64,000 nt of DNA, from NCBI RefSeq assembly GCF_005405305.1, contig NZ_BJDU01000004.1:1-64000 (forward strand), in the 5' to 3' direction. The DNA is from Companilactobacillus formosensis. GTDB lineage: Bacteria > Bacillota > Bacilli > Lactobacillales > Lactobacillaceae. Both the position numbers and the translations under genes were made by a program. The first letter of the stretch is position 1. Every line of letters starts with the position of its first letter. Shown piece by piece: positions 1 to 64,000 of the stretch. A model generated the notes under the pieces. The model ran no database searches. It was not told the DNA's origin and was given only the letters and a program-made list of their open reading frames with translations.

Positions 1-12
1 AATCGTGGTTAT

Positions 13-38
13 AAAGGATATTATATATGTCCTTTTTT
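13..38 (+). terminator. Intrinsic terminator of an upstream gene
   Basis: The stem AAAGGA/TCCTTT is closed by further weak pairs and followed by a T run. A TAA at 12-14 in one frame suggests that the gene to the left of the window ends here, but too little of it is present to name it. Confidence 0.55.
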
Positions 39-122
39 AATTGGTATAAAAAAATCGCGCCAGTAGAATTAATCTACCAACACGATAAAGTGTAGACCCG
101 TTTTTAAAAAATCAGTAGAAGT

Positions 123-764
123 ATGGATGATTTATTATACGATATCTATAAATTTTCACAGAAAAATAAGCGAACGATTACATTACAAAATAAAATTTAC
201 TTAATTGCTGATTTATTGTATGTTTTTCCAATAGCTCCAATATTACAAAATCACTATCACTATTCATTTACAATTACCTTTTCCGTATATTGCGTTTTGA
301 TTCTTATGACATATTTGTCATTGAAACCATTGATAAAAAATGATGTTAGATTAACTCAAAAGCAAGCAAAAGACTTAAAATCAATTATTTGGAAGAATAG
401 TGAGAGTAAAAGTATTTCAGATGACCTTACAATTCTAGCAACGTTAATTAGAATGATTGATAGCAAAATTATTGAGAATGTTTCGACATTAAAAAAAAGT
501 TTAAAATATTTTGCCGCATTTTCAAGTGCATTTGTAATCCCATTACTTTTAAAGATTTTCGATAAGATGCAATTATCAGATTTGCTCTTGATTTTTATAA
601 TGGTTGTTATATTTTCCTTTATTATGATTCTTATTATCGTGAGAGATCTAGATACTTGGGAATTAATTTTAACAAAAAAATCTTTTAAGTATATAAATGC
701 AAAGAAAGAATTGCATTTCTTGGAAATTTATTTAAAAAACCTTAATGAACCTAATTCAAAATAA
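123..764 (+). CDS. Hypothetical four-helix membrane protein
   Basis: I do not recognise the family. The 213-residue product shows two hydrophobic helices near residues 22-68 and two near 128-173. A charged, lysine-rich loop of about 60 residues separates the pairs, and the tail is basic. The start is ATG with only a weak AGAAG ribosome site. The gene is AT-rich and ends 70 bases before the next start. No catalytic motif is visible. Confidence 0.6.
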   Translation: MDDLLYDIYKFSQKNKRTITLQNKIYLIADLLYVFPIAPILQNHYHYSFTITFSVYCVLILMTYLSLKPLIKNDVRLTQKQAKDLKSIIWKNSESKSISDDLTILATLIRMIDSKIIENVSTLKKSLKYFAAFSSAFVIPLLLKIFDKMQLSDLLLIFIMVVIFSFIMILIIVRDLDTWELILTKKSFKYINAKKELHFLEIYLKNLNEPNSK

Positions 765-791
765 AGAATGGCTTTAATAAACAAAAAAGTT

Positions 792-808
792 TACACTGAA
801 CTAGTGTA
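792..808 (+). promoter_or_regulatory. Inverted repeat TACACT-N5-AGTGTA before the binding-protein gene
   Basis: Perfect 6-bp half-sites with a 5-base spacer lie about 15 bases upstream of the ribosome site of the gene starting at 834. It could be an operator or a leader hairpin. There is no T run after it, so it is not a terminator. Confidence 0.4.
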
Positions 809-833
809 CTTTTATAAGAAAAGGGAGTTTATT

Positions 834-1793
834 ATGTCACGTAATTTGAAGAAAATTGCTATCATGATTGCGACTGTCTTTTTGATTGTTGGATCATTAC
901 CATTCATGAGTTTAACTGCTCAAGCTGCTACAGCTGGTAATGATAAGATTACTATTGGAACAATCAAGAATACTGCCGCAATGCCTGCTGTCATGGCTAA
1001 GGATGCTACTGATTTTAGTCGTAACAATATCAATGTTGATGTGAAGTCATTTGATTCTAACAAGGAGTTAAACGATGCCATCGCTAATGGTGATGTTAAT
1101 GTTGCTGCAACTGATTTAGTTAGTTATGCATCCCTTGCTAAGAAGAATTCTACTTGGAAGATTGTTGGTACTTTGCCTGGTTACTACGGTTTAGTTGCCA
1201 ACAAGAAGTACAAGAAGATTAAGAATCTTAAGGGTAAGACGATTGCTATCGACAAGAAGTCTGGTTCAAAACAATATCTCAAGAGTATTTTGAAGAAGAA
1301 CAAAGTTAAGTACTCAAGTGTTAAGGTTAAGCAAATCGATGCTGACAGTACTCGTGTTGATTCTTTGAAGTCCGGCGATATTGATGCTGCCGTTTTGGAA
1401 GATCCTTCTATCAGCAATGCCAAAGGTAATGGTGCTAAAATTTTGAACCGTCAAAAGACTGGTAAAGACAATGGTCAAATTTTGATTGCTAATAAGGACT
1501 TTACTAAGAAGAATGCTTCTTCAACACAAATTTTAGTTAGTGTCCTTAATAGTGAAATCAAAAAAATTGATAAAATGGGTGGTTACGGTTCTGCTCAAGC
1601 TGCTTTAAGAGACTTCGGTATTAGTGATAAAGGTGCTAAGTATATTACTGATATGAGTATTACTTTCAAGAAGATTCATAAAGTTAAGAAATCTGACTTC
1701 AAGAAAGCTTTCAAGTATGCTAAGTCACAAAAGCTCTTTAAAGGTAAGATCAGTTATAATAGATACATTTTGAAAGTTAAAGGTGTTAAGTAA
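834..1793 (+). CDS. Secreted ABC-type solute-binding-like protein (NMT1/SsuA-like fold)
   Basis: The product has a Sec signal peptide of about 30 residues ending in AQA-A. The body reads like the type II periplasmic-binding fold of NMT1/TauA/SsuA proteins: an ITIGTIKNTAAMP-type N-terminus, a VAATDLVSYASL segment, and a later LKGKTIAI/LKSGDIDAAVLEDP pattern. No lipobox cysteine is present, so it would be released or held on the wall by charge. The last third is very lysine-rich. No permease or ATPase gene is adjacent, so transport partners, if any, are elsewhere. The ATG at 834 is chosen because AAGGGAG lies just upstream; an in-frame ATG at 768 has no ribosome site. The ligand is unknown. Confidence 0.75.
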   Translation: MSRNLKKIAIMIATVFLIVGSLPFMSLTAQAATAGNDKITIGTIKNTAAMPAVMAKDATDFSRNNINVDVKSFDSNKELNDAIANGDVNVAATDLVSYASLAKKNSTWKIVGTLPGYYGLVANKKYKKIKNLKGKTIAIDKKSGSKQYLKSILKKNKVKYSSVKVKQIDADSTRVDSLKSGDIDAAVLEDPSISNAKGNGAKILNRQKTGKDNGQILIANKDFTKKNASSTQILVSVLNSEIKKIDKMGGYGSAQAALRDFGISDKGAKYITDMSITFKKIHKVKKSDFKKAFKYAKSQKLFKGKISYNRYILKVKGVK

Positions 1794-1797
1794 TACC

Positions 1798-1830
1798 AAA
1801 AGATATCGATTAAGTTCGGTATCTTTTTTT
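1798..1830 (+). terminator. Intrinsic terminator
   Basis: A stem of about 11 bp (AAAGATATCGA with TTCGGTATCTTT, one G-T pair) is followed by seven T residues, directly after the binding-protein gene. Confidence 0.85.
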
Positions 1831-1911
1831 ATTTGCATAGACTACTAAAATAAGAAAAGGATATTTGGTATCATACTTAAGTGTATATTAATATTTAGGG
1901 GCAATATTTAT

Positions 1912-3617
1912 ATGAAAAAAATAAAAAAATTACGTAATTATCGATTGTTGTCAATTGTGTTTTTCTATTTACTTATTTCGGTAATTATGTATCAGCTGTA
2001 TAAACGTGATTTTATTTGGAATGGGGACGATATTTATTATCATTTTCAAAGGATTTTAGGATTATCAGATAATTTTAACAATGGTTTATTGGCATCTAAT
2101 ATATCTATCTCTAATTTTGGTGTCATCGGAAATGGAGTCAATATTTTTTATCCTTGGTTAACTCTGATACCTTTTAGAATATTCTTTCAATTTACTAGAA
2201 ACTGGATTAGTGCCTATTATTTTGGCATTTTATTTTATTTTTTTGTTTCATTTTTAATCAGTCATTATTCAATGAAAAGGTTTTCAAGTAGTACTAAAAA
2301 TGCTGTAATATTTTCTATCATTTATAATTTTAGTATCTATAGGCTAATCGATATATTTACTCGTGGTGCAGTGGCAGAGTACATTGCTACAATATTCTTG
2401 CCATTATGTTTCTTAGGTTTCTATGAAGTTTTTTTTGGTGATGAAAAGCAATGGAAAACATTAGCCACTGGTATGATTTTAATAATTTATACGCATGTTT
2501 TAACGACTTTTATGTCTATTATTTTTTTACACTAGTGTCAATATTATTTATTCCGAAGCTTAAATTAAACAAAAATAGAATTATGAATTTTGGAAAAGCA
2601 GCTATTGCTACGATTGGTTCTACTTTAATATTTACGGTTCCATTTATGACTGAAGAATTATTTCAAAAATATGGGGTACCAGATAAACAAAAGTTAGTAG
2701 GTTTAAATTTTAAACAATTAATATACGAAAGTATCATTAACAATAGTCGTAGATCAGTTGAAGGCAATATTTATAACGTTGGTCTTACGATTATTTTGGC
2801 TTTAATAATTGGTATTTTAGTTTTTAGAAGATTTAGTTTTTTGTATAAATCGCTATATTGCATATTTGTAGCTAGTTTCTTATTTACGACAAATTTGTTT
2901 CCATGGCATTTATTACAAAATACGCCTATTGAAGTTATTCAATTTCCATATAGATTTTTAATGTTTGCAACACTCTTTGGAGCGATTATTTTGACTCAGA
3001 GTATTGGAATACTTTTTAAAAATCAACTTAATACGAGTTTTCCGATTATTTTGTTAATTTTAATAATATTTAATAGTGTTATGTGGGAAAGTTCCATAAT
3101 TAATGGTAGTAGAGGCGTTTTGTTGTCTTCACCCAAACTAGATATTACTCAAAAAATGGTCAATGAAAACAAAGTTCCGTCGACCAATTTGCCACAATAC
3201 ATTCCTGATGTGGGGCAATCTAATTTGGAATTGGCACTAGCTCACCAAATTTTTATTAATAATAAATTATCAGTTCAAGTTCCAACTATTAAGAATCACA
3301 GCGATGAATTTTATGTTGGTAACATCAAAAAGAATGACAAAATTGATTTACCATTCGTTAAATATAAATATACTAAAGCACAAATTAATGGTCAGAAGGT
3401 TCCAATTACGACGAGTAAACGTGGATTCGTAGAACTCATTGCTCCTAAAGATATTAAAAGTGCCACTATTAATCTGAGTTATAGCAATTATAATTTGTTC
3501 ATGTGTGCTGAAATTTTGAGTATCTTAACTTGGATTTATTTATTTGGTTCTAAGTATGTTATTCGTTGGTTTAAAAAATTAAAGTCACAGACAAACAATG
3601 TTTTTATATCTTTTTGA
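1912..3617 (+). pseudogene. YfhO/PTPS-related membrane protein, frameshifted
   Basis: Two overlapping reading frames (1912-2535 and the second part from about 2524 to 3617) together encode one 568-residue polytopic membrane protein. It is collinear with the intact 572-residue paralogue at 5289-7007. Both share DDIYYHFQRI/DNRFHMMRIEG-type N-termini, FSIIYNFSIYRL/FSFVYTLSSYRL and GFYEVFFG/GIYEIFYG segments, and a C-terminal extracytoplasmic beta-rich part. The break falls in a T7 run at 2522-2528; one added T (or a -1 ribosomal slip at T TTT TTA, 2523-2529) restores the frame. The family resembles membrane glycosyltransferase-like YfhO proteins. The ATG has AGGGGC upstream. It could be a real pseudogene, a sequencing error or a programmed shift. 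Confidence 0.75.
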
Positions 3618-3714
3618 GGGAATATTTGAATAGAAACATTTTTTTATTTGTTATGTTTTTAAGAAATTGACGGAATTTTTATCATGGTGTGTTCTAATTA
3701 GCTACAGAGAAATT

Positions 3715-3804
3715 ATGTTTGTGATGGTAAACAATATGAAATTCATGCAATCTCCAAGATATTGGCGCGATCGTTTGAATTTTAAATGGCAGGATTATTT
3801 TTAA
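3715..3804 (+). CDS. Candidate 29-residue small ORF
   Basis: ATG-initiated small ORF in the gap between two membrane-protein genes. The product is rich in aromatic and basic residues (QSPRYWRDRLNFKWQDYF near the end). The ribosome site is weak (AGAGA). It ends about 20 bases before a terminator, consistent with a short transcript, but the coding status is unproven. The rest of 3618-3872 shows nothing else. Confidence 0.25.
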   Translation: MFVMVNNMKFMQSPRYWRDRLNFKWQDYF

Positions 3805-3826
3805 AACAGTGTATATAAATAAAGAG

Positions 3827-3853
3827 ACTAGATTAGTTGAATCTAGTTTTTTA
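3827..3853 (+). terminator. Intrinsic terminator
   Basis: The stem ACTAGATT/AATCTAGT has a 5-base loop and a T run. Confidence 0.8.
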
Positions 3854-3875
3854 GTATCTTCATTTTTAAAGATTG

Positions 3876-5273
3876 ATGAATTATAATTTAAAGAAGATAT
3901 TTTATAGGTGGTATTTTATTATCAGAAATTTAGTGAACAGCTTATATTTGAAACTTAAACGTAACAAGTGGTCACTGATAATTCTCGTGGCCATTTTCAT
4001 TTTTGTATTGATTTTGAATTTGAAGACTTTATATATCGCTGATGATTACGTCTATCACTTTTTCTATCAGACGTCATCGCCAACCGAAATTGCTCATCAA
4101 CAAAAAATTTCTACGTTGTTGATACCAGCTTCGATGTGGAATCATTATTTTCTTTGGAATGGTCGTTTCGTGGCGCACTCAATCGTGCAATTTTTCATGC
4201 AATTTGATACGAAGATTCCATTTGATATTTGTAACAGCTTGATTTTTGTAGCTTTAATTATGATGATGGATAAGTTTGCTAGTAAATTGTCTAATAAGAA
4301 AGCTCAAGCTTTTGTTTTGCCATTGATTTTTGCCTTTGCTTGGTTTTATTTACCATTCTTTGGACAATCTGTTCTTTGGGTCTCGGGAGCGGGCAACTAC
4401 TTGTGGATGAGTATTATTTATCTTGGTTTTATCATGTACAATCTAAAAATTCGAGAGCCCAATTTACAGTCATTCATTGGTGCAGCGATTATTGGTTTCT
4501 TAGCTGGAGCTAGTAACGAGAATTCAGGTCCAGCCGCAATTTTAATTGTCTTGTTATTCATGATTAAACGCTTTGTGGAGACTCGAAAAATCAGTTTAGT
4601 GACGTTAACTAGTGTCTTTTTCGGTGGAATAGGTTTCTTGATCATGGTCTTATCCCCAGGTTCTCAAAAACGTGGCATGATGAGTCGGACTTGGCCAGTT
4701 ATCCACAAGAATCTTCAAAACATTTATAATTTAACTTTTGATAATTTGAAGTGGCTCTATTTATTGGTGGTTATTTCGACAATTGCCGGAATAGTGTTGA
4801 AGAGATTATCTATAAATAGTTGTTGGTCGATAGTCTTTTTCATGATTGGACATTTTGCGGCCATTTATGCGATGTCACTGTCTCCAGAAGCTCCCCAGAG
4901 AACCTTCTTTGGTGGAATCATCTTCTTAGGAATTGCTTTATTTATTCCTGTTTATGCATTATTCAGCGAGGTTAAATTAGTTTTACCAATTTTATCGGTT
5001 CTGGCTTTAGTACTGTTTGTCAGAAGTTATGTGCCAGCTTACCAAGATATCAATCAGAGTTATCAAGTAAATAAAATGCAGTACCAAAAGATATTAACTG
5101 CTAAAAAAGCGGGTAAGGATAGTGCTCATGTGCCAATTTTGCCGGTAGCGAAGAGTACTTATAATGCGACTTATCAGACGTTTACTTTGGATGAACCTTC
5201 AGATCAATTGATGAATCTCTGGGTAGCTAAGTACTTTGATATCGGTAAGGTCTATGGTTATCATCTCAAGTAA
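3876..5273 (+). CDS. DUF6056-like polytopic membrane protein
   Basis: The 465-residue product has an N-terminal basic segment and about ten hydrophobic helices. It carries the pattern seen in DUF6056 proteins: an early acidic IADDYVYHF after the first helix, WNGRFVAH, a WVSGAGNYLWM segment, an ENSGP motif and a late SPEAPQRTFF loop. Two more members lie at 8215 and 9708. Function is unknown; the architecture recalls GT-C-type membrane glycosyltransferases, which is my inference. A TTG precedes the ATG; the ATG at 3876 is preferred, although the ribosome site is poor. Confidence 0.7.
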   Translation: MNYNLKKIFYRWYFIIRNLVNSLYLKLKRNKWSLIILVAIFIFVLILNLKTLYIADDYVYHFFYQTSSPTEIAHQQKISTLLIPASMWNHYFLWNGRFVAHSIVQFFMQFDTKIPFDICNSLIFVALIMMMDKFASKLSNKKAQAFVLPLIFAFAWFYLPFFGQSVLWVSGAGNYLWMSIIYLGFIMYNLKIREPNLQSFIGAAIIGFLAGASNENSGPAAILIVLLFMIKRFVETRKISLVTLTSVFFGGIGFLIMVLSPGSQKRGMMSRTWPVIHKNLQNIYNLTFDNLKWLYLLVVISTIAGIVLKRLSINSCWSIVFFMIGHFAAIYAMSLSPEAPQRTFFGGIIFLGIALFIPVYALFSEVKLVLPILSVLALVLFVRSYVPAYQDINQSYQVNKMQYQKILTAKKAGKDSAHVPILPVAKSTYNATYQTFTLDEPSDQLMNLWVAKYFDIGKVYGYHLK

Positions 5274-5274
5274 A

Positions 5275-5304
5275 AAAAGTCTATCTAACTAGATAGGCTT
5301 TTCT
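5275..5304. terminator. Bidirectional terminator between convergent genes
   Basis: A 9-bp stem (AGTCTATCT/AGATAGGCT) is flanked by an A run on the left and a T run on the right, so it can serve both strands. It overlaps the 3' end of the minus-strand gene. Confidence 0.8.
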
Positions 5305-7007
5305 TCATTTTTAGGCTTTAATTTGAGTAATAATGGTTTGATTTTACTTCTGAACGGATAAGCAATCATGATTAATATCATTATAATTAACGAAATAGCA
5401 GAGAAATGACGAGCGGATTTTTGAATCTTGGTTTCGTAGTAATCGACAACGACTTTTCCTTTGCCATTGATGGTAATTTTAGCTAGATTATTGTGTTGTT
5501 TGTCCATGGTTAATTTAGAAACTTGTCCAGTAGAATCTTTTGACTGGAAACCATAATAACCGATAATTGGTAGATTTACTTCGGCATTTCTGGCATTTTT
5601 GAAATTAAAGGTTAATTTAGTGCCAGTTTGTTTGAAATCAGCGATTTTAGCTTTTCCAGACGTGACCTTAGGTTGATGTTTAGTATGTTCTAAAGTGGCA
5701 GTATTAGTCCCTACAGGCAAATATTCTTGACCACCACCAATACTGTAGGGAGACATCTTATTATATTCTGAGTAAGGAATTAGGGCGGCTGAGTAGCTCT
5801 GAATAAGACGGTAGCCAGCAGAAATCGATAGTAATAGGACGAAGGTAATCAATAGTCCTTTGATAGTGTTAATTTTGAAGATATTTAATGGATCACTAGC
5901 AACGAAAATTGCCAAGAGAAGCGTTGTTATCATATCAAAACGCCAAGTGTATTGAATCATTTTGAAAGGTGTTTTATTTAATAAAATCCAAGGAAAGACT
6001 GAAGTTGAACAGATGAAAGTCGCTACACCGATAATTGAAAAGTGTCTGATAGCTTTGTTTTGAATTTTGTGAGCTGAGATGATAATAATCACTGAAGCTA
6101 TTAACAAGATTAATCCGATATTGGGCTTGTCGATGATGTTACTTAAACTCCAGTTGAAACTATCTTGCAAGCTGCTTGAACCTTTGACCAAAATACTTTT
6201 AGTTTTCGTCAATTGGAAAGTCGTGTGTTTGAGTTGTTCCAACATTGGCAAGAAATAGCCCACACTCAACAATCCCGAACAAATTGCTGCCCAGAGTAAT
6301 GACAACAGGCGTTTAGGATGCAGTTTTAATTCAGGGATTTGGCAAAGAGCAACGATGACGATTAAAATAGCGACTAAGACTGGCGAGAGGGCATGGGAAT
6401 AAATGATCCCCGTCATCCCAAAAGTTAAGAAAAGCCAGTTTCGTTTGCGCTCGCCGTAGAAAATTTCATAGATTCCTAGCATTGCGATTGGTAAGAACAA
6501 GAATGCTCCGACTTCACCGAGATCGTGACGGAACAATAAATCATGAAGTCGATAACTAGAAAGCGTATAGACGAAACTGAAAACTAAACTGTTCCAGTAT
6601 TTTTTTTGAACTTTGTAGAAACACAAGAAAGATACACCGAAGGTTAAAAAATTTAAAATAACATAATAACGGGCGATTGCTTGAGCGGTGGAATATCCTA
6701 GTAGTTTCATCAAAGCAACTGGATAGAGTAAAAAATCCGAATAGAAAATATTTGAAATATATCCGAATCCGTCCATGAATGACATGTTGATGACTGGGAA
6801 GTAATCGTGTCTAAGAATCGACTGATATAATCCTTCAATTCGCATCATGTGGAATCTATTATCGCTCGGTCCTAAAAACGACCAGATTGAATTATGATAA
6901 AATTCAGTTTGATAGATAGAAAGAAAACTAGCAATGGCAAAAATGCCTAAAGTAATGATAGTAATAATGGTTATTTTGAAGTATTTATTCTTTAAGATAG
7001 ACTGCAT
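5289..7007 (-). CDS. YfhO/PTPS-related polytopic membrane protein
   Basis: The 572-residue product has an N-terminal helix, the early acidic motif DNRFHMMRIEGL, about eleven helices and a beta-rich extracytoplasmic C-terminal domain (about residues 410-530), ending in one helix and a basic tail. This matches the family annotated as 6-pyruvoyl-tetrahydropterin-synthase-related membrane proteins or short YfhO-like proteins. Related YfhO proteins take part in glycosylating wall polymers; whether this one does is inference. A frameshifted paralogue lies at 1912. AGAAAGG lies 7 bases before the ATG. Confidence 0.75.
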   Translation of the reverse strand: MQSILKNKYFKITIITIITLGIFAIASFLSIYQTEFYHNSIWSFLGPSDNRFHMMRIEGLYQSILRHDYFPVINMSFMDGFGYISNIFYSDFLLYPVALMKLLGYSTAQAIARYYVILNFLTFGVSFLCFYKVQKKYWNSLVFSFVYTLSSYRLHDLLFRHDLGEVGAFLFLPIAMLGIYEIFYGERKRNWLFLTFGMTGIIYSHALSPVLVAILIVIVALCQIPELKLHPKRLLSLLWAAICSGLLSVGYFLPMLEQLKHTTFQLTKTKSILVKGSSSLQDSFNWSLSNIIDKPNIGLILLIASVIIIISAHKIQNKAIRHFSIIGVATFICSTSVFPWILLNKTPFKMIQYTWRFDMITTLLLAIFVASDPLNIFKINTIKGLLITFVLLLSISAGYRLIQSYSAALIPYSEYNKMSPYSIGGGQEYLPVGTNTATLEHTKHQPKVTSGKAKIADFKQTGTKLTFNFKNARNAEVNLPIIGYYGFQSKDSTGQVSKLTMDKQHNNLAKITINGKGKVVVDYYETKIQKSARHFSAISLIIMILIMIAYPFRSKIKPLLLKLKPKNEEKPI

Positions 7008-7124
7008 GTTTAAACCTTTCTGATTGTTATTAGGTTAATTATACTAAGGATTGTTATTTTGATGATATAAGAAATCACAAATAAAAATACAAATTGTCAA
7101 TTTTTTATTGAAGGGGGAAAGAAA

Positions 7125-8144
7125 GTGAAAGGAAAAAGAATCGTTTACATAGATGTTATTCGTGTACTGGCAATGTTTCTAGTTGTTTTGGCTCACGCTT
7201 GTGCATCTAGGCTAGAGCATAACGTTGGTTCAGTCGATTGGAACGTTGCTCATTCATTAGTAATTATCACAGAAGTAGCGGTACCCTTGTTCTTTATGAT
7301 TAGTGGTTCGACAATTCTGAACAGTCCCAAGACTCGAAGTATTCGTTATTTGTTCAAGCATCGTTTACCGAAGATCCTAGTACCGTTTATAATTTGGTCG
7401 ATTATCACGGCTTACTTTGCTCGGCAAATTGATGGAACTTATACTTATCACAGTTTTATACAATCAGTTTTATCGATGTATCATCAACCGGTAATTATTG
7501 CTTATTGGTTTATTTATCCGTTGATATCAATGTATTTACTTTCTCCATTATTGAAAGCTATGGTGAACAACTTGAGCAGTAATGGACTGAATTATTTATT
7601 GATTTTATGGTTTATTTTTATGATGGTCATGCCGCCAATTATTCAGGCTCTGCCAGCTGATATAAGGTTTTATTTTAAAGCTTATAGTATGAGTAAAATT
7701 GTCTTTTCCAGTTATCTAGGTTACTTTTTATTAGGCTATAAGCTCTCTCAAGAAAAGCATCGCAAAACTAATTGGCTTGTGGGAATTTTACTAATTTTGA
7801 TTTTATTCACGATAAATATTGAAATTGGTTTGATTGATAATCGAAGTCTGTGGAAGATTTTGAATATTTTCTCTATCGGTTCAGTACCATTCATTGCTGG
7901 TCTGATATTTGTCGTCTTGCGTTCATTTGAAAATAAGTATCATCACTGGTTTAGTAAATTGATTGAGATCTTGGCACCATTGACGTATGGCGTGTATTTG
8001 ATTCATGGATTAGTGATCAATCTAGTTGAACAGTGGTTTGGAACTAAGGTCTACTTCACTAATTTCTTGTTGGCATCGCTGATTTCTTTAATTGTAATCT
8101 TTATTTTGAGTAAGATTCCTCTAATTAGGAAAATATTATTGTAA
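7125..8144 (+). CDS. Acyltransferase-3 family membrane protein
   Basis: The 339-residue product begins with IDVIRVLAMFLVVLAHA, the signature of membrane acyltransferases of the OatA/NolL type, with the conserved arginine and histidine. About ten helices follow, including the YWFIYPLISMYLLSPLL segment. It lacks the C-terminal SGNH domain of OatA. It probably O-acylates a surface glycan; the acceptor cannot be read. Translation starts at GTG behind a strong AAGGGGG. The neighbours are envelope membrane proteins. Confidence 0.85.
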   Translation: MKGKRIVYIDVIRVLAMFLVVLAHACASRLEHNVGSVDWNVAHSLVIITEVAVPLFFMISGSTILNSPKTRSIRYLFKHRLPKILVPFIIWSIITAYFARQIDGTYTYHSFIQSVLSMYHQPVIIAYWFIYPLISMYLLSPLLKAMVNNLSSNGLNYLLILWFIFMMVMPPIIQALPADIRFYFKAYSMSKIVFSSYLGYFLLGYKLSQEKHRKTNWLVGILLILILFTINIEIGLIDNRSLWKILNIFSIGSVPFIAGLIFVVLRSFENKYHHWFSKLIEILAPLTYGVYLIHGLVINLVEQWFGTKVYFTNFLLASLISLIVIFILSKIPLIRKILL

Positions 8145-8174
8145 AACGCTTATATCCGGAATAGGCGTTTTTTT
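8145..8174 (+). terminator. Intrinsic terminator
   Basis: The stem AACGCTTAT/ATAGGCGTT has one G-T pair, followed by a T run immediately after the acyltransferase stop. Confidence 0.8.
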
Positions 8175-8191
8175 GTTGTTTCGTGAATTAT

Positions 8192-8214
8192 AAGGTTGTC
8201 TTATACTTGTAACT
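8192..8214 (+). promoter_or_regulatory. Promoter with -10 TATACT seven bases from the ATG (leaderless type)
   Basis: TATACT at 8202-8207 ends seven bases before the ATG at 8215, so transcription should begin at or beside the start codon. No ribosome site lies between. The block AAGGTTGTCTTATACT is repeated identically before the paralogue at 9708. A weak TTTCGT sits 17 bases upstream as a possible -35. Confidence 0.55.
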
Positions 8215-9642
8215 ATGTTGAAGAAAATAAAGGGATTTTTTAGAGGGAAGTTTTTTGCACCAATCATGTTTTTAGTATCATTTTTGTATTTTGGATTATT
8301 TCGAATTCTGATGATTCCTTCCGGGGATGATTATTTCTGGGGTGGGGAACAAGGAGCTTACTTGATTCGTCACATGTTTTACGGACCACAGGCTATTTAT
8401 GGAGGAAGTAGCAACGGTCGTTATTTTGGGAATACTTTGGAAATTTTTACAATGCACAGTTTGCCACTAGCAGCTTTTAGTTACGGATTATTTTGGACAT
8501 TGTTGTTGTGGACGATGTGGAGATTAGCTGGCAAGAGTATTACAGCTCTGTTGTTATCGTTAGCTTTCGTCTTTACCTTGCAGGGTGCTTTTATCAATAA
8601 CGTCTTAGCTTGGAACGCCGGTTTCGTTAATTACGTGCCACCAATGGCATTAGTATTGAGCTATTTAGTTATCGTCGACTATGGACAAAAGAAAATTTTG
8701 CCGTGGTTGTTTGCTTTGTTGACCTTAGTTTTAGGTTATTCAGCAGGATTATTCACTGAAGCTCTGACGTTAGGACAAATTTGTTTGGCTGTGTTGGTGA
8801 TTTTGTACTTTAACAAGCAAACCAAGTTGTATCACATCACTTATTTATTAGGGACAATCGTCTCAGCAATCGTTATGTTCTCTCATCCCGGCTATCACGG
8901 AAAGAGTACTTATCGAGGGACTACTTTTGACCCGAAAGTTATTTGGAGTTGGTTCTCCAATGTAACGCATTTTTGGTTGATTACTTTTAATATTGTCTTG
9001 TTAGCTGCAATTTTGTTGGCGATTTTGACCTTAGTTTTGAAATCGGATTTCTCAAGAATTAAGAAAATAAGTATGTCGATTATTTCGACAGCATTCTTGT
9101 TTTACTATGCAATTGCTAATGCGGTTCTAAGTACGATTCCGAAAAATGATATGTACGGCTATAATTCAATCAGTTTGCCAATTTCGGTAACTGATACTCT
9201 AGTTAGTTTGTTGCTAGTAATTTTTATCGGCTACAGTATCTTCACTTTTTACAAGACTGATGCCAAAATGTGGCTGTATTTCTTGATGACTGGAGTTATT
9301 GCCGGACAATTGTTGTTCGTGTCAGCGCCAGTTAATTGCCGTGGTTACTTCTTGACATATGTCTTCATGTATTTGATTGCGATTCGCTTTGTGGTTGATG
9401 CTTTCTCAAAAGTCAAATTTATCAATTGGGTGATGATTATTGCTGTAATTGTGATGGGGGTAAGCTACCAATCGATGTTATATCAGAATCGTCAAGTCAA
9501 CTTAGAACGAGTATCTGATCCGCAGTTTTACAATGGCAAGAAAGCTCTGACAAAGCACGTTCCTTATCGCCAGTTCGTTTGGTCGAATGATTTGTTAAAT
9601 CAACAGAATCCAACTTATTGGAAGAATTATTTAAAGAGGTAG
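8215..9642 (+). CDS. DUF6056-like membrane protein, tandem copy 1
   Basis: The 475-residue polytopic protein is strongly similar along its length to the next gene. It has basic N-terminus MLKKIKGFF, then PSGDDYFWGG, GSSNGRYFGNT, NVLAWNAGFVNYVPP, LFTEALTLGQ and SAPVNCRGYF. These conserved acidic and arginine positions in loops between about eleven helices are the DUF6056 pattern. It lacks the last ~18 residues found in its twin, ending at a TAG after YLKR. The role is unknown; an envelope glycan function is inferred from family shape and neighbours. The start is unusual: a -10 element abuts it and there is no ribosome site. Confidence 0.7.
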   Translation: MLKKIKGFFRGKFFAPIMFLVSFLYFGLFRILMIPSGDDYFWGGEQGAYLIRHMFYGPQAIYGGSSNGRYFGNTLEIFTMHSLPLAAFSYGLFWTLLLWTMWRLAGKSITALLLSLAFVFTLQGAFINNVLAWNAGFVNYVPPMALVLSYLVIVDYGQKKILPWLFALLTLVLGYSAGLFTEALTLGQICLAVLVILYFNKQTKLYHITYLLGTIVSAIVMFSHPGYHGKSTYRGTTFDPKVIWSWFSNVTHFWLITFNIVLLAAILLAILTLVLKSDFSRIKKISMSIISTAFLFYYAIANAVLSTIPKNDMYGYNSISLPISVTDTLVSLLLVIFIGYSIFTFYKTDAKMWLYFLMTGVIAGQLLFVSAPVNCRGYFLTYVFMYLIAIRFVVDAFSKVKFINWVMIIAVIVMGVSYQSMLYQNRQVNLERVSDPQFYNGKKALTKHVPYRQFVWSNDLLNQQNPTYWKNYLKR

Positions 9643-9684
9643 TTTCAACAATATATTTCGCCAAATTTCTATTTCACGATTTCT

Positions 9685-9707
9685 AAGGTTGTCTTATACT
9701 AGTAATT
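9685..9707 (+). promoter_or_regulatory. Second leaderless-type promoter
   Basis: TATACT at 9695-9700 again ends exactly seven bases before the ATG at 9708, inside the same AAGGTTGTCTTATACT block as at 8192. The 65-base gap between the twins contains no terminator hairpin. Confidence 0.55.
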
Positions 9708-11186
9708 ATGTGGAATAAAATAAAATTGGTTTTTAAGGAAAGATTATTTGCACCATTAGTTTTTTTGGTATCATTTATCTATTTTGTCGCCTTTCGCTAT
9801 TTTATGATTCCTGCCGGGGATGATTATTTTTGGGGAGGAGCACAGGGGAAGTATTTGATTCTTCACGGTTTTTACGGACCACAAGCTACTTATGGAGGAA
9901 GCAGTAATGGTCGATTTTTGGGTAATACTATGGAGATTTTGTCTATGCACAGTATCACGATTGCCACAATAAGTTATGGGGTATTCTTTACACTCTTGTT
10001 GTGGGCAATGTGGCGCTTAGCTGGAAAAAGTATTTCGTCATTATTATTGTCACTAGCGTTCATCTTTACTTTGCAAGGAGCATACATCAATAATGTTCTT
10101 GCTTGGAACGCTGGTTTCGTCAATTACGTGCCACCGATTGCTTTGATTTTGACGTATTTAGTAATTGTTGAGTACGGTCAGAAAAAAGATTTACATTGGA
10201 TTTTTGCAGTACTGACGTTATTTATTGGTTCGATTGCCGGACTGTTTACGGAAACTTTGAATTTGGGACAAGTTTGTTTAGCTGTTCTAATAATTTTATA
10301 CTTCCGCAAGAAAACGAAGCTTTATCACGTAACTTATTTTATTGGGACTTTGATTTCTGCAGCGATAATGTTCTTGCATCCTAGTTACCATGAAAAGAGT
10401 ACTTATCGTTTGACGACCTTTGATCCCGCCGAAATTTGGCGTTTGTATAAAATAATGACTCACTATTGGTTGATCAGTTTCAATATTGTGCTGTTAGTGG
10501 CTATTTTATTGGCAATTATCACTTTGACATTGAAGTCTGATTTCTCAAAACTTCAAAAGGCGATAACAGCTGGAATTTCAGCATTATTCTTGCTATATTA
10601 CGCTGCCATCACGGTCTATTTCAGAAAGTATCCTAAGGATGACATGTTCAGTTTCAATTCAGCAATTTTTCCAAATAAAGTTGCCGTAATAGATTCAGTC
10701 ATGAGTTTGTTGTTGATGGTCTTCATCGGTTATTGTATTTTTCTATTTTATAAAACTGATGCTAAGATGTGGCTGTATTTCTTGATGACGGGGATTGTTT
10801 CTGGACAATTGTTGTTCGTTGCATCACCAGTCAACAGTCGTGGCTACTTTGCCGCCTACGTCTTCATGTATTTGATTGCAACAAGATTCGTGATTGATGC
10901 CTTTAGCAAGATTAAATTTGTTAATTGGGTGTTGCTAGTAGCCGTGTTATTCATGGGTATAAGTTTCCAATCGATAATCTATACGAATTACCAGGTCAAT
11001 CTAGAACGTGTCTCTGATCCACAATTTTATAATGGCAAAGCTAGTTTGACTAAGCACGTGCCTTACCGCCAATTTGTGGGAACTAATGACTTGTTGAATC
11101 AACAAAATACGACTTATTGGAAGCACTACGTTAAAGAGGGCAATTATCATTTGCCAATCAAACAAATAATCGATGTACTTAAATAA
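9708..11186 (+). CDS. DUF6056-like membrane protein, tandem copy 2
   Basis: The 492-residue protein is the paralogue of the preceding gene. Conserved segments are AGDDYFWGG, GSSNGRFLGNT, NVLAWNAGFVNYVPP, GLFTETLNLGQ and SPVNSRGYF. It carries an extra C-terminal tail (YHLPIKQIIDVLK). About eleven transmembrane helices are visible. The pair arose by tandem duplication that included the promoter. The substrate is unknown. Confidence 0.7.
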   Translation: MWNKIKLVFKERLFAPLVFLVSFIYFVAFRYFMIPAGDDYFWGGAQGKYLILHGFYGPQATYGGSSNGRFLGNTMEILSMHSITIATISYGVFFTLLLWAMWRLAGKSISSLLLSLAFIFTLQGAYINNVLAWNAGFVNYVPPIALILTYLVIVEYGQKKDLHWIFAVLTLFIGSIAGLFTETLNLGQVCLAVLIILYFRKKTKLYHVTYFIGTLISAAIMFLHPSYHEKSTYRLTTFDPAEIWRLYKIMTHYWLISFNIVLLVAILLAIITLTLKSDFSKLQKAITAGISALFLLYYAAITVYFRKYPKDDMFSFNSAIFPNKVAVIDSVMSLLLMVFIGYCIFLFYKTDAKMWLYFLMTGIVSGQLLFVASPVNSRGYFAAYVFMYLIATRFVIDAFSKIKFVNWVLLVAVLFMGISFQSIIYTNYQVNLERVSDPQFYNGKASLTKHVPYRQFVGTNDLLNQQNTTYWKHYVKEGNYHLPIKQIIDVLK

Positions 11187-11187
11187 C

Positions 11188-11242
11188 AAAGGGTATTATT
11201 GGAATCGTGTTATATTATCACATTTCCAGTAATACCTTTTTT
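11188..11242 (+). terminator. Long intrinsic terminator
   Basis: A stem of about 15 bp (AAAGGGTATTATTGGAA with TTCCAGTAATACCTTTTT) encloses an 18-base loop and ends in a T run. Confidence 0.85.
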
Positions 11243-11373
11243 GGTTAGAATACAGAATCCAGTCAATCACAGAGCTTTTACGGACGACGGTATATTTCAC
11301 AATAACCATCCCAACAAATCATCCATTTAATGTATAATAAAAGCAGTATTAACTTAAAAGGTGGTAATTTGCA

Positions 11374-11613
11374 ATGCTTGAAAACGTACATGGTATTGTT
11401 AAGGTCAACCAAGACGCACGTTACGTGGTTTTCTTGTTTGATACTTATGAAGTGAACCGTAAAATGCTCCAAGACAAATATGTCAAAGGTGAATCAGCTT
11501 GGTACACAGATGCTAAAGGTACCGGCGATGATGGCAAAGTATTCTATCGTATCGCTGAGGATGGCGAATGGATCGAAGCCGAATACGTTACTTACGTTGA
11601 TACCGACGAATAA
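11374..11613 (+). CDS. Small SLAP-like single-domain protein without signal peptide
   Basis: The 79-residue acidic product has a C-terminal half (GESAWYTDAKG ... VFYRIAEDGEWIEAEYVTY) that follows the pattern of SLAP/wall-binding repeats found in the two hydrolases downstream (TPWYTDQTKTY ... YRRVATNEWVDQGYV). There is no signal peptide or membrane helix, which is odd for such a domain. TATAAT at 11333 and AAAGGTGG before the ATG support expression. Function is unknown; the SLAP likeness is a pattern match only. Confidence 0.6.
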   Translation: MLENVHGIVKVNQDARYVVFLFDTYEVNRKMLQDKYVKGESAWYTDAKGTGDDGKVFYRIAEDGEWIEAEYVTYVDTDE

Positions 11614-11740
11614 TGTTACAAAAGAATTAAATTTGCACGAAAAAGTTTAAAATTTGCCTGATTTCTTAAGGTTTTATTGAAGACAACCTGTTTAAATAGT
11701 AGTCTACTGTTAGTATATTTTTAGAGTGGAGGGAGACACT

Positions 11741-13468
11741 ATGAATAAAAAATGGGTTGCCTCTACTGCTTTGGCTAGTGTTCTAGCGGCAGTTGGCGTA
11801 TCATCGAATGCTTCTCCAGTGAAAGCAGCACTTTCTAATGATGATGGGAATCAGGATGACTTAGACCACAAGTCAACGACTGATAAAAAAGACCCTACTG
11901 TAGCCAGTGTTTTGGATCAGCAAGGGGCTCCAATCAATGAAGACGCAGCAGACGCCATTGAAGCCAATGAAAATTCTGGTTTTAATAGTGTTTTGCCAGC
12001 CAGTGCAGTAGCTGCTGTTACTCAAGCCTCAACCAGTGCTGGAGTAACCAAGGCTCAACAACAGGCCTTTTTAGATAAAATTGGTCCCGTTGCTCAAGCA
12101 GTAGGATCTCAATACAATGTCTATGCATCAGTTATGATGGCACAAGCGATTGTTGAGAGTGCTTGGGGAACGTCGACTTTGTCTAGTCAATATAACAATT
12201 ACTTTGGTATTAAAGGTGATTACAACGGCTCATACGTCAGTTTTCCAACTTCAGAATGGAGTGCTGACAAGGGCTATTACACGATTTATGCCAATTTTAG
12301 AAAATACCCTAGTGCAACGGAATCTTTTGCTGATAATGGTGCTTTATTGAGGTATGGTATCAGTGGAGCAAGTGATTTCTACAAGGGTACTTGGAAGGAA
12401 AATACTTCCTCTTACAAAGATGCGACGGCTTGGCTGCAAGGACGTTATGCAACGAGTCCAATTTATGCATCAACTTTGAATAATATAATCGAGACTTATA
12501 ATTTGACACAATACGATAACGAAGCTAGTACCGGTGGTACTAATGATAATTCAGTTAGTGGTACCAAGACTACGATCGACGATACCGCTACTGTAACAAA
12601 TCAAAAATCTGCAACAATTTATATCAATGCTAATCCCAATCAGATTGCGGCTAACCGTGCTTTAGGCTATGATACGAAATGGCACGTTTCTGCTAAGGTC
12701 GTTGCGGCTGATGGAACTGTTTACTATCAAGTGGCTTCCAATGAATACGTCAATGCTAATGATGTACAATTGGATTCTGAGAAATCTAACCCACAAGTGA
12801 AGATTTCGGATACTGCCATCGTGGTAAATAATAGTGGAGCGACTGTTTATAGTGCTGCTAATAAAAAGGCTGCCACGGATCGAGTTTTGCCATATCAATC
12901 TAGTTGGATCACAACTGCTTATGTAGTTGACGATGACGGCAATACTTTCTATTTTGTGGGAACTAATGCCTATATTTTGGCAACTGATGCAACTTTGAAG
13001 TCACAACAACCAAATGAAGACTACAAAGACGACCAGATAACATCTTATCCTGATATCGTCCATGTAACGGCTACACCAAGTGCTAGAGCTTATGATGATA
13101 AACACAATGCTTTGGCAGTTAGCTTAGCTAATGGGACTGATTGGAAGATTGACCAAAAGTCAGTCCATTCAGATGGTTCAGTCTGGTATCGAGTAGCCAC
13201 TGATCAATGGGTCAGCGCTGATGATGTAGAAGTTAAAGGTTCCAATTACGTAACTTCAGTTTCTGGTATGGTAAAAATCAACTATATTCCAGGATATGGC
13301 GTCAACGTCTACAACAGTCCCGCATCGAACAACAAGTTTACGGGAACACGTTTAGCTGACGGTACGACTTGGCGAGTTACATCCAAACAAATCGTTGATG
13401 GACAAACTTGGTACAAAGTCAATGCCGGTTGGGTAAATGGTAAATATTGTATTTATAATGCTGATTAA
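11741..13468 (+). CDS. Secreted GH73 glucosaminidase with SLAP-like repeats
   Basis: A signal peptide ends VKA-AL near residue 30, and an acidic linker runs to about residue 100. The GH73 N-acetylglucosaminidase domain spans about residues 104-255, with the catalytic glutamate in AQAIVESAWG (E139) and the NNYFGIKG and FRKYPSATESF motifs. Four repeats of about 70 residues follow, each with an xWYxVx...W pattern typical of SLAP-type wall-binding domains. It should cleave peptidoglycan during growth or separation. The ATG at 11741 follows GGAGGGAG; a GTG at 11726 lies in the ribosome site and is rejected. Confidence 0.9.
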   Translation: MNKKWVASTALASVLAAVGVSSNASPVKAALSNDDGNQDDLDHKSTTDKKDPTVASVLDQQGAPINEDAADAIEANENSGFNSVLPASAVAAVTQASTSAGVTKAQQQAFLDKIGPVAQAVGSQYNVYASVMMAQAIVESAWGTSTLSSQYNNYFGIKGDYNGSYVSFPTSEWSADKGYYTIYANFRKYPSATESFADNGALLRYGISGASDFYKGTWKENTSSYKDATAWLQGRYATSPIYASTLNNIIETYNLTQYDNEASTGGTNDNSVSGTKTTIDDTATVTNQKSATIYINANPNQIAANRALGYDTKWHVSAKVVAADGTVYYQVASNEYVNANDVQLDSEKSNPQVKISDTAIVVNNSGATVYSAANKKAATDRVLPYQSSWITTAYVVDDDGNTFYFVGTNAYILATDATLKSQQPNEDYKDDQITSYPDIVHVTATPSARAYDDKHNALAVSLANGTDWKIDQKSVHSDGSVWYRVATDQWVSADDVEVKGSNYVTSVSGMVKINYIPGYGVNVYNSPASNNKFTGTRLADGTTWRVTSKQIVDGQTWYKVNAGWVNGKYCIYNAD

Positions 13469-13592
13469 AAATAATTTTACATTGTAAAAAGTTTGTAAAT
13501 TCTACAAATTAGCACACTAGTTTTTTTAGCTTTTGTTATATTGATTTTGTTCCTATTACTAGGTTCAAAAAAATATAATTGAGGTGTTTAGA

Positions 13593-14360
13593 ATGGTACA
13601 TTTACTTGCTTTTAACAACAAAGAAATTACTAAAGAGAACATTTTGAAATATGAATTTGAACTTTTAAAAGGTCCCACAGATTTTGAAATTGATTTTGAC
13701 TGTGATGCTTTATTAGATGTGTCTGATGATAAGCGTTTCAGTGGCAATTCTTTAATTGTACATGAAAAACATGGTGCGTTTTTAGTGGAAGAAACAAAGA
13801 AAGAATTAGTTAATAAATTTTATAAGAATAATATAGTTGGCTTCGCTTTGTCTAAAGTGTTGGCCAACTTTTTTTCTTTGAAACATTATGTACCATTTGT
13901 GTTTTTGTATGTTGTTTATATGCCAATATCTGGTGGTACTCGCAAAAATACTGATTGGATTGGTTTACATTTGATGAACAGTTGTCGCCAAAACAAAAAA
14001 GAAGCTTATTTTATTACTACCCAGGGTTTCATTATCAAAGTTACTTTCCCTAAAGGTGATTTAGATAGGCGTGTTCATGATGCTTGTGTATTATGTGAGA
14101 AATGTGTAGCAATTTTTTTGCCGCCAATTATTGCTGGTGGAGTTGATGTGCAGGGTTGCTCTTTTACGGGATTAGTAGTTAAGTTTGGAAATTGTCACTG
14201 TCCTCTACACGATAAGATCAAATATGACAATGACCCCAAAATTATTGGATTAATGTTCATTAATTTTATTATTGATCATTTAGGAATTGAGTCAGTTAAT
14301 CCTGAAGAAGAGAAAAAGCACTATCGAAGATTTTTATCACGATTAAAAAAACATTACTAA
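13593..14360 (+). CDS. ComK-like competence transcription factor
   Basis: The 255-residue product carries the core of ComK-family proteins: MPISGGTRKNTDWIGLHLM lines up with the FPTLSSTRPxxGWISxxHV region of Bacillus ComK. It is followed by an xFITTQGFxIKVTFPKG segment and a cysteine-rich stretch (ACVLCEKC, GNCHCPL). In Bacilli ComK activates DNA-uptake genes. It is longer than the ~190 residues of Bacillus ComK. The next gene is a SigH/ComX-like sigma factor, which strengthens the competence reading. The ATG at 13593 has GAGGTG before it. Family assignment is by pattern and is moderately sure. Confidence 0.65.
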   Translation: MVHLLAFNNKEITKENILKYEFELLKGPTDFEIDFDCDALLDVSDDKRFSGNSLIVHEKHGAFLVEETKKELVNKFYKNNIVGFALSKVLANFFSLKHYVPFVFLYVVYMPISGGTRKNTDWIGLHLMNSCRQNKKEAYFITTQGFIIKVTFPKGDLDRRVHDACVLCEKCVAIFLPPIIAGGVDVQGCSFTGLVVKFGNCHCPLHDKIKYDNDPKIIGLMFINFIIDHLGIESVNPEEEKKHYRRFLSRLKKHY

Positions 14361-14369
14361 AATGAATTG

Positions 14370-14395
14370 AAAAAACGTCTAAATAGGCGTTTTTA
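14370..14395 (+). terminator. Intrinsic terminator
   Basis: The stem AAAAACGTC/GGCGTTTTT sits just after the ComK-like gene. Confidence 0.75.
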
Positions 14396-14488
14396 TTTTG
14401 CACTAAATTTTCAAACGTTGATATACCAACATTTCAATTTTATTTTGGCAACTAATAATCTTTATCCAGATTCGTTATATTAATTCCA

Positions 14489-14502
14489 CACAAGGCCTTG
14501 TG
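14489..14502 (+). promoter_or_regulatory. 14-bp perfect palindrome before the sigma-factor gene
   Basis: CACAAGGCCTTGTG lies 23 bases upstream of the ATG and about 10 bases before the AGGAGA ribosome site. It could be a repressor operator or a short leader hairpin that limits sigma-factor expression. Confidence 0.45.
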
Positions 14503-14525
14503 AGTAAAAATAGGAGAACTCACAA

Positions 14526-15020
14526 ATGAATGAATTGGAATTAGGATTTGAAGATGCATTACAGAATCAACGTTTGATCCACGGTGCTTTGAAAAGAGCC
14601 CACATTTATACGACTAGGGTCGACTATGAAGATTATTTTCAAGAAGCCATGATCAATTATGCTCAGACCTATCAAAAATATGTGCAGGATAACGGCGATA
14701 TGACGAAGTTTCATAAATTTGTTTTCCAGAAATTAACTTGGCGCTTGATTGATATGTTACGTCAGGAGAAACGATATTTTGATTTCCATAGTCTAGAAGA
14801 GTTTGATTTTCAAAGGGTTCCTGAAGATTTGACCGCTAATAAATTAGATTTCATAGACTTTTCTAAATTGACAGAGATTGACCATGATATATTGCAAAAA
14901 CATTTCATTGAAGGAGTGCCGTTAGTAACATTGGCGAAACGTTATAACCATACTACGAGAGCCTTAAGATACCGACGCGACAGTCTTTTGAAAAAATTAC
15001 GACATATGAGCGTATATTGA
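14526..15020 (+). CDS. SigH/ComX-like alternative sigma factor
   Basis: The 164-residue product has a sigma region 2-like part (DYEDYFQEAMINYAQTYQKY, then KLTWRLIDMLRQEKR) and a C-terminal helix-turn-helix of region 4 (LVTLAKRYNHTTRALRYRRDSLLKKL). The short length with no region 3 matches the SigH/ComX group that drives late competence genes in lactic acid bacteria. The ribosome site TAGGAGAA is good. It follows a ComK-like gene with its own upstream region and terminator between them. Confidence 0.75.
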   Translation: MNELELGFEDALQNQRLIHGALKRAHIYTTRVDYEDYFQEAMINYAQTYQKYVQDNGDMTKFHKFVFQKLTWRLIDMLRQEKRYFDFHSLEEFDFQRVPEDLTANKLDFIDFSKLTEIDHDILQKHFIEGVPLVTLAKRYNHTTRALRYRRDSLLKKLRHMSVY

Positions 15021-15074
15021 ATTTTACTATCTGATTACAGGTTTATTACTTTTATCAAATTTGTGAAAAAAGTT

Positions 15075-15089
15075 GTTATAATTTATAAC
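15075..15089 (+). promoter_or_regulatory. Extended -10 promoter within a palindrome
   Basis: TGTTATAAT (TG plus TATAAT at 15077-15082) lies inside the perfect palindrome GTTATAATTTATAAC, 43 bases before the amidase ATG. A repressor could bind directly over the -10. Confidence 0.5.
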
Positions 15090-15124
15090 GTTAAGGAAAT
15101 TAACGGTGGGAAGGAATATTTATT

Positions 15125-16084
15125 ATGGTATCAAAGAAGAAATTTATGACTACTCTTGCGACTTCAGTTGCACTAGCAAGTATCAGTTTTACAACAGTTG
15201 GACAGGTAGTTCCACAATTAGGGGCGCAAGTTCAAACAGCGCAAGCTGCAACTTCAGCAATCAATGACTTTATTACAAATAACAACATTACTCCAGTTTC
15301 AATTACTAACGAAGAAGGTACATTCAGTTACTGGACACCTTATGAAAATGGTGTTGGTAAGCCGGAAGGTGTTGTTATTCATGAAACAGCTACTCCTGGA
15401 GCAACTGCTAGAAATGAAGCAACATATTTCAACCGTGAATGGCCAAATATGTACAGTTATGTTCATGCTTTCGTTGACGCTAACGAAATTTTAAACATTA
15501 AGAATACTGATTATGCCGTTTGGGGTGCTGGTCCAACAGCTAATGCCAAATTCGTTCAAGTTGAATTGTGTGAAGTAAATACTACTTATTCATTCGCTAA
15601 GTCAGTTGCTAACCAAGCTTATTACACAGCTTACAAGTTAGTTCAATATAACTTGCCATTTACACCAGGTGTTACAGTTATGTCACACAACGATGTATCT
15701 AAGAAGTGGGGCGAAACAACTCACACTGATCCTGTTGGCTACTTTGCTAAATGGGGTTACAGCATGGATCAATTCTATGATCTAGTTGGCAAGTATTACA
15801 ACCAATTGAAGGGTAGTACTAACAGTGGTAGTTCTAACAATAACAACAGCAATGTCAACAATGGTGGAACTGCTTCATCAAACGTTATTACTGTAAATAA
15901 TTCTCAAGGTTCATATGTTCCATTGGTAGCTTTCCAAAGTGACGGTAGTACTAAGAAAATCACTAACCGTGCTCTAGCTAACAATACTCCATGGTACACA
16001 GACCAAACTAAGACTTATCAAGGCTTGACTTATCGTCGTGTTGCTACTAACGAATGGGTCGACCAAGGTTACGTTACAAAATAA
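15125..16084 (+). CDS. Secreted N-acetylmuramoyl-L-alanine amidase with SLAP-like domain
   Basis: The 319-residue protein has a signal peptide (to about residue 42, AQA-A). A type-2 amidase domain spans about residues 60-220, with the zinc-ligand contexts VIHETATPG and YVHAFVDA plus THTDP. A serine/asparagine-rich linker leads to one C-terminal SLAP-like repeat. It should cut the amide bond between muramic acid and the stem peptide. Together with the GH73 enzyme it flanks the two competence-type regulators. Confidence 0.88.
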   Translation: MVSKKKFMTTLATSVALASISFTTVGQVVPQLGAQVQTAQAATSAINDFITNNNITPVSITNEEGTFSYWTPYENGVGKPEGVVIHETATPGATARNEATYFNREWPNMYSYVHAFVDANEILNIKNTDYAVWGAGPTANAKFVQVELCEVNTTYSFAKSVANQAYYTAYKLVQYNLPFTPGVTVMSHNDVSKKWGETTHTDPVGYFAKWGYSMDQFYDLVGKYYNQLKGSTNSGSSNNNNSNVNNGGTASSNVITVNNSQGSYVPLVAFQSDGSTKKITNRALANNTPWYTDQTKTYQGLTYRRVATNEWVDQGYVTK

Positions 16085-16104
16085 TTTTATAAAAAACTAT
16101 TCGA

Positions 16105-16134
16105 AAAGGCGCGCTGAAATGCGGGTCTTTTTTT
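16105..16134 (+). terminator. Intrinsic terminator
   Basis: The stem AAAGGC-CGC/GCG-GTCTTT has one mismatch and is followed by a T run. Confidence 0.65.
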
Positions 16135-16202
16135 GATATCATACTTAATAATAGAAGGTGTTTGATGTTGTATAATTGTCGTATGAGAAAGGCTTAATCG
16201 AT

Positions 16203-17626
16203 ATGGGAAAAAAATTTTATATTGTTTTGAGTATGATGTTTCTTTTTTGCGTAATTTTAACTGGGTGCCAAAAAAAGGAAACTAGTAAAATCGTTTCGTC
16301 CAATAAAACTTGGTATTTGTTCCAAGACCAAGGTGAAAATGACACAGTTTCAATCAAGTTCTTAAAAAATCAGCGAGCTGAAATCAAAGATATCACGAAT
16401 ATTGATGGCAAAGTTGGAATCAATCGGTTCAATACGCATTTCAACAATCCACAATACGTTTTAGGACGTGATGGCAAGACAATGACTTTTAAGACTGCTA
16501 AACAGGATCTAGTTATAAAACTGGTGAAGACTTATCATGAAAATGTCTACGGTAAGCATATGAAGGGTTACTATGTCCAAGTGGGCAATGAGAATTATAA
16601 ATTTGCTTATATTACCAAGCGAGATAAAGCCAATATCAGTAAATCTACCAAACATAAATCCCAGTCGATTTCTTACAAGCAAATGGCTAACCACATTATC
16701 GATGTCAATCAAAACACTAAGCCTTTGAGTACGGACAACAATTTGATAGGTAATTTCTATTTTTCAACTATTATCGATTATCGCCGAACTGACGGTAATT
16801 TGACTATTAACCAAAATGGAACTTATCAGATGACTTTGACCCAGCATTCAGCTCAGAAATTATCCGATACGACTGACAGTAAGGTCGTTATGATGACGAC
16901 GGTTGAATCCGGTAATGTTCAAAGTCTCTACGGCAAGATGTATTTAACACCCAAAAATCTCGTGACGATCGACTATTACTATCACGGCCAAAATCAAAGT
17001 CGTTTGTTGCCAAAAGAAGTTAATCTGAAGGTTAACTCTAAAGCAACTGGCAATCAGATTGATCGAGCGAAGATTCGGATTGAAAATGACAATAATCAAT
17101 TGTATTTGTATTCGAGTGACTTCACTGTCAGAACGCGTGACAATCAGGCCAATACTAAGGCTAATTTGTTAACGAAATCTGATGCAACACAAACTAGTTT
17201 GGAAGATTCCATTACGCAAACAAAAGATTATTATGATCAATATGTGGCCAATCCGATTTCGTCAAACGCTGATTTAATGCAGTTGGCAGCGGCTATCTCG
17301 GATAATAATGACAAAAAATCGGTAATCTCGGGGTCAATTTTGGCGACCAATATGGTACCAATTTACAACCAAGCGATTATCAGGGGATTAGCATCAGTGG
17401 TAGTAAGCAGCCCTTTATGCAATATATGTTTTTAGTTTCACCTTCAGCTTATTCAGAAAATGGACCAGCTGTGACAACTACTAAGGGTAAATTTTTGATT
17501 TATGGTTCATTAGATAATAAATTATTCTTGTTAAAACAACCAGACAAGGATTCAACAACTGTTACTTGGACGATGGTTAAAGATTTTTCACTTACCGTGC
17601 CTAAATTGAAATTCAGCTTAAATTAA
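16203..17626 (+). pseudogene. Lipoprotein gene, frameshifted near the 3' end
   Basis: The ATG at 16203 has GAAAGG upstream. The product begins with a lipoprotein signal (VILTGC, cysteine at about residue 22). The first frame stops at 17435 after a frame change. The continuation (QGISISGSKQPFMQYMFLVSPS, to 17626) is in the -1 frame and overlaps. Restoring one base near 17376-17381, for example ATT to ATTT, gives one protein of about 474 residues. The family is not recognised; the body is beta-rich and mentions no enzyme motif. A true pseudogene and a sequencing error are both possible, as no homopolymer is involved. Confidence 0.65.
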
Positions 17627-17640
17627 GCTGCGGAGGGAAA

Positions 17641-18444
17641 ATGATTTTTTTAATACTACTTGCTGTAACCATTGTGGAAGCGATGATTATTTACAAAATA
17701 AGGTATGTCTACAGTCGCCAGCCGATTTGGGGGATTGGCATCGTGATTGCTGTTATATTTGTATTCTATTTAATTTCTAATATTTCGTTGAACAAATTTT
17801 TAGGCGCTTATACATTCGGACTTGCATCTTTAAATTTGTTCTTTTTATTTATTATGCTGGTTTACATGTGGTTAATGCATCGAGATCAGAAAAAGGTTAA
17901 TATGAAACAAGAAGCCGACTTTTTATTAGTCATGGGTAATAAGTGCATGACTGAGCGGATTCCACCGATTTTGGCAAGTCGTTTAAATAAAACGATTGAG
18001 ATTTTTAAGGAATCGAGGAATAAACCGCAAATAATTGTCAGCGGGGGCAAAAATCCCTATAGTCTCTCGAATAAGACTGAAGCTGAGATGATGAAAGAAT
18101 ATTTGTTGGATGCTGGTATTCCAGAGGATTACATTATTCCAGAAGAGAAAGCTATGAATACGATTCAAAATCTAGAATTTTCTTCTATTGAGATTCATCG
18201 CTTTTGGTCTAAAGAGACTCATCCAAAAGTTACCATAGTTACAAGCGACTACCATCTTCCTCGAACAAAATTGCAGGCTAAGAGATTGGAATTCAAGGTT
18301 CAGTATGCATCCGCTAAGACGATGAGCATGTTGAAGTGGCCAGCGATGTTTCGTGAATTTACAGCCTTGTTGTGGTATGACCGATATGTAATTGCAATAG
18401 TTGTGGGAATAGATGTGCTGTATTCGTTGAGTTTGTATATTTGA
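17641..18444 (+). CDS. YdcF/SanA-like DUF218 protein
   Basis: The 267-residue protein has three N-terminal helices (to about residue 80). A DUF218 domain follows, with ADFLLVMGN, PQIIVSGGKNP, the E-A-MMKEYLLDAGIPEDYIIPE segment and VTSDYHLPR. Relatives (SanA, ElyC, YdcF) act in envelope integrity. GGAGG lies 6 bases from the ATG, and the gene follows the lipoprotein gene by 14 bases, so they are likely co-transcribed. It ends with one helix. Confidence 0.85.
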   Translation: MIFLILLAVTIVEAMIIYKIRYVYSRQPIWGIGIVIAVIFVFYLISNISLNKFLGAYTFGLASLNLFFLFIMLVYMWLMHRDQKKVNMKQEADFLLVMGNKCMTERIPPILASRLNKTIEIFKESRNKPQIIVSGGKNPYSLSNKTEAEMMKEYLLDAGIPEDYIIPEEKAMNTIQNLEFSSIEIHRFWSKETHPKVTIVTSDYHLPRTKLQAKRLEFKVQYASAKTMSMLKWPAMFREFTALLWYDRYVIAIVVGIDVLYSLSLYI

Positions 18445-18454
18445 GGTGTGTTAT

Positions 18455-19504
18455 ATGAGTTTGTACGATAAGTTTGTTGAAAATAAACGTTTGCGACGAT
18501 TTATATTGTTAGTTGCTGTTATTGGTTTATTTTATTTATTCAAAAGTATGATGAGTATGTTTTTGTTAACTTTCATCTTTACTTTTTTATCAGTTCAATT
18601 AGTTCGGACGATTCAAAAAAAAGCTCCAAAAATAAAACCGGTTTGGATAATTGCGCCAACTTATTTGATTATTATTGCTTTGTTGGTGTTTGTGATTGCT
18701 AATTATGTGCCACAGTTAGTTAGTCAGACGGTCAAGATGTTTACTTCGTTGCAGTCATTTTATGAGAGTGAAGATGTTCGTTCGAATCCTTATTTGAATA
18801 TTATTTATAACTATTTGCAACAGATAAATTTGGATAATCAAATCAAAGTGGCTGTTACCTCCGTCGTCAATTACATTAGTAGCGTTGGAGCAGTCGGTTT
18901 TAACATCGTAATATCGTTCTTACTCAGTTTCTTCTATACGAGTCAAGTTGAACAAATGAATGCTTTTGGTCGTCAATTCTTAGACAGTAAATACGGTTGG
19001 GTCTTCGCAGATCTAAAATATTATGGTCAAAAATTCGTCAATACTTTTGGAGTTGTCCTAGAAGCTCAATTGATGATTGCGGTCGTAAATACTGCTTTAA
19101 CAACGATTACCTTATTATTCATGAAGATGCCAGGAATTATTGCTTTGGCCGCCATGGTCTTTATCTTGTCGTTGATTCCAGTGGCCGGAGTGATTATTTC
19201 GTTGGTTCCACTAAGTTTTGTAGCTTATTCAGTTGGTGGTATCCGTTACGTTATTTACATCGTCATTATGATTATCGTCATCCATTTGATAGAAACGTAC
19301 TTCTTGAATCCGCAATTTATGTCCAGCATGACGCATTTGCCAATTTTCTTTACTTTTATCGTCTTGATTGTTTCCGAGGAATTACTTGGTACTTGGGGAT
19401 TGATCGTTGGTATTCCAATTTTCGTCTTCTTCCTCGATATTTTGGGGGTTCACTCAATCGGTGGTCCCAAAAAGCGCAGAATAAAGTTAAAGAAAACGTT
19501 ATAA
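18455..19504 (+). CDS. AI-2E family transporter (PF01594)
   Basis: The 349-residue membrane protein has the family layout: two N-terminal helices, a middle extracytoplasmic coiled segment (about residues 75-140) and a C-terminal block of five helices with GPYLGxx-type motif replaced by SLIPVAGVIISLVPL, then HLIETYFLNPQFMSS, the most conserved stretch of the family. Members export small molecules or ions; the substrate is unknown. GAGGTG precedes the ATG at 18455; the GTG at 18446 lies inside it. Confidence 0.85.
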   Translation: MSLYDKFVENKRLRRFILLVAVIGLFYLFKSMMSMFLLTFIFTFLSVQLVRTIQKKAPKIKPVWIIAPTYLIIIALLVFVIANYVPQLVSQTVKMFTSLQSFYESEDVRSNPYLNIIYNYLQQINLDNQIKVAVTSVVNYISSVGAVGFNIVISFLLSFFYTSQVEQMNAFGRQFLDSKYGWVFADLKYYGQKFVNTFGVVLEAQLMIAVVNTALTTITLLFMKMPGIIALAAMVFILSLIPVAGVIISLVPLSFVAYSVGGIRYVIYIVIMIIVIHLIETYFLNPQFMSSMTHLPIFFTFIVLIVSEELLGTWGLIVGIPIFVFFLDILGVHSIGGPKKRRIKLKKTL

Positions 19505-19577
19505 TTAAGATTAAGCTAGTTTTGTCATATATAATGGAGATAAATGTAGTCAACTGACGTAGATGGGAGATTAAATT

Positions 19578-21035
19578 ATGTCATTTTTCGATAGAAAAAA
19601 GAAAGAAAACGATGATAATTATTCTGATCTAAACAATCCTTCATATCAAAATCCCCAACCGGATCAAAATAATTTTGATCAAGCACAAAATCAATATAAT
19701 GATGCTCAAATGAACAATGGTACGCAATTTGGCGGCAACGATTTTAACCAACCAAGTCAAGCAGCACAATCTGGTAGTAATGATTATTTCTTTGGTCAAA
19801 ATCAACCACAAATGCAGCAACAACAAATGGACCCCAACCAAAATCCACAACCGGGGATGGATAGCGGTGAAGAGTGGCAATATACTGAACAAAATTTGCA
19901 AAATACTTTGGATCAAAGTGCTGATTTGAAGTCACAATTACGTAGTCAACTATTAGCTGACCGTAGTTATTGCAACCATATTTTGAGAAATGTTGGCAGT
20001 GATCAAGTAGATGAAAGAAAGCAAGCTACTGATAGAATTGATCAAATCAACGCTTCATTGAAAGAATGGTTCGGAACGGATGAAATGGCTAATGAGATTT
20101 ACTTAGACGTCAATAGTGACTATTACATTTTCACTGATGATTTAGCTGCTAATCCAGATAGCGACACGACAAATATGTGGCAACAATTGACAATGACTAT
20201 GGCCGAGAAGGGTCTAATCGCTAATGCAATCTCAGTCACTTATAATGACCAAATTGATGAAGCTTGGATGAATTATCAAAATGCTGGTTTCGTAGATGGC
20301 AATGCCTATCTATTGAATATGTACAATGATTTGCAAGGACGTAATATGAATACTCCTGTTACGCCTGCTGAAATTCCTTTCGATGCTGATTATCGCGTTC
20401 AACACGTCAGTGATAAAGTTGATAAAATTTTGGATGCTGATGATAAATTAGTTATGGAAGTTTCTCGAAATGCCAATCATCAATTACAGATTATTCGCCA
20501 TTACAAAGATGGGACTCAATTGTTGAGTCGTGATATTTTCGATGTCAACGGAGTAATCTCAGCTACCCAATTTTACGACCACAGAAATGCCAATAAAGTC
20601 GTTCGTGAGAACTTTTATCGTCAAGATGGAACATTGGTCTTGATTAAGAGTTATACGGCTGAGGAACCTTATATTCAACTATTCAGTGAAGGCAATGTCT
20701 TGATCAGTACTTTTGATAATGATGAAGATTTGATTTTTTGGTGGTTGAAGAATCAAGCTTTGAAACAGAACGCTTCAACGATTTTTGTTTCAATTAATTC
20801 TGAATATTATAAGAAATTGTTGGAACTCAGAGATTACGGATTTGAAGTGGTTCCAATCGTTATGAAACAAAGTGAAAATGCTCAAGAAGTGTCAGATTTG
20901 ATTGAAGGTAAAGACAAGATTAACGCTGTCTTGGCTGGATCTGATCAAGTTAATACTTATTTGAACAAGAATTCGAAGAATAAATTGGATATTACTACTT
21001 TAAAAGAATTAGATACACCTATTTATAAAGAATAA
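19578..21035 (+). CDS. Q/N-rich protein with TarM/GtfA-like beta-sheet domain
   Basis: The 485-residue cytoplasmic-looking protein starts with a disordered Q/N-rich segment (about residues 10-110). The middle is helical. The C-terminal half has repeated strand-turn patterns (IIRHYKDGTQLLSRDIFD, RENFYRQDGTLVLIKSY) that resemble the extended beta-sheet domain at the N-terminus of TarM/GtfA-type glycosyltransferases. No GT-B catalytic domain with an EXE motif follows, so it may act as a partner or chaperone of a glycosyltransferase (inference). It follows a permease gene by 73 bases. Confidence 0.45.
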   Translation: MSFFDRKKKENDDNYSDLNNPSYQNPQPDQNNFDQAQNQYNDAQMNNGTQFGGNDFNQPSQAAQSGSNDYFFGQNQPQMQQQQMDPNQNPQPGMDSGEEWQYTEQNLQNTLDQSADLKSQLRSQLLADRSYCNHILRNVGSDQVDERKQATDRIDQINASLKEWFGTDEMANEIYLDVNSDYYIFTDDLAANPDSDTTNMWQQLTMTMAEKGLIANAISVTYNDQIDEAWMNYQNAGFVDGNAYLLNMYNDLQGRNMNTPVTPAEIPFDADYRVQHVSDKVDKILDADDKLVMEVSRNANHQLQIIRHYKDGTQLLSRDIFDVNGVISATQFYDHRNANKVVRENFYRQDGTLVLIKSYTAEEPYIQLFSEGNVLISTFDNDEDLIFWWLKNQALKQNASTIFVSINSEYYKKLLELRDYGFEVVPIVMKQSENAQEVSDLIEGKDKINAVLAGSDQVNTYLNKNSKNKLDITTLKELDTPIYKE

Positions 21036-21056
21036 AATTATCATTATCGATTAGAT

Positions 21057-21101
21057 AACATCTATTCAGAATTCCTACTATCGTCTGAATAGGTGTTTTT
21101 T
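21057..21101 (+). terminator. Intrinsic terminator
   Basis: A 14-bp stem (AACATCTATTCAGA/TCTGAATAGGTGTT) is followed by a T run. Confidence 0.85.
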
Positions 21102-21118
21102 AATATTAAGATTAGGAT

Positions 21119-21287
21119 CTAGTCCGGAATAGCAGAGAAAATTGGCTCAAATGTGAAATTTCTCTTGGCAATTTATTGCCTAGTGAAAGGTCGAGCTTGA
21201 AGACTTTGCCCGAACTTGGGCTTAGCAAAGGCTTCAAGTCGTGCCCACATTGTTCCAGCCAAATTTTCTCTGCTATGGAGGACGGAA
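21119..21287 (+). ncRNA. Structured intergenic element, copy A
   Basis: Between a terminator and gpmA lies a block rich in nested pairing. The outer stem (21130-21147 with 21257-21275) has 18 bp and one bulge. The small hairpin GGCAATTTATTGCC is at 21167-21180. A long inner hairpin spans 21195-21239 (CTTGAAG...CTTCAAG). A second copy at 58944-59096 on the other strand keeps the layout and the TTTA loop but changes paired bases on both sides. This suggests a conserved RNA or a repeat that is selected for its fold. No promoter is obvious. Confidence 0.6.
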
Positions 21288-21396
21288 TATAACCATTTAT
21301 TTTGCAATTTAGTCAAACTTAATAAAGAAACTTTTTTTTATTGCCAAATTCGTGTAAAATGTACTTTGTTAAAGAAATGAAAAGAGGATCATATAA

Positions 21397-22086
21397 ATGG
21401 CAAAATTAGTTTTCATTCGTCACGGACAAAGTGAATGGAATTTATCAAACCAATTTACTGGTTGGGTTGATGTTGACCTTAGTGAAGAAGGTGTAAAGCA
21501 AGCTCAAAATGCTGGTAAACTTCTTAAGGAATCTGGCATCCAATTTGACCAAGCTTACACATCAGTATTGACACGTGCTATCAAGACATTGCACTATGCT
21601 CTTGAAGGCTGTGACCAACTATGGATTCCTGAAACAAAGACATGGAGACTTAACGAACGTCACTATGGCGCACTTCAAGGTCTTAACAAGAAAGAAACAG
21701 CTGAAAAATACGGTGATGAACAAGTTCACATCTGGAGACGTTCATACGATACATTACCTCCACTATTGAAGTCTACTGATGAAGGTTCAGCAGCTAACGA
21801 TCGTCGTTACGCAAACCTTGACCCAAGAATTATTCCTGGTGGCGAAAACCTTAAAGTTACTTTGGAACGTGTAATTCCATTCTGGGAAGATGAAATCGCT
21901 CCTAAGCTATTAGACGGCAAGAACGTAATCATTGCTGCCCATGGTAACTCACTACGTGCTTTGACTAAGTACATCGAAAACATCTCTGATGCTGACATCA
22001 TGGACGTTGAAATGACTACTGGTGAACCAGTTGTTTATGACTTGGATGACAAGTTGAACGTTGTTAACAAGACAAAGCTTAACTAA
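21397..22086 (+). CDS. gpmA: 2,3-bisphosphoglycerate-dependent phosphoglycerate mutase
   Basis: The 229-residue enzyme interconverts 3- and 2-phosphoglycerate in glycolysis. It carries the histidine-phosphatase motif [10 protein letters not shown] (catalytic H9), the proton-donor region [12 protein letters not shown] and the second histidine in [10 protein letters not shown]. Length is typical of bacterial GpmA. Codon use is noticeably more biased than in neighbours, as expected for a highly expressed gene. AGAGGA precedes the ATG. Confidence 0.96.
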
Positions 22087-22107
22087 TTTTTGAATTAGTT
22101 TGAAATT

Positions 22108-22137
22108 AAGACTGCACAGTGTGTGCGGTCTTTTTTT
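22108..22137 (+). terminator. Intrinsic terminator of gpmA
   Basis: The stem AAGACTGCAC/GTGCGGTCTT is followed by seven T residues. Confidence 0.85.
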
Positions 22138-22203
22138 ATATAAAAATAGAGACTATGAGAAGTTATTTTTAGAATTTTCGTATTTTATTGATAAGCATCG
22201 TAA

Positions 22204-22231
22204 TTGAATTATAAGTATTGATGTGTATAAT
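22204..22231 (+). promoter_or_regulatory. Promoter TTGAAT-16-TATAAT
   Basis: The -35 TTGAAT (22204-22209) and the -10 TATAAT (22226-22231) are 16 bases apart, upstream of the hicA stub and hicB. Confidence 0.6.
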
Positions 22232-22260
22232 AATTTGTGAAGAGAAAGTTTCTTATGACT

Positions 22261-22395
22261 ATGAAATCCAAAGAAATGGTAAGACTTTTAAAACGGGGCT
22301 TAGATAATATCAATTGTAGGAGGTTACGAAATGCCAGCAAAGAAAAATATTTTAGTTTATCCAGTAATTTTGCATCCAGAAGATCAAGGCTATAG
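22261..22395 (+). pseudogene. HicA toxin stub
   Basis: The ATG reads MKSKEMVRLLK, the usual opening of HicA toxins, then loses all similarity. The double-stranded-RNA-binding fold and catalytic histidine (GSHH context) are missing, and the frame runs into the start of hicB. A deletion has evidently removed most of the toxin while keeping the promoter and the hicB ribosome site. Confidence 0.6.
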
Positions 22396-22723
22396 TGTAG
22401 AAATACCTGATATTGATAACGGCACTTGGACGCAAGGTGATAATATGAAAGATGCTCTGTTAATGGCTCAAGATGCAATTGGTATTATGCTTGATGATAA
22501 AATGGAATACCCTGAACCTACTGACTTGGAAGACATTGAAATTAAGGCTAATGATATTAAGACAGTCGTTTATATTGATATGGAAGAGTACCATCGCAAT
22601 AATCCTAAGACAGTTCGTAAAAATGTAACTGTACCAGAGTATTTAGTAGTTTTAGGTAAAAAGAAGAACATCAACTTTTCTGCTGTTTTGACCGAGGCTT
22701 TGAAAAATAAATTGGAAATGTAA
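22331..22723 (+). CDS. hicB: HicB-type antitoxin, orphaned
   Basis: The 130-residue product has the HicB partial RNase-H fold at its N-terminus (LVYPVILHPEDQGYSVEIPDI, then a MKDALLMAQDAIGIMLDDK helix) and a C-terminal DNA-binding part (VRKNVTVPEYLVVLGKKKNINFSAVLTEALKNKL), which looks ribbon-helix-helix-like. AGGAGG precedes the ATG. Its partner toxin is reduced to a stub just upstream. An intact HicA without HicB lies at 26173. Confidence 0.88.
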   Translation: MPAKKNILVYPVILHPEDQGYSVEIPDIDNGTWTQGDNMKDALLMAQDAIGIMLDDKMEYPEPTDLEDIEIKANDIKTVVYIDMEEYHRNNPKTVRKNVTVPEYLVVLGKKKNINFSAVLTEALKNKLEM

Positions 22724-22751
22724 AAACACATCTTTTATGGATGTGTTTTTT
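22724..22751 (+). terminator. Intrinsic terminator of hicB
   Basis: The stem AACACATC/GATGTGTT is followed by a T run. Confidence 0.8.
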
Positions 22752-22925
22752 GTTGTAAATAAGATTATTCAACGTAATTTAAAATTATAGTGAATATTGA
22801 ACTTTTGATATCAATTGATTGCAAAAGTGAATTATATTCGTTAAAATAATTTTGAAATAGCGATGGTAAAATCTATGTCTTCTACAACTAGAAATACAAT
22901 AGTTTTGTTCCTGATAGAAGTTAAG

Positions 22926-23219
22926 ATGGCAATTTCTAATCGTGAAATAGAATGGGTACCGAGGACTTTTGATGGTATTACTCGGTTAGGAATTGATTTA
23001 CAAGATGCTTTAGAAATAATTCAAGCACTGACACCTAATAATTATTATCGTGGACCTAGTCCGGATTTTAATGGTGATGGTACACGAGTCTGGGAATTTA
23101 TTTATGAATTAGATGGGATGCCGATTTATATAAAAATAAAATTTCAAGGTAATGAATGCAAGATATTATCTTTCCATAGAAGCATTAAACCGTACTATTT
23201 ACCTTATTTTAACGATTAA
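22926..23219 (+). CDS. MqsR-like type II toxin
   Basis: The 97-residue product contains YYRGPSPDFNGDGTRVWEFIYELDGMPIYIKIKF and a final ILSFHRS. This pattern is seen in MqsR/RelE-fold mRNA interferases that pair with MqsA-type antitoxins. The next gene is such an antitoxin, 12 bases away. The ATG at 22926 is preferred because an earlier ATG at 22863 has no ribosome site and adds a non-family leader; even here the site (AGAAG) is weak. Toxin activity is inferred. Confidence 0.65.
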   Translation: MAISNREIEWVPRTFDGITRLGIDLQDALEIIQALTPNNYYRGPSPDFNGDGTRVWEFIYELDGMPIYIKIKFQGNECKILSFHRSIKPYYLPYFND

Positions 23220-23231
23220 AGGGGTGAAGTC

Positions 23232-23732
23232 ATGACAACTCACATTGAGAAACGTAAACAAACTTTTAAAGTACGCGATGAAAACATTATGGTGGAAGCC
23301 GATGCTTTGATTGACGACGATACTAATGAGATTTTGTTTGATTTGGATTTAGATAATCAAGCTATTGACTTAGCTTTTAATATATATCGTCAAAAGAAAA
23401 ATCTTATTTCACCTGCTGAGATGGTTGCTTTTAGAAAGAAATATCAATTATCTCAACGTTCTTTAGCTAAGCTACTGGATGTAGGATCAGCCACGATTGC
23501 TAGATATGAAAAAGGTGTTTTGCCTTCTGAAAGCATTAATAATTTATTACGAAAAATAAAAGACGATAGTAGTTTTTTTGTGAGTTTATTTCATCAAAAC
23601 AAATCCAAATTAAGTGCTAAAGATCAAAAAAGGATTGGATCGGCTATCTCCAAGATAGATAAAAAAATCAAAAGTGATTCTTTACTGAATGCTTATTTAT
23701 TCAGAAATCAAAATGATCAACCGAGGAAATAA
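23232..23732 (+). CDS. MqsA/HigA-like antitoxin
   Basis: The 166-residue product has an N-terminal beta-rich part (RKQTFKVRDENIMVEADALIDDDTNEILFD) and then an Xre helix-turn-helix (LISPAEMVAFRKKYQLSQRSLAKLLDVGSATIARYEKG) as in MqsA and TIGR03830-type antitoxins. The zinc-binding CxxC of classical MqsA is absent. The last few residues are read from DNA that on the other strand belongs to the truncated glycosyltransferase, so the module's edge lies near 23715-23730. AGGGGTG precedes the ATG. Confidence 0.75.
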   Translation: MTTHIEKRKQTFKVRDENIMVEADALIDDDTNEILFDLDLDNQAIDLAFNIYRQKKNLISPAEMVAFRKKYQLSQRSLAKLLDVGSATIARYEKGVLPSESINNLLRKIKDDSSFFVSLFHQNKSKLSAKDQKRIGSAISKIDKKIKSDSLLNAYLFRNQNDQPRK

Positions 23733-24686
23733 GAAAGTGTGGTCAATCAATAGCCGTCTGACCATGAAGTTTTTGAAAAAATCTTTTACTTCCAAATTAT
23801 TAGCATATTCTTGGATGACTTCGACTTCACCACGTTGCCAACGTTGTCTTTGCATATAAAGCTCTGATAGATCTTTGATAGGTTCGATATAAAAGAAAGC
23901 ATTGGCGCAGAGTCCAACTTTTCGTTTCATCCGTTGTCTAATTTGGAAAGTCATATCAGTATCTTCACCAATTGTATTGATATCATATAGGAAACTTTTC
24001 ATCACAGCTTCCTTGCGAAAAGCTGAAAAAGCCCCGGACATCGTGAATAATTGATTTTTATGAGACTCCATCACCCGGCCAGAAAGAAAGGCTTGGGCGT
24101 ATTCGAAGTATTCGTTATAACGCAATAACGAACCATTTTTCTTTAACATTAAACGGCTGGGTAAAATACTGCCAGTCAAAGCAGAGACTTCATAATCATT
24201 TTCAAAACGTAAAACCATGTTCATTAAGGCATTCTTTTCAAGCACACCATCACTATCGATGTTGATAATATAAGTTCCGATAGCTCCATATAACGCCGCA
24301 TTTAGAGCTTGAGCTTTACCCGGAGCGGTGTGGATCAAACGTAAATTCATATCAGAAAAGGTATTTTGAGCATGGGCAAAAACTTGGAAACTGTTATCAG
24401 TACTGTTGTTATCAGCCAAAATAACTTGAATCAATTTAGTTGGATAAGTTGAATCGTGGATTGATTGGATACAGGCAAATAAAGTATCCTCAGAGTTGTG
24501 AACGGGGACTAAAACGGAGATCATTGGCATTTTTGCAGGCATAACCATCTTTTTAGGATGGCGATTGCTGATCATAATGCGCACACTGGAAATGATGGAA
24601 GGAATGATTTCAACTAGGATTGGAATCAAGGCCCAAGTCAACCAGAATCCCATTTTAAACAAGGTTAGGTCTAACCAATAACTCAT
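23697..24686 (-). pseudogene. XrtG-associated GT2 glycosyltransferase, 3' truncated
   Basis: The 329-residue product has N-terminal helices, a GT2 domain (about residues 50-290: VLVPVHNSED, DNNSTD, INIDSDG, IGEDTDMTFQ, QRQRWQRGE) and then stops after FLFPRL. Exosortase-G-associated glycosyltransferases and PgaC-like enzymes are usually about 430-440 residues with several C-terminal helices, which are missing here. The last residues overlap the 3' end of the MqsA-like gene. AAGGAGG precedes the ATG; only 2 bases separate it from xrtG. It probably decorated a surface polymer or the sorted protein. Loss of the pore helices suggests it is dead. Confidence 0.7.
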
Positions 24687-24688
24687 TT

Positions 24689-25309
24689 TTATCCCTCCTT
24701 GCTAAAACGTTTTTTAATTCCTGTAACGAGTTTCTGAAAATTTTGATAGAGACTGTGAGAAATTTGCGAATAAGTAAAGACGTTGTAGTATAAAGCAATG
24801 ACTAAGATGTAGAAAACCATTCTTCCAATAATGGAGTGTCCGATAAAGAAGGCACCACCACCGGCAAAGTGTACGATGACAATAATTAATGCTAATCGAA
24901 GCACGTTTGCTAAATAAATCCAAAGAATACCAAAGATTCCGAAGAAGGTTTTTTCATAACGATTAAAGATGGGGAAAAAAACGACAATACTGATATAAGC
25001 CATCGTTTCGATAATCCCAGAACATTCATAGTCAATCGTCATCGTCAGCGGTTGAGTAGGATTATTGATGCTGATCAGACCGTAACGATTCATAACTTCA
25101 CTCATATTCGTAAGATTTCCGAACCATTTGACACCATTGATAACTGAATGAGTGAAAAACCAAACCCAATAGGGATCACTGAAGCCAATTAGAATAAAAA
25201 AGAGCCCGCCAGTTCCGATAAGAAAGAAGAATGCTGGAACGTGAGCTCTTTTTAAAACGGATAGTAAGTATATCCAAACAACGATGCCAATTACTAAATA
25301 AATACTCAT
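24689..25309 (-). CDS. xrtG: Exosortase family protein XrtG
   Basis: The 206-residue polytopic membrane protein has the exosortase/archaeosortase catalytic triad: cysteine in DYECSGIIE, arginine in LANVLRLAL and histidine in FIGHSIIGRM. About six helices are visible. XrtG enzymes of Firmicutes are predicted to process proteins with a C-terminal Firmicu-CTERM tripartite tail. The immediately upstream gene encodes such a protein and overlaps it by four bases (ATGA), so they form one operon with the glycosyltransferase. Confidence 0.88.
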   Translation of the reverse strand: MSIYLVIGIVVWIYLLSVLKRAHVPAFFFLIGTGGLFFILIGFSDPYWVWFFTHSVINGVKWFGNLTNMSEVMNRYGLISINNPTQPLTMTIDYECSGIIETMAYISIVVFFPIFNRYEKTFFGIFGILWIYLANVLRLALIIVIVHFAGGGAFFIGHSIIGRMVFYILVIALYYNVFTYSQISHSLYQNFQKLVTGIKKRFSKEG

Positions 25310-26037
25310 ACTGTTCTCCGTTTCTTAAAACTGAATCCCGAGTATTTCAAAACAGCAGCTATAGCGATGACGAAACCGGTACTTGCTAGAACTACAGGTC
25401 CAGTACTACCACCAGTTACATGGAGTTTTCCTGACCAAAGATTGGTATTTTCTAAGCTGATATTTTGTCCTGAAGTGTTGGAGATTCCTTTGAGGTCTTT
25501 GAAGGGGATTTTAGCTTCAAAAACATAGCCGGTACCTTTTACAGTTTTACCATCGCCCATTTTTTGATTGATATATTGGTTAGCAACATAAACACAATTG
25601 TTAACGGTTTCGTATGATCCGGTAGAACTATCGTAAATTCCCAAAGCAACAGCTTTTTTGTCACCAACATCTAATTTAACGGTTTGATTGCCATTAAAAT
25701 CAATACTAAATGTTTTTCCACCAACATTTAGAGTATATCCAGATGGTTGGAAGTTAGTATAACCACCAGATAGAACAGGATGCATCATGATGTATAGATA
25801 AATATTATCATTATCAGCCAACATAGAAGCATACTTGATATTATCGTTATCCCAAGGGAATTTCATTGGTTGTTTAGTCTTGTCGGCCCAGTCGTCAAAG
25901 TTTCCATCGATAGTAATCCCCAAATCACCACTTTCATTATTATTGGGTGTTAAATTATCGGATGCAGCTTGGGCAACTGTTCCAAAACTAGCAAAAAAAC
26001 ATAAGGCACTCATTAAAATAATGATGAATCTTTTCAT
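25306..26037 (-). CDS. Firmicu-CTERM sorting-domain protein (XrtG substrate)
   Basis: The 243-residue protein has a signal peptide ending AQA-A. The body carries GITIDGNFDDWADKTKQPM, as in carbohydrate-binding-like beta-sandwich domains, and a C-terminal sorting tail: GGSTGPVVLAST, a hydrophobic helix and KKRR. That tail is the Firmicu-CTERM form recognised by XrtG. After processing the protein would stay on the cell surface. AAGGAGG precedes the ATG. The ligand is unknown. Confidence 0.88.
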   Translation of the reverse strand: MKRFIIILMSALCFFASFGTVAQAASDNLTPNNNESGDLGITIDGNFDDWADKTKQPMKFPWDNDNIKYASMLADNDNIYLYIMMHPVLSGGYTNFQPSGYTLNVGGKTFSIDFNGNQTVKLDVGDKKAVALGIYDSSTGSYETVNNCVYVANQYINQKMGDGKTVKGTGYVFEAKIPFKDLKGISNTSGQNISLENTNLWSGKLHVTGGSTGPVVLASTGFVIAIAAVLKYSGFSFKKRRTV

Positions 26038-26172
26038 AACTGGTCCTCCTTTTTATAGAATATAAATATATTAATTCTCACCTTCATTATAGTTCCTTTT
26101 TATATAAAGATGTACTTATTTTGGAATAAGTTCAATCTTGTGTACAATAGATACCGAGAGGGGGTATATTTT

Positions 26173-26376
26173 ATGGCAATGAAACCCCAAAAAATCGTTA
26201 AAATATTACGACAACATGGTTTTGTTAAGAAGTCGCAGAACGGATCACACTTGAAGATGTATAATCCGGAAACGAATGTGACTTTGCCAGTTCCAATTCA
26301 TCATGATAAAGAATTAGAACATGGAATTGAAAGTAAAATATTAAAACAAGCAGGTATCAAAGTTACCGATATCTAA
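26173..26376 (+). CDS. hicA: HicA-type toxin without a HicB partner
   Basis: The 67-residue product is a full-length HicA: KPQKIVKILRQHGFVKKSQNGSHLKMYNP with the catalytic histidine in NGSH, then VPIHHDKELEHGIESKILKQAGI. HicA binds and cleaves mRNA. GAGGGGG precedes the ATG. No hicB follows; a terminator hairpin starts 7 bases after the stop. Survival implies silence, weak activity or neutralisation in trans, possibly by the HicB at 22331. Confidence 0.85.
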   Translation: MAMKPQKIVKILRQHGFVKKSQNGSHLKMYNPETNVTLPVPIHHDKELEHGIESKILKQAGIKVTDI

Positions 26377-26383
26377 AAAGGAT

Positions 26384-26436
26384 TATGTAATAAGCATTTT
26401 GCTGATGACAGATTGTTTATTACATAGTTCTTTTTT
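26384..26436 (+). terminator. Intrinsic terminator of hicA
   Basis: A perfect 10-bp stem TATGTAATAA/TTATTACATA is followed by a T run. Confidence 0.75.
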
Positions 26437-26472
26437 AGTATAATATATTGATTTAAAATTTAGGAGTTAAAA

Positions 26473-26652
26473 ATGAAGAAACTTAATCTTTTATTTGCCT
26501 ACGAGTTAGCAATTTTGGGAGTATTGTACTTTGCTTTAGTGACCTTCCAAATTATGCCCAAAGATATTAATGGTTGGCTGATTTTGATAGGAATGATAAC
26601 TTTGTACGCAATCGACTGGGCTTATTTTCGTTTTGTGAAATCTAACATGTAG
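26473..26652 (+). CDS. Small two-helix membrane protein (59 aa)
   Basis: The ATG lies behind TAGGAG with ideal spacing, and TATAAT at 26441-26446 could be the -10. The product has two hydrophobic helices (about residues 6-26 and 34-50) and a basic tail. The family is not recognised. The last ten codons overlap a small ORF on the other strand. Confidence 0.6.
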   Translation: MKKLNLLFAYELAILGVLYFALVTFQIMPKDINGWLILIGMITLYAIDWAYFRFVKSNM

Positions 26653-26759
26653 TTAGCAGCTTCCTCAAGTGTCTTAAAATTTTGTTGCTTTCTAACTTCC
26701 TCTAGTTTGGCTTGAGCTTTGGGACTCAATTTAGAAACGTCAAATTCTTCTTTACTCAA
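26622..26759 (-). CDS. Small soluble protein (45 aa), TTG start
   Basis: The TTG start has AGAAGG eight bases upstream. The product (SKEEFDVSKLSPKAQAKLEEV, KTLEEAANYMLDFTKRK) is charged, predicted helical and protein-like. No known family is recognised. It converges on the 59-residue ORF and overlaps it by 31 bases, so the two messages could pair at their 3' ends. Confidence 0.45.
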   Translation of the reverse strand: MSKEEFDVSKLSPKAQAKLEEVRKQQNFKTLEEAANYMLDFTKRK

Positions 26760-26893
26760 AAAATATACCTTCTTTTTATAATCTAATTGTCTATTATCCA
26801 CAATCTACTATGGAAAATAAAGCAAAAGGCATAAACAAAATCATTGTTTCCGCTTCCAGATTACGACATAATGTATAAAAGAGGGTGAAATAA

Positions 26894-27361
26894 ATGGCAC
26901 CAATTTATAAGTTTAAAGAAACAGAAATGAATGGTTTTACAATTGATTTTAATGATTATCAAGGTAAGGTTTTATTGATAGTTAATACTGCTAGTAAATG
27001 TGGTCTAGCACCTCAACTAAAGGGTATTGAAGAACTTTATCAAAAGTATCATGATCAAGGTTTTGAAGTTTTGGGCTTGCCAAGTAATCAATTTCATCAA
27101 GAACTAGATGATGACAAGGCTACGAGCGATTATTGTCAGATGCATTATGGTGTAACTTTTCCGATGACTAAGAAAATTATGGTCAATGGTAGTGATGAGG
27201 ATCCATTGTTTACTTATTTGAAAAATGAATCTGGACATGGTCGCATCAAATGGAACTTTACGAAGTTTTTGATTGATAAAAATGGTCAGTTGATTGAGAG
27301 ATATGCACCAGTAACCAAGCCAGAAAAAATGGAAGAAACAATCGTTTCAGCTTTGCAGTAA
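26894..27361 (+). CDS. gpx: Glutathione peroxidase-family thiol peroxidase
   Basis: The 155-residue product has the GPx signature motifs: NTASKCGLAPQ with the peroxidatic cysteine, GLPSNQF and KWNFTKFLID. The usual selenocysteine is cysteine, as in bacterial enzymes that use thioredoxin. It reduces hydroperoxides in the cytoplasm. AGAGGGTG precedes the ATG. Confidence 0.92.
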   Translation: MAPIYKFKETEMNGFTIDFNDYQGKVLLIVNTASKCGLAPQLKGIEELYQKYHDQGFEVLGLPSNQFHQELDDDKATSDYCQMHYGVTFPMTKKIMVNGSDEDPLFTYLKNESGHGRIKWNFTKFLIDKNGQLIERYAPVTKPEKMEETIVSALQ

Positions 27362-27366
27362 ATCGA

Positions 27367-27395
27367 TTGTTTTAGAAATTATTCCATGTTATACT
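27367..27395 (+). promoter_or_regulatory. Promoter of the antitoxin RNA
   Basis: TTGTTT (27367-27372), a 17-base spacer and TATACT (27390-27395) with an upstream TGT form a strong extended -10 promoter. The start is expected near 27402. Confidence 0.75.
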
Positions 27396-27401
27396 TTGCT
27401 T

Positions 27402-27467
27402 GCCCATAAAGGTAGGCACATATAAAACACCAAAACCCGAAACGATCGCACTCGTTTCGGGTTTTTT
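27402..27467 (+). ncRNA. Antitoxin RNA of an Fst/par-type type I module (RNA II-like)
   Basis: A transcript of about 66 nt runs from the promoter to a strong terminator (27432-27467: AAAACCCGAAACG, 8-base loop, CGTTTCGGGTTTT). It contains AAAGGTAG.CACAT...AACACC at 27408-27431, a direct repeat of 27565-27589, which is the antisense of the toxin's ribosome site and start codon. The layout and size match RNA II of the pAD1 par family. Confidence 0.8.
27432..27467. terminator. Shared bidirectional terminator of the type I module
   Basis: A 13-bp perfect stem has T residues after it on the plus strand and TTTT on the minus strand. The converging toxin and antitoxin transcripts would both end here and overlap, as in Fst/par loci. 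Confidence 0.85.
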
Positions 27468-27492
27468 AGTGGGCTAAGATTGCCTTTTTCTT

Positions 27493-27579
27493 TTACTTGC
27501 GGTGTTTGTTTCGTAGCCATTCAGCAAACCAAGCGGTTATCAAGCCGACCGCAAGGGGCCCTAGAAAGGTAGTCCACAT
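27493..27579 (-). CDS. Fst-family type I toxin peptide (28 aa)
   Basis: The 28-residue product is a short membrane peptide: an N-terminal GPLAVGLITAWFAEWLRNK that fits the family pattern P-x-x-V-G ... WL-x-x-(K/R), with a basic tail. Fst-type peptides damage the membrane when translated. GGAGGTG lies 7 bases before the ATG. A 5' hairpin (27591-27609), an extended -10 promoter and a shared terminator complete the module. Confidence 0.8.
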   Translation of the reverse strand: MWTTFLGPLAVGLITAWFAEWLRNKHRK

Positions 27580-27590
27580 GACCAACACCT

Positions 27591-27609
27591 CCAATCTGTG
27601 CCAGATTGG
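27591..27609 (-). promoter_or_regulatory. 5' leader hairpin of the toxin message
   Basis: CCAATCTG-TGC-CAGATTGG is a perfect 8-bp stem with a 3-base loop abutting the GGAGGTG site. In par-type loci a 5' helix stabilises the toxin mRNA and limits ribosome access; the same role is inferred here. Confidence 0.7.
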
Positions 27610-27624
27610 TAAGGCAACGGCAAA

Positions 27625-27633
27625 AGTATAGCA
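27625..27633 (-). promoter_or_regulatory. Extended -10 promoter of the toxin
   Basis: On the minus strand TGCTATACT gives a TGN-extended -10. The predicted message of about 190 nt would run from near 27618 to the shared terminator. Confidence 0.65.
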
Positions 27634-27665
27634 TGATACAATATTTTCTAGCTATCTAATTATGC

Positions 27666-27702
27666 AAAAAAAGTTTCTCACAATTAAGTGGGAAACTTTT
27701 TT
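27666..27702. terminator. Terminator of metE-metF
   Basis: A 13-bp stem (AAAAGTTTCTCAC/GTGGGAAACTTTT) with flanking A and T runs lies at the stop codon of metF. Confidence 0.85.
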
Positions 27703-28567
27703 ATTCGGCAACACCGTCGAGATGGAATAAGGATGCCGTGTTGTTAAAAATATGTTTGGCAGTGTCAGCTTTATTCATCGTATATAAGTGAACACCGGAG
27801 ACGTCGTTTGTTACTAAGTCAACAATCTGGTCAACTGCATAAGCGATACCAGCTTCTTTTAAAGAAACAGGGTTATCTTTGTATTTATCTAAAATATTGA
27901 TGAATTTCTTCGGTAATCTGGCAGCACAATTTTCAATGACGTGGAGGGCCTGCTTACGATTAACGATGGGCATGATTCCTGCCAAGATAGGAATGTTGAT
28001 ATCAGCAATGGCACACTCTTCTTGGAAACGGTAGAATTGCTCATTGTCATAAAATAATTGGGTGATTAATTGGTCACAGCCGGAATCAACTTTGTCTTTG
28101 AGATGTCTAATATCATCAACTCTATTTTTTGAATCGGGATGAACTTCGGGATAGCAAGCTCCAGAAATAGTGAAAGCTGGTTTTTCTTGTTTGATAAATT
28201 GAGTTAAATCACTGGCATATTTGAAATCTTTTTCAGGAACGTAACCATCGACGATATCGCCACGCAAAGCTAAAACTTGATGGATGCCCATTTTTTCCAG
28301 ACGATTCAGAATCGATCTAACTTCAGCTTTAGTGACATAGGCGGCAGGCATGTGGACCATTGTGTGGCAATGTAAATTATCTTTGACATATTTGGCGAGA
28401 TTGATAGTCGTTTCTTCATAATTTAATTTGTGATTGCTAGCAGTAACACTGATAAAACTAGGATTCAATCCCTTCAATTGATCCAAAGTGTCGGTCAGAT
28501 TGTCCACACCAACTTGAGAATTAGGAGGAAAGACTTCAAATGATAAGGTGGGATTAGTTTCTGTCAT
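27701..28567 (-). CDS. metF: 5,10-methylenetetrahydrofolate reductase
   Basis: The 288-residue TIM-barrel flavoenzyme makes 5-methyl-THF for MetE. It shows [10 protein letters not shown] at the N-terminus (catalytic glutamate), the folate/FAD segments VLALRGD and [10 protein letters not shown], and [16 protein letters not shown]. It overlaps metE by 14 bases, so the two are translationally coupled. Confidence 0.95.
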
Positions 28568-30815
28568 GTATCAACAACTCCTCTCTAATTTCCTTAGCAG
28601 CAGTCGTGAGGTTTTCGACACTAGCTTTAGCTTCTTTGATACCACGAGTTTTTAGTCCACAGTCGGGATTGATCCAGACTTTTTCTTGAGGGACCTTTTG
28701 TAAAATCTTGTGAATGGTAGTCTTGATTTCTTCAACTGAAGGAATACGTGGTGAATGGATATCGTAAACTCCAGGTCCGACTTGAAGTTGGAAGTTTTCT
28801 TTTTGAAGTGCGTCGAGGATTTCCAGATTGGAACGAGAAGCTTCAAATGAAATAACGTCAGCGTCCATGTTTTGAATTGCAGGAATTATATCAGTAAATT
28901 CGGAATAGCACATGTGAGTGTGAATTTGTGTCGTTGGTTGAACTTTGCTGTGAACTAGTCGGAAAGCAGGAATGGCCCAGTCGAGATATTCAGAATACCA
29001 GTCAGTTTTACGAAGTGGTAATTTTTCTCTTAGAGCGGCTTCGTCAATTTGAATAATCTTGATACCATTTTTCTCAAGATCTAGTACTTCATCTTGGATG
29101 GCCAAAGCAATTTGGATGGTTGATTCTTTAACGGAGATATCTTCACGAGGGAAAGACCAGTTTAAAATTGTAACAGGTCCAGTCAACATGCCTTTAACAA
29201 TCTTGTCAGTCTGGCTTTGAGCAAATTTAGACCATTTAACGGTGATAGGTTTATTTCTAGCCACGTCACCCCAGATAATTGGTGGTTTAACGCCACGAGT
29301 TCCATATGATTGTACCCAACCGTTTTTGCTGAACAAGTAGCCATCGAGGTTTTGTCCGAAGTATTCCACCATGTCGTTACGTTCAAATTCACCATGAACT
29401 AGGACGTCGATACCGATTTCTTCTTGCCAGTCTAACCATTCTTTGATGTGATTAGCGATGAATTCATCATATTCCGCTTGAGAAATCTCCTGATGTCTGA
29501 ATTGAGCACGAATCTTTTTGACAGCTTTAGTTTGGGGAAAAGATCCAATTGTCGTTGTTGGTAATAATGGCAGTTGGAATTCCTGCTTCTGAATGGCAGC
29601 TCGCTCTTTAAGATTGGGATGTCTGACAAATGAATCGGCAGTCAAGCTATCAACACGTTTTCTAACTGATTCGTTAGGTTGAACACGTTGTTGGTCAAAT
29701 AATTGTTGGTTGTTGGTAATTAATTCTGTATTGCCATTGAGGATTGCTTGCAAGTCGGCTAACTCAGATAATTTTTCTTTAGCAAAAGCGAAATGTTGCT
29801 TAACTTCTGGATCAAAAGTTTCATTTTCAATTGTGAAAGGTACGTGGAGTAATGAACAAGATGTTGAGATAACTAGGTTTTTAACAGGTAAACTCTTGAT
29901 TAAGTCGATAGTCTTTTGATAGTGATTACGCCAGATATTTTTACCATTAACTACGCCGGCAAAAAGAATTTTGTCATCAGGGAAACCACTTTGAACTAGT
30001 TGAGCAGTTTTTCTTCCTTCATGGAAGTCTAAACCGATACCCTCGATATCTAAGTTGATCAAATCCTGATAGACATCGCGCACGTCACCGAAGTAAGTTT
30101 GAACTAGGACTTTGAGGTTAGCTTTATTTTGCAAGAGCTTTTGGTAAATATTCTCGAATAAAATTTTCTTATCGCCCGTGACATCTTTGACTAATTCTGG
30201 TTCGTCCAGTTGAATCCATTCGGCACCTTGGTTAGATAATTTTTCAAAGACTTTTTGATAAGCGTTAACTAGTTGATCGATAAAATCTGTAGGTGTTACG
30301 TCATGAAATTCACTCAAACTCAAAAGTGTGAAGGGACCAACAATAACAGGACGTGTTTGAATGCCATTATCTTTAGCTTCTTGATATTCATTGAAGATTT
30401 TATCGTCATTTAGTTTGATTTCGGTCGTTTTGGTAAATTGTGGTACTAAATAGTGGTAGTTAGTGTTGTACCATTTCTTCATTGGTAATGCCTTCAAGTC
30501 GCCTTTTTCTCCTTGGTAGCCACGGGCTAAGGCAAAGTAGCGGTCGAGATTTGACAAATCCAATTTTTTAGCAGCGTCTGGGATGATATTAAATAGGTAG
30601 GCGGTGTCTAAAGTTGTGTCAAAAAATGAAAAGTCGTTACTAGGAATTTCGTCGATACCAGCTTGTTTAATCAGTTGCCAGTGCTTGAGACGTAAATCTT
30701 TGGCAAAGTTTAATAGCTCTGTTTCAGAAATTTCGTTGCGCCAGTATTTTTCAGTGTTGAATTTTAATTCACGGTTTTCACCAATACGTGGAAAACCAAT
30801 AATTGATGTTGTCAT
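28554..30815 (-). CDS. metE: Cobalamin-independent methionine synthase
   Basis: The 753-residue enzyme transfers methyl from 5-methyl-tetrahydropteroyl-polyglutamate to homocysteine. It has the duplicated-barrel layout: an N-terminal half from [15 protein letters not shown] and a C-terminal catalytic half with [24 protein letters not shown] and NPDCGLKTR. The last two supply the zinc-binding histidine and cysteines. AAAGGGGA precedes the ATG. It is divergent from a LysR regulator over 143 bases that contain a MET-box-like palindrome. Confidence 0.96.
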
Positions 30816-30903
30816 AAATAAGTCCCCTTTGTGGTAGTAAGTTATTGACTACTAATCTACTATCGAAAAGAGATATTGAATAACTGATAATAATAATGAT
30901 AGG

Positions 30904-30922
30904 TTATAGTTTAAAACTATAA
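30904..30922. promoter_or_regulatory. MET-box-like LysR operator
   Basis: TTATAGTTTAAAACTATAA has 9-bp half-sites around one base. It matches the TATAGTT-AACTATA form described for MtaR/CmbR-type methionine regulators of lactic acid bacteria. It lies between metE and the LysR gene and overlaps the likely -35 of the latter (-10 TATAAT at 30930). Confidence 0.75.
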
Positions 30923-30958
30923 GATGGACTATAATAAAGAAAAAATTGGAGTAAGCCA

Positions 30959-31903
30959 ATGAGAATTCAACAACTGGAATATCTAGAAACAATTGTCAAA
31001 ACAGGCTCTTTTAATGAAGCGGCCAAACAGCTTTATTTGACCCAGCCTAGTCTTTCCAATGCTATTAAGGAATTGGAATCAGAAATGGGAATTCAAATTT
31101 TATTGCGTAGTAAATTAGGGGTGACTTTGACCGATGAGGGGCGAGAATTTATGATCTATGCCCGACAAGTTTTGGATCAAGTGCAACTATTAAAAAGCCG
31201 TTATGAAAAGAGTCCTGTTCGTAAGCAAGCTTTTTCGGTGTCAGCGCAGCATTACGCCTTCGTTGTCCATGCCTTTGTGGAGCTGATCAAAACTGTTTCA
31301 GCGGATGAGTATCAATTTACTTTGCGCGAAACTGAAACGGAAAATATTTTAACTGACTTATCGAGTTTTAAAAGTGAAATTGGAATCTTATATTTAAATA
31401 ACTTCAATAAACGTGTGTTAGAAAAGCTATTCAAAGAATATGACCTAGAATTCACACCATTATTCAAAGCTTCACCACACGTTTTCGTTGGTCGTCAGAA
31501 TCCTTTGACGGAAAAGAAACGAGTAACTTTAGCTGATTTAGCGGATTATCCTTATTTGTCTTACGAACAGGGCGATAATAATTCGTTTTATTTTTCAGAA
31601 GAAATCTTGAGTACTTTGGACCGTAAGAAAAATATCAAAGTCAGTGATCGGGCTACGATTTTTAATTTGATGGTCGGATTGAACGGTTATACGATTAGTT
31701 CCGGAATCATCAGTAATAAATTAAATGATGACAAAATTGTGGCAATTCCCTTAGATGTTGATGATTCAATGACGTTAGGTTGGTTGAAGCATAGTCAATT
31801 AGAACTTAGTCCGATTGCTAAGAATTATTTAGAGATGTTGAAAGAACATATTAAAGGTTATGGTTTTGATATTATAAATGAAAAAACAGATCACACAAAT
31901 TGA
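30959..31903 (+). CDS. LysR-type regulator of methionine genes (MtaR/CmbR-like)
   Basis: The 314-residue product has an N-terminal winged helix (QLEYLETIVKTGSFNEAAKQLYLTQPSLSNAIKELESEMG) and a C-terminal effector domain. Its position opposite metEF with a MET-box between them argues that it activates that operon in response to a methionine precursor. TTGGAG precedes the ATG. The 3' end of the gene forms part of the terminator hairpin. Confidence 0.85.
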   Translation: MRIQQLEYLETIVKTGSFNEAAKQLYLTQPSLSNAIKELESEMGIQILLRSKLGVTLTDEGREFMIYARQVLDQVQLLKSRYEKSPVRKQAFSVSAQHYAFVVHAFVELIKTVSADEYQFTLRETETENILTDLSSFKSEIGILYLNNFNKRVLEKLFKEYDLEFTPLFKASPHVFVGRQNPLTEKKRVTLADLADYPYLSYEQGDNNSFYFSEEILSTLDRKKNIKVSDRATIFNLMVGLNGYTISSGIISNKLNDDKIVAIPLDVDDSMTLGWLKHSQLELSPIAKNYLEMLKEHIKGYGFDIINEKTDHTN

Positions 31904-31919
31904 TGCGTGGTCTGTTTTA
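31883..31919. terminator. Bidirectional terminator between LysR and GNAT genes
   Basis: The stem AAAACAGATCAC/GTGGTCTGTTTT spans the end of the LysR gene and the end of the acetyltransferase gene. Confidence 0.75.
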
Positions 31920-32399
31920 GTGTAGCGACTTAATAAAGAAACCATCCATAGCGCCGCTATGCAAACTTTCTTCGATTGGTCCAGCTAGTTTGGTAAAGCC
32001 GGCTTTGTGATAGACGTGTATGGCTGCCTTTAAATTATGATGAGTTTCTAGATATAATTTATCGTAACCAGCTTTTTTAGCAGCTTGTTCGACTAAAGAA
32101 ATTAATTGATAACTCAGGTGGTGACCTTGAGCAGCTTTAGATAGGTAGAGTTTTTGCAATTCAGCAATATTTTTCTCGAGATCAAACTCAGCAAATCCAG
32201 CACCACCAACGACTTCTTGAAAATCATTGACGACAACGAAATACCCACGCCGAGCTTTTTCATAAAATTGACTAAGAGTATCGAGATTTTTGTCAAAGTA
32301 GGCCGTGCCGGGAATGTCTAGATGGGCGACTTTTAGATCAGTTTGTAAAATATGCTTAATAGCTTGATTGTCATTGGCTTGAATTGGACGAATATTCAT
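31917..32399 (-). CDS. GNAT family acetyltransferase
   Basis: The 160-residue product shows the GNAT core: IRPIQANDNQAIKHIL, VVGGAGFAEFD, then LQKLYLSKAAQGHHLSYQLISLVEQAAKKAGYDKLYLETH and AIHVYHKAGF. The acceptor is unknown. AAGAAGGTG precedes the ATG at 32399; an ORF extension to 32444 has no ribosome site. Confidence 0.85.
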   Translation of the reverse strand: MNIRPIQANDNQAIKHILQTDLKVAHLDIPGTAYFDKNLDTLSQFYEKARRGYFVVVNDFQEVVGGAGFAEFDLEKNIAELQKLYLSKAAQGHHLSYQLISLVEQAAKKAGYDKLYLETHHNLKAAIHVYHKAGFTKLAGPIEESLHSGAMDGFFIKSLH

Positions 32400-32442
32400 A
32401 ATAAGCACCTTCTTTAAGGTAATTAATTTTATATGATAGCAC

Positions 32443-32475
32443 AAAAAAATTCACCTGCAAGATTATGCAAGTGAA
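32443..32475 (-). terminator. Intrinsic terminator of the WxL gene
   Basis: The stem TTCACCTGCA/TGCAAGTGAA is followed on the minus strand by seven T residues. Confidence 0.85.
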
Positions 32476-32481
32476 CTTCTT

Positions 32482-34923
32482 TTATTCATTGGGAATTGAT
32501 TCAGCAACGTTCCAAGTCAAGGTTCCAGTGTATTGACCAGCTGGGGAAACATTGAGTTGCTTTAATAGTAGCCCAGTGTTTTTTGTCCATTCATCAGCGA
32601 TGTTTTCAGTAACATTAGTATCATGAGAAGTGTCTTCTTGATCGATAACGGTTGGCTCATCACTTAATGTAGTGAAATTATCATCGTTATACTGCCGATA
32701 TACCAAAGCTAAATTGTTATTTAATGTTTCACCGTTTGAATATAGACCATTGGTTGTAACGGTCAATTGCCAAGGAGATCTTAGACTAGTGACACTTAAA
32801 TCAAAGTCGTTTTTTCTGGATAAGTATTCGGTCGTGTCACCATAATTAACATTCTGAAATTGCAGTGATTTGGAAACTTCAAGACTAAGCATTTTATTAG
32901 GTTTAGTTGTTACATTATACGTAACGGTATTGGAAATTAATCCGTTGGTTTGATCAATGGCCTTAACGGTAACCTTTTGCGTGGAATTGAGGGTAAAGAT
33001 ATTCCAGAAGTCATCATCGTTCATTAAAGATTTGAGATCAAGCGTTTGTTTAAAGCTGTTTCCAGAGGCCGTTGCACCAACGTTATAGGTTTTGTTTCCA
33101 ACAGTGATTTGATAAATGATATTAGTAGTAGCGTCATCATCACCAAAGCTATGATTATCACTATAATTAAGTGTATTCTCTAAATTTAATGTGGCGTTAT
33201 CGGATTTATAGAGTAAGTCAATATCGGAATTATCATTTGATAAATTAAGTGTATATTGCTTAGGAGCTAAGATAGTAAATTCAGGGCTATTAGTGGAAGA
33301 AATTTGATTAGAACCAGTGAATGTAGCGACTGCTTTGGCGACATTTATATCACTAGTTGTATCATTGTTGGCTGTAGCTGAAATAGTGATGTTGGCAGTT
33401 GTTCCAGCAGAACCAGTTTTATTACCTAGCGTCTTAGCTAAAGTGTGTTGTAGGGTTTGGTCGGTTAGTTCACTTTGACTAATAGCTTCCTTAGTGCCGT
33501 CACTGTACGTAATGTAGGCAACATTGCCAGCACTATCGGGAGTCAAAGTTACGTGATCAGGAATTTTAATTTTTGCGGCAATATCTTCCCAATTGACATT
33601 ACCTTCAAGATAGTTTAATTGATAATTAAGAGCCAATTTATCACCGTTAGCGACAGTTTTGTCAGTGGAATCAGTATTGATAGTTTTGTTCAAAGTTGTA
33701 TCAGTTATTGAAGCATCTGCGTCAGCGTAAAGTAAATCGGGAATTGAATCAAGAGCCACTAACTTACTAGCGACCGAATCGGATGGTCCGTTCGCAGCAG
33801 TGAATCCCCAACGAACTTTGCCATCAGTCGTATTTAACTTAGTCGTGTCGACTTTGATGGTATCAGTAGTAGGTTTGTAATCACCTTTAGTCACGGTATT
33901 ATCAGAATAATCCAAATTTTTATCGTTGAAATAATAAGTTAATGTGGCTTCATCGCTACCTTCAGCAGCAGGGGTCCATTTGATCGTTACGTGGTGCCAG
34001 TAAATAGGATTGTTTTGTTCATCGTAAGCATCAATTAAATAATTGGCTTGAGGACTAATATGGACTAATCCAAAACCTGTTTTGAAAGGTAGAAAATTGC
34101 TGTAACTGGAAATATCACCTGATTGATAACTGTCAGCTAATCCAGGATAAGTTAAAGCAATATGTCCGTATGTACCGCCAGAACCGTAACGGGCAGTGTC
34201 TGGGAAACCAAGAGCTGTCAAATTAGAAGTTGAACTACCAAATTGCGTATCAAAACCATTTAGCGTGAAATAACGATAAGTAGATGGAAAACTTACACCA
34301 TTATTATTTAGTGGTTTATTACTAGAATTATAGAAATTATTTTTATCAGTATCGAATTCCAAGGCGACACTGTTTTGAATGGCGGTATTTTTAATGTAAG
34401 ATTGTTTAGCATCAGTACCGCTAATAATGTCAACTCTAGAAGCGTCATAACCATAAACACCAATACCTTCTAGGCCCGCACCTAAAGCAGCAATTCCGTT
34501 AGAATCATTTTGGAGAACGAAGGTAATTCCTTCACTATTAACATCAGAAGATCCGTCGCCGCTACCAAAATAAAGCCAAGCAGAAATGGTTTGTTCCTTA
34601 TTGATGTCGAAAGATTTATCAGTCGACCACATTGAGCCATAAGTATTTTTACCACTTGCTAGGGCGATAACATTTCCGTTGGTGGAGTTATTACCAGAAT
34701 GGTCAACGATTTGAGCGGAGTTAGTATCATAAATATCCTTTGAATCGTAGACATTAGGTTTGGCATTCGACATATAATTACCAATGCCGATACCGTTGGG
34801 AGCGTTTTTTAAAACTGCTAAATCAGTATCGTCAGTCAAAGCTGCCTTGACATTTGTTGCTGGTATGATTGTAAAAAAGACCGTGGCAATGATTAAACTT
34901 TTGAAAATTTGATTCAGTTTCAT
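32482..34923 (-). CDS. WxL-domain surface protein with L-type lectin-like domain
   Basis: The 813-residue secreted protein has a signal peptide (VKA-AL near residue 28). An L-type lectin-like domain spans about residues 40-330 (SAWLYFGSG, EGITFVLQND, VALEFDTDKNN, HHVTIKW). Two or three beta-sandwich repeats follow, and a C-terminal WxL domain spans about residues 650-810, with SPWQLTVT and YTGTLTWNV. WxL domains bind peptidoglycan non-covalently. The usual partner genes (DUF916/WxLIP, small WxL) are absent, so it is an orphan. The lectin domain suggests glycan adhesion. Confidence 0.85.
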   Translation of the reverse strand: MKLNQIFKSLIIATVFFTIIPATNVKAALTDDTDLAVLKNAPNGIGIGNYMSNAKPNVYDSKDIYDTNSAQIVDHSGNNSTNGNVIALASGKNTYGSMWSTDKSFDINKEQTISAWLYFGSGDGSSDVNSEGITFVLQNDSNGIAALGAGLEGIGVYGYDASRVDIISGTDAKQSYIKNTAIQNSVALEFDTDKNNFYNSSNKPLNNNGVSFPSTYRYFTLNGFDTQFGSSTSNLTALGFPDTARYGSGGTYGHIALTYPGLADSYQSGDISSYSNFLPFKTGFGLVHISPQANYLIDAYDEQNNPIYWHHVTIKWTPAAEGSDEATLTYYFNDKNLDYSDNTVTKGDYKPTTDTIKVDTTKLNTTDGKVRWGFTAANGPSDSVASKLVALDSIPDLLYADADASITDTTLNKTINTDSTDKTVANGDKLALNYQLNYLEGNVNWEDIAAKIKIPDHVTLTPDSAGNVAYITYSDGTKEAISQSELTDQTLQHTLAKTLGNKTGSAGTTANITISATANNDTTSDINVAKAVATFTGSNQISSTNSPEFTILAPKQYTLNLSNDNSDIDLLYKSDNATLNLENTLNYSDNHSFGDDDATTNIIYQITVGNKTYNVGATASGNSFKQTLDLKSLMNDDDFWNIFTLNSTQKVTVKAIDQTNGLISNTVTYNVTTKPNKMLSLEVSKSLQFQNVNYGDTTEYLSRKNDFDLSVTSLRSPWQLTVTTNGLYSNGETLNNNLALVYRQYNDDNFTTLSDEPTVIDQEDTSHDTNVTENIADEWTKNTGLLLKQLNVSPAGQYTGTLTWNVAESIPNE

Positions 34924-35177
34924 AATAAAAGCTCCTCCCTCAAATATTTGCTATATAAGTAATATTATATCGGGTTATATATCAAAATATTTTCAAAAAA
35001 TATATGTATTTCTATCGATATTTGGTAATTAGGAAATAACTATAAGAAATTAAGGAATTATTGAGTTATAAATTGATAGTTTTCTATTTTCAGAAATAAA
35101 AATCCAATCATACCAATCCAATAAAAATACTTAAAAGTTGTATCATAAAGGTAAGAATACGTTTGGAGGAAGAACTT

Positions 35178-35822
35178 ATGGAATTCACGAAAATTGATTT
35201 AGATACTTGGACTCGTAAAGAAGTGTTCAACCACTTTATTGAACAAAAAACTACTTATAATATGACTAGCAATGTTTCTATTACTAAAGCAGCTAAATTT
35301 GCTAAAGATAATAACTATGACTTTTATCCACTATTTATTTATTCAATTGTCAGAGTAATTAATTCAAACTATCTTTATCGTATGGATTTCAATGAACAAG
35401 GCGAACTAGGTTATTACGATAGTAGCGTGCCATTTTATTCAATTTTTGATAGCCGGACAGAATTGTCTTCTCATATCGATACACCGGATGCTTATACATT
35501 TGCGGAATTTGATCGTGACTATTTAAGCGATGTTAAGAAATATCGTGGTACTGGTAAACTATTTCCTAAGCAACCTGTTCCAAAAAATGTAGTCAATATT
35601 TCAATGATTCCTTGGGTTAATTACACTGGATTTAATCTTAACAACAATAATAATGATAATTATTTACTACCAACTGTAACGGCGGGAAGATTCGAGAGAA
35701 CTGGTAGCGAGATTAAATTACCAGTTACTTTCCAGATTCATCATGCCGTTTGTGATGGCTATCATGTTTCACAATTCTTTATCAAATTACAAGATATTTT
35801 GAATAATGTTGATGAATTGTAA
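35178..35822 (+). CDS. Type A chloramphenicol acetyltransferase-like protein
   Basis: The 214-residue product has the CAT family length, the N-terminal TWTRKEVFNHFI and the active-site motif IHHAVCDGYH with the catalytic histidine. FNLNNNNN and YLLPTVTAG precede it. It would acetylate a hydroxylated substrate with acetyl-CoA. The motif suits chloramphenicol but resistance cannot be read from sequence. GGAGGAAG precedes the ATG at 35178. A drug-efflux-type gene follows in the same direction. The preceding 250 bases (34924-35177) hold the two promoters and show nothing else. Confidence 0.85.
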   Translation: MEFTKIDLDTWTRKEVFNHFIEQKTTYNMTSNVSITKAAKFAKDNNYDFYPLFIYSIVRVINSNYLYRMDFNEQGELGYYDSSVPFYSIFDSRTELSSHIDTPDAYTFAEFDRDYLSDVKKYRGTGKLFPKQPVPKNVVNISMIPWVNYTGFNLNNNNNDNYLLPTVTAGRFERTGSEIKLPVTFQIHHAVCDGYHVSQFFIKLQDILNNVDEL

Positions 35823-35903
35823 TTGATGTTTGTCTGATCAGGGCGAGAAGCCTATAATTGAAAAGCAGAGAAGCTTTTTCAGTAAATGAAAGTTACTAAA
35901 GAG

Positions 35904-35939
35904 TAAGACATTGCACATTGTGTAGGTCTTATTTTTTAT
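35904..35939 (+). terminator. Intrinsic terminator
   Basis: TAAGAC and GTCTTA arms with an inner CAC/GTG pair are followed by a T run. Confidence 0.65.
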
Positions 35940-35972
35940 TTTTTGAAATTATTATAGGAAAGAAGTAGGGGT

Positions 35973-37454
35973 ATGAGTAGGAATCGCAAAATCTTAGTTA
36001 CTTTTGCATTAGTTTTATCCAATATGATGGCGGGACTAGATGCAACGATTATTAATACCGCTTTGCCAGCCATTATTAGTGATTTGCATGGGATTCAATA
36101 TATGGGGTGGATCGTTGCTATTTTTCTATTAGGGATGGCCGTTTCAACACCGTTATGGAGTAAGTTTGGCGAAAAGAAGGGTAATAAAGTTGCCTATATT
36201 ACTGCAACGATTGTTTTCATGATTGGGGCTTTGTTTCAAGGATTAGCTCCCAATATTATTTGGTTCATTACTGCTAGATGTGTCATGGGAATTGGTGCTG
36301 GCGGAATGAACACGATTCCCTTCATTATTTATTCGCAAATATTTAAGAATATCAAACGCCGTTCACAAGTTATCGGAATTGCTTCAGCCGGATTCAGTGG
36401 TACCTCAATTGTCGGACCTTTGATTGGTGGTTGGATCGTAGATACATTCAGTTGGCACTGGGTCTTTTATATTAATTTGCCTTTGGCTTTGTTATCAATC
36501 ACAATCGTATCTATCTTCTTCAAGATCAAAGAACAATTGAATCAAGCTAAAGTCGATTACCGTGGTGCTATTTTGATGGTACTCGGTTTAACATCATTTT
36601 TGATAGGAATTCAATTGTTAGGAGTCTCTTCCATTTATGCTGTGTTAGCATTCATCGTTATTGGAGCGTTATTGATTTATTGGATGTCACGAGTTGAGAA
36701 TAAAGTCGAGGATCCAATTGTTCCTAATCGTTTGTTTAAAAATGAAAAGTTAGTAATTGATTTGATTTTGTTTGCCTTATTGTGGGGATCATTTGTGGCC
36801 TTCAATATTTATATTCCAATGTGGGCACAAGGAATTATGGGTCTTAGTGCTTTGATTGGAGGAATGACACAGATTCCCGGAGCAATTGCTAATTTTGTCG
36901 GTTCAGAATTAGAACCATTGATTCAAAGAAAGATGAGTCGTTACGCAATTATTGCCATCGGAACAGCTTCATTTTTCATTTCTTTTGCTGGATTGTACTG
37001 GGCTAGTCAAACCGCCAGTTATACATTCTTATTGATCATGGGTGTATTCGAAGGCTTCGGTGTCGGAATTTGTTTCAATGCTTTGTTGATTGCCGTACAA
37101 TTTGATGTTGAAAGCCGAGATGTTCCAATTTCGACATCATTTGCTTACTTAGTTAGAATTTTGAGTCAAACTTTCATGTCATCGATTTATGGAGTTATCT
37201 TGAATCTTGCCTTAATCAAAGGTGTCAGAGAGAGTAGCGGTCACATAACGATGGCTATGATGAATAAATTGAGTAACGCTGCGGTTGCTAAAGAATTGCC
37301 TAAAGCGTATATTCCTGAAATGAAGAATATTTTCTTTCATGGAATTCATAATATTATGCTGACAGCACTTATTTTGATTATTTTAGTTATTATCATTTTG
37401 GGTTACTTATTTAGAAGAGAAGCTGTCAAGAAACATCAAGTTAAAGTAAATTAA
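35973..37454 (+). CDS. DHA2-family MFS drug:proton antiporter
   Basis: The 493-residue protein has 14 helices. It carries motif D1-like LDATIINTALPAI, motif A-like TPLWSKFGEKKGNK and the motif C antiporter signature GFSGTSIVGPLIGGWI. Such EmrB/QacA-type pumps export amphipathic compounds. It lies after the CAT-like gene with a terminator between them. GAAGTAGGGG precedes the ATG. Confidence 0.9.
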   Translation: MSRNRKILVTFALVLSNMMAGLDATIINTALPAIISDLHGIQYMGWIVAIFLLGMAVSTPLWSKFGEKKGNKVAYITATIVFMIGALFQGLAPNIIWFITARCVMGIGAGGMNTIPFIIYSQIFKNIKRRSQVIGIASAGFSGTSIVGPLIGGWIVDTFSWHWVFYINLPLALLSITIVSIFFKIKEQLNQAKVDYRGAILMVLGLTSFLIGIQLLGVSSIYAVLAFIVIGALLIYWMSRVENKVEDPIVPNRLFKNEKLVIDLILFALLWGSFVAFNIYIPMWAQGIMGLSALIGGMTQIPGAIANFVGSELEPLIQRKMSRYAIIAIGTASFFISFAGLYWASQTASYTFLLIMGVFEGFGVGICFNALLIAVQFDVESRDVPISTSFAYLVRILSQTFMSSIYGVILNLALIKGVRESSGHITMAMMNKLSNAAVAKELPKAYIPEMKNIFFHGIHNIMLTALILIILVIIILGYLFRREAVKKHQVKVN

Positions 37455-37489
37455 AAGCAATTTCACTGTTGGGTGAGATTGCTTTTTTT
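37455..37489 (+). terminator. Intrinsic terminator
   Basis: A 12-bp stem AAGCAATTTCAC/GTGAGATTGCTT is followed by seven T residues. Confidence 0.85.
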
Positions 37490-37620
37490 ATAGGTTCGGT
37501 ATCATAAATTACAGAAATAATCCTTTATTCAATAATAATATTGATCGTTAATTTGTTTATCGTTATAGTAAATATATGTAACTTTTTATAAATTAAATAT
37601 CTAAGGGGAAAGTAATTATC

Positions 37621-39366
37621 ATGAGTACATTAGTCGATATACCAATACCATCAAGATTTAGAATTGGGGAATTATTTCAAAATAATAATTTTGTAGTGCC
37701 ACTTTATCAAAGAAATTATGCTTGGCAAAATAGTGAAATCGTTGATTTTTGGGAAGATCTATTAGATTTGGTTGAGGATAAACGAAATAGTCACTTCTTT
37801 GGTCAAATTGTAACTTATAAAAATGAATCTGGTAGTCAAGAAATAATCGATGGACAACAGCGTTTGACGACTAGCACGATTTTTATGGCAGCTATCCGTG
37901 ATATTGCTGAAAAAATGTACAATGATAATTTCAAGGGTTCTCAAGATGAATCAAGTTTAGAACTTGGTGATACTTTACGCGATATCAAACGTGAAGTAAA
38001 CAAAACTATTCGTGGTACGAACGGTGAGGAATCATCCTTAATGGTTCAACAAAATTCTAAGGATCAAGAACAAAATGTCCAAACATTTTTCTTTGCTTTG
38101 ACACATTCTGATATCAAAGTTCGTGACGAAAAGACTAATTCCGAACCTAAGAAAAACATGCAACACGCTTATAAGGACATTACTCAATGGATCAATTCTT
38201 ATTTGAAGCAGTACAAACAATTGAATGAAAGAATTGCCAAGTTGCAATTGATTTTTGAGTCATTTTTCAGTAATTTTTATATCGTTATGATTTCTGCACC
38301 TAGTAGAAAAGATGCTTTCACTATTTTTGAGACTTTGAATAGTCGTGGTAAAGATTTAATGGCATCTGATATTATCAAGAATCATCTGATGTCATTGATG
38401 GGTGAAGATATTCAAGAAGGTAACGAAAAATGGAATAAATTGACTGAAAAACTAGGTAATAACAGCAATCGTATCACTCGTTTTATTAGAACTTACTGGG
38501 CTTCGAAAAAACGTATCGTACCTGAATCAAAGCTTTATCGTGAAGTTAGCGCAGAGGTTAATAGTCTCAACGAAGCACAAATTTTCTTGAATGATTTAGA
38601 TAAGTTAGTTGATTTATACACCGTTTTGGAATCACCAACTAGTCCTAAGGCTCACTACGATTTCTTTGAAAATAAGCAAGTGATTCAGGGCATCGATATT
38701 CTAAATCGTTTGAACGTTAAATTGTATTATCCAATTGTTATGGCGATGTATTACAACAATTACAGTCAAGATGGAATGTTGAAAGTAATTACGAAGATAA
38801 CTTCAGTATTCATTCGTCATCGTACAATTATTAATGATGGTACAAATAAATTGGAAACTGGTTTCTCAGATATTGCTCGTAAGATTTGGAATTTGGAATT
38901 AAAGAATATTGAAGATATTAATTTAGAACTCAACAAAAAGCTTTTGCCATCATCAGAAGCTACTAAGGCTAGTTTCACAGTACTGAAAAAGTCTGGGGGT
39001 CAACGTGGTGCAAAAAAGTGGACGTTGGTCTACCTCTTATCAGAACTATATGGAACCGAATATGGGGATTTCGAAGACGGTTATTATAGTAGTGTCTTCA
39101 ATGATGATGACTATCGTCTGGTTCAAATCAGTTTAGATCCAGAACTCGGTGACCATCGCGAATTCATTGGTAATTGGGTCTTGATTGAAAAGAGTTTGAG
39201 TAAAAATGAATTCAAAAATGAAGCTGAGTTGGCTGAAAAGTTAACTAAGTCAAAACTTTTAGGAAATAAAAAACTTGCTCAAGTATTGAATTCAGGCAAG
39301 TGGACAAAAGAAAATATTGTTAAACGCCAAAATGACTTTGCTGATGATGCAACAGTAATTTGGTAA
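37621..39366 (+). CDS. DUF262 (GmrSD-N-like) protein
   Basis: The 581-residue product has the DUF262 ParB/sulfiredoxin-like motifs FVVPLYQRNYAWQ and IIDGQQRLTT, followed by FTIFETLNSRGKDLMASDIIKNHLM. Such domains hydrolyse nucleotides in GmrSD type IV restriction and related defence proteins. The C-terminal part shows the IGNWVLIEKSLSKNEF outline of the DUF1524 nuclease half, but I cannot see the HNH-type histidine box (HIxP), so it may be nuclease-dead. It stands alone, with AAGGGGAAA before the ATG and a terminator after it. Role in phage defence is inferred. Confidence 0.75.
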   Translation: MSTLVDIPIPSRFRIGELFQNNNFVVPLYQRNYAWQNSEIVDFWEDLLDLVEDKRNSHFFGQIVTYKNESGSQEIIDGQQRLTTSTIFMAAIRDIAEKMYNDNFKGSQDESSLELGDTLRDIKREVNKTIRGTNGEESSLMVQQNSKDQEQNVQTFFFALTHSDIKVRDEKTNSEPKKNMQHAYKDITQWINSYLKQYKQLNERIAKLQLIFESFFSNFYIVMISAPSRKDAFTIFETLNSRGKDLMASDIIKNHLMSLMGEDIQEGNEKWNKLTEKLGNNSNRITRFIRTYWASKKRIVPESKLYREVSAEVNSLNEAQIFLNDLDKLVDLYTVLESPTSPKAHYDFFENKQVIQGIDILNRLNVKLYYPIVMAMYYNNYSQDGMLKVITKITSVFIRHRTIINDGTNKLETGFSDIARKIWNLELKNIEDINLELNKKLLPSSEATKASFTVLKKSGGQRGAKKWTLVYLLSELYGTEYGDFEDGYYSSVFNDDDYRLVQISLDPELGDHREFIGNWVLIEKSLSKNEFKNEAELAEKLTKSKLLGNKKLAQVLNSGKWTKENIVKRQNDFADDATVIW

Positions 39367-39370
39367 TTCA

Positions 39371-39402
39371 TAAGTCTGTAGAGAAATCTACAGGCTTTTT
39401 TT
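39371..39402. terminator. Bidirectional terminator
   Basis: AAGTCTGTAG/CTACAGGCTT stem between the convergent DUF262 and TauE genes, with a T run on the plus side. Confidence 0.8.
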
Positions 39403-40141
39403 AAAATAGAGTTTTAATTCCCATGAAAATCAGTAAAACAGCAATAAAATATTGAACCAAATAAGCTCGCTTACTTTTGGCTAATTTATTGACTAACAAC
39501 GGTGCAATGAAAGCTCCAATAATGGCACCAATTATTAAAGGAATACCGGCCTGCCAGTAGATACTTCCATTAGTCATATGCATGATAGAACCTAAGAAAC
39601 TCATTCCCACTAAAACGTATGAAGAAGTGGCAGTAGCGTTGAAAGTATCTAAGCCTAAAATCAATAGGCCAGCTAGAATTGGTCCACCACCACTTAAGCC
39701 AGCGATTCCAACCATTAAGCCGCTGAGAACGCCGTACATTGCCGCTGCAAATTTACCATGAGCTTTTTTGTTAGTGGAAGTACTTCTTTGTTTAACGATT
39801 ATTTGAATTCCTAGTACAGTCAAAATAATAGCAATCAACCAAGTATAAATTATTTGTGGAATAAACGGTGCGACTAGGGCTCCGACGATGACAGCAGGGA
39901 GAGCTGATATCAACATTTGGTTTCCATAATGAAAATTAACCCGACCTTGTTTGATATAAATAATAGTCCCAATTACTAGCGATGGTAGAGCAGTAACGAT
40001 TGATGTAGCGGCCGCAGAAGCAGGAGCTAAATTAAAAAAAGCTGTTAAGACGCCTAAATAAAAGGCAGCTCCACCACCACCTAGTGCTATAACGATGGTT
40101 CCAATGACGATACCCAAAATAATTAAGAGAATAAAAGACAT
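39401..40141 (-). CDS. TauE/SafE family sulfite/anion exporter
   Basis: The 246-residue protein has eight predicted helices and the family's repeated glycine-rich motifs (GGGGAAFYLGVLTAFFNLAPASAAATS, GLMVGIAGLSGGGPILAGLL). The substrate is unknown; related proteins export sulfite or sulfur compounds. AAGGAGG precedes the ATG. It is divergent from a TTG-started TetR gene with two operator copies between them, so it is the likely target of that repressor. Confidence 0.85.
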   Translation of the reverse strand: MSFILLIILGIVIGTIVIALGGGGAAFYLGVLTAFFNLAPASAAATSIVTALPSLVIGTIIYIKQGRVNFHYGNQMLISALPAVIVGALVAPFIPQIIYTWLIAIILTVLGIQIIVKQRSTSTNKKAHGKFAAAMYGVLSGLMVGIAGLSGGGPILAGLLILGLDTFNATATSSYVLVGMSFLGSIMHMTNGSIYWQAGIPLIIGAIIGAFIAPLLVNKLAKSKRAYLVQYFIAVLLIFMGIKTLF

Positions 40142-40179
40142 ATAGTAGAATCCTCCTTTTGAATAATGTATTACTTGTT

Positions 40180-40195
40180 TACAAATGTATTTGTA
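40180..40195. promoter_or_regulatory. 16-bp perfect palindrome near the TauE promoter
   Basis: TACAAATGTATTTGTA lies 39 bases upstream of the TauE start, separate in sequence from the two TetR-type operator copies. Confidence 0.45.
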
Positions 40196-40233
40196 GTTAA
40201 ACTTATATTTAAGTAATCAATATGTAAAAGAAT

Positions 40234-40248
40234 ATTACAACTAGTAAT
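40234..40248. promoter_or_regulatory. TetR operator copy 1
   Basis: ATTACAACTAGTAAT has inverted ATTAC/GTAAT arms. It repeats 20 bases further on with one central difference pair. Confidence 0.7.
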
Positions 40249-40253
40249 ATATA

Positions 40254-40268
40254 ATTACAACATGTAAT
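40254..40268. promoter_or_regulatory. TetR operator copy 2
   Basis: ATTACAACATGTAAT, centre 20 bases (two helical turns) from copy 1, 23 bases before the TTG start. Spacing on one DNA face suits cooperative binding by two TetR dimers. Confidence 0.7.
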
Positions 40269-40290
40269 TTTCAAGTGGGAGGGTCAATTT

Positions 40291-40845
40291 TTGACATCAA
40301 GAACTCTGTCTAAAGAAAAAATAATCGCTACAGCAATTGATTTGATCAATGATCAAGAAAATTTAACTTTTACCAATCTGAGTAAAAGATTAGGAACTAG
40401 ATCACAGGCAATTTATAACTATTATCCTGACGTATTAGCCGTAAAAGTTGCAGTTGCTATAGCGTTTTATCAAGATTTAGCTACAAGACTACAAGTGGAT
40501 TTACTAGGATTATCTGGTAAACAAGCCGTAAAGGCCTTTTGCAATGTTAGTGTGCAATATGCTTTGAGCAAATATCCAGTTACTCAACAAATTTTGAGTA
40601 TTCCCTCAGGGAAAATTAATAACGAAGAATTGGATAAAAATTCTTTGATGGTTCACGGAATTATGTTGAAATTGTTGAATCCGATTGAGTCAGATGAAAA
40701 GAAGCAATTAGTCTTGGCCAGAATGTTACGCAACTTAATTGATGGAGAAATTATTCACGTTGGCAATGGTCGTTTCAATAATAAATTGATTTCTCATCGG
40801 GACAGTTTTGATCAAATGCTGAATATTGTGTTAGAAAATTATTAA
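40291..40845 (+). CDS. TetR family repressor, TTG start
   Basis: The 184-residue product has the TetR DNA-binding helix-turn-helix LTFTNLSKRLGTRSQAIYNYYPDVLAVKVAV and an all-helical ligand domain. The start is TTG with GGGAGGG at 8-9 bases, and no in-frame ATG lies close enough to replace it. It probably represses itself and the divergent TauE gene. Confidence 0.85.
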   Translation: MTSRTLSKEKIIATAIDLINDQENLTFTNLSKRLGTRSQAIYNYYPDVLAVKVAVAIAFYQDLATRLQVDLLGLSGKQAVKAFCNVSVQYALSKYPVTQQILSIPSGKINNEELDKNSLMVHGIMLKLLNPIESDEKKQLVLARMLRNLIDGEIIHVGNGRFNNKLISHRDSFDQMLNIVLENY

Positions 40846-40873
40846 AAAAAACCACCCCAGCGGGTGGTTTTTT
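40846..40873. terminator. Bidirectional terminator
   Basis: AAAACCACCC/GGGTGGTTTT with A and T runs between the TetR gene and the convergent matrixin gene. Confidence 0.88.
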
Positions 40874-40874
40874 A

Positions 40875-41564
40875 CTATTTATAGATATTTTTGAGTCCAT
40901 TTAAATCAGCTTCGGATAACTGATAAACACCCTGATCAACTGGATACATGACTGAATTAGTATAAGAACTATGAGCTAAACCTAGAGCATGACCTAATTC
41001 ATGCATAGCAACTGACTTTTTGACCGACAAAGTTGGATAGGTCATATTTAGCCCCGCTTGACTAGTATTAATAGCATAGTCATTTAATTGTAAGGCAGAA
41101 GGGCCACCATTTCCTAATTCAACTGAACTAGACATGACGTTTTCAATCTTCTTGTGGTAAATGAAGAAAGTCACGCTATTTTGGTCTGAATCTGCTTTAC
41201 CAGGAATCAGGTTGACGATACCAGTTTTGTTGTATTGTTCAACAGCGTATTCAAATACTTGTCGTGCTGACTGAGGAACGTTGTCCTTGAAATGATAGTA
41301 GTAAGTCTTAGAAGTTGTCATTCCTTGAAGTGGTTCTTCAGTAGGAGTGGTAGCTTTGCCAACTTGTTTTTCAGTAGTGGTTTCCCTTTGACCAGATAAT
41401 TTTTTCTTGATGTTAGCTTTGATTAAATAAACGTATGGTTGAATTTGATTGTTCGCTGATTGAAGCTCACTTTTGACTTGTGGAACAATCTGGGGCTTGA
41501 TTTGAACGACAGCAAATATGCCAGCTAAAACAACCAACCAAGCGATCCATGAATTTTTCCTCAT
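40875..41564 (-). CDS. Membrane-anchored matrixin-like zinc metalloprotease
   Basis: The 229-residue product has one N-terminal helix (about residues 8-22), a linker, and a metzincin domain with the zinc motif HELGHALGLAHS followed by the Met-turn VMYP. The glutamate is catalytic. Matrixin-type proteases cleave extracellular proteins. It is the last gene of a co-directional group with a polysaccharide synthase and an EAL-domain protein, 71 bases after the synthase. AAGGAGA precedes the ATG. Confidence 0.85.
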   Translation of the reverse strand: MRKNSWIAWLVVLAGIFAVVQIKPQIVPQVKSELQSANNQIQPYVYLIKANIKKKLSGQRETTTEKQVGKATTPTEEPLQGMTTSKTYYYHFKDNVPQSARQVFEYAVEQYNKTGIVNLIPGKADSDQNSVTFFIYHKKIENVMSSSVELGNGGPSALQLNDYAINTSQAGLNMTYPTLSVKKSVAMHELGHALGLAHSSYTNSVMYPVDQGVYQLSEADLNGLKNIYK

Positions 41565-41635
41565 TGTTTCTCCTTAAAAATTGGTTCTGTGTCTTCTTAT
41601 AATAGTTTTTTAGCTATCAAAAGTCCACTATTAGC

Positions 41636-42964
41636 TTACTTATTGTCCTGTAAAGAACTACGTTTAGGACTAGTCCAAGTACCCGAACCAAATCCTAGAA
41701 TCGTTTTAACGGCGGGAATGAAAGTCATTACAACAGTAATTGGATTAATTATCCAGTAAAATAACATGTATAAAGGAGCAAAGAAGGCATATTTGAGTTT
41801 GGCACCACGATGGTCAAGTAACAGAGCTGTGAATAATTGGAAACAACCGGCAATCAACTCAAAAGTAACAAAGATAAATGAAATTACAAAAGCGTGGAAG
41901 ACTCGTTCGAAATCTCCATGAAGTAAAAGCCAAAGTATCGTTATGATGAATATAACGGATGTAATAATGAAGAAGAATGACCAAATGATTGAAAGTGTCG
42001 AATCAATAAACATCGACATTTGATAACGACGTTTGATTGGATGAAAGAGGAATTTCTTTAAATTAGTCAACCAAACCTCGGTACCACCCTGAGCCCAACG
42101 TTTACGTTGCTTATATAGTTGAGAAATTGATTCTGGTACATTCATGTGAAAGACGATATTGGGCGCAAATCTCGGTACCGCTCCAATCGTTTGATGATCC
42201 CAAGCAATACTGATATCTTCAGTCGCTCGGTCTTGTCGAAAGCCGCCAACGTCGATCAAGAAATCTTTCTTATACAAAGTATTTGCACCACTGTAGGCGT
42301 ACATCGAATCATTGATAGAAGTTTGACTACGCTTAATAGTTCCAACGATACTGGAAAATTCGACTGTTTGTGATTTACCAAGCATTGTACTGCGATTTTG
42401 TACATCCATATTGGCAGTGACGGCGGAAGTGTTCATATCACGATTGTGGATAAAGAAATTCATGTATTTCATCAAGGCATCGGGTTCGGGAATCGTATCA
42501 GCATCGTTACTTAAAATGTATTCGCCTTTAGCAAAGTGCATACCAATATTGAAGGCGTGAGCTTTACCTTTATTTTTTACAATATTGATTACTCGCAACC
42601 TAGGGTAAGTCAGTTGCAAACGTTCAAGGATTTCTTGAGTTTTGTCGGTTGAGCCATCGTTAGTAACTAAGACTTCGAAATTTTGGTAATTTAAATTATT
42701 AAATAGGTAAGTAATGGTTTCTTCTATGACCACTTCTTCGTTGTGAGCTGGTATCATAATAGTGATCATCGGTTGTTTATCAGGTGGGATTTCTTCCCAG
42801 TTATCGTCATATTTGTTCTTCTTTAGAAAACGATAGCATAACGCACCACTGAACCAGAAAAATGAACCAATGATAGGATATAAGCAAAGAATCAACAGAC
42901 AAATATTGATGACTGTACCCAATGTAGTAGAACCAGCAATATGGTCAATAAATATATTTTTCAT
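41636..42964 (-). CDS. PgaC/IcaA-like processive GT2 polysaccharide synthase
   Basis: The 442-residue membrane protein has one or two N-terminal helices. The GT2 domain carries IPAHNEE, TNDGSTD, SNDADT, the acceptor motif ATEDISIAWD and the processive motif QRKRWAQGG. Four C-terminal helices follow. This is the architecture of poly-N-acetylglucosamine or hyaluronan-type synthases; the sugar cannot be told. AGGGGA precedes the ATG. The two genes upstream in the operon encode a two-helix protein and an EAL protein. Confidence 0.85.
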   Translation of the reverse strand: MKNIFIDHIAGSTTLGTVINICLLILCLYPIIGSFFWFSGALCYRFLKKNKYDDNWEEIPPDKQPMITIMIPAHNEEVVIEETITYLFNNLNYQNFEVLVTNDGSTDKTQEILERLQLTYPRLRVINIVKNKGKAHAFNIGMHFAKGEYILSNDADTIPEPDALMKYMNFFIHNRDMNTSAVTANMDVQNRSTMLGKSQTVEFSSIVGTIKRSQTSINDSMYAYSGANTLYKKDFLIDVGGFRQDRATEDISIAWDHQTIGAVPRFAPNIVFHMNVPESISQLYKQRKRWAQGGTEVWLTNLKKFLFHPIKRRYQMSMFIDSTLSIIWSFFFIITSVIFIITILWLLLHGDFERVFHAFVISFIFVTFELIAGCFQLFTALLLDHRGAKLKYAFFAPLYMLFYWIINPITVVMTFIPAVKTILGFGSGTWTSPKRSSLQDNK

Positions 42965-42973
42965 AAAATCCCC

Positions 42974-43471
42974 TTAGTCGACGTCATCGAGATTCTTTTT
43001 GGCATAAAGTTTTTGGATTTGATGAGTCTCTAAATTTTGTTCTGGTTTGACGGTGTAATTTTTGACATGTTCACGAAATTCTTTGGGACCAAAACGTTTA
43101 TCGATAAAATCATCAATGGTTTTCTTGCGTTCCTTTTGATTGATAGGATTAAAGGTCGGCCATTGTTCAACGATTCGATCACGTTTGCGGTTTTGAATGA
43201 TAGTCATACTGATGGCAAAGATTAAGGTCATGACCCAGGCAAAAATCAAAATAACGCCAATAAACTTGATTTCGTAAATTCCTTCGTGATAAGACCATAA
43301 ATGTGGTACGCGTGAGTCAAAGCTGGCCCAAAAGGCTAACACCGTTATAACGATTGGAATGATGACTGCTAACCAGCCAATGGTGGCAATCAATACTTGA
43401 CGAATCTTTAATAGCCAGTGACCTGATTCAAAAAATTTATCCGTATAAAGTTGCTGTTTATCTTCTTTCAT
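42974..43471 (-). CDS. Two-helix membrane protein, PgaD-like position
   Basis: The 165-residue product has two helices (about residues 24-49 and 68-92) and a charged cytoplasmic tail. It lies 9 bases before the synthase gene and overlaps the EAL gene by 14 bases. Size, topology and position recall PgaD/IcaD, the small subunit of poly-GlcNAc synthases, but there is no sequence motif to prove it. Confidence 0.6.
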   Translation of the reverse strand: MKEDKQQLYTDKFFESGHWLLKIRQVLIATIGWLAVIIPIVITVLAFWASFDSRVPHLWSYHEGIYEIKFIGVILIFAWVMTLIFAISMTIIQNRKRDRIVEQWPTFNPINQKERKKTIDDFIDKRFGPKEFREHVKNYTVKPEQNLETHQIQKLYAKKNLDDVD

Positions 43472-44285
43472 TTTCTTCTTCCTGTTTAGATTTGATAGGA
43501 TTTACAGGATGACCAAAGAGATAGCCTTGACGAGTAGGGATATTTAATTGTTCGGCCAAAGCTTCATCTTTTTCGTTTTCAATTCCCATCAAAACCAGAT
43601 TAATATTATGTTCTTTGGAAATACGATTCCAAGATTGTAAATTGAGATCAAGCCAAATACTAGGATCGTCTTTGCGAAAACGCCGCATTGAACATTTGAT
43701 ATTGTCGACAAAAGGTAGCATCCACTCGATTGCTTTCAGATTAGCCATTTCTGAACCAACGTTGTCGATACTGAATTGCATATTGTAATTTCTAGCCTCA
43801 CGAATACGTTTTTCGAAAAGATGTTTCTTGTGAAACTTTTTGATGTTTCCCGGGGAAAACTCAATTGACAATTTCATCGGTTCGATTTTTGAAATGGCCC
43901 AGCGAACGAAGTATTGAAAATCACGGCTGATGATTTGATTGTATTCTAAATTGATCGAAAGAACGTAAGGCTCAGTTGGCAAAGCTTTGAAAGTATCTTC
44001 TAATAAGAAAACCACACGTTGTAACGGTAAAGAATCTAATTTTTTTGGTAAAGTCCAAGAGTCATTTGGTTGCTGTTGTCGCAATAGACACTCATAACCG
44101 ACTGTTTTGTCATGATAGTCGACTTGACGTTGGATAAAGTAGCGTAAATGGAAATTCTTATTTTCTAGATAATTATTATTGGTTTTTCGAGACCGCCAAT
44201 AAAAAATGGCTATCGTTATACCGAAGACAATAATAGTCGCGATAACTAGCCACAGTAAGGTTAATTCAAATTGAAAAAAACTCAT
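43458..44285 (-). CDS. Membrane-anchored degenerate EAL-domain protein
   Basis: The 275-residue product has an N-terminal helix (residues 8-30) and an EAL-type barrel. The motifs are altered: EALLR is ECLLR (E65), the N and E positions remain (N112, E142), DDFG is DNVG (D174-N175), KID is KCS (K197) and QGY-FG-P is kept at 253. Loss of the second metal aspartate suggests a c-di-GMP sensor rather than a phosphodiesterase. The ATG at 44285 follows AGGTG; an ATG at 44300 has no site. It heads the synthase operon, so it may gate exopolysaccharide synthesis. Confidence 0.8.
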   Translation of the reverse strand: MSFFQFELTLLWLVIATIIVFGITIAIFYWRSRKTNNNYLENKNFHLRYFIQRQVDYHDKTVGYECLLRQQQPNDSWTLPKKLDSLPLQRVVFLLEDTFKALPTEPYVLSINLEYNQIISRDFQYFVRWAISKIEPMKLSIEFSPGNIKKFHKKHLFEKRIREARNYNMQFSIDNVGSEMANLKAIEWMLPFVDNIKCSMRRFRKDDPSIWLDLNLQSWNRISKEHNINLVLMGIENEKDEALAEQLNIPTRQGYLFGHPVNPIKSKQEEENERR

Positions 44286-44462
44286 CATATACACCTGCAT
44301 GTAATTTTATAAATCTAATTATAAACCATGATGATAATAAAAGTCGTATTCATTTATTGTGAAAAAATGATTGGTATTTTAATTGGAATAAATGTTTAAT
44401 GGCAATTATTCAATCAGCATTGTCGTAAAAAGTATTTAAATATAAATTTATTCGAATAAATA

Positions 44463-44491
44463 TTGACGAGCAACATGTTTGAACATATAAT
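44463..44491 (+). promoter_or_regulatory. Strong promoter TTGACG-17-TATAAT
   Basis: A near-consensus -35 at 44463-44468 and a perfect -10 at 44486-44491 drive the PTS gene. The last base of the -10 begins the cre site. Confidence 0.85.
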
Positions 44492-44504
44492 GTAAGCGTA
44501 AACA
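44491..44504 (+). promoter_or_regulatory. cre site (CcpA box)
   Basis: TGTAAGCGTAAACA matches the TGWAANCGNTNWCA consensus at all but one position and covers the transcription start, so CcpA should repress the PTS operon when glucose is present. Confidence 0.75.
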
Positions 44505-44535
44505 AAGCAGTTATTTCAAAAAAGGGATGAACGTT

Positions 44536-46500
44536 ATGGACAAGCAAGCACTGATTTCTATCACAGCACCAGCCAGTGGGAAACTTCTAATGCTGTCAGA
44601 AGTACCTGATCCAGTCTTTTCACAAGGATTAATGGGACAAGGATTTGCGATTGAACCTAATTCTTCAGATATTGTCGCACCAGTATCAGGAACAGTAACT
44701 TTGGTTTCCGACACTAAACATGCTTTTGGTATCAAGACCAATGATGGAGTAGATGTCTTAGTACATTTAGGTATCGATACCGTGGAATTGAAAGGCGCAC
44801 CTTTTGAAGTTTCAATCAAACAAGGTGATACAGTAACTAGTGGTCAACCAGTCGTAAAGATGAATCTGAAAATGATTCAAGATGCCGGTAAAAGTACCAC
44901 AGTGATTTTGGCAGTAACTAATAGTAATGATATTTTAAATGATTTGATGATTACAGAAACACCAGAAGTAAAAGGTGGTCAAATTGTTGCTGTAATGAAT
45001 GTTAAAGAAACCGAGAATCAAACTGCCACTAAATCAGGCAACAAATATGATCAATTAGCCACAGAAATCATTAAAAACGTTGGTGGAGTGGAGAATATTG
45101 ATAGTTTGATCCATTGTATTACTCGATTACGCTTCTATTTGAAAGATGACACTAAGGCTAACACGTCAGTTATCGAAAATCTCGATGGTGTTATCACGGT
45201 TGCCAAAGCTGGTGGACAATATCAAGTTGTCATTGGGCAAGCAGTCACAGACGTTTATGATGCTGTCATTAAGCAGATTGGACCAGGTTTTACCAACGAT
45301 GCTGCTACCGCTGAGGCTGTGGCGCAGACGACTAAGGATGCTAAAAAGGTACACGGGGTTTGGCCAAATGTAAAACAAGGTGTAAATAATTTTATTGGTG
45401 TTTTGACTGCCTCAATGATTCCAATTATTGGTATCTTAGCAGGTTCAGGTATTTTGAAGGGGATTTTAGCAGCTCTGACAGGTTTTAAAATTTTATCAAC
45501 AACTAGTGGTACTTACGTAATTTTAAATGCGGTTGGAGACGCAACATTTTACTTCTTGCCAGTCGTTTTAGGATTTACAGCAGCTAAAAAGTTGGGTTCC
45601 GACCCAATTGTGTTAGGAATTGTTGGTGGAATTTTGATTTATCCACAAATTGTTACTTTAGCAAGCAAAGCTAGTACTGCCAGCACTAATTTCTTAGGTA
45701 TACCAACGACCTTAGTATCATATGTTTCCTCGGTCTTTCCAATTATTGTAGCTGCTTGGTTAGGTAAATATGTCGAAAAATTTTTAAAGAAAATAATTCC
45801 AACCTATTTAAGAAGTGTCTTTGTACCAATTTTGGAAGCTTTGATTTTGAGCTTGATAATCTTTATCGGCGTGGGACCAATCGTTACTATTATCAGTAAA
45901 GGTTTGTCTGCAGGTTTAGTTTCAATTTATAACTTTAGTCCAGCATTATCCGGTTTGATTCTTGGTGGACTTTATCAAACAATGGTCATCTTCGGACTTC
46001 ACTGGGGTCTGATTCCAATTGTTATCAACGATATCGCTACTAATGGCCACAGTTACATCAATTCAATTCTTTCCATAACGATGGTTGCTCAAGGTGGTGC
46101 CGTTCTAGCAGTTTTCTTGAAGACTAAGAACAAGAAATTGAAGGAAATGTCTTTAGCAGCAGCTGTTTCAGCCTTTTGTGGCGTTACAGAGCCAGCACTT
46201 TACGGTGTTAACTTGAAATATAAGAGAGTTTTCGTTGTTGCCAGTATCGCCAGTGCCATTGGTGGTGCTTTGACCGGATTCTTGAGAGTTGATAATTATG
46301 CTTTATCAGGTGCTTTGATTGGATTCCCAGCCTTTATCACACCAGGAGTTGGTATCGGCAGTAATTTCTATGGTTATTTGATTTCACACTACGCAACATT
46401 GCTAATTTCCATTGTACTTGTCTATCTATTTGGCTATACTGATAAAATGTTGGCAAAAAGAAATGACCCAATGAACGTAGAAAACGTCGAAGTGGCATAG
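44536..46500 (+). CDS. Beta-glucoside-type PTS EIIABC
   Basis: The 654-residue fusion has domain order IIA-IIB-IIC. IIA spans about residues 5-150, with the phospho-histidine in DVLVHLGIDT. IIB spans about 170-250, with the phospho-cysteine in IHCITRLRF. IIC covers the rest, with about ten helices and the GxTEPALYG segment (CGVTEPALYGVN). It imports and phosphorylates a beta-glucoside-like sugar. The IIA-first order is unusual compared with BglF (IIB-IIC-IIA). ATG 44536 is chosen; ATG 44527 abuts the AAAGGG. Confidence 0.9.
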   Translation: MDKQALISITAPASGKLLMLSEVPDPVFSQGLMGQGFAIEPNSSDIVAPVSGTVTLVSDTKHAFGIKTNDGVDVLVHLGIDTVELKGAPFEVSIKQGDTVTSGQPVVKMNLKMIQDAGKSTTVILAVTNSNDILNDLMITETPEVKGGQIVAVMNVKETENQTATKSGNKYDQLATEIIKNVGGVENIDSLIHCITRLRFYLKDDTKANTSVIENLDGVITVAKAGGQYQVVIGQAVTDVYDAVIKQIGPGFTNDAATAEAVAQTTKDAKKVHGVWPNVKQGVNNFIGVLTASMIPIIGILAGSGILKGILAALTGFKILSTTSGTYVILNAVGDATFYFLPVVLGFTAAKKLGSDPIVLGIVGGILIYPQIVTLASKASTASTNFLGIPTTLVSYVSSVFPIIVAAWLGKYVEKFLKKIIPTYLRSVFVPILEALILSLIIFIGVGPIVTIISKGLSAGLVSIYNFSPALSGLILGGLYQTMVIFGLHWGLIPIVINDIATNGHSYINSILSITMVAQGGAVLAVFLKTKNKKLKEMSLAAAVSAFCGVTEPALYGVNLKYKRVFVVASIASAIGGALTGFLRVDNYALSGALIGFPAFITPGVGIGSNFYGYLISHYATLLISIVLVYLFGYTDKMLAKRNDPMNVENVEVA

Positions 46501-46518
46501 TAAGGGAGATTATAAGAT

Positions 46519-47343
46519 ATGGAAGCAAAGAAATACAATCTTGAAGTCTCCAATCATGATTTTATCGTTAAGAGTTATTGGCTTGATCAAGTAGAAGATT
46601 TCAACCAAACAGTCGATTATCCAATCGTAGTAATTTGTCCGGGTGGAGGATTTACCTTTCATTCGGCACGTGAAGAAGAACCAGTAGCGTTACGTTTCAA
46701 TTTTTTTGGGATGCACGCTGTAGTCTTAGAGTACAAACTGATTGACCAAGAAACAGTCTATCCAACAGCGTTACAAGAACTAGCTAAGACGATTGATTGG
46801 ATCAACAAGCAACCAGCTTCACGACATATTGATAAAAAGCGCATCATCTTAGCTGGATTTTCCGCAGGCGGTAATTTAGTAGCAACTTATAACGGAATTG
46901 GAACTGATCCAAAGCTCCGTCAAAAATATCAAATTGATCATTTGACTGGCGAACATGCTGGAATAATTTTAGGTTATCCTGCAATTGATTTGACTATCAA
47001 AGGTAGCTTTCCAGATGATGATAAGATTTTGCATGAGATAAGTACTGATCCAACCTTTTGGAAAGCTCAAGACTTGTTGAATAAAAATTCTAAACCAGCC
47101 TTTGTTTGGCAAACGAGAACTGATGAACTAGTTAACGTTATTAACTCTTTGACTTATGTTGAAAGAATGACTCAACTAGGATTAGAAGCTGAGTATCACA
47201 TGTTTGGCTCCGGTATTCATGGATTAGTTTTTGGTACATATGTCACACAAAAACCGGGTAAGGATAAGTATTTAAATGCTTGGACCTCTAAATGGATTGA
47301 ATTAGCTCTAAATTGGCTTCAAATGATGAAGTTACTCAGATGA
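46519..47343 (+). CDS. Alpha/beta-hydrolase (acetyl-esterase-like)
   Basis: The 274-residue cytoplasmic hydrolase shows VVICPGGGFTFHSAREEEPVALRF (oxyanion hole region), the nucleophile elbow GFSAGG, an aspartate in TRTDELV and the histidine in GIHGLVFG. This is the BD-FAE/acetyl-xylan-esterase pattern. It is 18 bases after the PTS gene and likely removes acyl groups from the imported glycoside. AAGGGAG precedes the ATG. Confidence 0.85.
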   Translation: MEAKKYNLEVSNHDFIVKSYWLDQVEDFNQTVDYPIVVICPGGGFTFHSAREEEPVALRFNFFGMHAVVLEYKLIDQETVYPTALQELAKTIDWINKQPASRHIDKKRIILAGFSAGGNLVATYNGIGTDPKLRQKYQIDHLTGEHAGIILGYPAIDLTIKGSFPDDDKILHEISTDPTFWKAQDLLNKNSKPAFVWQTRTDELVNVINSLTYVERMTQLGLEAEYHMFGSGIHGLVFGTYVTQKPGKDKYLNAWTSKWIELALNWLQMMKLLR

Positions 47344-47384
47344 AAAAATCCCAATTCTCAAATTGATGAGAGTTGGGATTTTTG
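47343..47384 (+). terminator. Intrinsic terminator
   Basis: A 16-bp stem (AAAAATCCCAATTCTCA/TGAGAGTTGGGATTTTT) follows the esterase stop. Confidence 0.88.
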
Positions 47385-47420
47385 CTTAGTAACAAACAAA
47401 TAAATGAGGTATCTTCTTAT

Positions 47421-47460
47421 AGCCACGATAGCCCGTCTTTTCAACTAAGGTTCAGTGGCT
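47421..47460. repeat. Short element bounded by AGCCAC/GTGGCT
   Basis: Inverted 6-bp ends enclose 28 bases with no gene. It lies between the esterase terminator and the 3' end of the GH4 gene. Whether it is a hairpin in RNA or a repeat remnant cannot be told here. Confidence 0.25.
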
Positions 47461-47489
47461 CTTCTTTGGTACGACTATATAATAGAATG

Positions 47490-47503
47490 TGGGATGGGTC
47501 CCA
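47490..47503. promoter_or_regulatory. TGGGA-N4-TCCCA palindrome, copy 1
   Basis: TGGGATGGGTCCCA lies 16 bases beyond the 3' end of the GH4 gene. It shares both half-sites and spacing with the palindrome at 48971-48984 before the same gene. A run CCCTTTT follows on the plus strand. Confidence 0.35.
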
Positions 47504-47518
47504 GGTCAAGACCCTTTT

Positions 47519-48919
47519 CTAAATTTGTCCGATATGTTCGTCGATTGTAGCAGCAACTTGGTCGTGGACGGTTACGCCTTGGTCTTCAAGTTCTTTGATC
47601 TTGTCAGCAAATTGTGGCAAATATTTCTTGTTAGCGACGAGCATTTCATCCAGCAAGTCTTTAGCAGCTTGGCCACTAGGAATCAATGGATTCATAATAA
47701 AGGCTTGTAGAGCTAGACCATAATCACCAGTTACGGCTGCTTCATCGATAACTAGTTCCATGTTTTTCATCAATTGGATCCAGCCACGTTCGGCAGGTTG
47801 GAAATGACCGAATGTCAGTGGTAAAGCACCAGAAGCGGTGATAATCGAAGAAACTTCAACCGTATGATCAGATGGCAAGTCTGGTAAGGCGCCGCGGTTC
47901 AAAGTGGAAACGACCATGTGAGTTTTCTTGTCACCATAAATTGAGGCGATAGCTTCACAGGCAGCGTCTGAATAATGAGCTCCACCACGTTCAGCTAATT
48001 GCTTTGGCTTGTGGTCGAGATTTGGGTCTTGATAGAGAGTGAATAATTCGTGTTCGATACGCATGACTTCTTGAGCACGAGTCTTATTTTGGTTGAATTC
48101 TTCGAGACTGTGATTGAGCATTTCTGTTTGACGATAGTAATAGCGATGGTAACCACATGGAATCATCTTCATTTGATTGAGTTGTTCACGGAAAAATTTT
48201 ACATCGAAGATATTCTTAGGTAGACCAGTTTCCGAACCGTCATACATTTTGTTGATAATATCCATCGTTACTTCTTTACCGGAGTTGTCCCAGACTCTGT
48301 GCCAATGGAAGTGATCAATTCCGGCAAATTTGTAAGTTAAGTCTTTTAATTCCTTACCAATTGTAGCTGGCTCATTCATCATAGCCATTACGGGAACGTT
48401 ACAAAGACCGATGACTTTGTCCCACTTGCCATATTGTTGGATGGCTTCAGTGATCATTCCACTAGGGTTGGTGAAGTTGATCAACCAAGCGTTAGGACAA
48501 AGTTCTTTCATATCTTTAACGATATCTAAAATTACTGGAACAGTTCGAAAGGCTTTGAAGATTCCACCGGCACCGTTAGTCTCTTGACCTAATAGACCGT
48601 AGCTACCAGGAATTCTTTCGTCTTTGACACGGGCTTCTAGTAGTCCCACTCTAAATTGGGTCGAAACAAAATCAGCATCTTTCAAAGCTTCCCGACGGTT
48701 CAAAGTTAGATGAACCTCCCAATCAAGTCCAGCAGCTTTGACCATTCTTTTAGCCATGTTACCCACGATATTGAGTTTCTTTTCGCCTTCAGGAATATCA
48801 ACTAACCAAATTTCTTTGATAGGTAATTGATCTTGACGTTTGATATAACCCTCGATTAATTCGGGAGTGTAGCTAGAACCTCCACCGATAGTGACCATTT
48901 TGAGTGCGTTACGTGACAT
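47519..48919 (-). CDS. GH4 6-phospho-beta-glucosidase
   Basis: The 466-residue enzyme has the GH4 NAD-binding start VTIGGGSSYTPELIEG, the motif NFTNPSGMITEA, the metal cysteine in GLCNVP and the histidine in GIDHFHWH. GH4 enzymes hydrolyse 6-phospho-glycosides by an NAD/Mn-dependent redox mechanism, here the product of the neighbouring PTS. GGAGGAAG precedes the ATG at 48919. Confidence 0.92.
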   Translation of the reverse strand: MSRNALKMVTIGGGSSYTPELIEGYIKRQDQLPIKEIWLVDIPEGEKKLNIVGNMAKRMVKAAGLDWEVHLTLNRREALKDADFVSTQFRVGLLEARVKDERIPGSYGLLGQETNGAGGIFKAFRTVPVILDIVKDMKELCPNAWLINFTNPSGMITEAIQQYGKWDKVIGLCNVPVMAMMNEPATIGKELKDLTYKFAGIDHFHWHRVWDNSGKEVTMDIINKMYDGSETGLPKNIFDVKFFREQLNQMKMIPCGYHRYYYRQTEMLNHSLEEFNQNKTRAQEVMRIEHELFTLYQDPNLDHKPKQLAERGGAHYSDAACEAIASIYGDKKTHMVVSTLNRGALPDLPSDHTVEVSSIITASGALPLTFGHFQPAERGWIQLMKNMELVIDEAAVTGDYGLALQAFIMNPLIPSGQAAKDLLDEMLVANKKYLPQFADKIKELEDQGVTVHDQVAATIDEHIGQI

Positions 48920-48970
48920 GTTTTCTTCCTCCAATTGTTATGAATTTTTCTACAATTAGAGCATACATTG

Positions 48971-48984
48971 TGGGATTAATCCCA
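48971..48984. promoter_or_regulatory. TGGGA-N4-TCCCA palindrome, copy 2
   Basis: TGGGATTAATCCCA lies 52 bases upstream of the GH4 start, a fitting place for an operator of the GH4 gene. Confidence 0.5.
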
Positions 48985-49000
48985 TAGCAAGCACTTTTTT

Positions 49001-49957
49001 CTAGTCAGCATCGATTAATTTAGGAGTTTGTTTTTCGAAGGACAATTGTTGGTCGTTTAATTCATTGTAAAGATAAATAAAAGCGTTGTGTGCCTGGTTT
49101 CTAAAGCACAAATCGATTGTGGGCATGTTCATTAATTTGGCAATTTCACTATTGTCACTACCAACGACTAAACAATCTTCAGGAACACGAATATTGTGCT
49201 TTCGTAACGTCGTTATGAATTCAGCAGCTACAAAATCAGCGAAGAAAACCATTGCTTCGGGACGCTTTTTGGCGTGCAACCACTTGTTAGCGGCATCGAT
49301 ACCAGCACCGTGTTGTCCATGATAAAAAATTTGATAGTCTTGATTGCTATCAGGATGCTTTAATTTGAAGTCGTCGATAGCTTTGACTCGAGCTCGCGTA
49401 TTGGCGTTACGTAAGCTGGATAAAACATGTCCCACGTTTTTATATCCTAGATCATCTAAATGTTTTAAAACAGCGGTATAGATAGGATAGTGGTCGATGT
49501 AATTGGAATAAATATGATCATGTTCGACTCGTTGCCATGTTGAAATTGGTCCGAAGTCAGCGTATGAACTAATCGTGTCCCAAGAATTGATTCTCGTCAA
49601 AATGAAGACTGCATCTAAAGCTCTAGTTGTTAAAAGACTTAAAGTTTTCAATTCGTTTTTAGCATTTTGGGTGAAGTAGACGTTAACGTTATAACCATAC
49701 TTAGCTGCAATTTTGGTAAAAGAATTGATAAAATCTCCGACTAGGGGGAAGTAATCACTGACTAAAAATCCAATCGTCTTTGTGTGTTTCTGTCGTAAGT
49801 TTTTGGCAACTTGATTAGGGATGTAATTTAATTCGTGCATGGCGTTCAAAATAATTTTTCTTTTTTCTTCGCTGACGTAGCCATTGCCACTGACAACGCG
49901 AGAGATAGTCGATTTTGAAATACCAGTTTTTTTAGCTAGATCATAAATAGTTGTCAT
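49001..49957 (-). CDS. LacI/GalR family regulator of the glucoside locus
   Basis: The 318-residue repressor has the LacI helix-turn-helix (TIYDLAKKTGISKSTISRVVSGNGYVSEEKRKII) and hinge (YIPNQVAKNLR), then a periplasmic-binding-like sensor domain. It lies 81 bases upstream of the GH4 gene in the same direction and near the PTS, so a phosphorylated glucoside is a reasonable effector. AAAGGAG precedes the ATG. Confidence 0.88.
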   Translation of the reverse strand: MTTIYDLAKKTGISKSTISRVVSGNGYVSEEKRKIILNAMHELNYIPNQVAKNLRQKHTKTIGFLVSDYFPLVGDFINSFTKIAAKYGYNVNVYFTQNAKNELKTLSLLTTRALDAVFILTRINSWDTISSYADFGPISTWQRVEHDHIYSNYIDHYPIYTAVLKHLDDLGYKNVGHVLSSLRNANTRARVKAIDDFKLKHPDSNQDYQIFYHGQHGAGIDAANKWLHAKKRPEAMVFFADFVAAEFITTLRKHNIRVPEDCLVVGSDNSEIAKLMNMPTIDLCFRNQAHNAFIYLYNELNDQQLSFEKQTPKLIDAD

Positions 49958-50026
49958 TTAATAACTCCTTTCTAATATTTTTGTTATTACATAAATAATA
50001 ATGGACTTTTTGAGTAAATCATACAT

Positions 50027-50040
50027 TGAAAACGTTTACT
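50027..50040. promoter_or_regulatory. cre/LacI-type operator
   Basis: TGAAAACGTTTACT fits the CcpA/LacI-family box with one mismatch. It lies about 70 bases upstream of the LacI-type gene and just before the promoter of the EamA gene on the other strand. Confidence 0.6.
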
Positions 50041-50052
50041 CTGTCAGAGCGG

Positions 50053-50080
50053 TTGTTTTATTATTTCTCATTGTTATACT
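50053..50080 (+). promoter_or_regulatory. Promoter TTGTTT-16-TATACT with extended -10
   Basis: The -10 has an upstream TGT. It would give a leader of about 118 nt before the EamA start at 50205. Confidence 0.65.
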
Positions 50081-50128
50081 GATGTCGTTAACCATAAGGA
50101 AGGTGAATATTTATCGTTAATTGACAGC

Positions 50129-50203
50129 AGTAATATTTCGGTTATTCGAGAGAATAGCGTAGCAATGAATTCAAATGAAATCAAAGCGAAGGGAAATATT
50201 ACT
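50129..50203 (+). promoter_or_regulatory. Structured leader closing on the EamA start
   Basis: AGTAATATTTC (50129-50139) is fully complementary to GAAATATTACT (50193-50203), which overlaps the end of the GAAGGG ribosome site and abuts the ATG. A small ATTC-GAGA-GAAT hairpin lies inside. Translation would be masked when this 11-bp stem forms. Confidence 0.5.
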
Positions 50204-50204
50204 C

Positions 50205-51125
50205 ATGAAGTCCAAAAGGATTCTCGGATCCGTCTTTTTAACCATTGCTTCAATTATTTGGGGAGCAATGTTCGTAGTTGTAAAAATTATTGTCGATGAG
50301 GTGCATCCAATTCAACTAGTTTGGTTGGAGTACTTAATCGCCTTAGTATTCTTGATTGGTTATTCAGTCATGAAAAGAGAGAAATGGCATATCAATTGGC
50401 CTGATTTAAAATTAATTTTTTGGATTGGGATAATCGGAAATACGATTTCTCTAGTTGCCCAGGAAATGGGTACCGGGTTGTCTAATGCCCAAACCGGTTC
50501 AGTTATCACATCAACTATTCCAGCATTTATGATCATCTTCGGTTGGTTGATACTGAAAGAAAAATTAGACAAAGTTAAGATTTTCTCCGTTATCATCGCT
50601 ATCCTAGGGGTAGTCATGATTGTCGGATTAAAGATGTCCGGAACAAATGTTATCTTAGGAGTTTTGCTCCTAGTTCTCGACTCAATCGCTTGGGCCTTGA
50701 TGTCTGTCTTGGTCAAGAAAGTAAAGACGTACAGTTCTTTACAAATTACTATTATGTCAACTGTAGTAGCGGTAGTTGCTCTGACACCATTTATTTTGAG
50801 TGACCTACAATCACTTACAAGTATTAACTTTGTTGATCCAAAAGTAATCTTAAGTCTACTTTACATCGGTGCGGTTTCAACAGCTGTGGCTTATGTTATG
50901 TGGAATCGTGGATTACAAATCGTTAGTGCCGGTTCATCTGGTTTGTTCTACTTGATTCAACCAATCGTTGGTTCATTCTTAGGTTGGTTATTGCTCGGTG
51001 AACAAATTTCAGTCGGTTTCGTTATCGGTTCAGCAATGATTTTAGCTAGTGTCTGGATATCGGTTAAGTTCGATGGTTCTTCTGATGAGGAAGCACGACT
51101 TGCCAGTGCCGGGAACAGCATTTAA
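50205..51125 (+). CDS. EamA/DMT family permease 1
   Basis: The 306-residue protein has ten helices in two EamA repeats (ASIIWGAMFVVVKIIVDEVHPIQLVWLEYLIAL and VLDSIAWALMSVLVKK). It is a close paralogue of the permease at 52147. Export of a metabolite is likely; the substrate is unknown. The ATG at 50205 matches the paralogue's start better than the ATG at 50175, which has no ribosome site. Confidence 0.85.
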   Translation: MKSKRILGSVFLTIASIIWGAMFVVVKIIVDEVHPIQLVWLEYLIALVFLIGYSVMKREKWHINWPDLKLIFWIGIIGNTISLVAQEMGTGLSNAQTGSVITSTIPAFMIIFGWLILKEKLDKVKIFSVIIAILGVVMIVGLKMSGTNVILGVLLLVLDSIAWALMSVLVKKVKTYSSLQITIMSTVVAVVALTPFILSDLQSLTSINFVDPKVILSLLYIGAVSTAVAYVMWNRGLQIVSAGSSGLFYLIQPIVGSFLGWLLLGEQISVGFVIGSAMILASVWISVKFDGSSDEEARLASAGNSI

Positions 51126-51144
51126 TAATTGAATATAAAATATT

Positions 51145-51173
51145 AGGCAAATCCATTTGGGTTTGTCTTTTTT
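51145..51173 (+). terminator. Intrinsic terminator
   Basis: A stem AGGCAAATCC/GGGTTTGTCTT is followed by a T run. Confidence 0.75.
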
Positions 51174-51216
51174 AGTGCGTAATTTATTTTTAGAAGCATC
51201 AAGAAAGGACAAACTC

Positions 51217-51990
51217 ATGCCACCACTAACAAAGCTAATTTTAATTTTATTGCAAATATCTTACGTTGGGCCGATTACAGTGTTGAACTTTTTGGCAACC
51301 GGAATCGATCCAATGATAGTACTTAATAACAAGGGGAAAACTTTTCCAAAGCAAATTTCTGAGCAATCGTGGAATGAATATGCCAAAAAAGCTCAAGAAC
51401 AGTGGAATTTAGCTCAAGAGTTGGGAATAACTATCATTAATTACCAAGATATAGATTATCCACAACGCTTATTAAATTTGAGTAATTTTCCTCCTATAAT
51501 TTACGCCAAAGGTAATCAAAATCTTTTGAATCAACCGAAACTGACGGCTGTAATTGGTACTAGAGAACCGGAATCAACTACTGTCAAACGAGGTCAGAGA
51601 CTGACCAAATATTTAGTATCAAGAGATCATGTTATCGTAGCTGGTTTGGCATTGGGATGTGACACGGTTGCTCACAAAACTTGTATACAAAATCATGGTC
51701 AAACGATTGCTGTTTTGGCACATGGCTTAGCTCAAAAAATTTATCCGCCAGAAAATAGTGAGTTAGCTCAGAAAATCATCGAAAGTGGCGGATTATTATT
51801 AACAACTTATCCACCAATGACTAAAGTTGCTCCATTTCGCTTAGCTGAAAGAGACCAGTGGCAGAGTGGGTTGAGTGATAAAGTTATCGTCTTAGAGACC
51901 AATGAAAATAGCGGTACGAATATCACTATTGAACACGCACTAAAACAAAAGCGGGAAGTAATAATACTTAAAAATCAAATAAATAATTAA
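51217..51990 (+). CDS. DprA/Smf-like DNA-processing protein
   Basis: The 257-residue product has the Rossmann-like DprA core: LTAVIGTREPES, IVAGLALGCDTVAHKTCIQNHGQTIAVLAHGL, IESGGLLLTTYPP and FRLAERDQWQSGLSDKVIVLET. DprA loads RecA on incoming single strands in transformation. The C-terminal winged helix is missing and the N-terminal part is short. It sits alone between two permeases, away from the topA/rnhB context usual for dprA, so it may be a second Smf-like paralogue. GAAAGGA precedes the ATG at 51217. Confidence 0.8.
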   Translation: MPPLTKLILILLQISYVGPITVLNFLATGIDPMIVLNNKGKTFPKQISEQSWNEYAKKAQEQWNLAQELGITIINYQDIDYPQRLLNLSNFPPIIYAKGNQNLLNQPKLTAVIGTREPESTTVKRGQRLTKYLVSRDHVIVAGLALGCDTVAHKTCIQNHGQTIAVLAHGLAQKIYPPENSELAQKIIESGGLLLTTYPPMTKVAPFRLAERDQWQSGLSDKVIVLETNENSGTNITIEHALKQKREVIILKNQINN

Positions 51991-52046
51991 ACTTACAAAA
52001 TGTCTTATAACTGTAATATTGAAAATGAACTATTGCCAAAATAAAA

Positions 52047-52055
52047 TGCTATAAT
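52047..52055 (+). promoter_or_regulatory. Extended -10 promoter
   Basis: TGCTATAAT directs a leader of about 85 nt to the second EamA gene. No good -35 is seen. Confidence 0.55.
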
Positions 52056-52071
52056 CTGATTCTAGTAAAGG

Positions 52072-52138
52072 TTTCCTTGAGGATATTTAGAGAAATTCCC
52101 ACTGAGATTCGTGAGAGAAATCCAGTGAAAAAAGGAAA
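52072..52138 (+). promoter_or_regulatory. Structured leader of the second EamA gene
   Basis: TTTCCTT (52072-52078) can pair with AAGGAAA (52132-52138), which contains the ribosome site. Inside lies a clear hairpin (52100-52127): CACTG/CAGTG and GATT/AATC with one bulge and the loop CGTGAGAGA. The layout matches the leader at 50129. Confidence 0.5.
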
Positions 52139-52146
52139 ATAGCATT

Positions 52147-53019
52147 ATGAATAATAAGTTAGTTGGTTCAACTCTACTTAGTGTAGCAGCCTGTATTTGG
52201 GGTGGAACTTTCGTCGCGGTCAAAGTCATCGTTAGTCAAGTTCATCCGTTGCAATTAGTTTGGTTACGCTATGCCGTGGCAATAGTCTTTTTGATTGGTT
52301 TTTCAATCATCAAAAAAGAAAAGTGGAATTTTCATGTAAAGGACTTGAAGTGGTTCATTCCTATCGGACTGACTGGCTATGCAGTTTCTCTAGTGGCACA
52401 AGAGACTGGAACTTGGTTTTCCAGCGCTCAAACAGGTGCAGTCGTGACTTCTTCAACACCAACATTCATGGTGATTTTTGCTTGGTTACTATTAAAAGAA
52501 AAGTTAACTAAAGTCAAGATCATGTCACTGATTATGGCGACGCTAGGTGTAATTATGATTGTTGGCATCCATTTGAGTGGTAAACACATTTTAACTGGAG
52601 TATTTTTCTTAATCTTATCGGCTTTGACTTGGTCGTTGATGTCGGTCATGATCCAAAAGCTCCCTAATTATTCGGCACTTCAAATTACTATTATTTCAGC
52701 AACAATAGCTTTGTTGTGTCTGACACCGTTCGTTATTAACGATGTAGCCGACTTCACTTCAATCAATTTCTTCAATCCCAAAGTTGTGCTCTGCTTGTTT
52801 TACGTGGGAGCAATCTCAACTGCAGCAGCTTTTGTAATGTGGAATAAAGGTCTAACGATGGTCAGTACCAGTGTTTCGGGCTTGTTTTATTTGTTGCAGC
52901 CAATTGTTGGAACTTTGTTAGGTTGGTTATTGCTAGGTGAGGGTATTACGATTGGTTTTGTTATTGGATCGGTTTTGATTTTAGGTAGTGTTTTTGTGTC
53001 GATTAGATTTGCGGAATGA
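52147..53019 (+). CDS. EamA/DMT family permease 2
   Basis: The 290-residue protein has ten helices and two EamA repeats, paralogous to the permease at 50205 (AACIWGGTFVAVKVIVSQVHPLQLVWLRY; SALTWSLMSVMIQK). The DprA-like gene separates the copies, so a duplication was interrupted or the gene inserted between them. AAGGA lies about 10 bases before the ATG. Confidence 0.85.
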   Translation: MNNKLVGSTLLSVAACIWGGTFVAVKVIVSQVHPLQLVWLRYAVAIVFLIGFSIIKKEKWNFHVKDLKWFIPIGLTGYAVSLVAQETGTWFSSAQTGAVVTSSTPTFMVIFAWLLLKEKLTKVKIMSLIMATLGVIMIVGIHLSGKHILTGVFFLILSALTWSLMSVMIQKLPNYSALQITIISATIALLCLTPFVINDVADFTSINFFNPKVVLCLFYVGAISTAAAFVMWNKGLTMVSTSVSGLFYLLQPIVGTLLGWLLLGEGITIGFVIGSVLILGSVFVSIRFAE

Positions 53020-53034
53020 TTGATGAGTTATTCA

Positions 53035-53043
53035 TGTTATACT
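53035..53043 (+). promoter_or_regulatory. Extended -10 promoter of the sce7726 operon
   Basis: TGTTATACT, with start expected near 53050, 16 bases beyond the permease gene. Confidence 0.6.
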
Positions 53044-53075
53044 TTCATTAAGATTGGATGAGTGAAGGGATGCTA

Positions 53076-53924
53076 ATGACTGCAGGAATATTAATGAATA
53101 AGATTTTTACAGTAAATTCATTAAAGAAATTAATAGACGATAAAAACATCAAAGTGTATAAAGAAGCTGTCAAGGCAACATCAGTTGATTCTGACAATAA
53201 AACTAATTCAGAAATTTTACAAGAATTGTATAAATACATGTCTAGAAACCATCGAAATGAATTCTTTTTTAAAAATACGATAATAAATAAAATCCTTTTG
53301 GGAAGACATAGTCTAAATACATCTACAGCCATTAGAGAATTACCAATTGATAACAATATTTTGGATTTGGTAGTTATAAATGGTGTTGGTCAAGTTTATG
53401 AAATTAAAACCGGCCTGGATAATCTGACTCGTCTTAATGAACAGCTTGATTCTTATTATCGAGTTTTCTCATATTGTAATGTAGTAACCGAACAAAGCCA
53501 TGTGGATCAATTGAAAATAAAGTTGAAAGATACTCCAACAGGCTTAATTGTTTTAAACAAACGTGGATCGTTGCATGTTGAAAGGAAAGCTGTTGAATAT
53601 AAAGATAATTTAAACAAGAAATCGATGTTTGATGTGTTAAGGAAGTACGAGTTTGAAGAAATTATTCAACAAAATTTTGGGAAATTACCTAACGTTCCAC
53701 AGTCAAAATATTACGACGAATGTTTTAATATTTTTAATGAGTTAGAAACGACTCACGCGCAAAAATGTGTCTTGAATCAGTTAAAGAAGCGGACAAACAT
53801 AAATAAAGATAATTTGAGATACTTTAAGATGGTTCCAAATGAAATAAAATCATTGGTATATTTTTCAAAGTATAACGAAAAAGATTTTGTACAATTGGAA
53901 AATTTCTTGAATAGTAAATATTAA
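53076..53924 (+). CDS. sce7726-family putative nuclease
   Basis: The 282-residue product contains FFFKNTIINKILLGRH and RELPIDNNILDLVVINGVGQVYEIKTGLDNLTRL, a PD-(D/E)xK-like pattern (D97, E109-x-K111) followed by a helix. This is the signature region of sce7726 proteins, which occur with sce7725 proteins. Nuclease activity is inferred. Several in-frame ATGs exist; 53076 (GAAGGG, 6 bases) or 53094 (AGGA, 6 bases) suit the promoter better than 53058. It is the first gene of a three-gene AT-rich operon. Confidence 0.75.
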   Translation: MTAGILMNKIFTVNSLKKLIDDKNIKVYKEAVKATSVDSDNKTNSEILQELYKYMSRNHRNEFFFKNTIINKILLGRHSLNTSTAIRELPIDNNILDLVVINGVGQVYEIKTGLDNLTRLNEQLDSYYRVFSYCNVVTEQSHVDQLKIKLKDTPTGLIVLNKRGSLHVERKAVEYKDNLNKKSMFDVLRKYEFEEIIQQNFGKLPNVPQSKYYDECFNIFNELETTHAQKCVLNQLKKRTNINKDNLRYFKMVPNEIKSLVYFSKYNEKDFVQLENFLNSKY

Positions 53925-53941
53925 ATTCTAGGGAGATTGTT

Positions 53942-54883
53942 ATGTATTTGCCAATATTAAGAGGAAAGCAAAACGAGCTATTAGCTCTAAAAGAATTACT
54001 TAATGAAAAAGTTTTAAGTGAAAATATTTTACCTATCATTGAACCTACTAGTCCTTCATCGACATTTAAAAATTTATTGATGCAATTTAGTGAGCAAAAT
54101 AGAAAAATAGCCGTAATACAAAATTCAGAACAGGTCCCATATGAATCATTTGATACTAAGGAAGTTACTAGTCTAAAGAAAAAAAGTAATTTTATTTCGG
54201 CTCTGATTGTACAAAATAATGCGCAATGTGACTTTTCAAAATTTTTAAATGCTAATAGAATGATAATTGTTGATGAAAAGTCTGAATTTAATGATTCTAA
54301 CAAGATCGAAAAAGACACTTATGTAGTTGTTGAACCAAATAACAGAACAGCTTTGAGACTGTTCAAAAACTCGGCCGATTATTTAGTGGAATATCATGAT
54401 CAGTTTAATAAGCAAGAACGAAATGTTGATTATTTAGATAAAGAAGATGAAATTTTTTCCGTAGAGCATAAATTTTATGAAGAGGATGGATACTTTGGCT
54501 TTAGCGATTATTCTATAATTGGTAGCGACTTTAGATTATCTGGGTTTGCAGCAAAAGCTGTGGCAATTCATTTAGTTTATTTTGATAAAGATTTTAATTT
54601 ACGGATACATCATTTTGTTTCGGATTCTAATGAAAATATCAATGATCCTGCCAAAAAGGCACATGAAGCATTAGAAAAATTGGTTGAATTCGTTAACTCT
54701 AATGAGTTTGTTTTTAAAGACAATAGAAACAATTCATCAGGGTTGAAAGAATTTAAAAGATTATTTAATGAAGATAAGTATTCCGGTTTAGGTTATATTA
54801 AGAAATTGTCGATTAAACATCATTTTGAAATTTTGGGGAGATATTTGGATAAATGGGCAAATGTTGCGAAAAGTGTTTCTTAG
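53942..54883 (+). CDS. sce7725-family protein
   Basis: The 313-residue product opens with MYLPILRGKQNELLALKELL and PIIEPTSP, the hallmark of sce7725 proteins (related to beta-family T4-like proteins found in defence contexts), and keeps YSIIGSDFRLSGFAAKAVAIHLVYF. No catalytic motif is certain. It follows sce7726 by 17 bases with AGGGAG before the ATG and overlaps the RES gene by 31 bases. Confidence 0.8.
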   Translation: MYLPILRGKQNELLALKELLNEKVLSENILPIIEPTSPSSTFKNLLMQFSEQNRKIAVIQNSEQVPYESFDTKEVTSLKKKSNFISALIVQNNAQCDFSKFLNANRMIIVDEKSEFNDSNKIEKDTYVVVEPNNRTALRLFKNSADYLVEYHDQFNKQERNVDYLDKEDEIFSVEHKFYEEDGYFGFSDYSIIGSDFRLSGFAAKAVAIHLVYFDKDFNLRIHHFVSDSNENINDPAKKAHEALEKLVEFVNSNEFVFKDNRNNSSGLKEFKRLFNEDKYSGLGYIKKLSIKHHFEILGRYLDKWANVAKSVS

Positions 54884-55965
54884 ACCAAGATATAAAAGAC
54901 AGAATTAGATCTATAAATGAAATAGGTGAATGTGATTTTTGTAAATCTAAGGATGTATTCGTATTTGATAATGAGAAAGCTAAGTCTATTGCTGATTATG
55001 ACAAGAATATAGTTGCTGATTTTAATGAATTATTGACTCTTTACGTAGTGTTATCTCCTGAACTGGAGCAGTATTCGGATTATAGTCAAAAATTGGCTGA
55101 TCAGTTGGCAGATAATACTAATATTTTTAATATCGAGAAGCCCCAAATCTCTCGGTTGTTAAAAGATATGTTAAAAAAACAATATTCTGTGGATAAAGCA
55201 TTGTTTGATTTACCAGTAATTCCCAAATATTTGCTGGATGATGAGACACAAAAACAAAGCGGTATTTTCAAAGGAAAAAGTTGGGCTGATTTTGAAGAAG
55301 ATATTAAATATAACAGTAGATTTCACTCTGAATTGCCTAATGAAAAGATATTCAAATTATTTTTCAATGAAGTCATTACTACTCTTGAAACTGGAAAAAG
55401 ATTTTTTCGAGCTAGAATTAGTGATTCTGGAGAACCTATTTTGCCAAGAAATATGTGGTCAGCACCTAAAGGAAAGGCTTCTGCTGGCAGATTGAATGCT
55501 TCTGGAATAGGATATCTTTATTTGGCAGAAAAAGAGACTGTAGCAATTGCAGAAATAAAGGCTTCTTTAAATGATGTATGTACAATCGCCACCTTTGAAA
55601 TGACTGAACCGGCCTATGTTGTTGATTTATCCAAAATTACTAATTTAAGTATATTTTCATTAGATAATAAAGAAATATATTTAATGAATTTTGAAATACT
55701 TAATAAGATAGATGAAGTCATGAGAAAATTAAGTCGAAAAGATAGATTAGAGTTGGAATACATACCAACAGAATTTATTAGTGATTTTATTAAATATATG
55801 GGTACCAAAGATCAACATATAGATGGGATCCGTTATAAAAGTACAGTTGATGATGAAACAGTGGATATTGTTTTATTCGATGGGAAGAAAGTAAAGCAAT
55901 TGGATAAAGAAATAAGGACTTACAATATCCAACAAATTACGTATCCTACATTAAAAAGTATGTAA
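54853..55965 (+). CDS. RES-domain protein with zinc-ribbon and HEPN/RES N-terminal region
   Basis: The 370-residue product begins with two CxxC pairs (C5-C8, C27-C30), likely a zinc ribbon, then a helical region (about 45-175) like the HEPN/RES N-terminal domain. The RES domain (about 180-340) carries FFRARISDSG, AGRLNASGIGYLYLAE and E234. RES domains degrade NAD+ and arrest cells. There is no adjacent Xre antitoxin. The start overlaps sce7725, so translation is coupled; GGGGAG lies 12 bases upstream. Confidence 0.8.
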   Translation: MGKCCEKCFLDQDIKDRIRSINEIGECDFCKSKDVFVFDNEKAKSIADYDKNIVADFNELLTLYVVLSPELEQYSDYSQKLADQLADNTNIFNIEKPQISRLLKDMLKKQYSVDKALFDLPVIPKYLLDDETQKQSGIFKGKSWADFEEDIKYNSRFHSELPNEKIFKLFFNEVITTLETGKRFFRARISDSGEPILPRNMWSAPKGKASAGRLNASGIGYLYLAEKETVAIAEIKASLNDVCTIATFEMTEPAYVVDLSKITNLSIFSLDNKEIYLMNFEILNKIDEVMRKLSRKDRLELEYIPTEFISDFIKYMGTKDQHIDGIRYKSTVDDETVDIVLFDGKKVKQLDKEIRTYNIQQITYPTLKSM

Positions 55966-55967
55966 AA

Positions 55968-56003
55968 CAAAAAGACGATCTCAATTATGAGACCGCCTTT
56001 TTA
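55968..56003. terminator. Bidirectional terminator
   Basis: AAAAGACGATCTCA/TGAGACCGCCTTTT stem between the RES gene and the convergent acetolactate decarboxylase gene. Confidence 0.8.
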
Positions 56004-56006
56004 ATA

Positions 56007-56714
56007 TCATTCAGCGTTATGAATTTCTCCTAAGATATCCCAATCAGAGAAATCATAGTTCATATAATCCTTATTATGAATTGGTAAATGTTGTTCTAAC
56101 GTATCAAACTGTTGAATCTCAACTCTACCAGTAGCGCCACCGAATCCTAATACGTGACCACCAAAGTCATGTGCATCGGATAAGAAATGATGATGGAAGC
56201 CGCCAACTGCTGCACCGTCAAAAATTTGAGGGGAGTAGTAACTCAAGAGTGTTCCTTTAACTGATTCACGTAGGAAAATACTCTGATCCTCGGCTGTTTT
56301 ACCCAAAGTAGCGTAAGGTTTGTGAGATTTCTTAACGGCACGAGTTTTGATATTAGTGAAAGTACCGTGAACCTTAATAGAATAAAAGGTGTTTGCACTC
56401 GTCATGGCACCGATTTTTTTGTCTAATTCGGTTTGTGATAATTCTTCAATATCAGTCAAACGTTTGTATTCGGCGAAGTGGCTGTTAGCAAATGGCAAAG
56501 TGAAATCATCATTGACAACATTGACATTGCCGTTGTGATCAACTTGATAAGGAACACCGTCCAAAATAATCAACTCGCCATCAAGTCCTTCTCCAGTACC
56601 GATACCAGTGTCACCGTGTTCGAGTAGTTCTTTCATCGTAATCGTACCATCTAATAAGCCGGGAACTAATAAGGCTAATGTACCGTGTTGATAAAGTGTA
56701 TGTGATTTTGACAT
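56007..56714 (-). CDS. alsD: Alpha-acetolactate decarboxylase
   Basis: The 235-residue enzyme turns acetolactate into acetoin. It has HGTLALLVPGLLDGTITMKELLEHGDTGIGT and the zinc motif GGFHHHFLSDAHDFGGH. GAGGTAC precedes the ATG at 56714. It is 17 bases after the synthase gene. Confidence 0.95.
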   Translation of the reverse strand: MSKSHTLYQHGTLALLVPGLLDGTITMKELLEHGDTGIGTGEGLDGELIILDGVPYQVDHNGNVNVVNDDFTLPFANSHFAEYKRLTDIEELSQTELDKKIGAMTSANTFYSIKVHGTFTNIKTRAVKKSHKPYATLGKTAEDQSIFLRESVKGTLLSYYSPQIFDGAAVGGFHHHFLSDAHDFGGHVLGFGGATGRVEIQQFDTLEQHLPIHNKDYMNYDFSDWDILGEIHNAE

Positions 56715-56731
56715 AATAGTACCTCGCATTT

Positions 56732-58411
56732 TTAATTCAAGACGTCGTCAACCAACTTGGAAGCTAGTTTGATGTTGTCAGAGTAGTCTACAGGGATGTG
56801 TAAAACAACTGGACCCTTAGTAGCGAAAGCTTTGGCTAACATTGGTTCGAGATCTTCAGTTCTTTCGACTCGCATACCAGTAGCACCGAAACTTTCAGCG
56901 TATTTGACGAAATCAACTGATCCTAATTTGACACCAGAGTCATGACCGTATTTGGCAATTTCTTGGAAACGGACCATATCGTAATATCCGTCGTCCCAAA
57001 CTAGTTGTACGATGTTGAGATGTAAACGGACGGCTGTTTCAAGTTCTTGTCCTGAAAAGAGGAATCCGCCATCTCCAGCAACGGAAACGATAGGTTGTTC
57101 AGGGCGCTCCAAGGCTGCAGCAATTGCCCAAGGAAGGGCGACTCCTAATGTTTGCATACCATTACTGAATAGTAGGTGTCTTGGCTTGTAGCTTCTGAAA
57201 TGACGTGCCATCCAAATGTACAAACTACCAACATCAACTGTTACGGTTGTGTCATCGTTAACTTGGTTTTGCAGAGCATGAATAATAGCAAGTGGGTGAA
57301 TACCATTTTTATCAGAGTGATTTTCAGGGATGGCATCTTTCTTAGTAAATTTCTCTTGTTGATTAGCTAAATGTTGATGCATTTTTTCACCTAAATCAAT
57401 ATCATCAGGCAATTGTTCACTGATTTCGTCCAAAGTCTTAGCAATATCAGCTTGGACAATTAGGTCTGGTTGGTAATCATTAGTAATTTCTGGAGCAATA
57501 CTATCCAGGTTGATGATTTCGCCAGTGCGGCCAACATTCCAATTACGAGCTTCATATTCAATAGGATCGTAACCGACAGCAATGATCAAGTCACTTTCCT
57601 TCAAAATAGTGTCACCGATTTGATTTCTGAATAAACCGACACGCCCGTAGTAGTTCTTTTCAAGGTCACGAGAGATAACCCCAGCACCCTGGAAAGTTTC
57701 CACAACGGGAATTGAGAACTTGTGTAAGAATTTGTGAATCTTATGAGTTACTTCATTAGTGGAAGAACGCATACCGGCTAAAATTACTGGTAATTTAGCG
57801 TTTTTGATTTTTTCAATAATTTCATTAACAGTATCTTGGTCAGCCCCACCTTGTTCAACAGGGGAAAGACTCTTAATAGTATTGCGAGTAACTTCATCAT
57901 TTAAAACATCTTGAGGGATAGACATGAAAGTAGCTCCGGCTTTAGGTGCAGCAGCCGTTTGGTAAGCGTTTGCAAAAGACTCCGAAAGATTGTTAGCATC
58001 TTGGACTTCGACACTATCCTTAGTAGCTGCAGACAAAAGCTCTTTACTTGAGATGCTTTGGTGCGTTAATCTAGCAATATCGTTTCGTGGAACTTGACCA
58101 CCTAAGGCAACAACAGGATCCCCTTCAGCGGTTGCCGTGATCAATCCTGTAGCTAAGTTAGAAACACCAGGTCCAGAAGTAGTAGCGACAACGCCAGGTT
58201 TACCAGTCAAACGTCCGATACCCGCAGCCATGAAAGCCGCATTTTGTTCGTGACGTGTGATGATTAGTTTAGGAGTTTGGGGATTATCGTTGTGTTCGAG
58301 ATTCTCGAATAGTTGGTCAATCTTGGCCCCAGGCAATCCAAAAATATATTTAACGTTTTGGTTGATCATACTTTGGATCAAAGCTTGAGCACCATTAGGT
58401 TGTTTTGTCAT
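56732..58411 (-). CDS. alsS: Catabolic acetolactate synthase
   Basis: The 559-residue TPP enzyme joins two pyruvates. It shows GLPGAKIDQLFE, the catalytic glutamate in RHEQNAAFMAAG, TSGPGVSNL and the TPP/Mg site VAGDGGFLFSGQELETA. It lacks the FAD-dependent anabolic partner subunit, so it serves pyruvate overflow and pH control with alsD. AGAGG precedes the ATG. Confidence 0.94.
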   Translation of the reverse strand: MTKQPNGAQALIQSMINQNVKYIFGLPGAKIDQLFENLEHNDNPQTPKLIITRHEQNAAFMAAGIGRLTGKPGVVATTSGPGVSNLATGLITATAEGDPVVALGGQVPRNDIARLTHQSISSKELLSAATKDSVEVQDANNLSESFANAYQTAAAPKAGATFMSIPQDVLNDEVTRNTIKSLSPVEQGGADQDTVNEIIEKIKNAKLPVILAGMRSSTNEVTHKIHKFLHKFSIPVVETFQGAGVISRDLEKNYYGRVGLFRNQIGDTILKESDLIIAVGYDPIEYEARNWNVGRTGEIINLDSIAPEITNDYQPDLIVQADIAKTLDEISEQLPDDIDLGEKMHQHLANQQEKFTKKDAIPENHSDKNGIHPLAIIHALQNQVNDDTTVTVDVGSLYIWMARHFRSYKPRHLLFSNGMQTLGVALPWAIAAALERPEQPIVSVAGDGGFLFSGQELETAVRLHLNIVQLVWDDGYYDMVRFQEIAKYGHDSGVKLGSVDFVKYAESFGATGMRVERTEDLEPMLAKAFATKGPVVLHIPVDYSDNIKLASKLVDDVLN

Positions 58412-58468
58412 TGTATCTAGCCTCTTTTTCTAATTTCTATTATTATATAGATAAAAATTAAAACATTC

Positions 58469-58486
58469 GTGTTGATTTGTCAACAC
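58469..58486. promoter_or_regulatory. MarR-type operator in the alsS-marR gap
   Basis: GTGTTGATTTGTCAACAC is a perfect 7-bp inverted repeat with a 4-base spacer, 29 bases before the MarR start and 58 before alsS. Confidence 0.7.
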
Positions 58487-58514
58487 AGAAAACTTTTCAG
58501 TGGAGTGAAAGCAA

Positions 58515-58940
58515 ATGAAAAACATTGGATATTTAGCACAAGATATTTCTATCTTACACAGACAATATTACAAGGATACGAGGGAAAAATTCAACCAAAT
58601 CAACTTAAATCCGACCGCCGCTTGTATTTTGTTAGCTGTTAGTGATTATGAAAATATTAGTCAAAATCAAGTTGCCAGATCTTTAGTTATCGACAAAGGT
58701 TTAGCCACCAGAGAAATCAATAAGATGGAAAAACTCAACTATTTAACTAAGTCGAATGGAGCAGGTAAGACGAAGATTTTGAATTTGACCGAAACTGGCA
58801 ACAAAGTCGTTGATACTGTCCAACATATTCGTAGTCAATGGTGGGAAGACCGCTTCGCCAAATCCGGAATCACTCCCGACAGTCCACTAGTTTCTTCCAT
58901 TGAAGCCGTAGTTTCTACTATTATTGACCCAATAGAATAA
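58515..58940 (+). CDS. MarR family regulator
   Basis: The 141-residue product has the winged helix of MarR proteins: LLAVSDYENISQNQVARSLVIDKGLATREINKMEKLNYLTKSNG and ILNLTETGNKVV. It is divergent from alsS-alsD across an 18-bp palindrome and probably controls them in response to acid or acetate (effector inferred). GGAGTGAA precedes the ATG. Confidence 0.88.
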   Translation: MKNIGYLAQDISILHRQYYKDTREKFNQINLNPTAACILLAVSDYENISQNQVARSLVIDKGLATREINKMEKLNYLTKSNGAGKTKILNLTETGNKVVDTVQHIRSQWWEDRFAKSGITPDSPLVSSIEAVVSTIIDPIE

Positions 58941-58943
58941 TAT

Positions 58944-59096
58944 GTCGTCGTCCGTTCGGCCCTGAAAAATGCTGGGACGCTGCTGACGCAACTTGAAACA
59001 GGGCATGTTGTTTCCAAGCTTGGTCTTTAAGTAAGCGATAAATCGCTAACGTAAATTTGGCGGCTGGGCATTTTTCGAGGCTCTCACTCCCGACTA
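58944..59096 (-). ncRNA. Structured intergenic element, copy B
   Basis: Read on the minus strand it opens CTAGTC and ends GGACGA as copy A does. It shares AAATTT, AAAGNC, AGCTTG, TGCCC, TTCAAGT-G and CCAGC blocks in the same order. The small hairpin is AGCGA-TTTA-TCGCT here (59034-59047) against GGCAA-TTTA-TTGCC in copy A. The outer stem (GAAAAATGC/GCATTTTTC) and inner stem are also rebuilt with different bases. It follows the terminator of the DtxR-like gene. Confidence 0.6.
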
Positions 59097-59135
59097 GATA
59101 GTAACTTTTAGATTTTTTTAAAAATTTATAAAACT

Positions 59136-59195
59136 AAAAAAAGAGCGTTTGACAACGCGTGATTGTAAAAATCATGTGTCTTCAAACGCTCTTTT
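59136..59195 (-). terminator. Terminator of the DtxR-like gene
   Basis: A 14-bp stem (AAAAGAGCGTTTGA/TCAAACGCTCTTTT) with an inner hairpin includes the stop codon and ends in a T run on the minus strand. Confidence 0.85.
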
Positions 59196-59853
59196 CCATT
59201 GCGGTAACTTTGTCGACCCGAATCATCTTAGTGATATTTTTGGGTAAAATCTGTTTGATATTGTTCCGCAAGTTTAAAACCACCATTGAGTGATCGTAGT
59301 CGTTGATATTTAAGATCTGAATTTGATCACCTAATTGGATATCGATGTTACTGAGAATCTGGAAGAGATAATTATCTTCCGCAAAGTTGATAATTTTCCA
59401 ATACTTATCAGAAGTAACTTGTTTAGATAATAAGGAAGAATCAGAAAATTCCGGAATAGGACAGTTAATAGGAATAATATTCCCATGTGGGCAAGTTTTT
59501 GGATAGTCTAGATAAATATTTAAGCGGTCAATCACTAATGGATCAGGGTTCTCACACAATTGACTGGCTTTCTCATAAACTTGGCCTAAAGGAATGTTTA
59601 ATTTGTCTAACAACCAGATTTCTAAGAGGCTGTGTTGTTGAATTAAAGGAATAACGGTGTTCAAACCCTTTTTCGTCAACTTAGTTCCATAGTATTTAGT
59701 ATATTTAACTAAACCTAACTTTGATAAATGCTGCGTACGATCGGAAATAGAAGCCTTGCTGACATTGGCTTTGACAGCGAGATCGATATTGTTAACATTT
59801 TGAAAGCTTCCACCTAATTCGAATATTAATCGTAAAAAATTTAAATCATTCAC
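59182..59853 (-). CDS. DtxR/MntR-family metalloregulator
   Basis: The 223-residue product has an N-terminal winged helix (LAVKANVSKASISDRTQHLSKLGLVKYTKYYGTKLTKKG). A DtxR-type metal/dimer domain follows (HSLLEIWLLDKLNIPLGQVYEKASQL; DYPKTCPHGNIIP), and a C-terminal SH3-like FeoA-type part. It faces usp-mntH and so probably represses Mn(II) uptake when manganese is high. The start is GTG, the only choice in frame, with GGTGA upstream. Confidence 0.8.
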   Translation of the reverse strand: MNDLNFLRLIFELGGSFQNVNNIDLAVKANVSKASISDRTQHLSKLGLVKYTKYYGTKLTKKGLNTVIPLIQQHSLLEIWLLDKLNIPLGQVYEKASQLCENPDPLVIDRLNIYLDYPKTCPHGNIIPINCPIPEFSDSSLLSKQVTSDKYWKIINFAEDNYLFQILSNIDIQLGDQIQILNINDYDHSMVVLNLRNNIKQILPKNITKMIRVDKVTAMEKSV

Positions 59854-59920
59854 AATTCGTTCACCACTTTTTTTAATTTGGGATGTTACAAATAATTCGG
59901 AAAAAAATAACGATATAACT

Positions 59921-60070
59921 TTATTTAAATATTTGGTTGTCAGCTAATAATAAATTGGTAAAAACCCTTGAGTACATACCAATCAGCAATTCAGAAGTAA
60001 TCCAACTATGTGCTTGATACTTCTGATAGTTGATGTTTGTTTGATCTTGGATTTGAGTTGGATATTTCAT
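59921..60070 (-). CDS. 49-residue small ORF upstream of the DtxR-like gene
   Basis: The ATG lies behind a very strong AGGGGG at 5 bases. The product (MKYPTQIQDQTNINYQKYQA, then WITSELLIGMYSRVFTNLLLADNQIF) is protein-like with an amphipathic C-terminal half. No family is recognised. It ends 67 bases before the DtxR-like gene in the same direction and may be co-transcribed with it. Confidence 0.55.
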   Translation of the reverse strand: MKYPTQIQDQTNINYQKYQAHSWITSELLIGMYSRVFTNLLLADNQIFK

Positions 60071-60105
60071 ATTAACCCCCTATAAATAATTCCTATAACA
60101 AATAG

Positions 60106-60119
60106 TTAGCTTGACCTAA
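60106..60119. promoter_or_regulatory. DtxR-type half-palindrome TTAGC-TTG-ACCTAA
   Basis: The inverted TTAG.../...CTAA halves resemble DtxR-family boxes. The site lies 36 bases upstream of the small ORF, where it could control the ORF-DtxR transcript. Confidence 0.45.
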
Positions 60120-60319
60120 TAATATTATTACAAATTTCGAAGAAAAGTCCTAACTATACTATATGTATATAGATTTTTTATTAAAACAATATAAAATTAC
60201 TATAAATCCTATCCCGAACGACTTTAATATAACATAATTGTTTTGAACAAAATAGTTAAGTAGGGGGTAAAATTTTCTTGATATACCTCATAATAATTCG
60301 TTAATCCCTTGTTACTGTT

Positions 60320-60331
60320 GGAGGTAACCGT
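60320..60331. promoter_or_regulatory. AGGTAACC site, distal copy
   Basis: The core AGGTAACC is shared with the site at 60375; the flanks are less symmetric. It is centred 55 bases upstream of the other copy. Confidence 0.35.
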
Positions 60332-60374
60332 TTTCTGAAATATTTTGAAAATATTACATTTTAGATATTTTTTA

Positions 60375-60387
60375 TTAGGTAACCTTA
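60375..60387. promoter_or_regulatory. Candidate MntR/DtxR operator TTAGGTAACCTTA
   Basis: A near-perfect palindrome (one mismatch) ends 8 bases before the -35 of the usp promoter. With the DtxR-like gene facing mntH, it is the likeliest binding site. Confidence 0.6.
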
Positions 60388-60395
60388 AAAAATAG

Positions 60396-60423
60396 TTTAC
60401 AACGAATTAAATTGGGGTAGAAT
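60396..60423 (+). promoter_or_regulatory. Promoter TTTACA-16-TAGAAT of usp-mntH
   Basis: Both hexamers match consensus at 5 of 6 positions. The leader from about 60430 contains a 6-bp hairpin with TTTTT after it (60438-60458), which may act as a weak attenuator. The remaining part of 59854-60484 holds only AT-rich spacer. Confidence 0.75.
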
Positions 60424-60484
60424 GGGTTTTGGAAAGACGAGCAGGACTGCTTGTTTTTAGAAAAATGTATTGGAGGACAAACCA

Positions 60485-60925
60485 ATGTCGAATCAAAACA
60501 ACACTTTTGAACGTGTTTTGGTTGGTGTCGATGATTCACCCGATGCCCAATTAGCATTTAGATATGCGATGCACCGTTGCATCAAGGACGGCTCAACGTT
60601 GATCATTACTTCTATTTTGGAAGATAGTGATATGAATGTTTACCAAGCACTCACGAAAGACTACGTTCATGGTGAGCGTAAAGAGTTAGAAGAGCACATG
60701 CAGGAATATCGCAAGGTTGCTTTGGATGCTGGAGTTAAGAATGTTGAACTCATGGTAGCCGAAGGAGATCCTGGTGAAACAATCGTTAAGGATGTCATTC
60801 CTTCGTGTGATGCAGATCTTTTAGTTATAGGGTCACTTTCCAAAAAGGGAATCAGAAAGTACTTTGGTTCACAAGCTGCATATATGGCGAAATATTCACC
60901 AATTTCTGTGATGATCATTCGCTAG
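60485..60925 (+). CDS. UspA-family universal stress protein
   Basis: The 146-residue product has the Usp fold: RVLVGVDDSPDAQLAFRYAM at the N-terminus and the ATP-binding pattern VIGSLSKKGIRKYFGSQAAYMAKYSPISVMII (G-2x-G-9x-G(S/T)-like). It lies 38 bases before mntH and is co-transcribed with it. GGAGG precedes the ATG at 60485; an earlier TTG is rejected. Confidence 0.9.
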   Translation: MSNQNNTFERVLVGVDDSPDAQLAFRYAMHRCIKDGSTLIITSILEDSDMNVYQALTKDYVHGERKELEEHMQEYRKVALDAGVKNVELMVAEGDPGETIVKDVIPSCDADLLVIGSLSKKGIRKYFGSQAAYMAKYSPISVMIIR

Positions 60926-60963
60926 TACATTTATAAAGAAATCATAATAAGGGGAGATTAATC

Positions 60964-62619
60964 ATGGCTGAAAAGCATAAATTAATCGAATACGCAAACG
61001 GTCCATCTCTACAAGAGATTAACGGAACCGTCGATGTACCAAGAGACAAGGGCTTTTTCAAAACTTTGTTCGCATACTCAGGTCCAGGAGCACTAGTTGC
61101 TGTTGGATACATGGATCCAGGTAACTGGTCAACATCAATTACCGGTGGTCAAAATTTCCAATACCTATTAATGTCAGTTATTCTAATGTCTAGTTTAATT
61201 GCCATGTTACTGCAATATATGGCTGCTAAACTAGGAATTGTGAGTAAGATGGATCTAGCGCAAGCCATTCGTGCTAGAACTAGTAGATCACTGGGAATCG
61301 TTTTATGGATTCTAACCGAGTTAGCCATCATGGCGACTGATATTGCCGAAGTTATCGGTGGTGCTATCGCTTTGTACTTACTATTTAATATTCCACTAGT
61401 AATTGCCGTATTTATCACTGTTGGTGATGTTTTGGTATTGCTATTATTGACAAAGATTGGTTTCAGAAAAATCGAAGCTATCGTTGTATGTTTAATTCTT
61501 GTTATTCTATTTGTTTTCGTTTATCAAGTTGCTCTATCAAATCCTGATTGGGGTGGCGTTTTCTCAGGTCTAATTCCAACAGGTAAAACATTTGCTACTA
61601 GTCCTAAGATTGGTGGTCAAACACCTCTAAGTGGTGCCTTAGGTATCATCGGTGCCACAGTTATGCCTCACAATTTGTACCTACACTCAGCTATTTCACA
61701 AACTAGAAAAGTTAACCACGCTGATGAAAAATCAGTTGCACAAAACGTTCGTTTCTCAGCTTGGGATTCAAATATCCAATTAACAGCTGCCTTCTTCGTT
61801 AACGCTTTACTACTTATCATGGGTGTTGCCGTATTCAAGAGTGGCGCTGTTGAAGATCCATCATTCTTCGGTTTGTATCAAGCTCTATCAGATACATCAA
61901 CTTTGAGTAATGGTGTTTTGATTGCCGTTGCTAAGTCAGGTGTACTTTCAACATTGTTCGCCGTTGCTTTGCTTGCTTCAGGTCAAAATTCAACTATTAC
62001 TGGTACTTTAACTGGACAAGTTATCATGGAAGGTTTCGTTCACATGAGAATGCCTCTATGGTTACGTCGTTTGGTTACACGTTTGATCTCAGTTATCCCA
62101 GTTCTTATCTGTGTTATGTTAACAAGTGGTAAGAGTGCGATTGATGAGCACGAAGCCTTGAATACCTTGATGAATAACTCACAAGTCTTCTTGGCCTTCG
62201 CACTTCCATTCTCAATGTTGCCACTACTATTAATGACAGATAGTGCTACAGAAATGGGTAACAAATTTAAGAACTCAACTTGGATCAAAGGATTCGGTTG
62301 GTTATCAGTTATTGCTTTGACAGTTCTAAACTTAATTGGTTTACCAGACCAAATCAAAGCCTTTTACGGTGATCACATTACTTCTGGTCAATCATTACAA
62401 GCTACGATCATTGCTTACGTATTAATCGCTGCTGTTCTAGCACTATTGATTTGGACAATTGTCGATATGCACAAAGGTAACGAAAGACTTAAGAACGTCT
62501 TGGCAAAAGAAGATGTTACATCAACTTATGAACATCTAGCCAAATTATCAGCCACAGCCGGTTCTGAAGAAGAATTCGATAAAGAAGCTACTGCTGAAAG
62601 AAATTCAGAACAAAGATAA
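60964..62619 (+). CDS. mntH: Nramp-family Mn(II)/divalent metal transporter
   Basis: The 551-residue protein has eleven or more helices and the Nramp metal motif MDPGNW in VGYMDPGNWSTS, plus the consensus transport loop GATVMPHNLYLHSA (MPHNL). It imports Mn(II) with protons; lactobacilli accumulate manganese against oxidative stress. The C-terminal tail is hydrophilic. AGGGGAG precedes the ATG. Control by the facing DtxR-like regulator is inferred. Confidence 0.95.
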   Translation: MAEKHKLIEYANGPSLQEINGTVDVPRDKGFFKTLFAYSGPGALVAVGYMDPGNWSTSITGGQNFQYLLMSVILMSSLIAMLLQYMAAKLGIVSKMDLAQAIRARTSRSLGIVLWILTELAIMATDIAEVIGGAIALYLLFNIPLVIAVFITVGDVLVLLLLTKIGFRKIEAIVVCLILVILFVFVYQVALSNPDWGGVFSGLIPTGKTFATSPKIGGQTPLSGALGIIGATVMPHNLYLHSAISQTRKVNHADEKSVAQNVRFSAWDSNIQLTAAFFVNALLLIMGVAVFKSGAVEDPSFFGLYQALSDTSTLSNGVLIAVAKSGVLSTLFAVALLASGQNSTITGTLTGQVIMEGFVHMRMPLWLRRLVTRLISVIPVLICVMLTSGKSAIDEHEALNTLMNNSQVFLAFALPFSMLPLLLMTDSATEMGNKFKNSTWIKGFGWLSVIALTVLNLIGLPDQIKAFYGDHITSGQSLQATIIAYVLIAAVLALLIWTIVDMHKGNERLKNVLAKEDVTSTYEHLAKLSATAGSEEEFDKEATAERNSEQR

Positions 62620-62630
62620 AAATTTGTAAA

Positions 62631-62665
62631 CAAAAAGACGACTTTGAATGAAGTCGCCTTTTTTG
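62631..62665. terminator. Bidirectional terminator
   Basis: AAAAGACGACTT/AAGTCGCCTTTT stem between mntH and the convergent deformylase-like gene. Confidence 0.85.
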
Positions 62666-63076
62666 TTATATCAAAATCCCGTCACAGTGGTCGATTTCAT
62701 GCTGAATAATCTGAGCTACGAAATCACTGAATTCCTGTGTATGAGTTTGGAAATTACTATCCAAGTATTTAACTTTTATCCTATTATAACGGCTAGTCTT
62801 GCGTTGACCGATTAATGAAAGACAACCTTCTTCAGTCTCGTACTTGCCAGATTTGCTAATAATAGTTGGATTGATCATCGGAACATTCATCATGCCCATG
62901 GAAAAGACGATGATACGCTTGTTGACGCCAATCATGTTAGCTGCCATGCCAACACAATTTTCGGAGTTAGCTTTTAGGGTATCTAGTAAGTCAGTCACGA
63001 CATTTTGGTCAGCTTTGGTTGCTAGTTCAGCTTTTTGAGCTAGAAAAGTCGTATCGTGGTTAATTGGTTTTATCAT
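62666..63076 (-). CDS. Peptide-deformylase-like protein
   Basis: The 136-residue product keeps motif II EEGCLSL (metal cysteine) and motif III QHEIDHCDG (HExxH). Motif I is CVGMAANMIG instead of GxGLAAPQxG, so the glutamine that stabilises the transition state is M48. It is shorter than the usual ~185 residues of lactobacillar Def. It may be a second deformylase with altered activity. AGAGGCAC precedes the ATG at 63076; the longer ORF to 63142 has no site. Confidence 0.8.
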   Translation of the reverse strand: MIKPINHDTTFLAQKAELATKADQNVVTDLLDTLKANSENCVGMAANMIGVNKRIIVFSMGMMNVPMINPTIISKSGKYETEEGCLSLIGQRKTSRYNRIKVKYLDSNFQTHTQEFSDFVAQIIQHEIDHCDGILI

Positions 63077-63183
63077 TTGTGTGCCTCTGTCTCGTTTGAT
63101 TGTTTTTAGTATAAAGGTTGAAAGTATGAAAACAGACTTCAACCATCAATATTATTGAAGTAACGTGTAAATTTCTATACTAT

Positions 63184-63195
63184 ACTAGTACTAGT
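63184..63195. promoter_or_regulatory. Palindrome ACTAGTACTAGT over a promoter
   Basis: A 12-bp perfect palindrome overlaps tandem TATACT motifs (63179 onward) with TTGAAG 17 bases before, 48 bases upstream of the DUF3644 gene. Confidence 0.4.
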
Positions 63196-63242
63196 TACTG
63201 AGTTATCCAACACATACAACATAGATATGGAGTGATTAACCA

Positions 63243-64000
63243 ATGGAAAATACTAAAAAGAGATTAGTTGATAAGAGCGTTGAGGCCTTTATCATGGGGA
63301 TAGAAATTTATAATAAACCAACTATTAAGTATAGAATAGAAGGATTCAGCTTTTTTATTTGTAATGCCTGGGAATTGATGTTAAAAGCAGAATTATTAAA
63401 TAGAGGTAAAAGCATCTATTTTAAAGATATGCCTGAAAGAACATTAAGCCTAGGTGAAGTTATTAAAAAAATATATTCGGATAAGAACACCCGTATTAGA
63501 TTAAATCTGGAAAAAATAATTGAATTAAGAAATACGAGTACACACTTTATAACCGAAGATTATGAAGTGAAATATGCACCATTATTTCAAGCTTGCACTA
63601 TTAATTTTGTAAATGAAATTCAAAGATTTCACGACGTTGATATAACTAAATACATACCACAAAACTTTCTTACAATCTCAGCAAGATATGAACCATTATC
63701 CAATGAAGAAATAAAGCTTAAATATCCTGCGGAAATTGCCGAAAGATTAATTAAACAAGCCAATGAAATAGACGTTTTGAGTAAGGAGTATGACTCTGAT
63801 AAATTTTCTATAAATATTAAACAACAATTATTTATAACTAAGAAAAAATCAGATGCCGATTTCACAGTTAAGGTTGACAAAACTTCCGATAATAAAGTTG
63901 CTTTCATCAAAGAACTAAAAGATCCATCCGATACTCATAAATATTCATACAATAGTGTAATTACTGCCGTTAACGAGCGTCTAAATAAACAAAATTTAAA
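63243..64000 (+). CDS. DUF3644 family protein, partial at the right edge
   Basis: The frame is open from the ATG (GGAGTG upstream) to the window end, 252 codons. The start reads KSVEAFIMGIEIYNKPTIKYRIEGFSFFICNAWELMLKAELL, the conserved N-terminal helices of DUF3644 proteins, followed by IIELRNTSTHFI as in HEPN-like helical bundles. Function is unknown; the family often lies in accessory or defence regions. The RxxxxH-like pattern (RNTSTH) fits a HEPN RNase site, which is inference. Confidence 0.7.
   Translation, partial: MENTKKRLVDKSVEAFIMGIEIYNKPTIKYRIEGFSFFICNAWELMLKAELLNRGKSIYFKDMPERTLSLGEVIKKIYSDKNTRIRLNLEKIIELRNTSTHFITEDYEVKYAPLFQACTINFVNEIQRFHDVDITKYIPQNFLTISARYEPLSNEEIKLKYPAEIAERLIKQANEIDVLSKEYDSDKFSINIKQQLFITKKKSDADFTVKVDKTSDNKVAFIKELKDPSDTHKYSYNSVITAVNERLNKQNL

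Follow-up and report, generated by a model that had tools for sequence, protein, structure and literature searches.

Two structured intergenic repeats of Companilactobacillus formosensis are very probably worn copies of a new MITE family with a likely ISL3-type partner and a target preference

The two structured elements that lie on opposite strands of a 64,000-nucleotide stretch of the Companilactobacillus formosensis genome (contig NZ_BJDU01000004.1, positions 1 to 64,000; hereafter the window) are very probably worn copies of a new family of structured MITEs that has a likely ISL3-type partner and a target preference. The MITE reading is supported by TIRs, by 7-bp target duplications and by presence or absence at orthologous sites. 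In units with good duplications, the duplicated target overlaps the apical loop of a stem-loop, which is often terminator-like. The element thus appears to jump into the loop of hairpins that end transcripts, and to keep its own fold while its sequence changes. Genomes are denoted below by G numbers, G000 being that of the window.

The profile of the family located both elements where the original prediction had placed them. Copy A is a 171-nt hairpin unit at 21117..21287 on the plus strand (profile coordinates), with a long outer stem, a three-way junction and two arms. One arm, P2 (21159..21188, plus strand), is a small hairpin with a T(TT)A loop, and its lower stem is very variable across the family and is exchanged block-wise among copies; the other, P3 (21189..21245, plus strand), is a long hairpin. 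Copy B, at 58944..59099 on the minus strand (profile coordinates), is a shortened hairpin unit of another subfamily. It is contained in a 187-bp segment (58941..59127, minus strand) that begins at the stop codon of the ORF at 58515-58940. The description of the elements as non-coding holds, in that no ORF of at least 80 aa overlaps copy A or copy B; the nearest upstream ORFs on the plus strand end at 21035 for A and at 58940 for B. As had been stated, each copy is preceded on its 5′ side by a terminator-like stem-loop, judged by eye: at about 21058..21101 (plus strand), with a T-run, for copy A, where it resembles the spacer terminators of complete units, and at about 59138..59196 for copy B. 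Compared with 200 dinucleotide shuffles, the fold of copy A has a z of -6.2 and that of copy B a z of -2.7. An intact TIR or target duplication was not found at either copy, and their membership in the MITE family therefore rests on the hairpin and on their relatives.

The consensus fold consists of the long outer stem P1 and a three-way junction that bears the small hairpin P2 and the long arm P3. In an alignment of 77 matches (36 genomes), which was fitted to the model and is thus biased towards the structure, 96.5% of 3909 pair cells were standard and 53 of 56 pairs showed changes on both sides. Covariation was 0.736, against a mean of 0.188 for shuffled and 0.066-0.101 for slid pairings. 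A MAFFT alignment of 97 copies gave the same kind of pair types; the lower stem of P2 was represented by 22 distinct 4-mers in these copies and was perfectly paired in 71 of them. The kept pairing with differing bases that had been seen between copies A and B is a property of the wider family, in which the sequence blocks named in the original prediction largely fall in conserved columns. Strong conservation is seen in the columns of the loops, the junction and the internal loops. In P2 the loop (alignment of 97 copies, columns 55-60) is T(TT)A in most cases and C(TT)G next most often, and a few loops contain GAA. Loops of the T(TT)A, C(TT)G and GAA types are unusually stable in DNA mini-hairpins.

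To search for relatives, we used BLAST and a covariance model, R1, built from 45 diverse copies and applied at a threshold of E <= 0.01. With copy A as the BLAST query, 55 full and partial matches were found in the own genome, and of the other genus members searched 12 of 24 were matched, but none of 16 genomes of other genera; a search with copy B matched 11 of 36 genus genomes. The covariance-model search, which had been proposed as a check, matched 34 of the 36 Companilactobacillus genomes, as well as three further genera. The matches in the 36 genus genomes summed to at least 1,596, as no more than 78 were scored per genome, with 57 in the own genome (A and B among them); only G006 and G046 lacked any. 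A count for G049 by itself gave 115. Under stricter filters, a sample drawn from the whole order gave matches in 8 of its 246 genomes and in 4 of its 64 genera, the own genus being one of them; all were in the same taxonomic family. The protein encoded upstream of copy A has 10 relatives, all from Companilactobacillus, and the best of them, from C. futsaii, is 96% identical. Along the G049 chromosome, matches seem to be less dense in the central bins (800-1400 kb) than towards the two ends. In the own genome, an N run between two tandem partial copies (L016 1406-1503) is probably a gap that the repeat caused in the assembly. At L018 (1476-1646) a chimeric copy has its 5′ arm from one subfamily and its 3′ arm from another, and its outer stem pairs poorly for that reason. 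The Rfam comparison, also proposed earlier, brought no family of Rfam 15 up to the gathering score anywhere in the window, and at the two sites even permissive thresholds gave only hits far below that level. Plasmid and phage collections searched with copy A gave no match, and among the titles found in a literature search none names a Companilactobacillus repeat of this kind.

Complete units have a constant anatomy. A 25-bp TIR (GGTTCTTTCTTAAGTTAGGTTAGTG type) is followed by 5-7 nt, the 171-nt hairpin, a spacer, a second hairpin in the opposite orientation, again 5-7 nt, and the other TIR; the spacer usually contains a terminator-like hairpin. Six complete units that we measured were 513-528 bp long, with the TIR 5-7 nt outside each hairpin. 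The 115 matches of G049 form 81 clusters, of which 30 are '-+' pairs, 2 are '-++' and 49 are single, and pairs in any other orientation within 700 bp were absent from this genome. With up to 3 mismatches allowed, the TIR pattern was matched 12 times in G022, 22 times in G049, once in G003 and never in G001, while the reversed pattern, used as a control, gave no match. At a length of 7 bp, the bases expected to be duplicated agreed in a fraction of 0.589, whereas mismatched partners gave 0.325, over 33 candidate rows that include some orthologous or overlapping ones. The fractions at other lengths were 0.34-0.36 (2-6 bp), 0.436 (8 bp) and about 0.30 (9-10 bp). Five units (L006, L033, L049, L261 and L271) have perfect 7-bp duplications.

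The sites of copies A and B differ between related genomes. The 187-bp segment with copy B is present in G049 and missing in G011 and G022, both of which have the stem-loop found 5′ of copy B at their empty sites. Because B is shared by G000 and G049, loss in G011 and G022 rather than gain is possible. At the site of copy A, which G011 shares, G022 and G049 carry a different terminator between the same genes. The own genome has instead the segment at 21037..21295 (plus strand; junctions approximate), which comprises A and its own terminator-like stem-loop. Precise loss of a hairpin between short CGGAATA direct repeats, with the flanks kept, was also seen at two places in G000 (C4 about 154724-154730 and C9 about 24953-24959), which is the outcome that slippage over a hairpin in DNA would give. 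The simple mobile repeat with identical stems that the original prediction had set against its own reading is thus right as to mobility, but not as to the stems, which differ.

To examine the targets, we scored a row as positive when a stem of at least 8 pairs had an apical loop overlapping the duplication. The initial set comprised 12 units together with 2 ISs, hand-picked for both ends and mostly for a plausible duplication; of these 14, 12 were positive (L266 and L260 were negative). This figure is weakened by the result for all 33 candidate rows, in which 13 were positive. The background was 210 of 1000 random positions and 140 of 573 positions after stop codons (21-24%). The better the duplication, the more often the target is a loop: this was found in 5 of 5 rows with 7/7 matching bases, in 6 of 11 with 5-6/7 and in 2 of 17 with 0-4 of 7, the last being at background. 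Where a row has no duplication, the unit may be a false one or may have decayed. A number of the targets are plainly terminators, with an A-run, a stem and a T-run. Furthermore, convergent gene pairs are enriched around the copies (21 of 69 clusters vs 75 of 471 intergenic regions) and divergent pairs are depleted (7 of 69 vs 129 of 471), in counts taken with a simple ORF caller from three related genomes whose orthologous sites were counted repeatedly. A counter-case is an insertion in G022 (case 42), which lies between divergent genes with no terminator visible by eye.

The presumed autonomous partner is an ISL3-family IS with a transposase of 608-609 aa, of which two intact examples were found. 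The first (L335, in G008) is 1,996 bp long and encodes a 609-aa transposase (L335 2453-4282), with the TIR GGTTCTTTCTTAAACTTGGTTAGAA and the 8-bp duplication GTTTTGCC; the second (L336, in G005) is 1,971 bp long and encodes a 608-aa transposase, with the TIR GGTTCTTTCTCAAGTTTGGTTATAA and the 7-bp duplication CATCTGA. The duplications of both are located in stem-loop tops, and their ends agree with the MITE end at about 20 of 25 positions. Both transposases contain PF01610 (6.8e-27 and 3e-23); PF14690 was over the cut-off in L335 (3.3e-6) and under it in L336 (8.7e-4). Duplications of 8 bp are known for the ISL3 family, and L335 has this length, whereas L336 and the MITEs have 7 bp. No family hairpin is present inside the two intact ISs, and in G008 a diverged one (36 bits) closely flanks the IS. 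Both ISs have a long terminator-like hairpin near their left end, ahead of the transposase gene (L335 2340-2410, L336 2240-2300). In G042, a remnant of an ISL3 transposase (L283; PF01610, 6.9e-6) is found with hairpin pieces between two full hairpins, and in G016 an ISL3-like ORF (L337) ends within a weak hairpin match (27 bits). The L337 protein, searched against 301 genomes of the taxonomic family, matched 44 of them. Only two of these matches were strong, those in G008 (271 bits) and in G005 (210.5 bits); the other 42 were at 39.8 bits or less, and G000 and G049 gave no match. The ISL3 frames of G022 are all of 418-480 aa. Present-day mobilisation in G000, G049 and G022 by the 608-609-aa transposase is unproven.

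Other candidate mobilisers were rejected. The ordinary ISL3 elements of 418-480 aa in G022 and G049 have different ends, of the GGCTCTTTGTCAAATCG type. An IS3-type element found twice in G022 (domains were scanned in one copy, and the second has the same ORF translations) and the other genes in four large gaps near copies were not partners. This two-ORF element (rve, HTH; L092 10470-12064 and L093 16582-18176) lies in or beside hairpin repeats, as if these were its target. A Y1 (RAYT) transposase was rejected because it is absent from the carrier genomes G000, G022 and G049. Of two isolated TIR regions of G049, one (L280) contains ORFs that might include a further partner.

The original prediction had ascribed the kept pairing to selection on RNA structure. 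This is unsupported as stated, since the family is mobile, its GU:AC ratio is about 2:1 and its helices are exchanged as blocks. The corresponding explanation for the whole family, a functional structured RNA (an sRNA, a leader or a 3′ UTR element) whose fold is selected and whose mobility is secondary, would account for the strong covariation, the conserved unpaired blocks and the enrichment of copies at gene 3′ ends. It would also fit the better folding of the finding strand, which was seen in 72 of 97 copies, with a consensus energy of -46.6 against -38.8 for the opposite strand. We nevertheless consider it unlikely. In RNase P from 30 genomes of the genus, GU made up 10.7% of pair cells with a GU:AC of 312:8 (39:1), whereas in the hairpin family GU made up 2.4-3.0% with GU:AC of 115:60 and 117:50, a comparison between sets of unequal depth (mean identity 0.90 vs median 0.63) whose cells are not independent. 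A control with 11 distinct tRNAs, usable for the GU fraction only because ARAGORN brackets hide AC mismatches, gave GU in 12 of 237 pairs (5.1%). As this value is nearer to that of the family than the RNase P value is, the argument from the GU fraction is weakened and the GU:AC ratio is the main point. Flanking genes read the elements in sense 63 times and in antisense 52 times (69 clusters), the copies come and go at orthologous sites, Rfam offers no match, and an unsystematic look showed no constant gene partner; all of these argue against a functional RNA. We read the constraint as largely, not wholly, strand-symmetric. The roughly twofold excess of GU over AC, together with the better folding of the finding strand, indicates that some one-strand preference remains, and reading from both sides would also allow an RNA-level constraint on both strands.

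The near-exclusive Watson-Crick pairs and the block swaps of helices point to hairpins at the DNA level. In 48 copy comparisons at orthologous sites of G000, G022 and G049, the flanks were 86-98% and the elements 58-99% identical. In the 26 comparisons with an element identity above 80%, 104 double Watson-Crick changes were found against 54 other pair changes (19 GU, 10 AC and 25 other). Whole helices are replaced block-wise; for example, P2 and the tip of P3 differ between C9:42204 and G049:56259 while the remainder is nearly unchanged. Such swaps can arise by conversion among copies, by transposition into a site already occupied or by template switching, and template switching is described in PMC8794818 as a non-RNA route to pair-preserving change. 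The block swaps, the scarcity of GU or AC intermediates and this published mechanism would fit an unselected fold, in which the inverted repeats of inert transposon debris are kept perfect by template switching and conversion between copies. We regard this as doubtful, for correction between arms leaves the conservation of loops, junction and internal loops unexplained, and full-length matches to the shape occur in the three further genera. Paired inverted hairpins at gene 3′ ends are also REPIN-like, which would suggest a REP/REPIN-like element moved by a Y1 transposase on single-stranded hairpins. Such an origin is highly improbable, as the three carrier genomes named above, which lack Y1, have 57 to 115 matches and the matchless G006 has a Y1 transposase; moreover, TIRs with 7-bp duplications are not known to be features of RAYT systems. 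Among the genomes surveyed, Y1 was absent from G016 and G046 as well, and present in G011, G021, G001, G006 and G043; G006 also has an ISL3 element.

Returning to the MITE family, we propose that the 608-609-aa ISL3-family transposase moves, or moved, the units and would act at the top of terminator hairpins. The hairpins may be kept Watson-Crick at the DNA level by strand-symmetric selection, by templated correction with block conversion between copies, or by both, and on co-transcription either strand would form a structured 3′ end or leader. Only tentatively do we suggest that an ISL3-type transposase might recognise folded DNA, both at the target, where a terminator hairpin would have its top extruded, and within the element, in its three-way-junction hairpins. 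If structure-guided DDE transposition of this kind were true, the covariation would be a record of selection on DNA folding and not on RNA, and the three-way-junction hairpins would be conserved as DNA shapes with nearly free stem sequence. Strong covariation is often regarded as proving that an RNA is functional; in the present case it occurs within a mobile DNA element and in a largely strand-symmetric pattern, and the GU:AC ratio provides a simple test that separates RNA-level from DNA-level covariation. A family of this size in a food-fermentation genus may shape the 3′ ends of transcripts. It also lends itself to studies of how elements transpose into terminator loops and of how long hairpins evolve by template switching, block conversion and selection.

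Several known systems can be compared with the family. Integron attC sites are DNA hairpins conserved in structure and variable in sequence, and their relation to the present hairpins is one of analogy only. BOX, RUP and SPRITE of Streptococcus pneumoniae are described in parts of PMC3049150 as high-copy structured intergenic repeats, and RUP is termed a MITE in a passage of PMC3733652; they belong to another host group, and the likeness drawn here is one of description. The text of the 2024 review of prokaryotic MITEs (PMC10969869) does not contain the terms Lactobac, ISL3 or EFAR. ISL3-family ISs (PF01610, PF14690) share with the family the transposase of the presumed partner, GGTTCTTT-type ends and duplications of 7-8 bp. 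They differ in that the ordinary elements of G022 and G049 are of 418-480 aa with GGCTCTTTGTCAAATCG-type ends, while the partner belongs to the longer 608-609-aa group. Terminator targets are unmentioned in several passages of PMC9208149 on ISL3. In enterococci, Efa-1 is a 163-bp E. faecalis family with paired stem-loops, according to part of PMC2267715. A single E. faecalis record of 747 kb, searched with no positive control, gave no R1 match, and repeats in a 450-kb part of it gave no match to the hairpin profile (best E 1.4). The repeats of this record (L285-L304), which reach about 180 bp and have two stem-loops each, are ones that we take to be EFAR; such EFAR-type repeats look like two simple stem-loops, unlike the present family. 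Identity with EFAR was thus unsupported in this one record, with no profile relation. By analogy, EFAR, listed among MITEs in a passage of PMC3733652, nevertheless appears to be the closest published counterpart, both families being foldable, modular, non-coding repeats of about 170 bp. The likeness would extend to the targets: in the present family stem-loops were the target in all five units with perfect duplications and in 13 of 33 rows, and stem-loop sequences were reportedly integration targets of EFAR in the work of De Gregorio in 2009 (FEMS Microbiol Lett).
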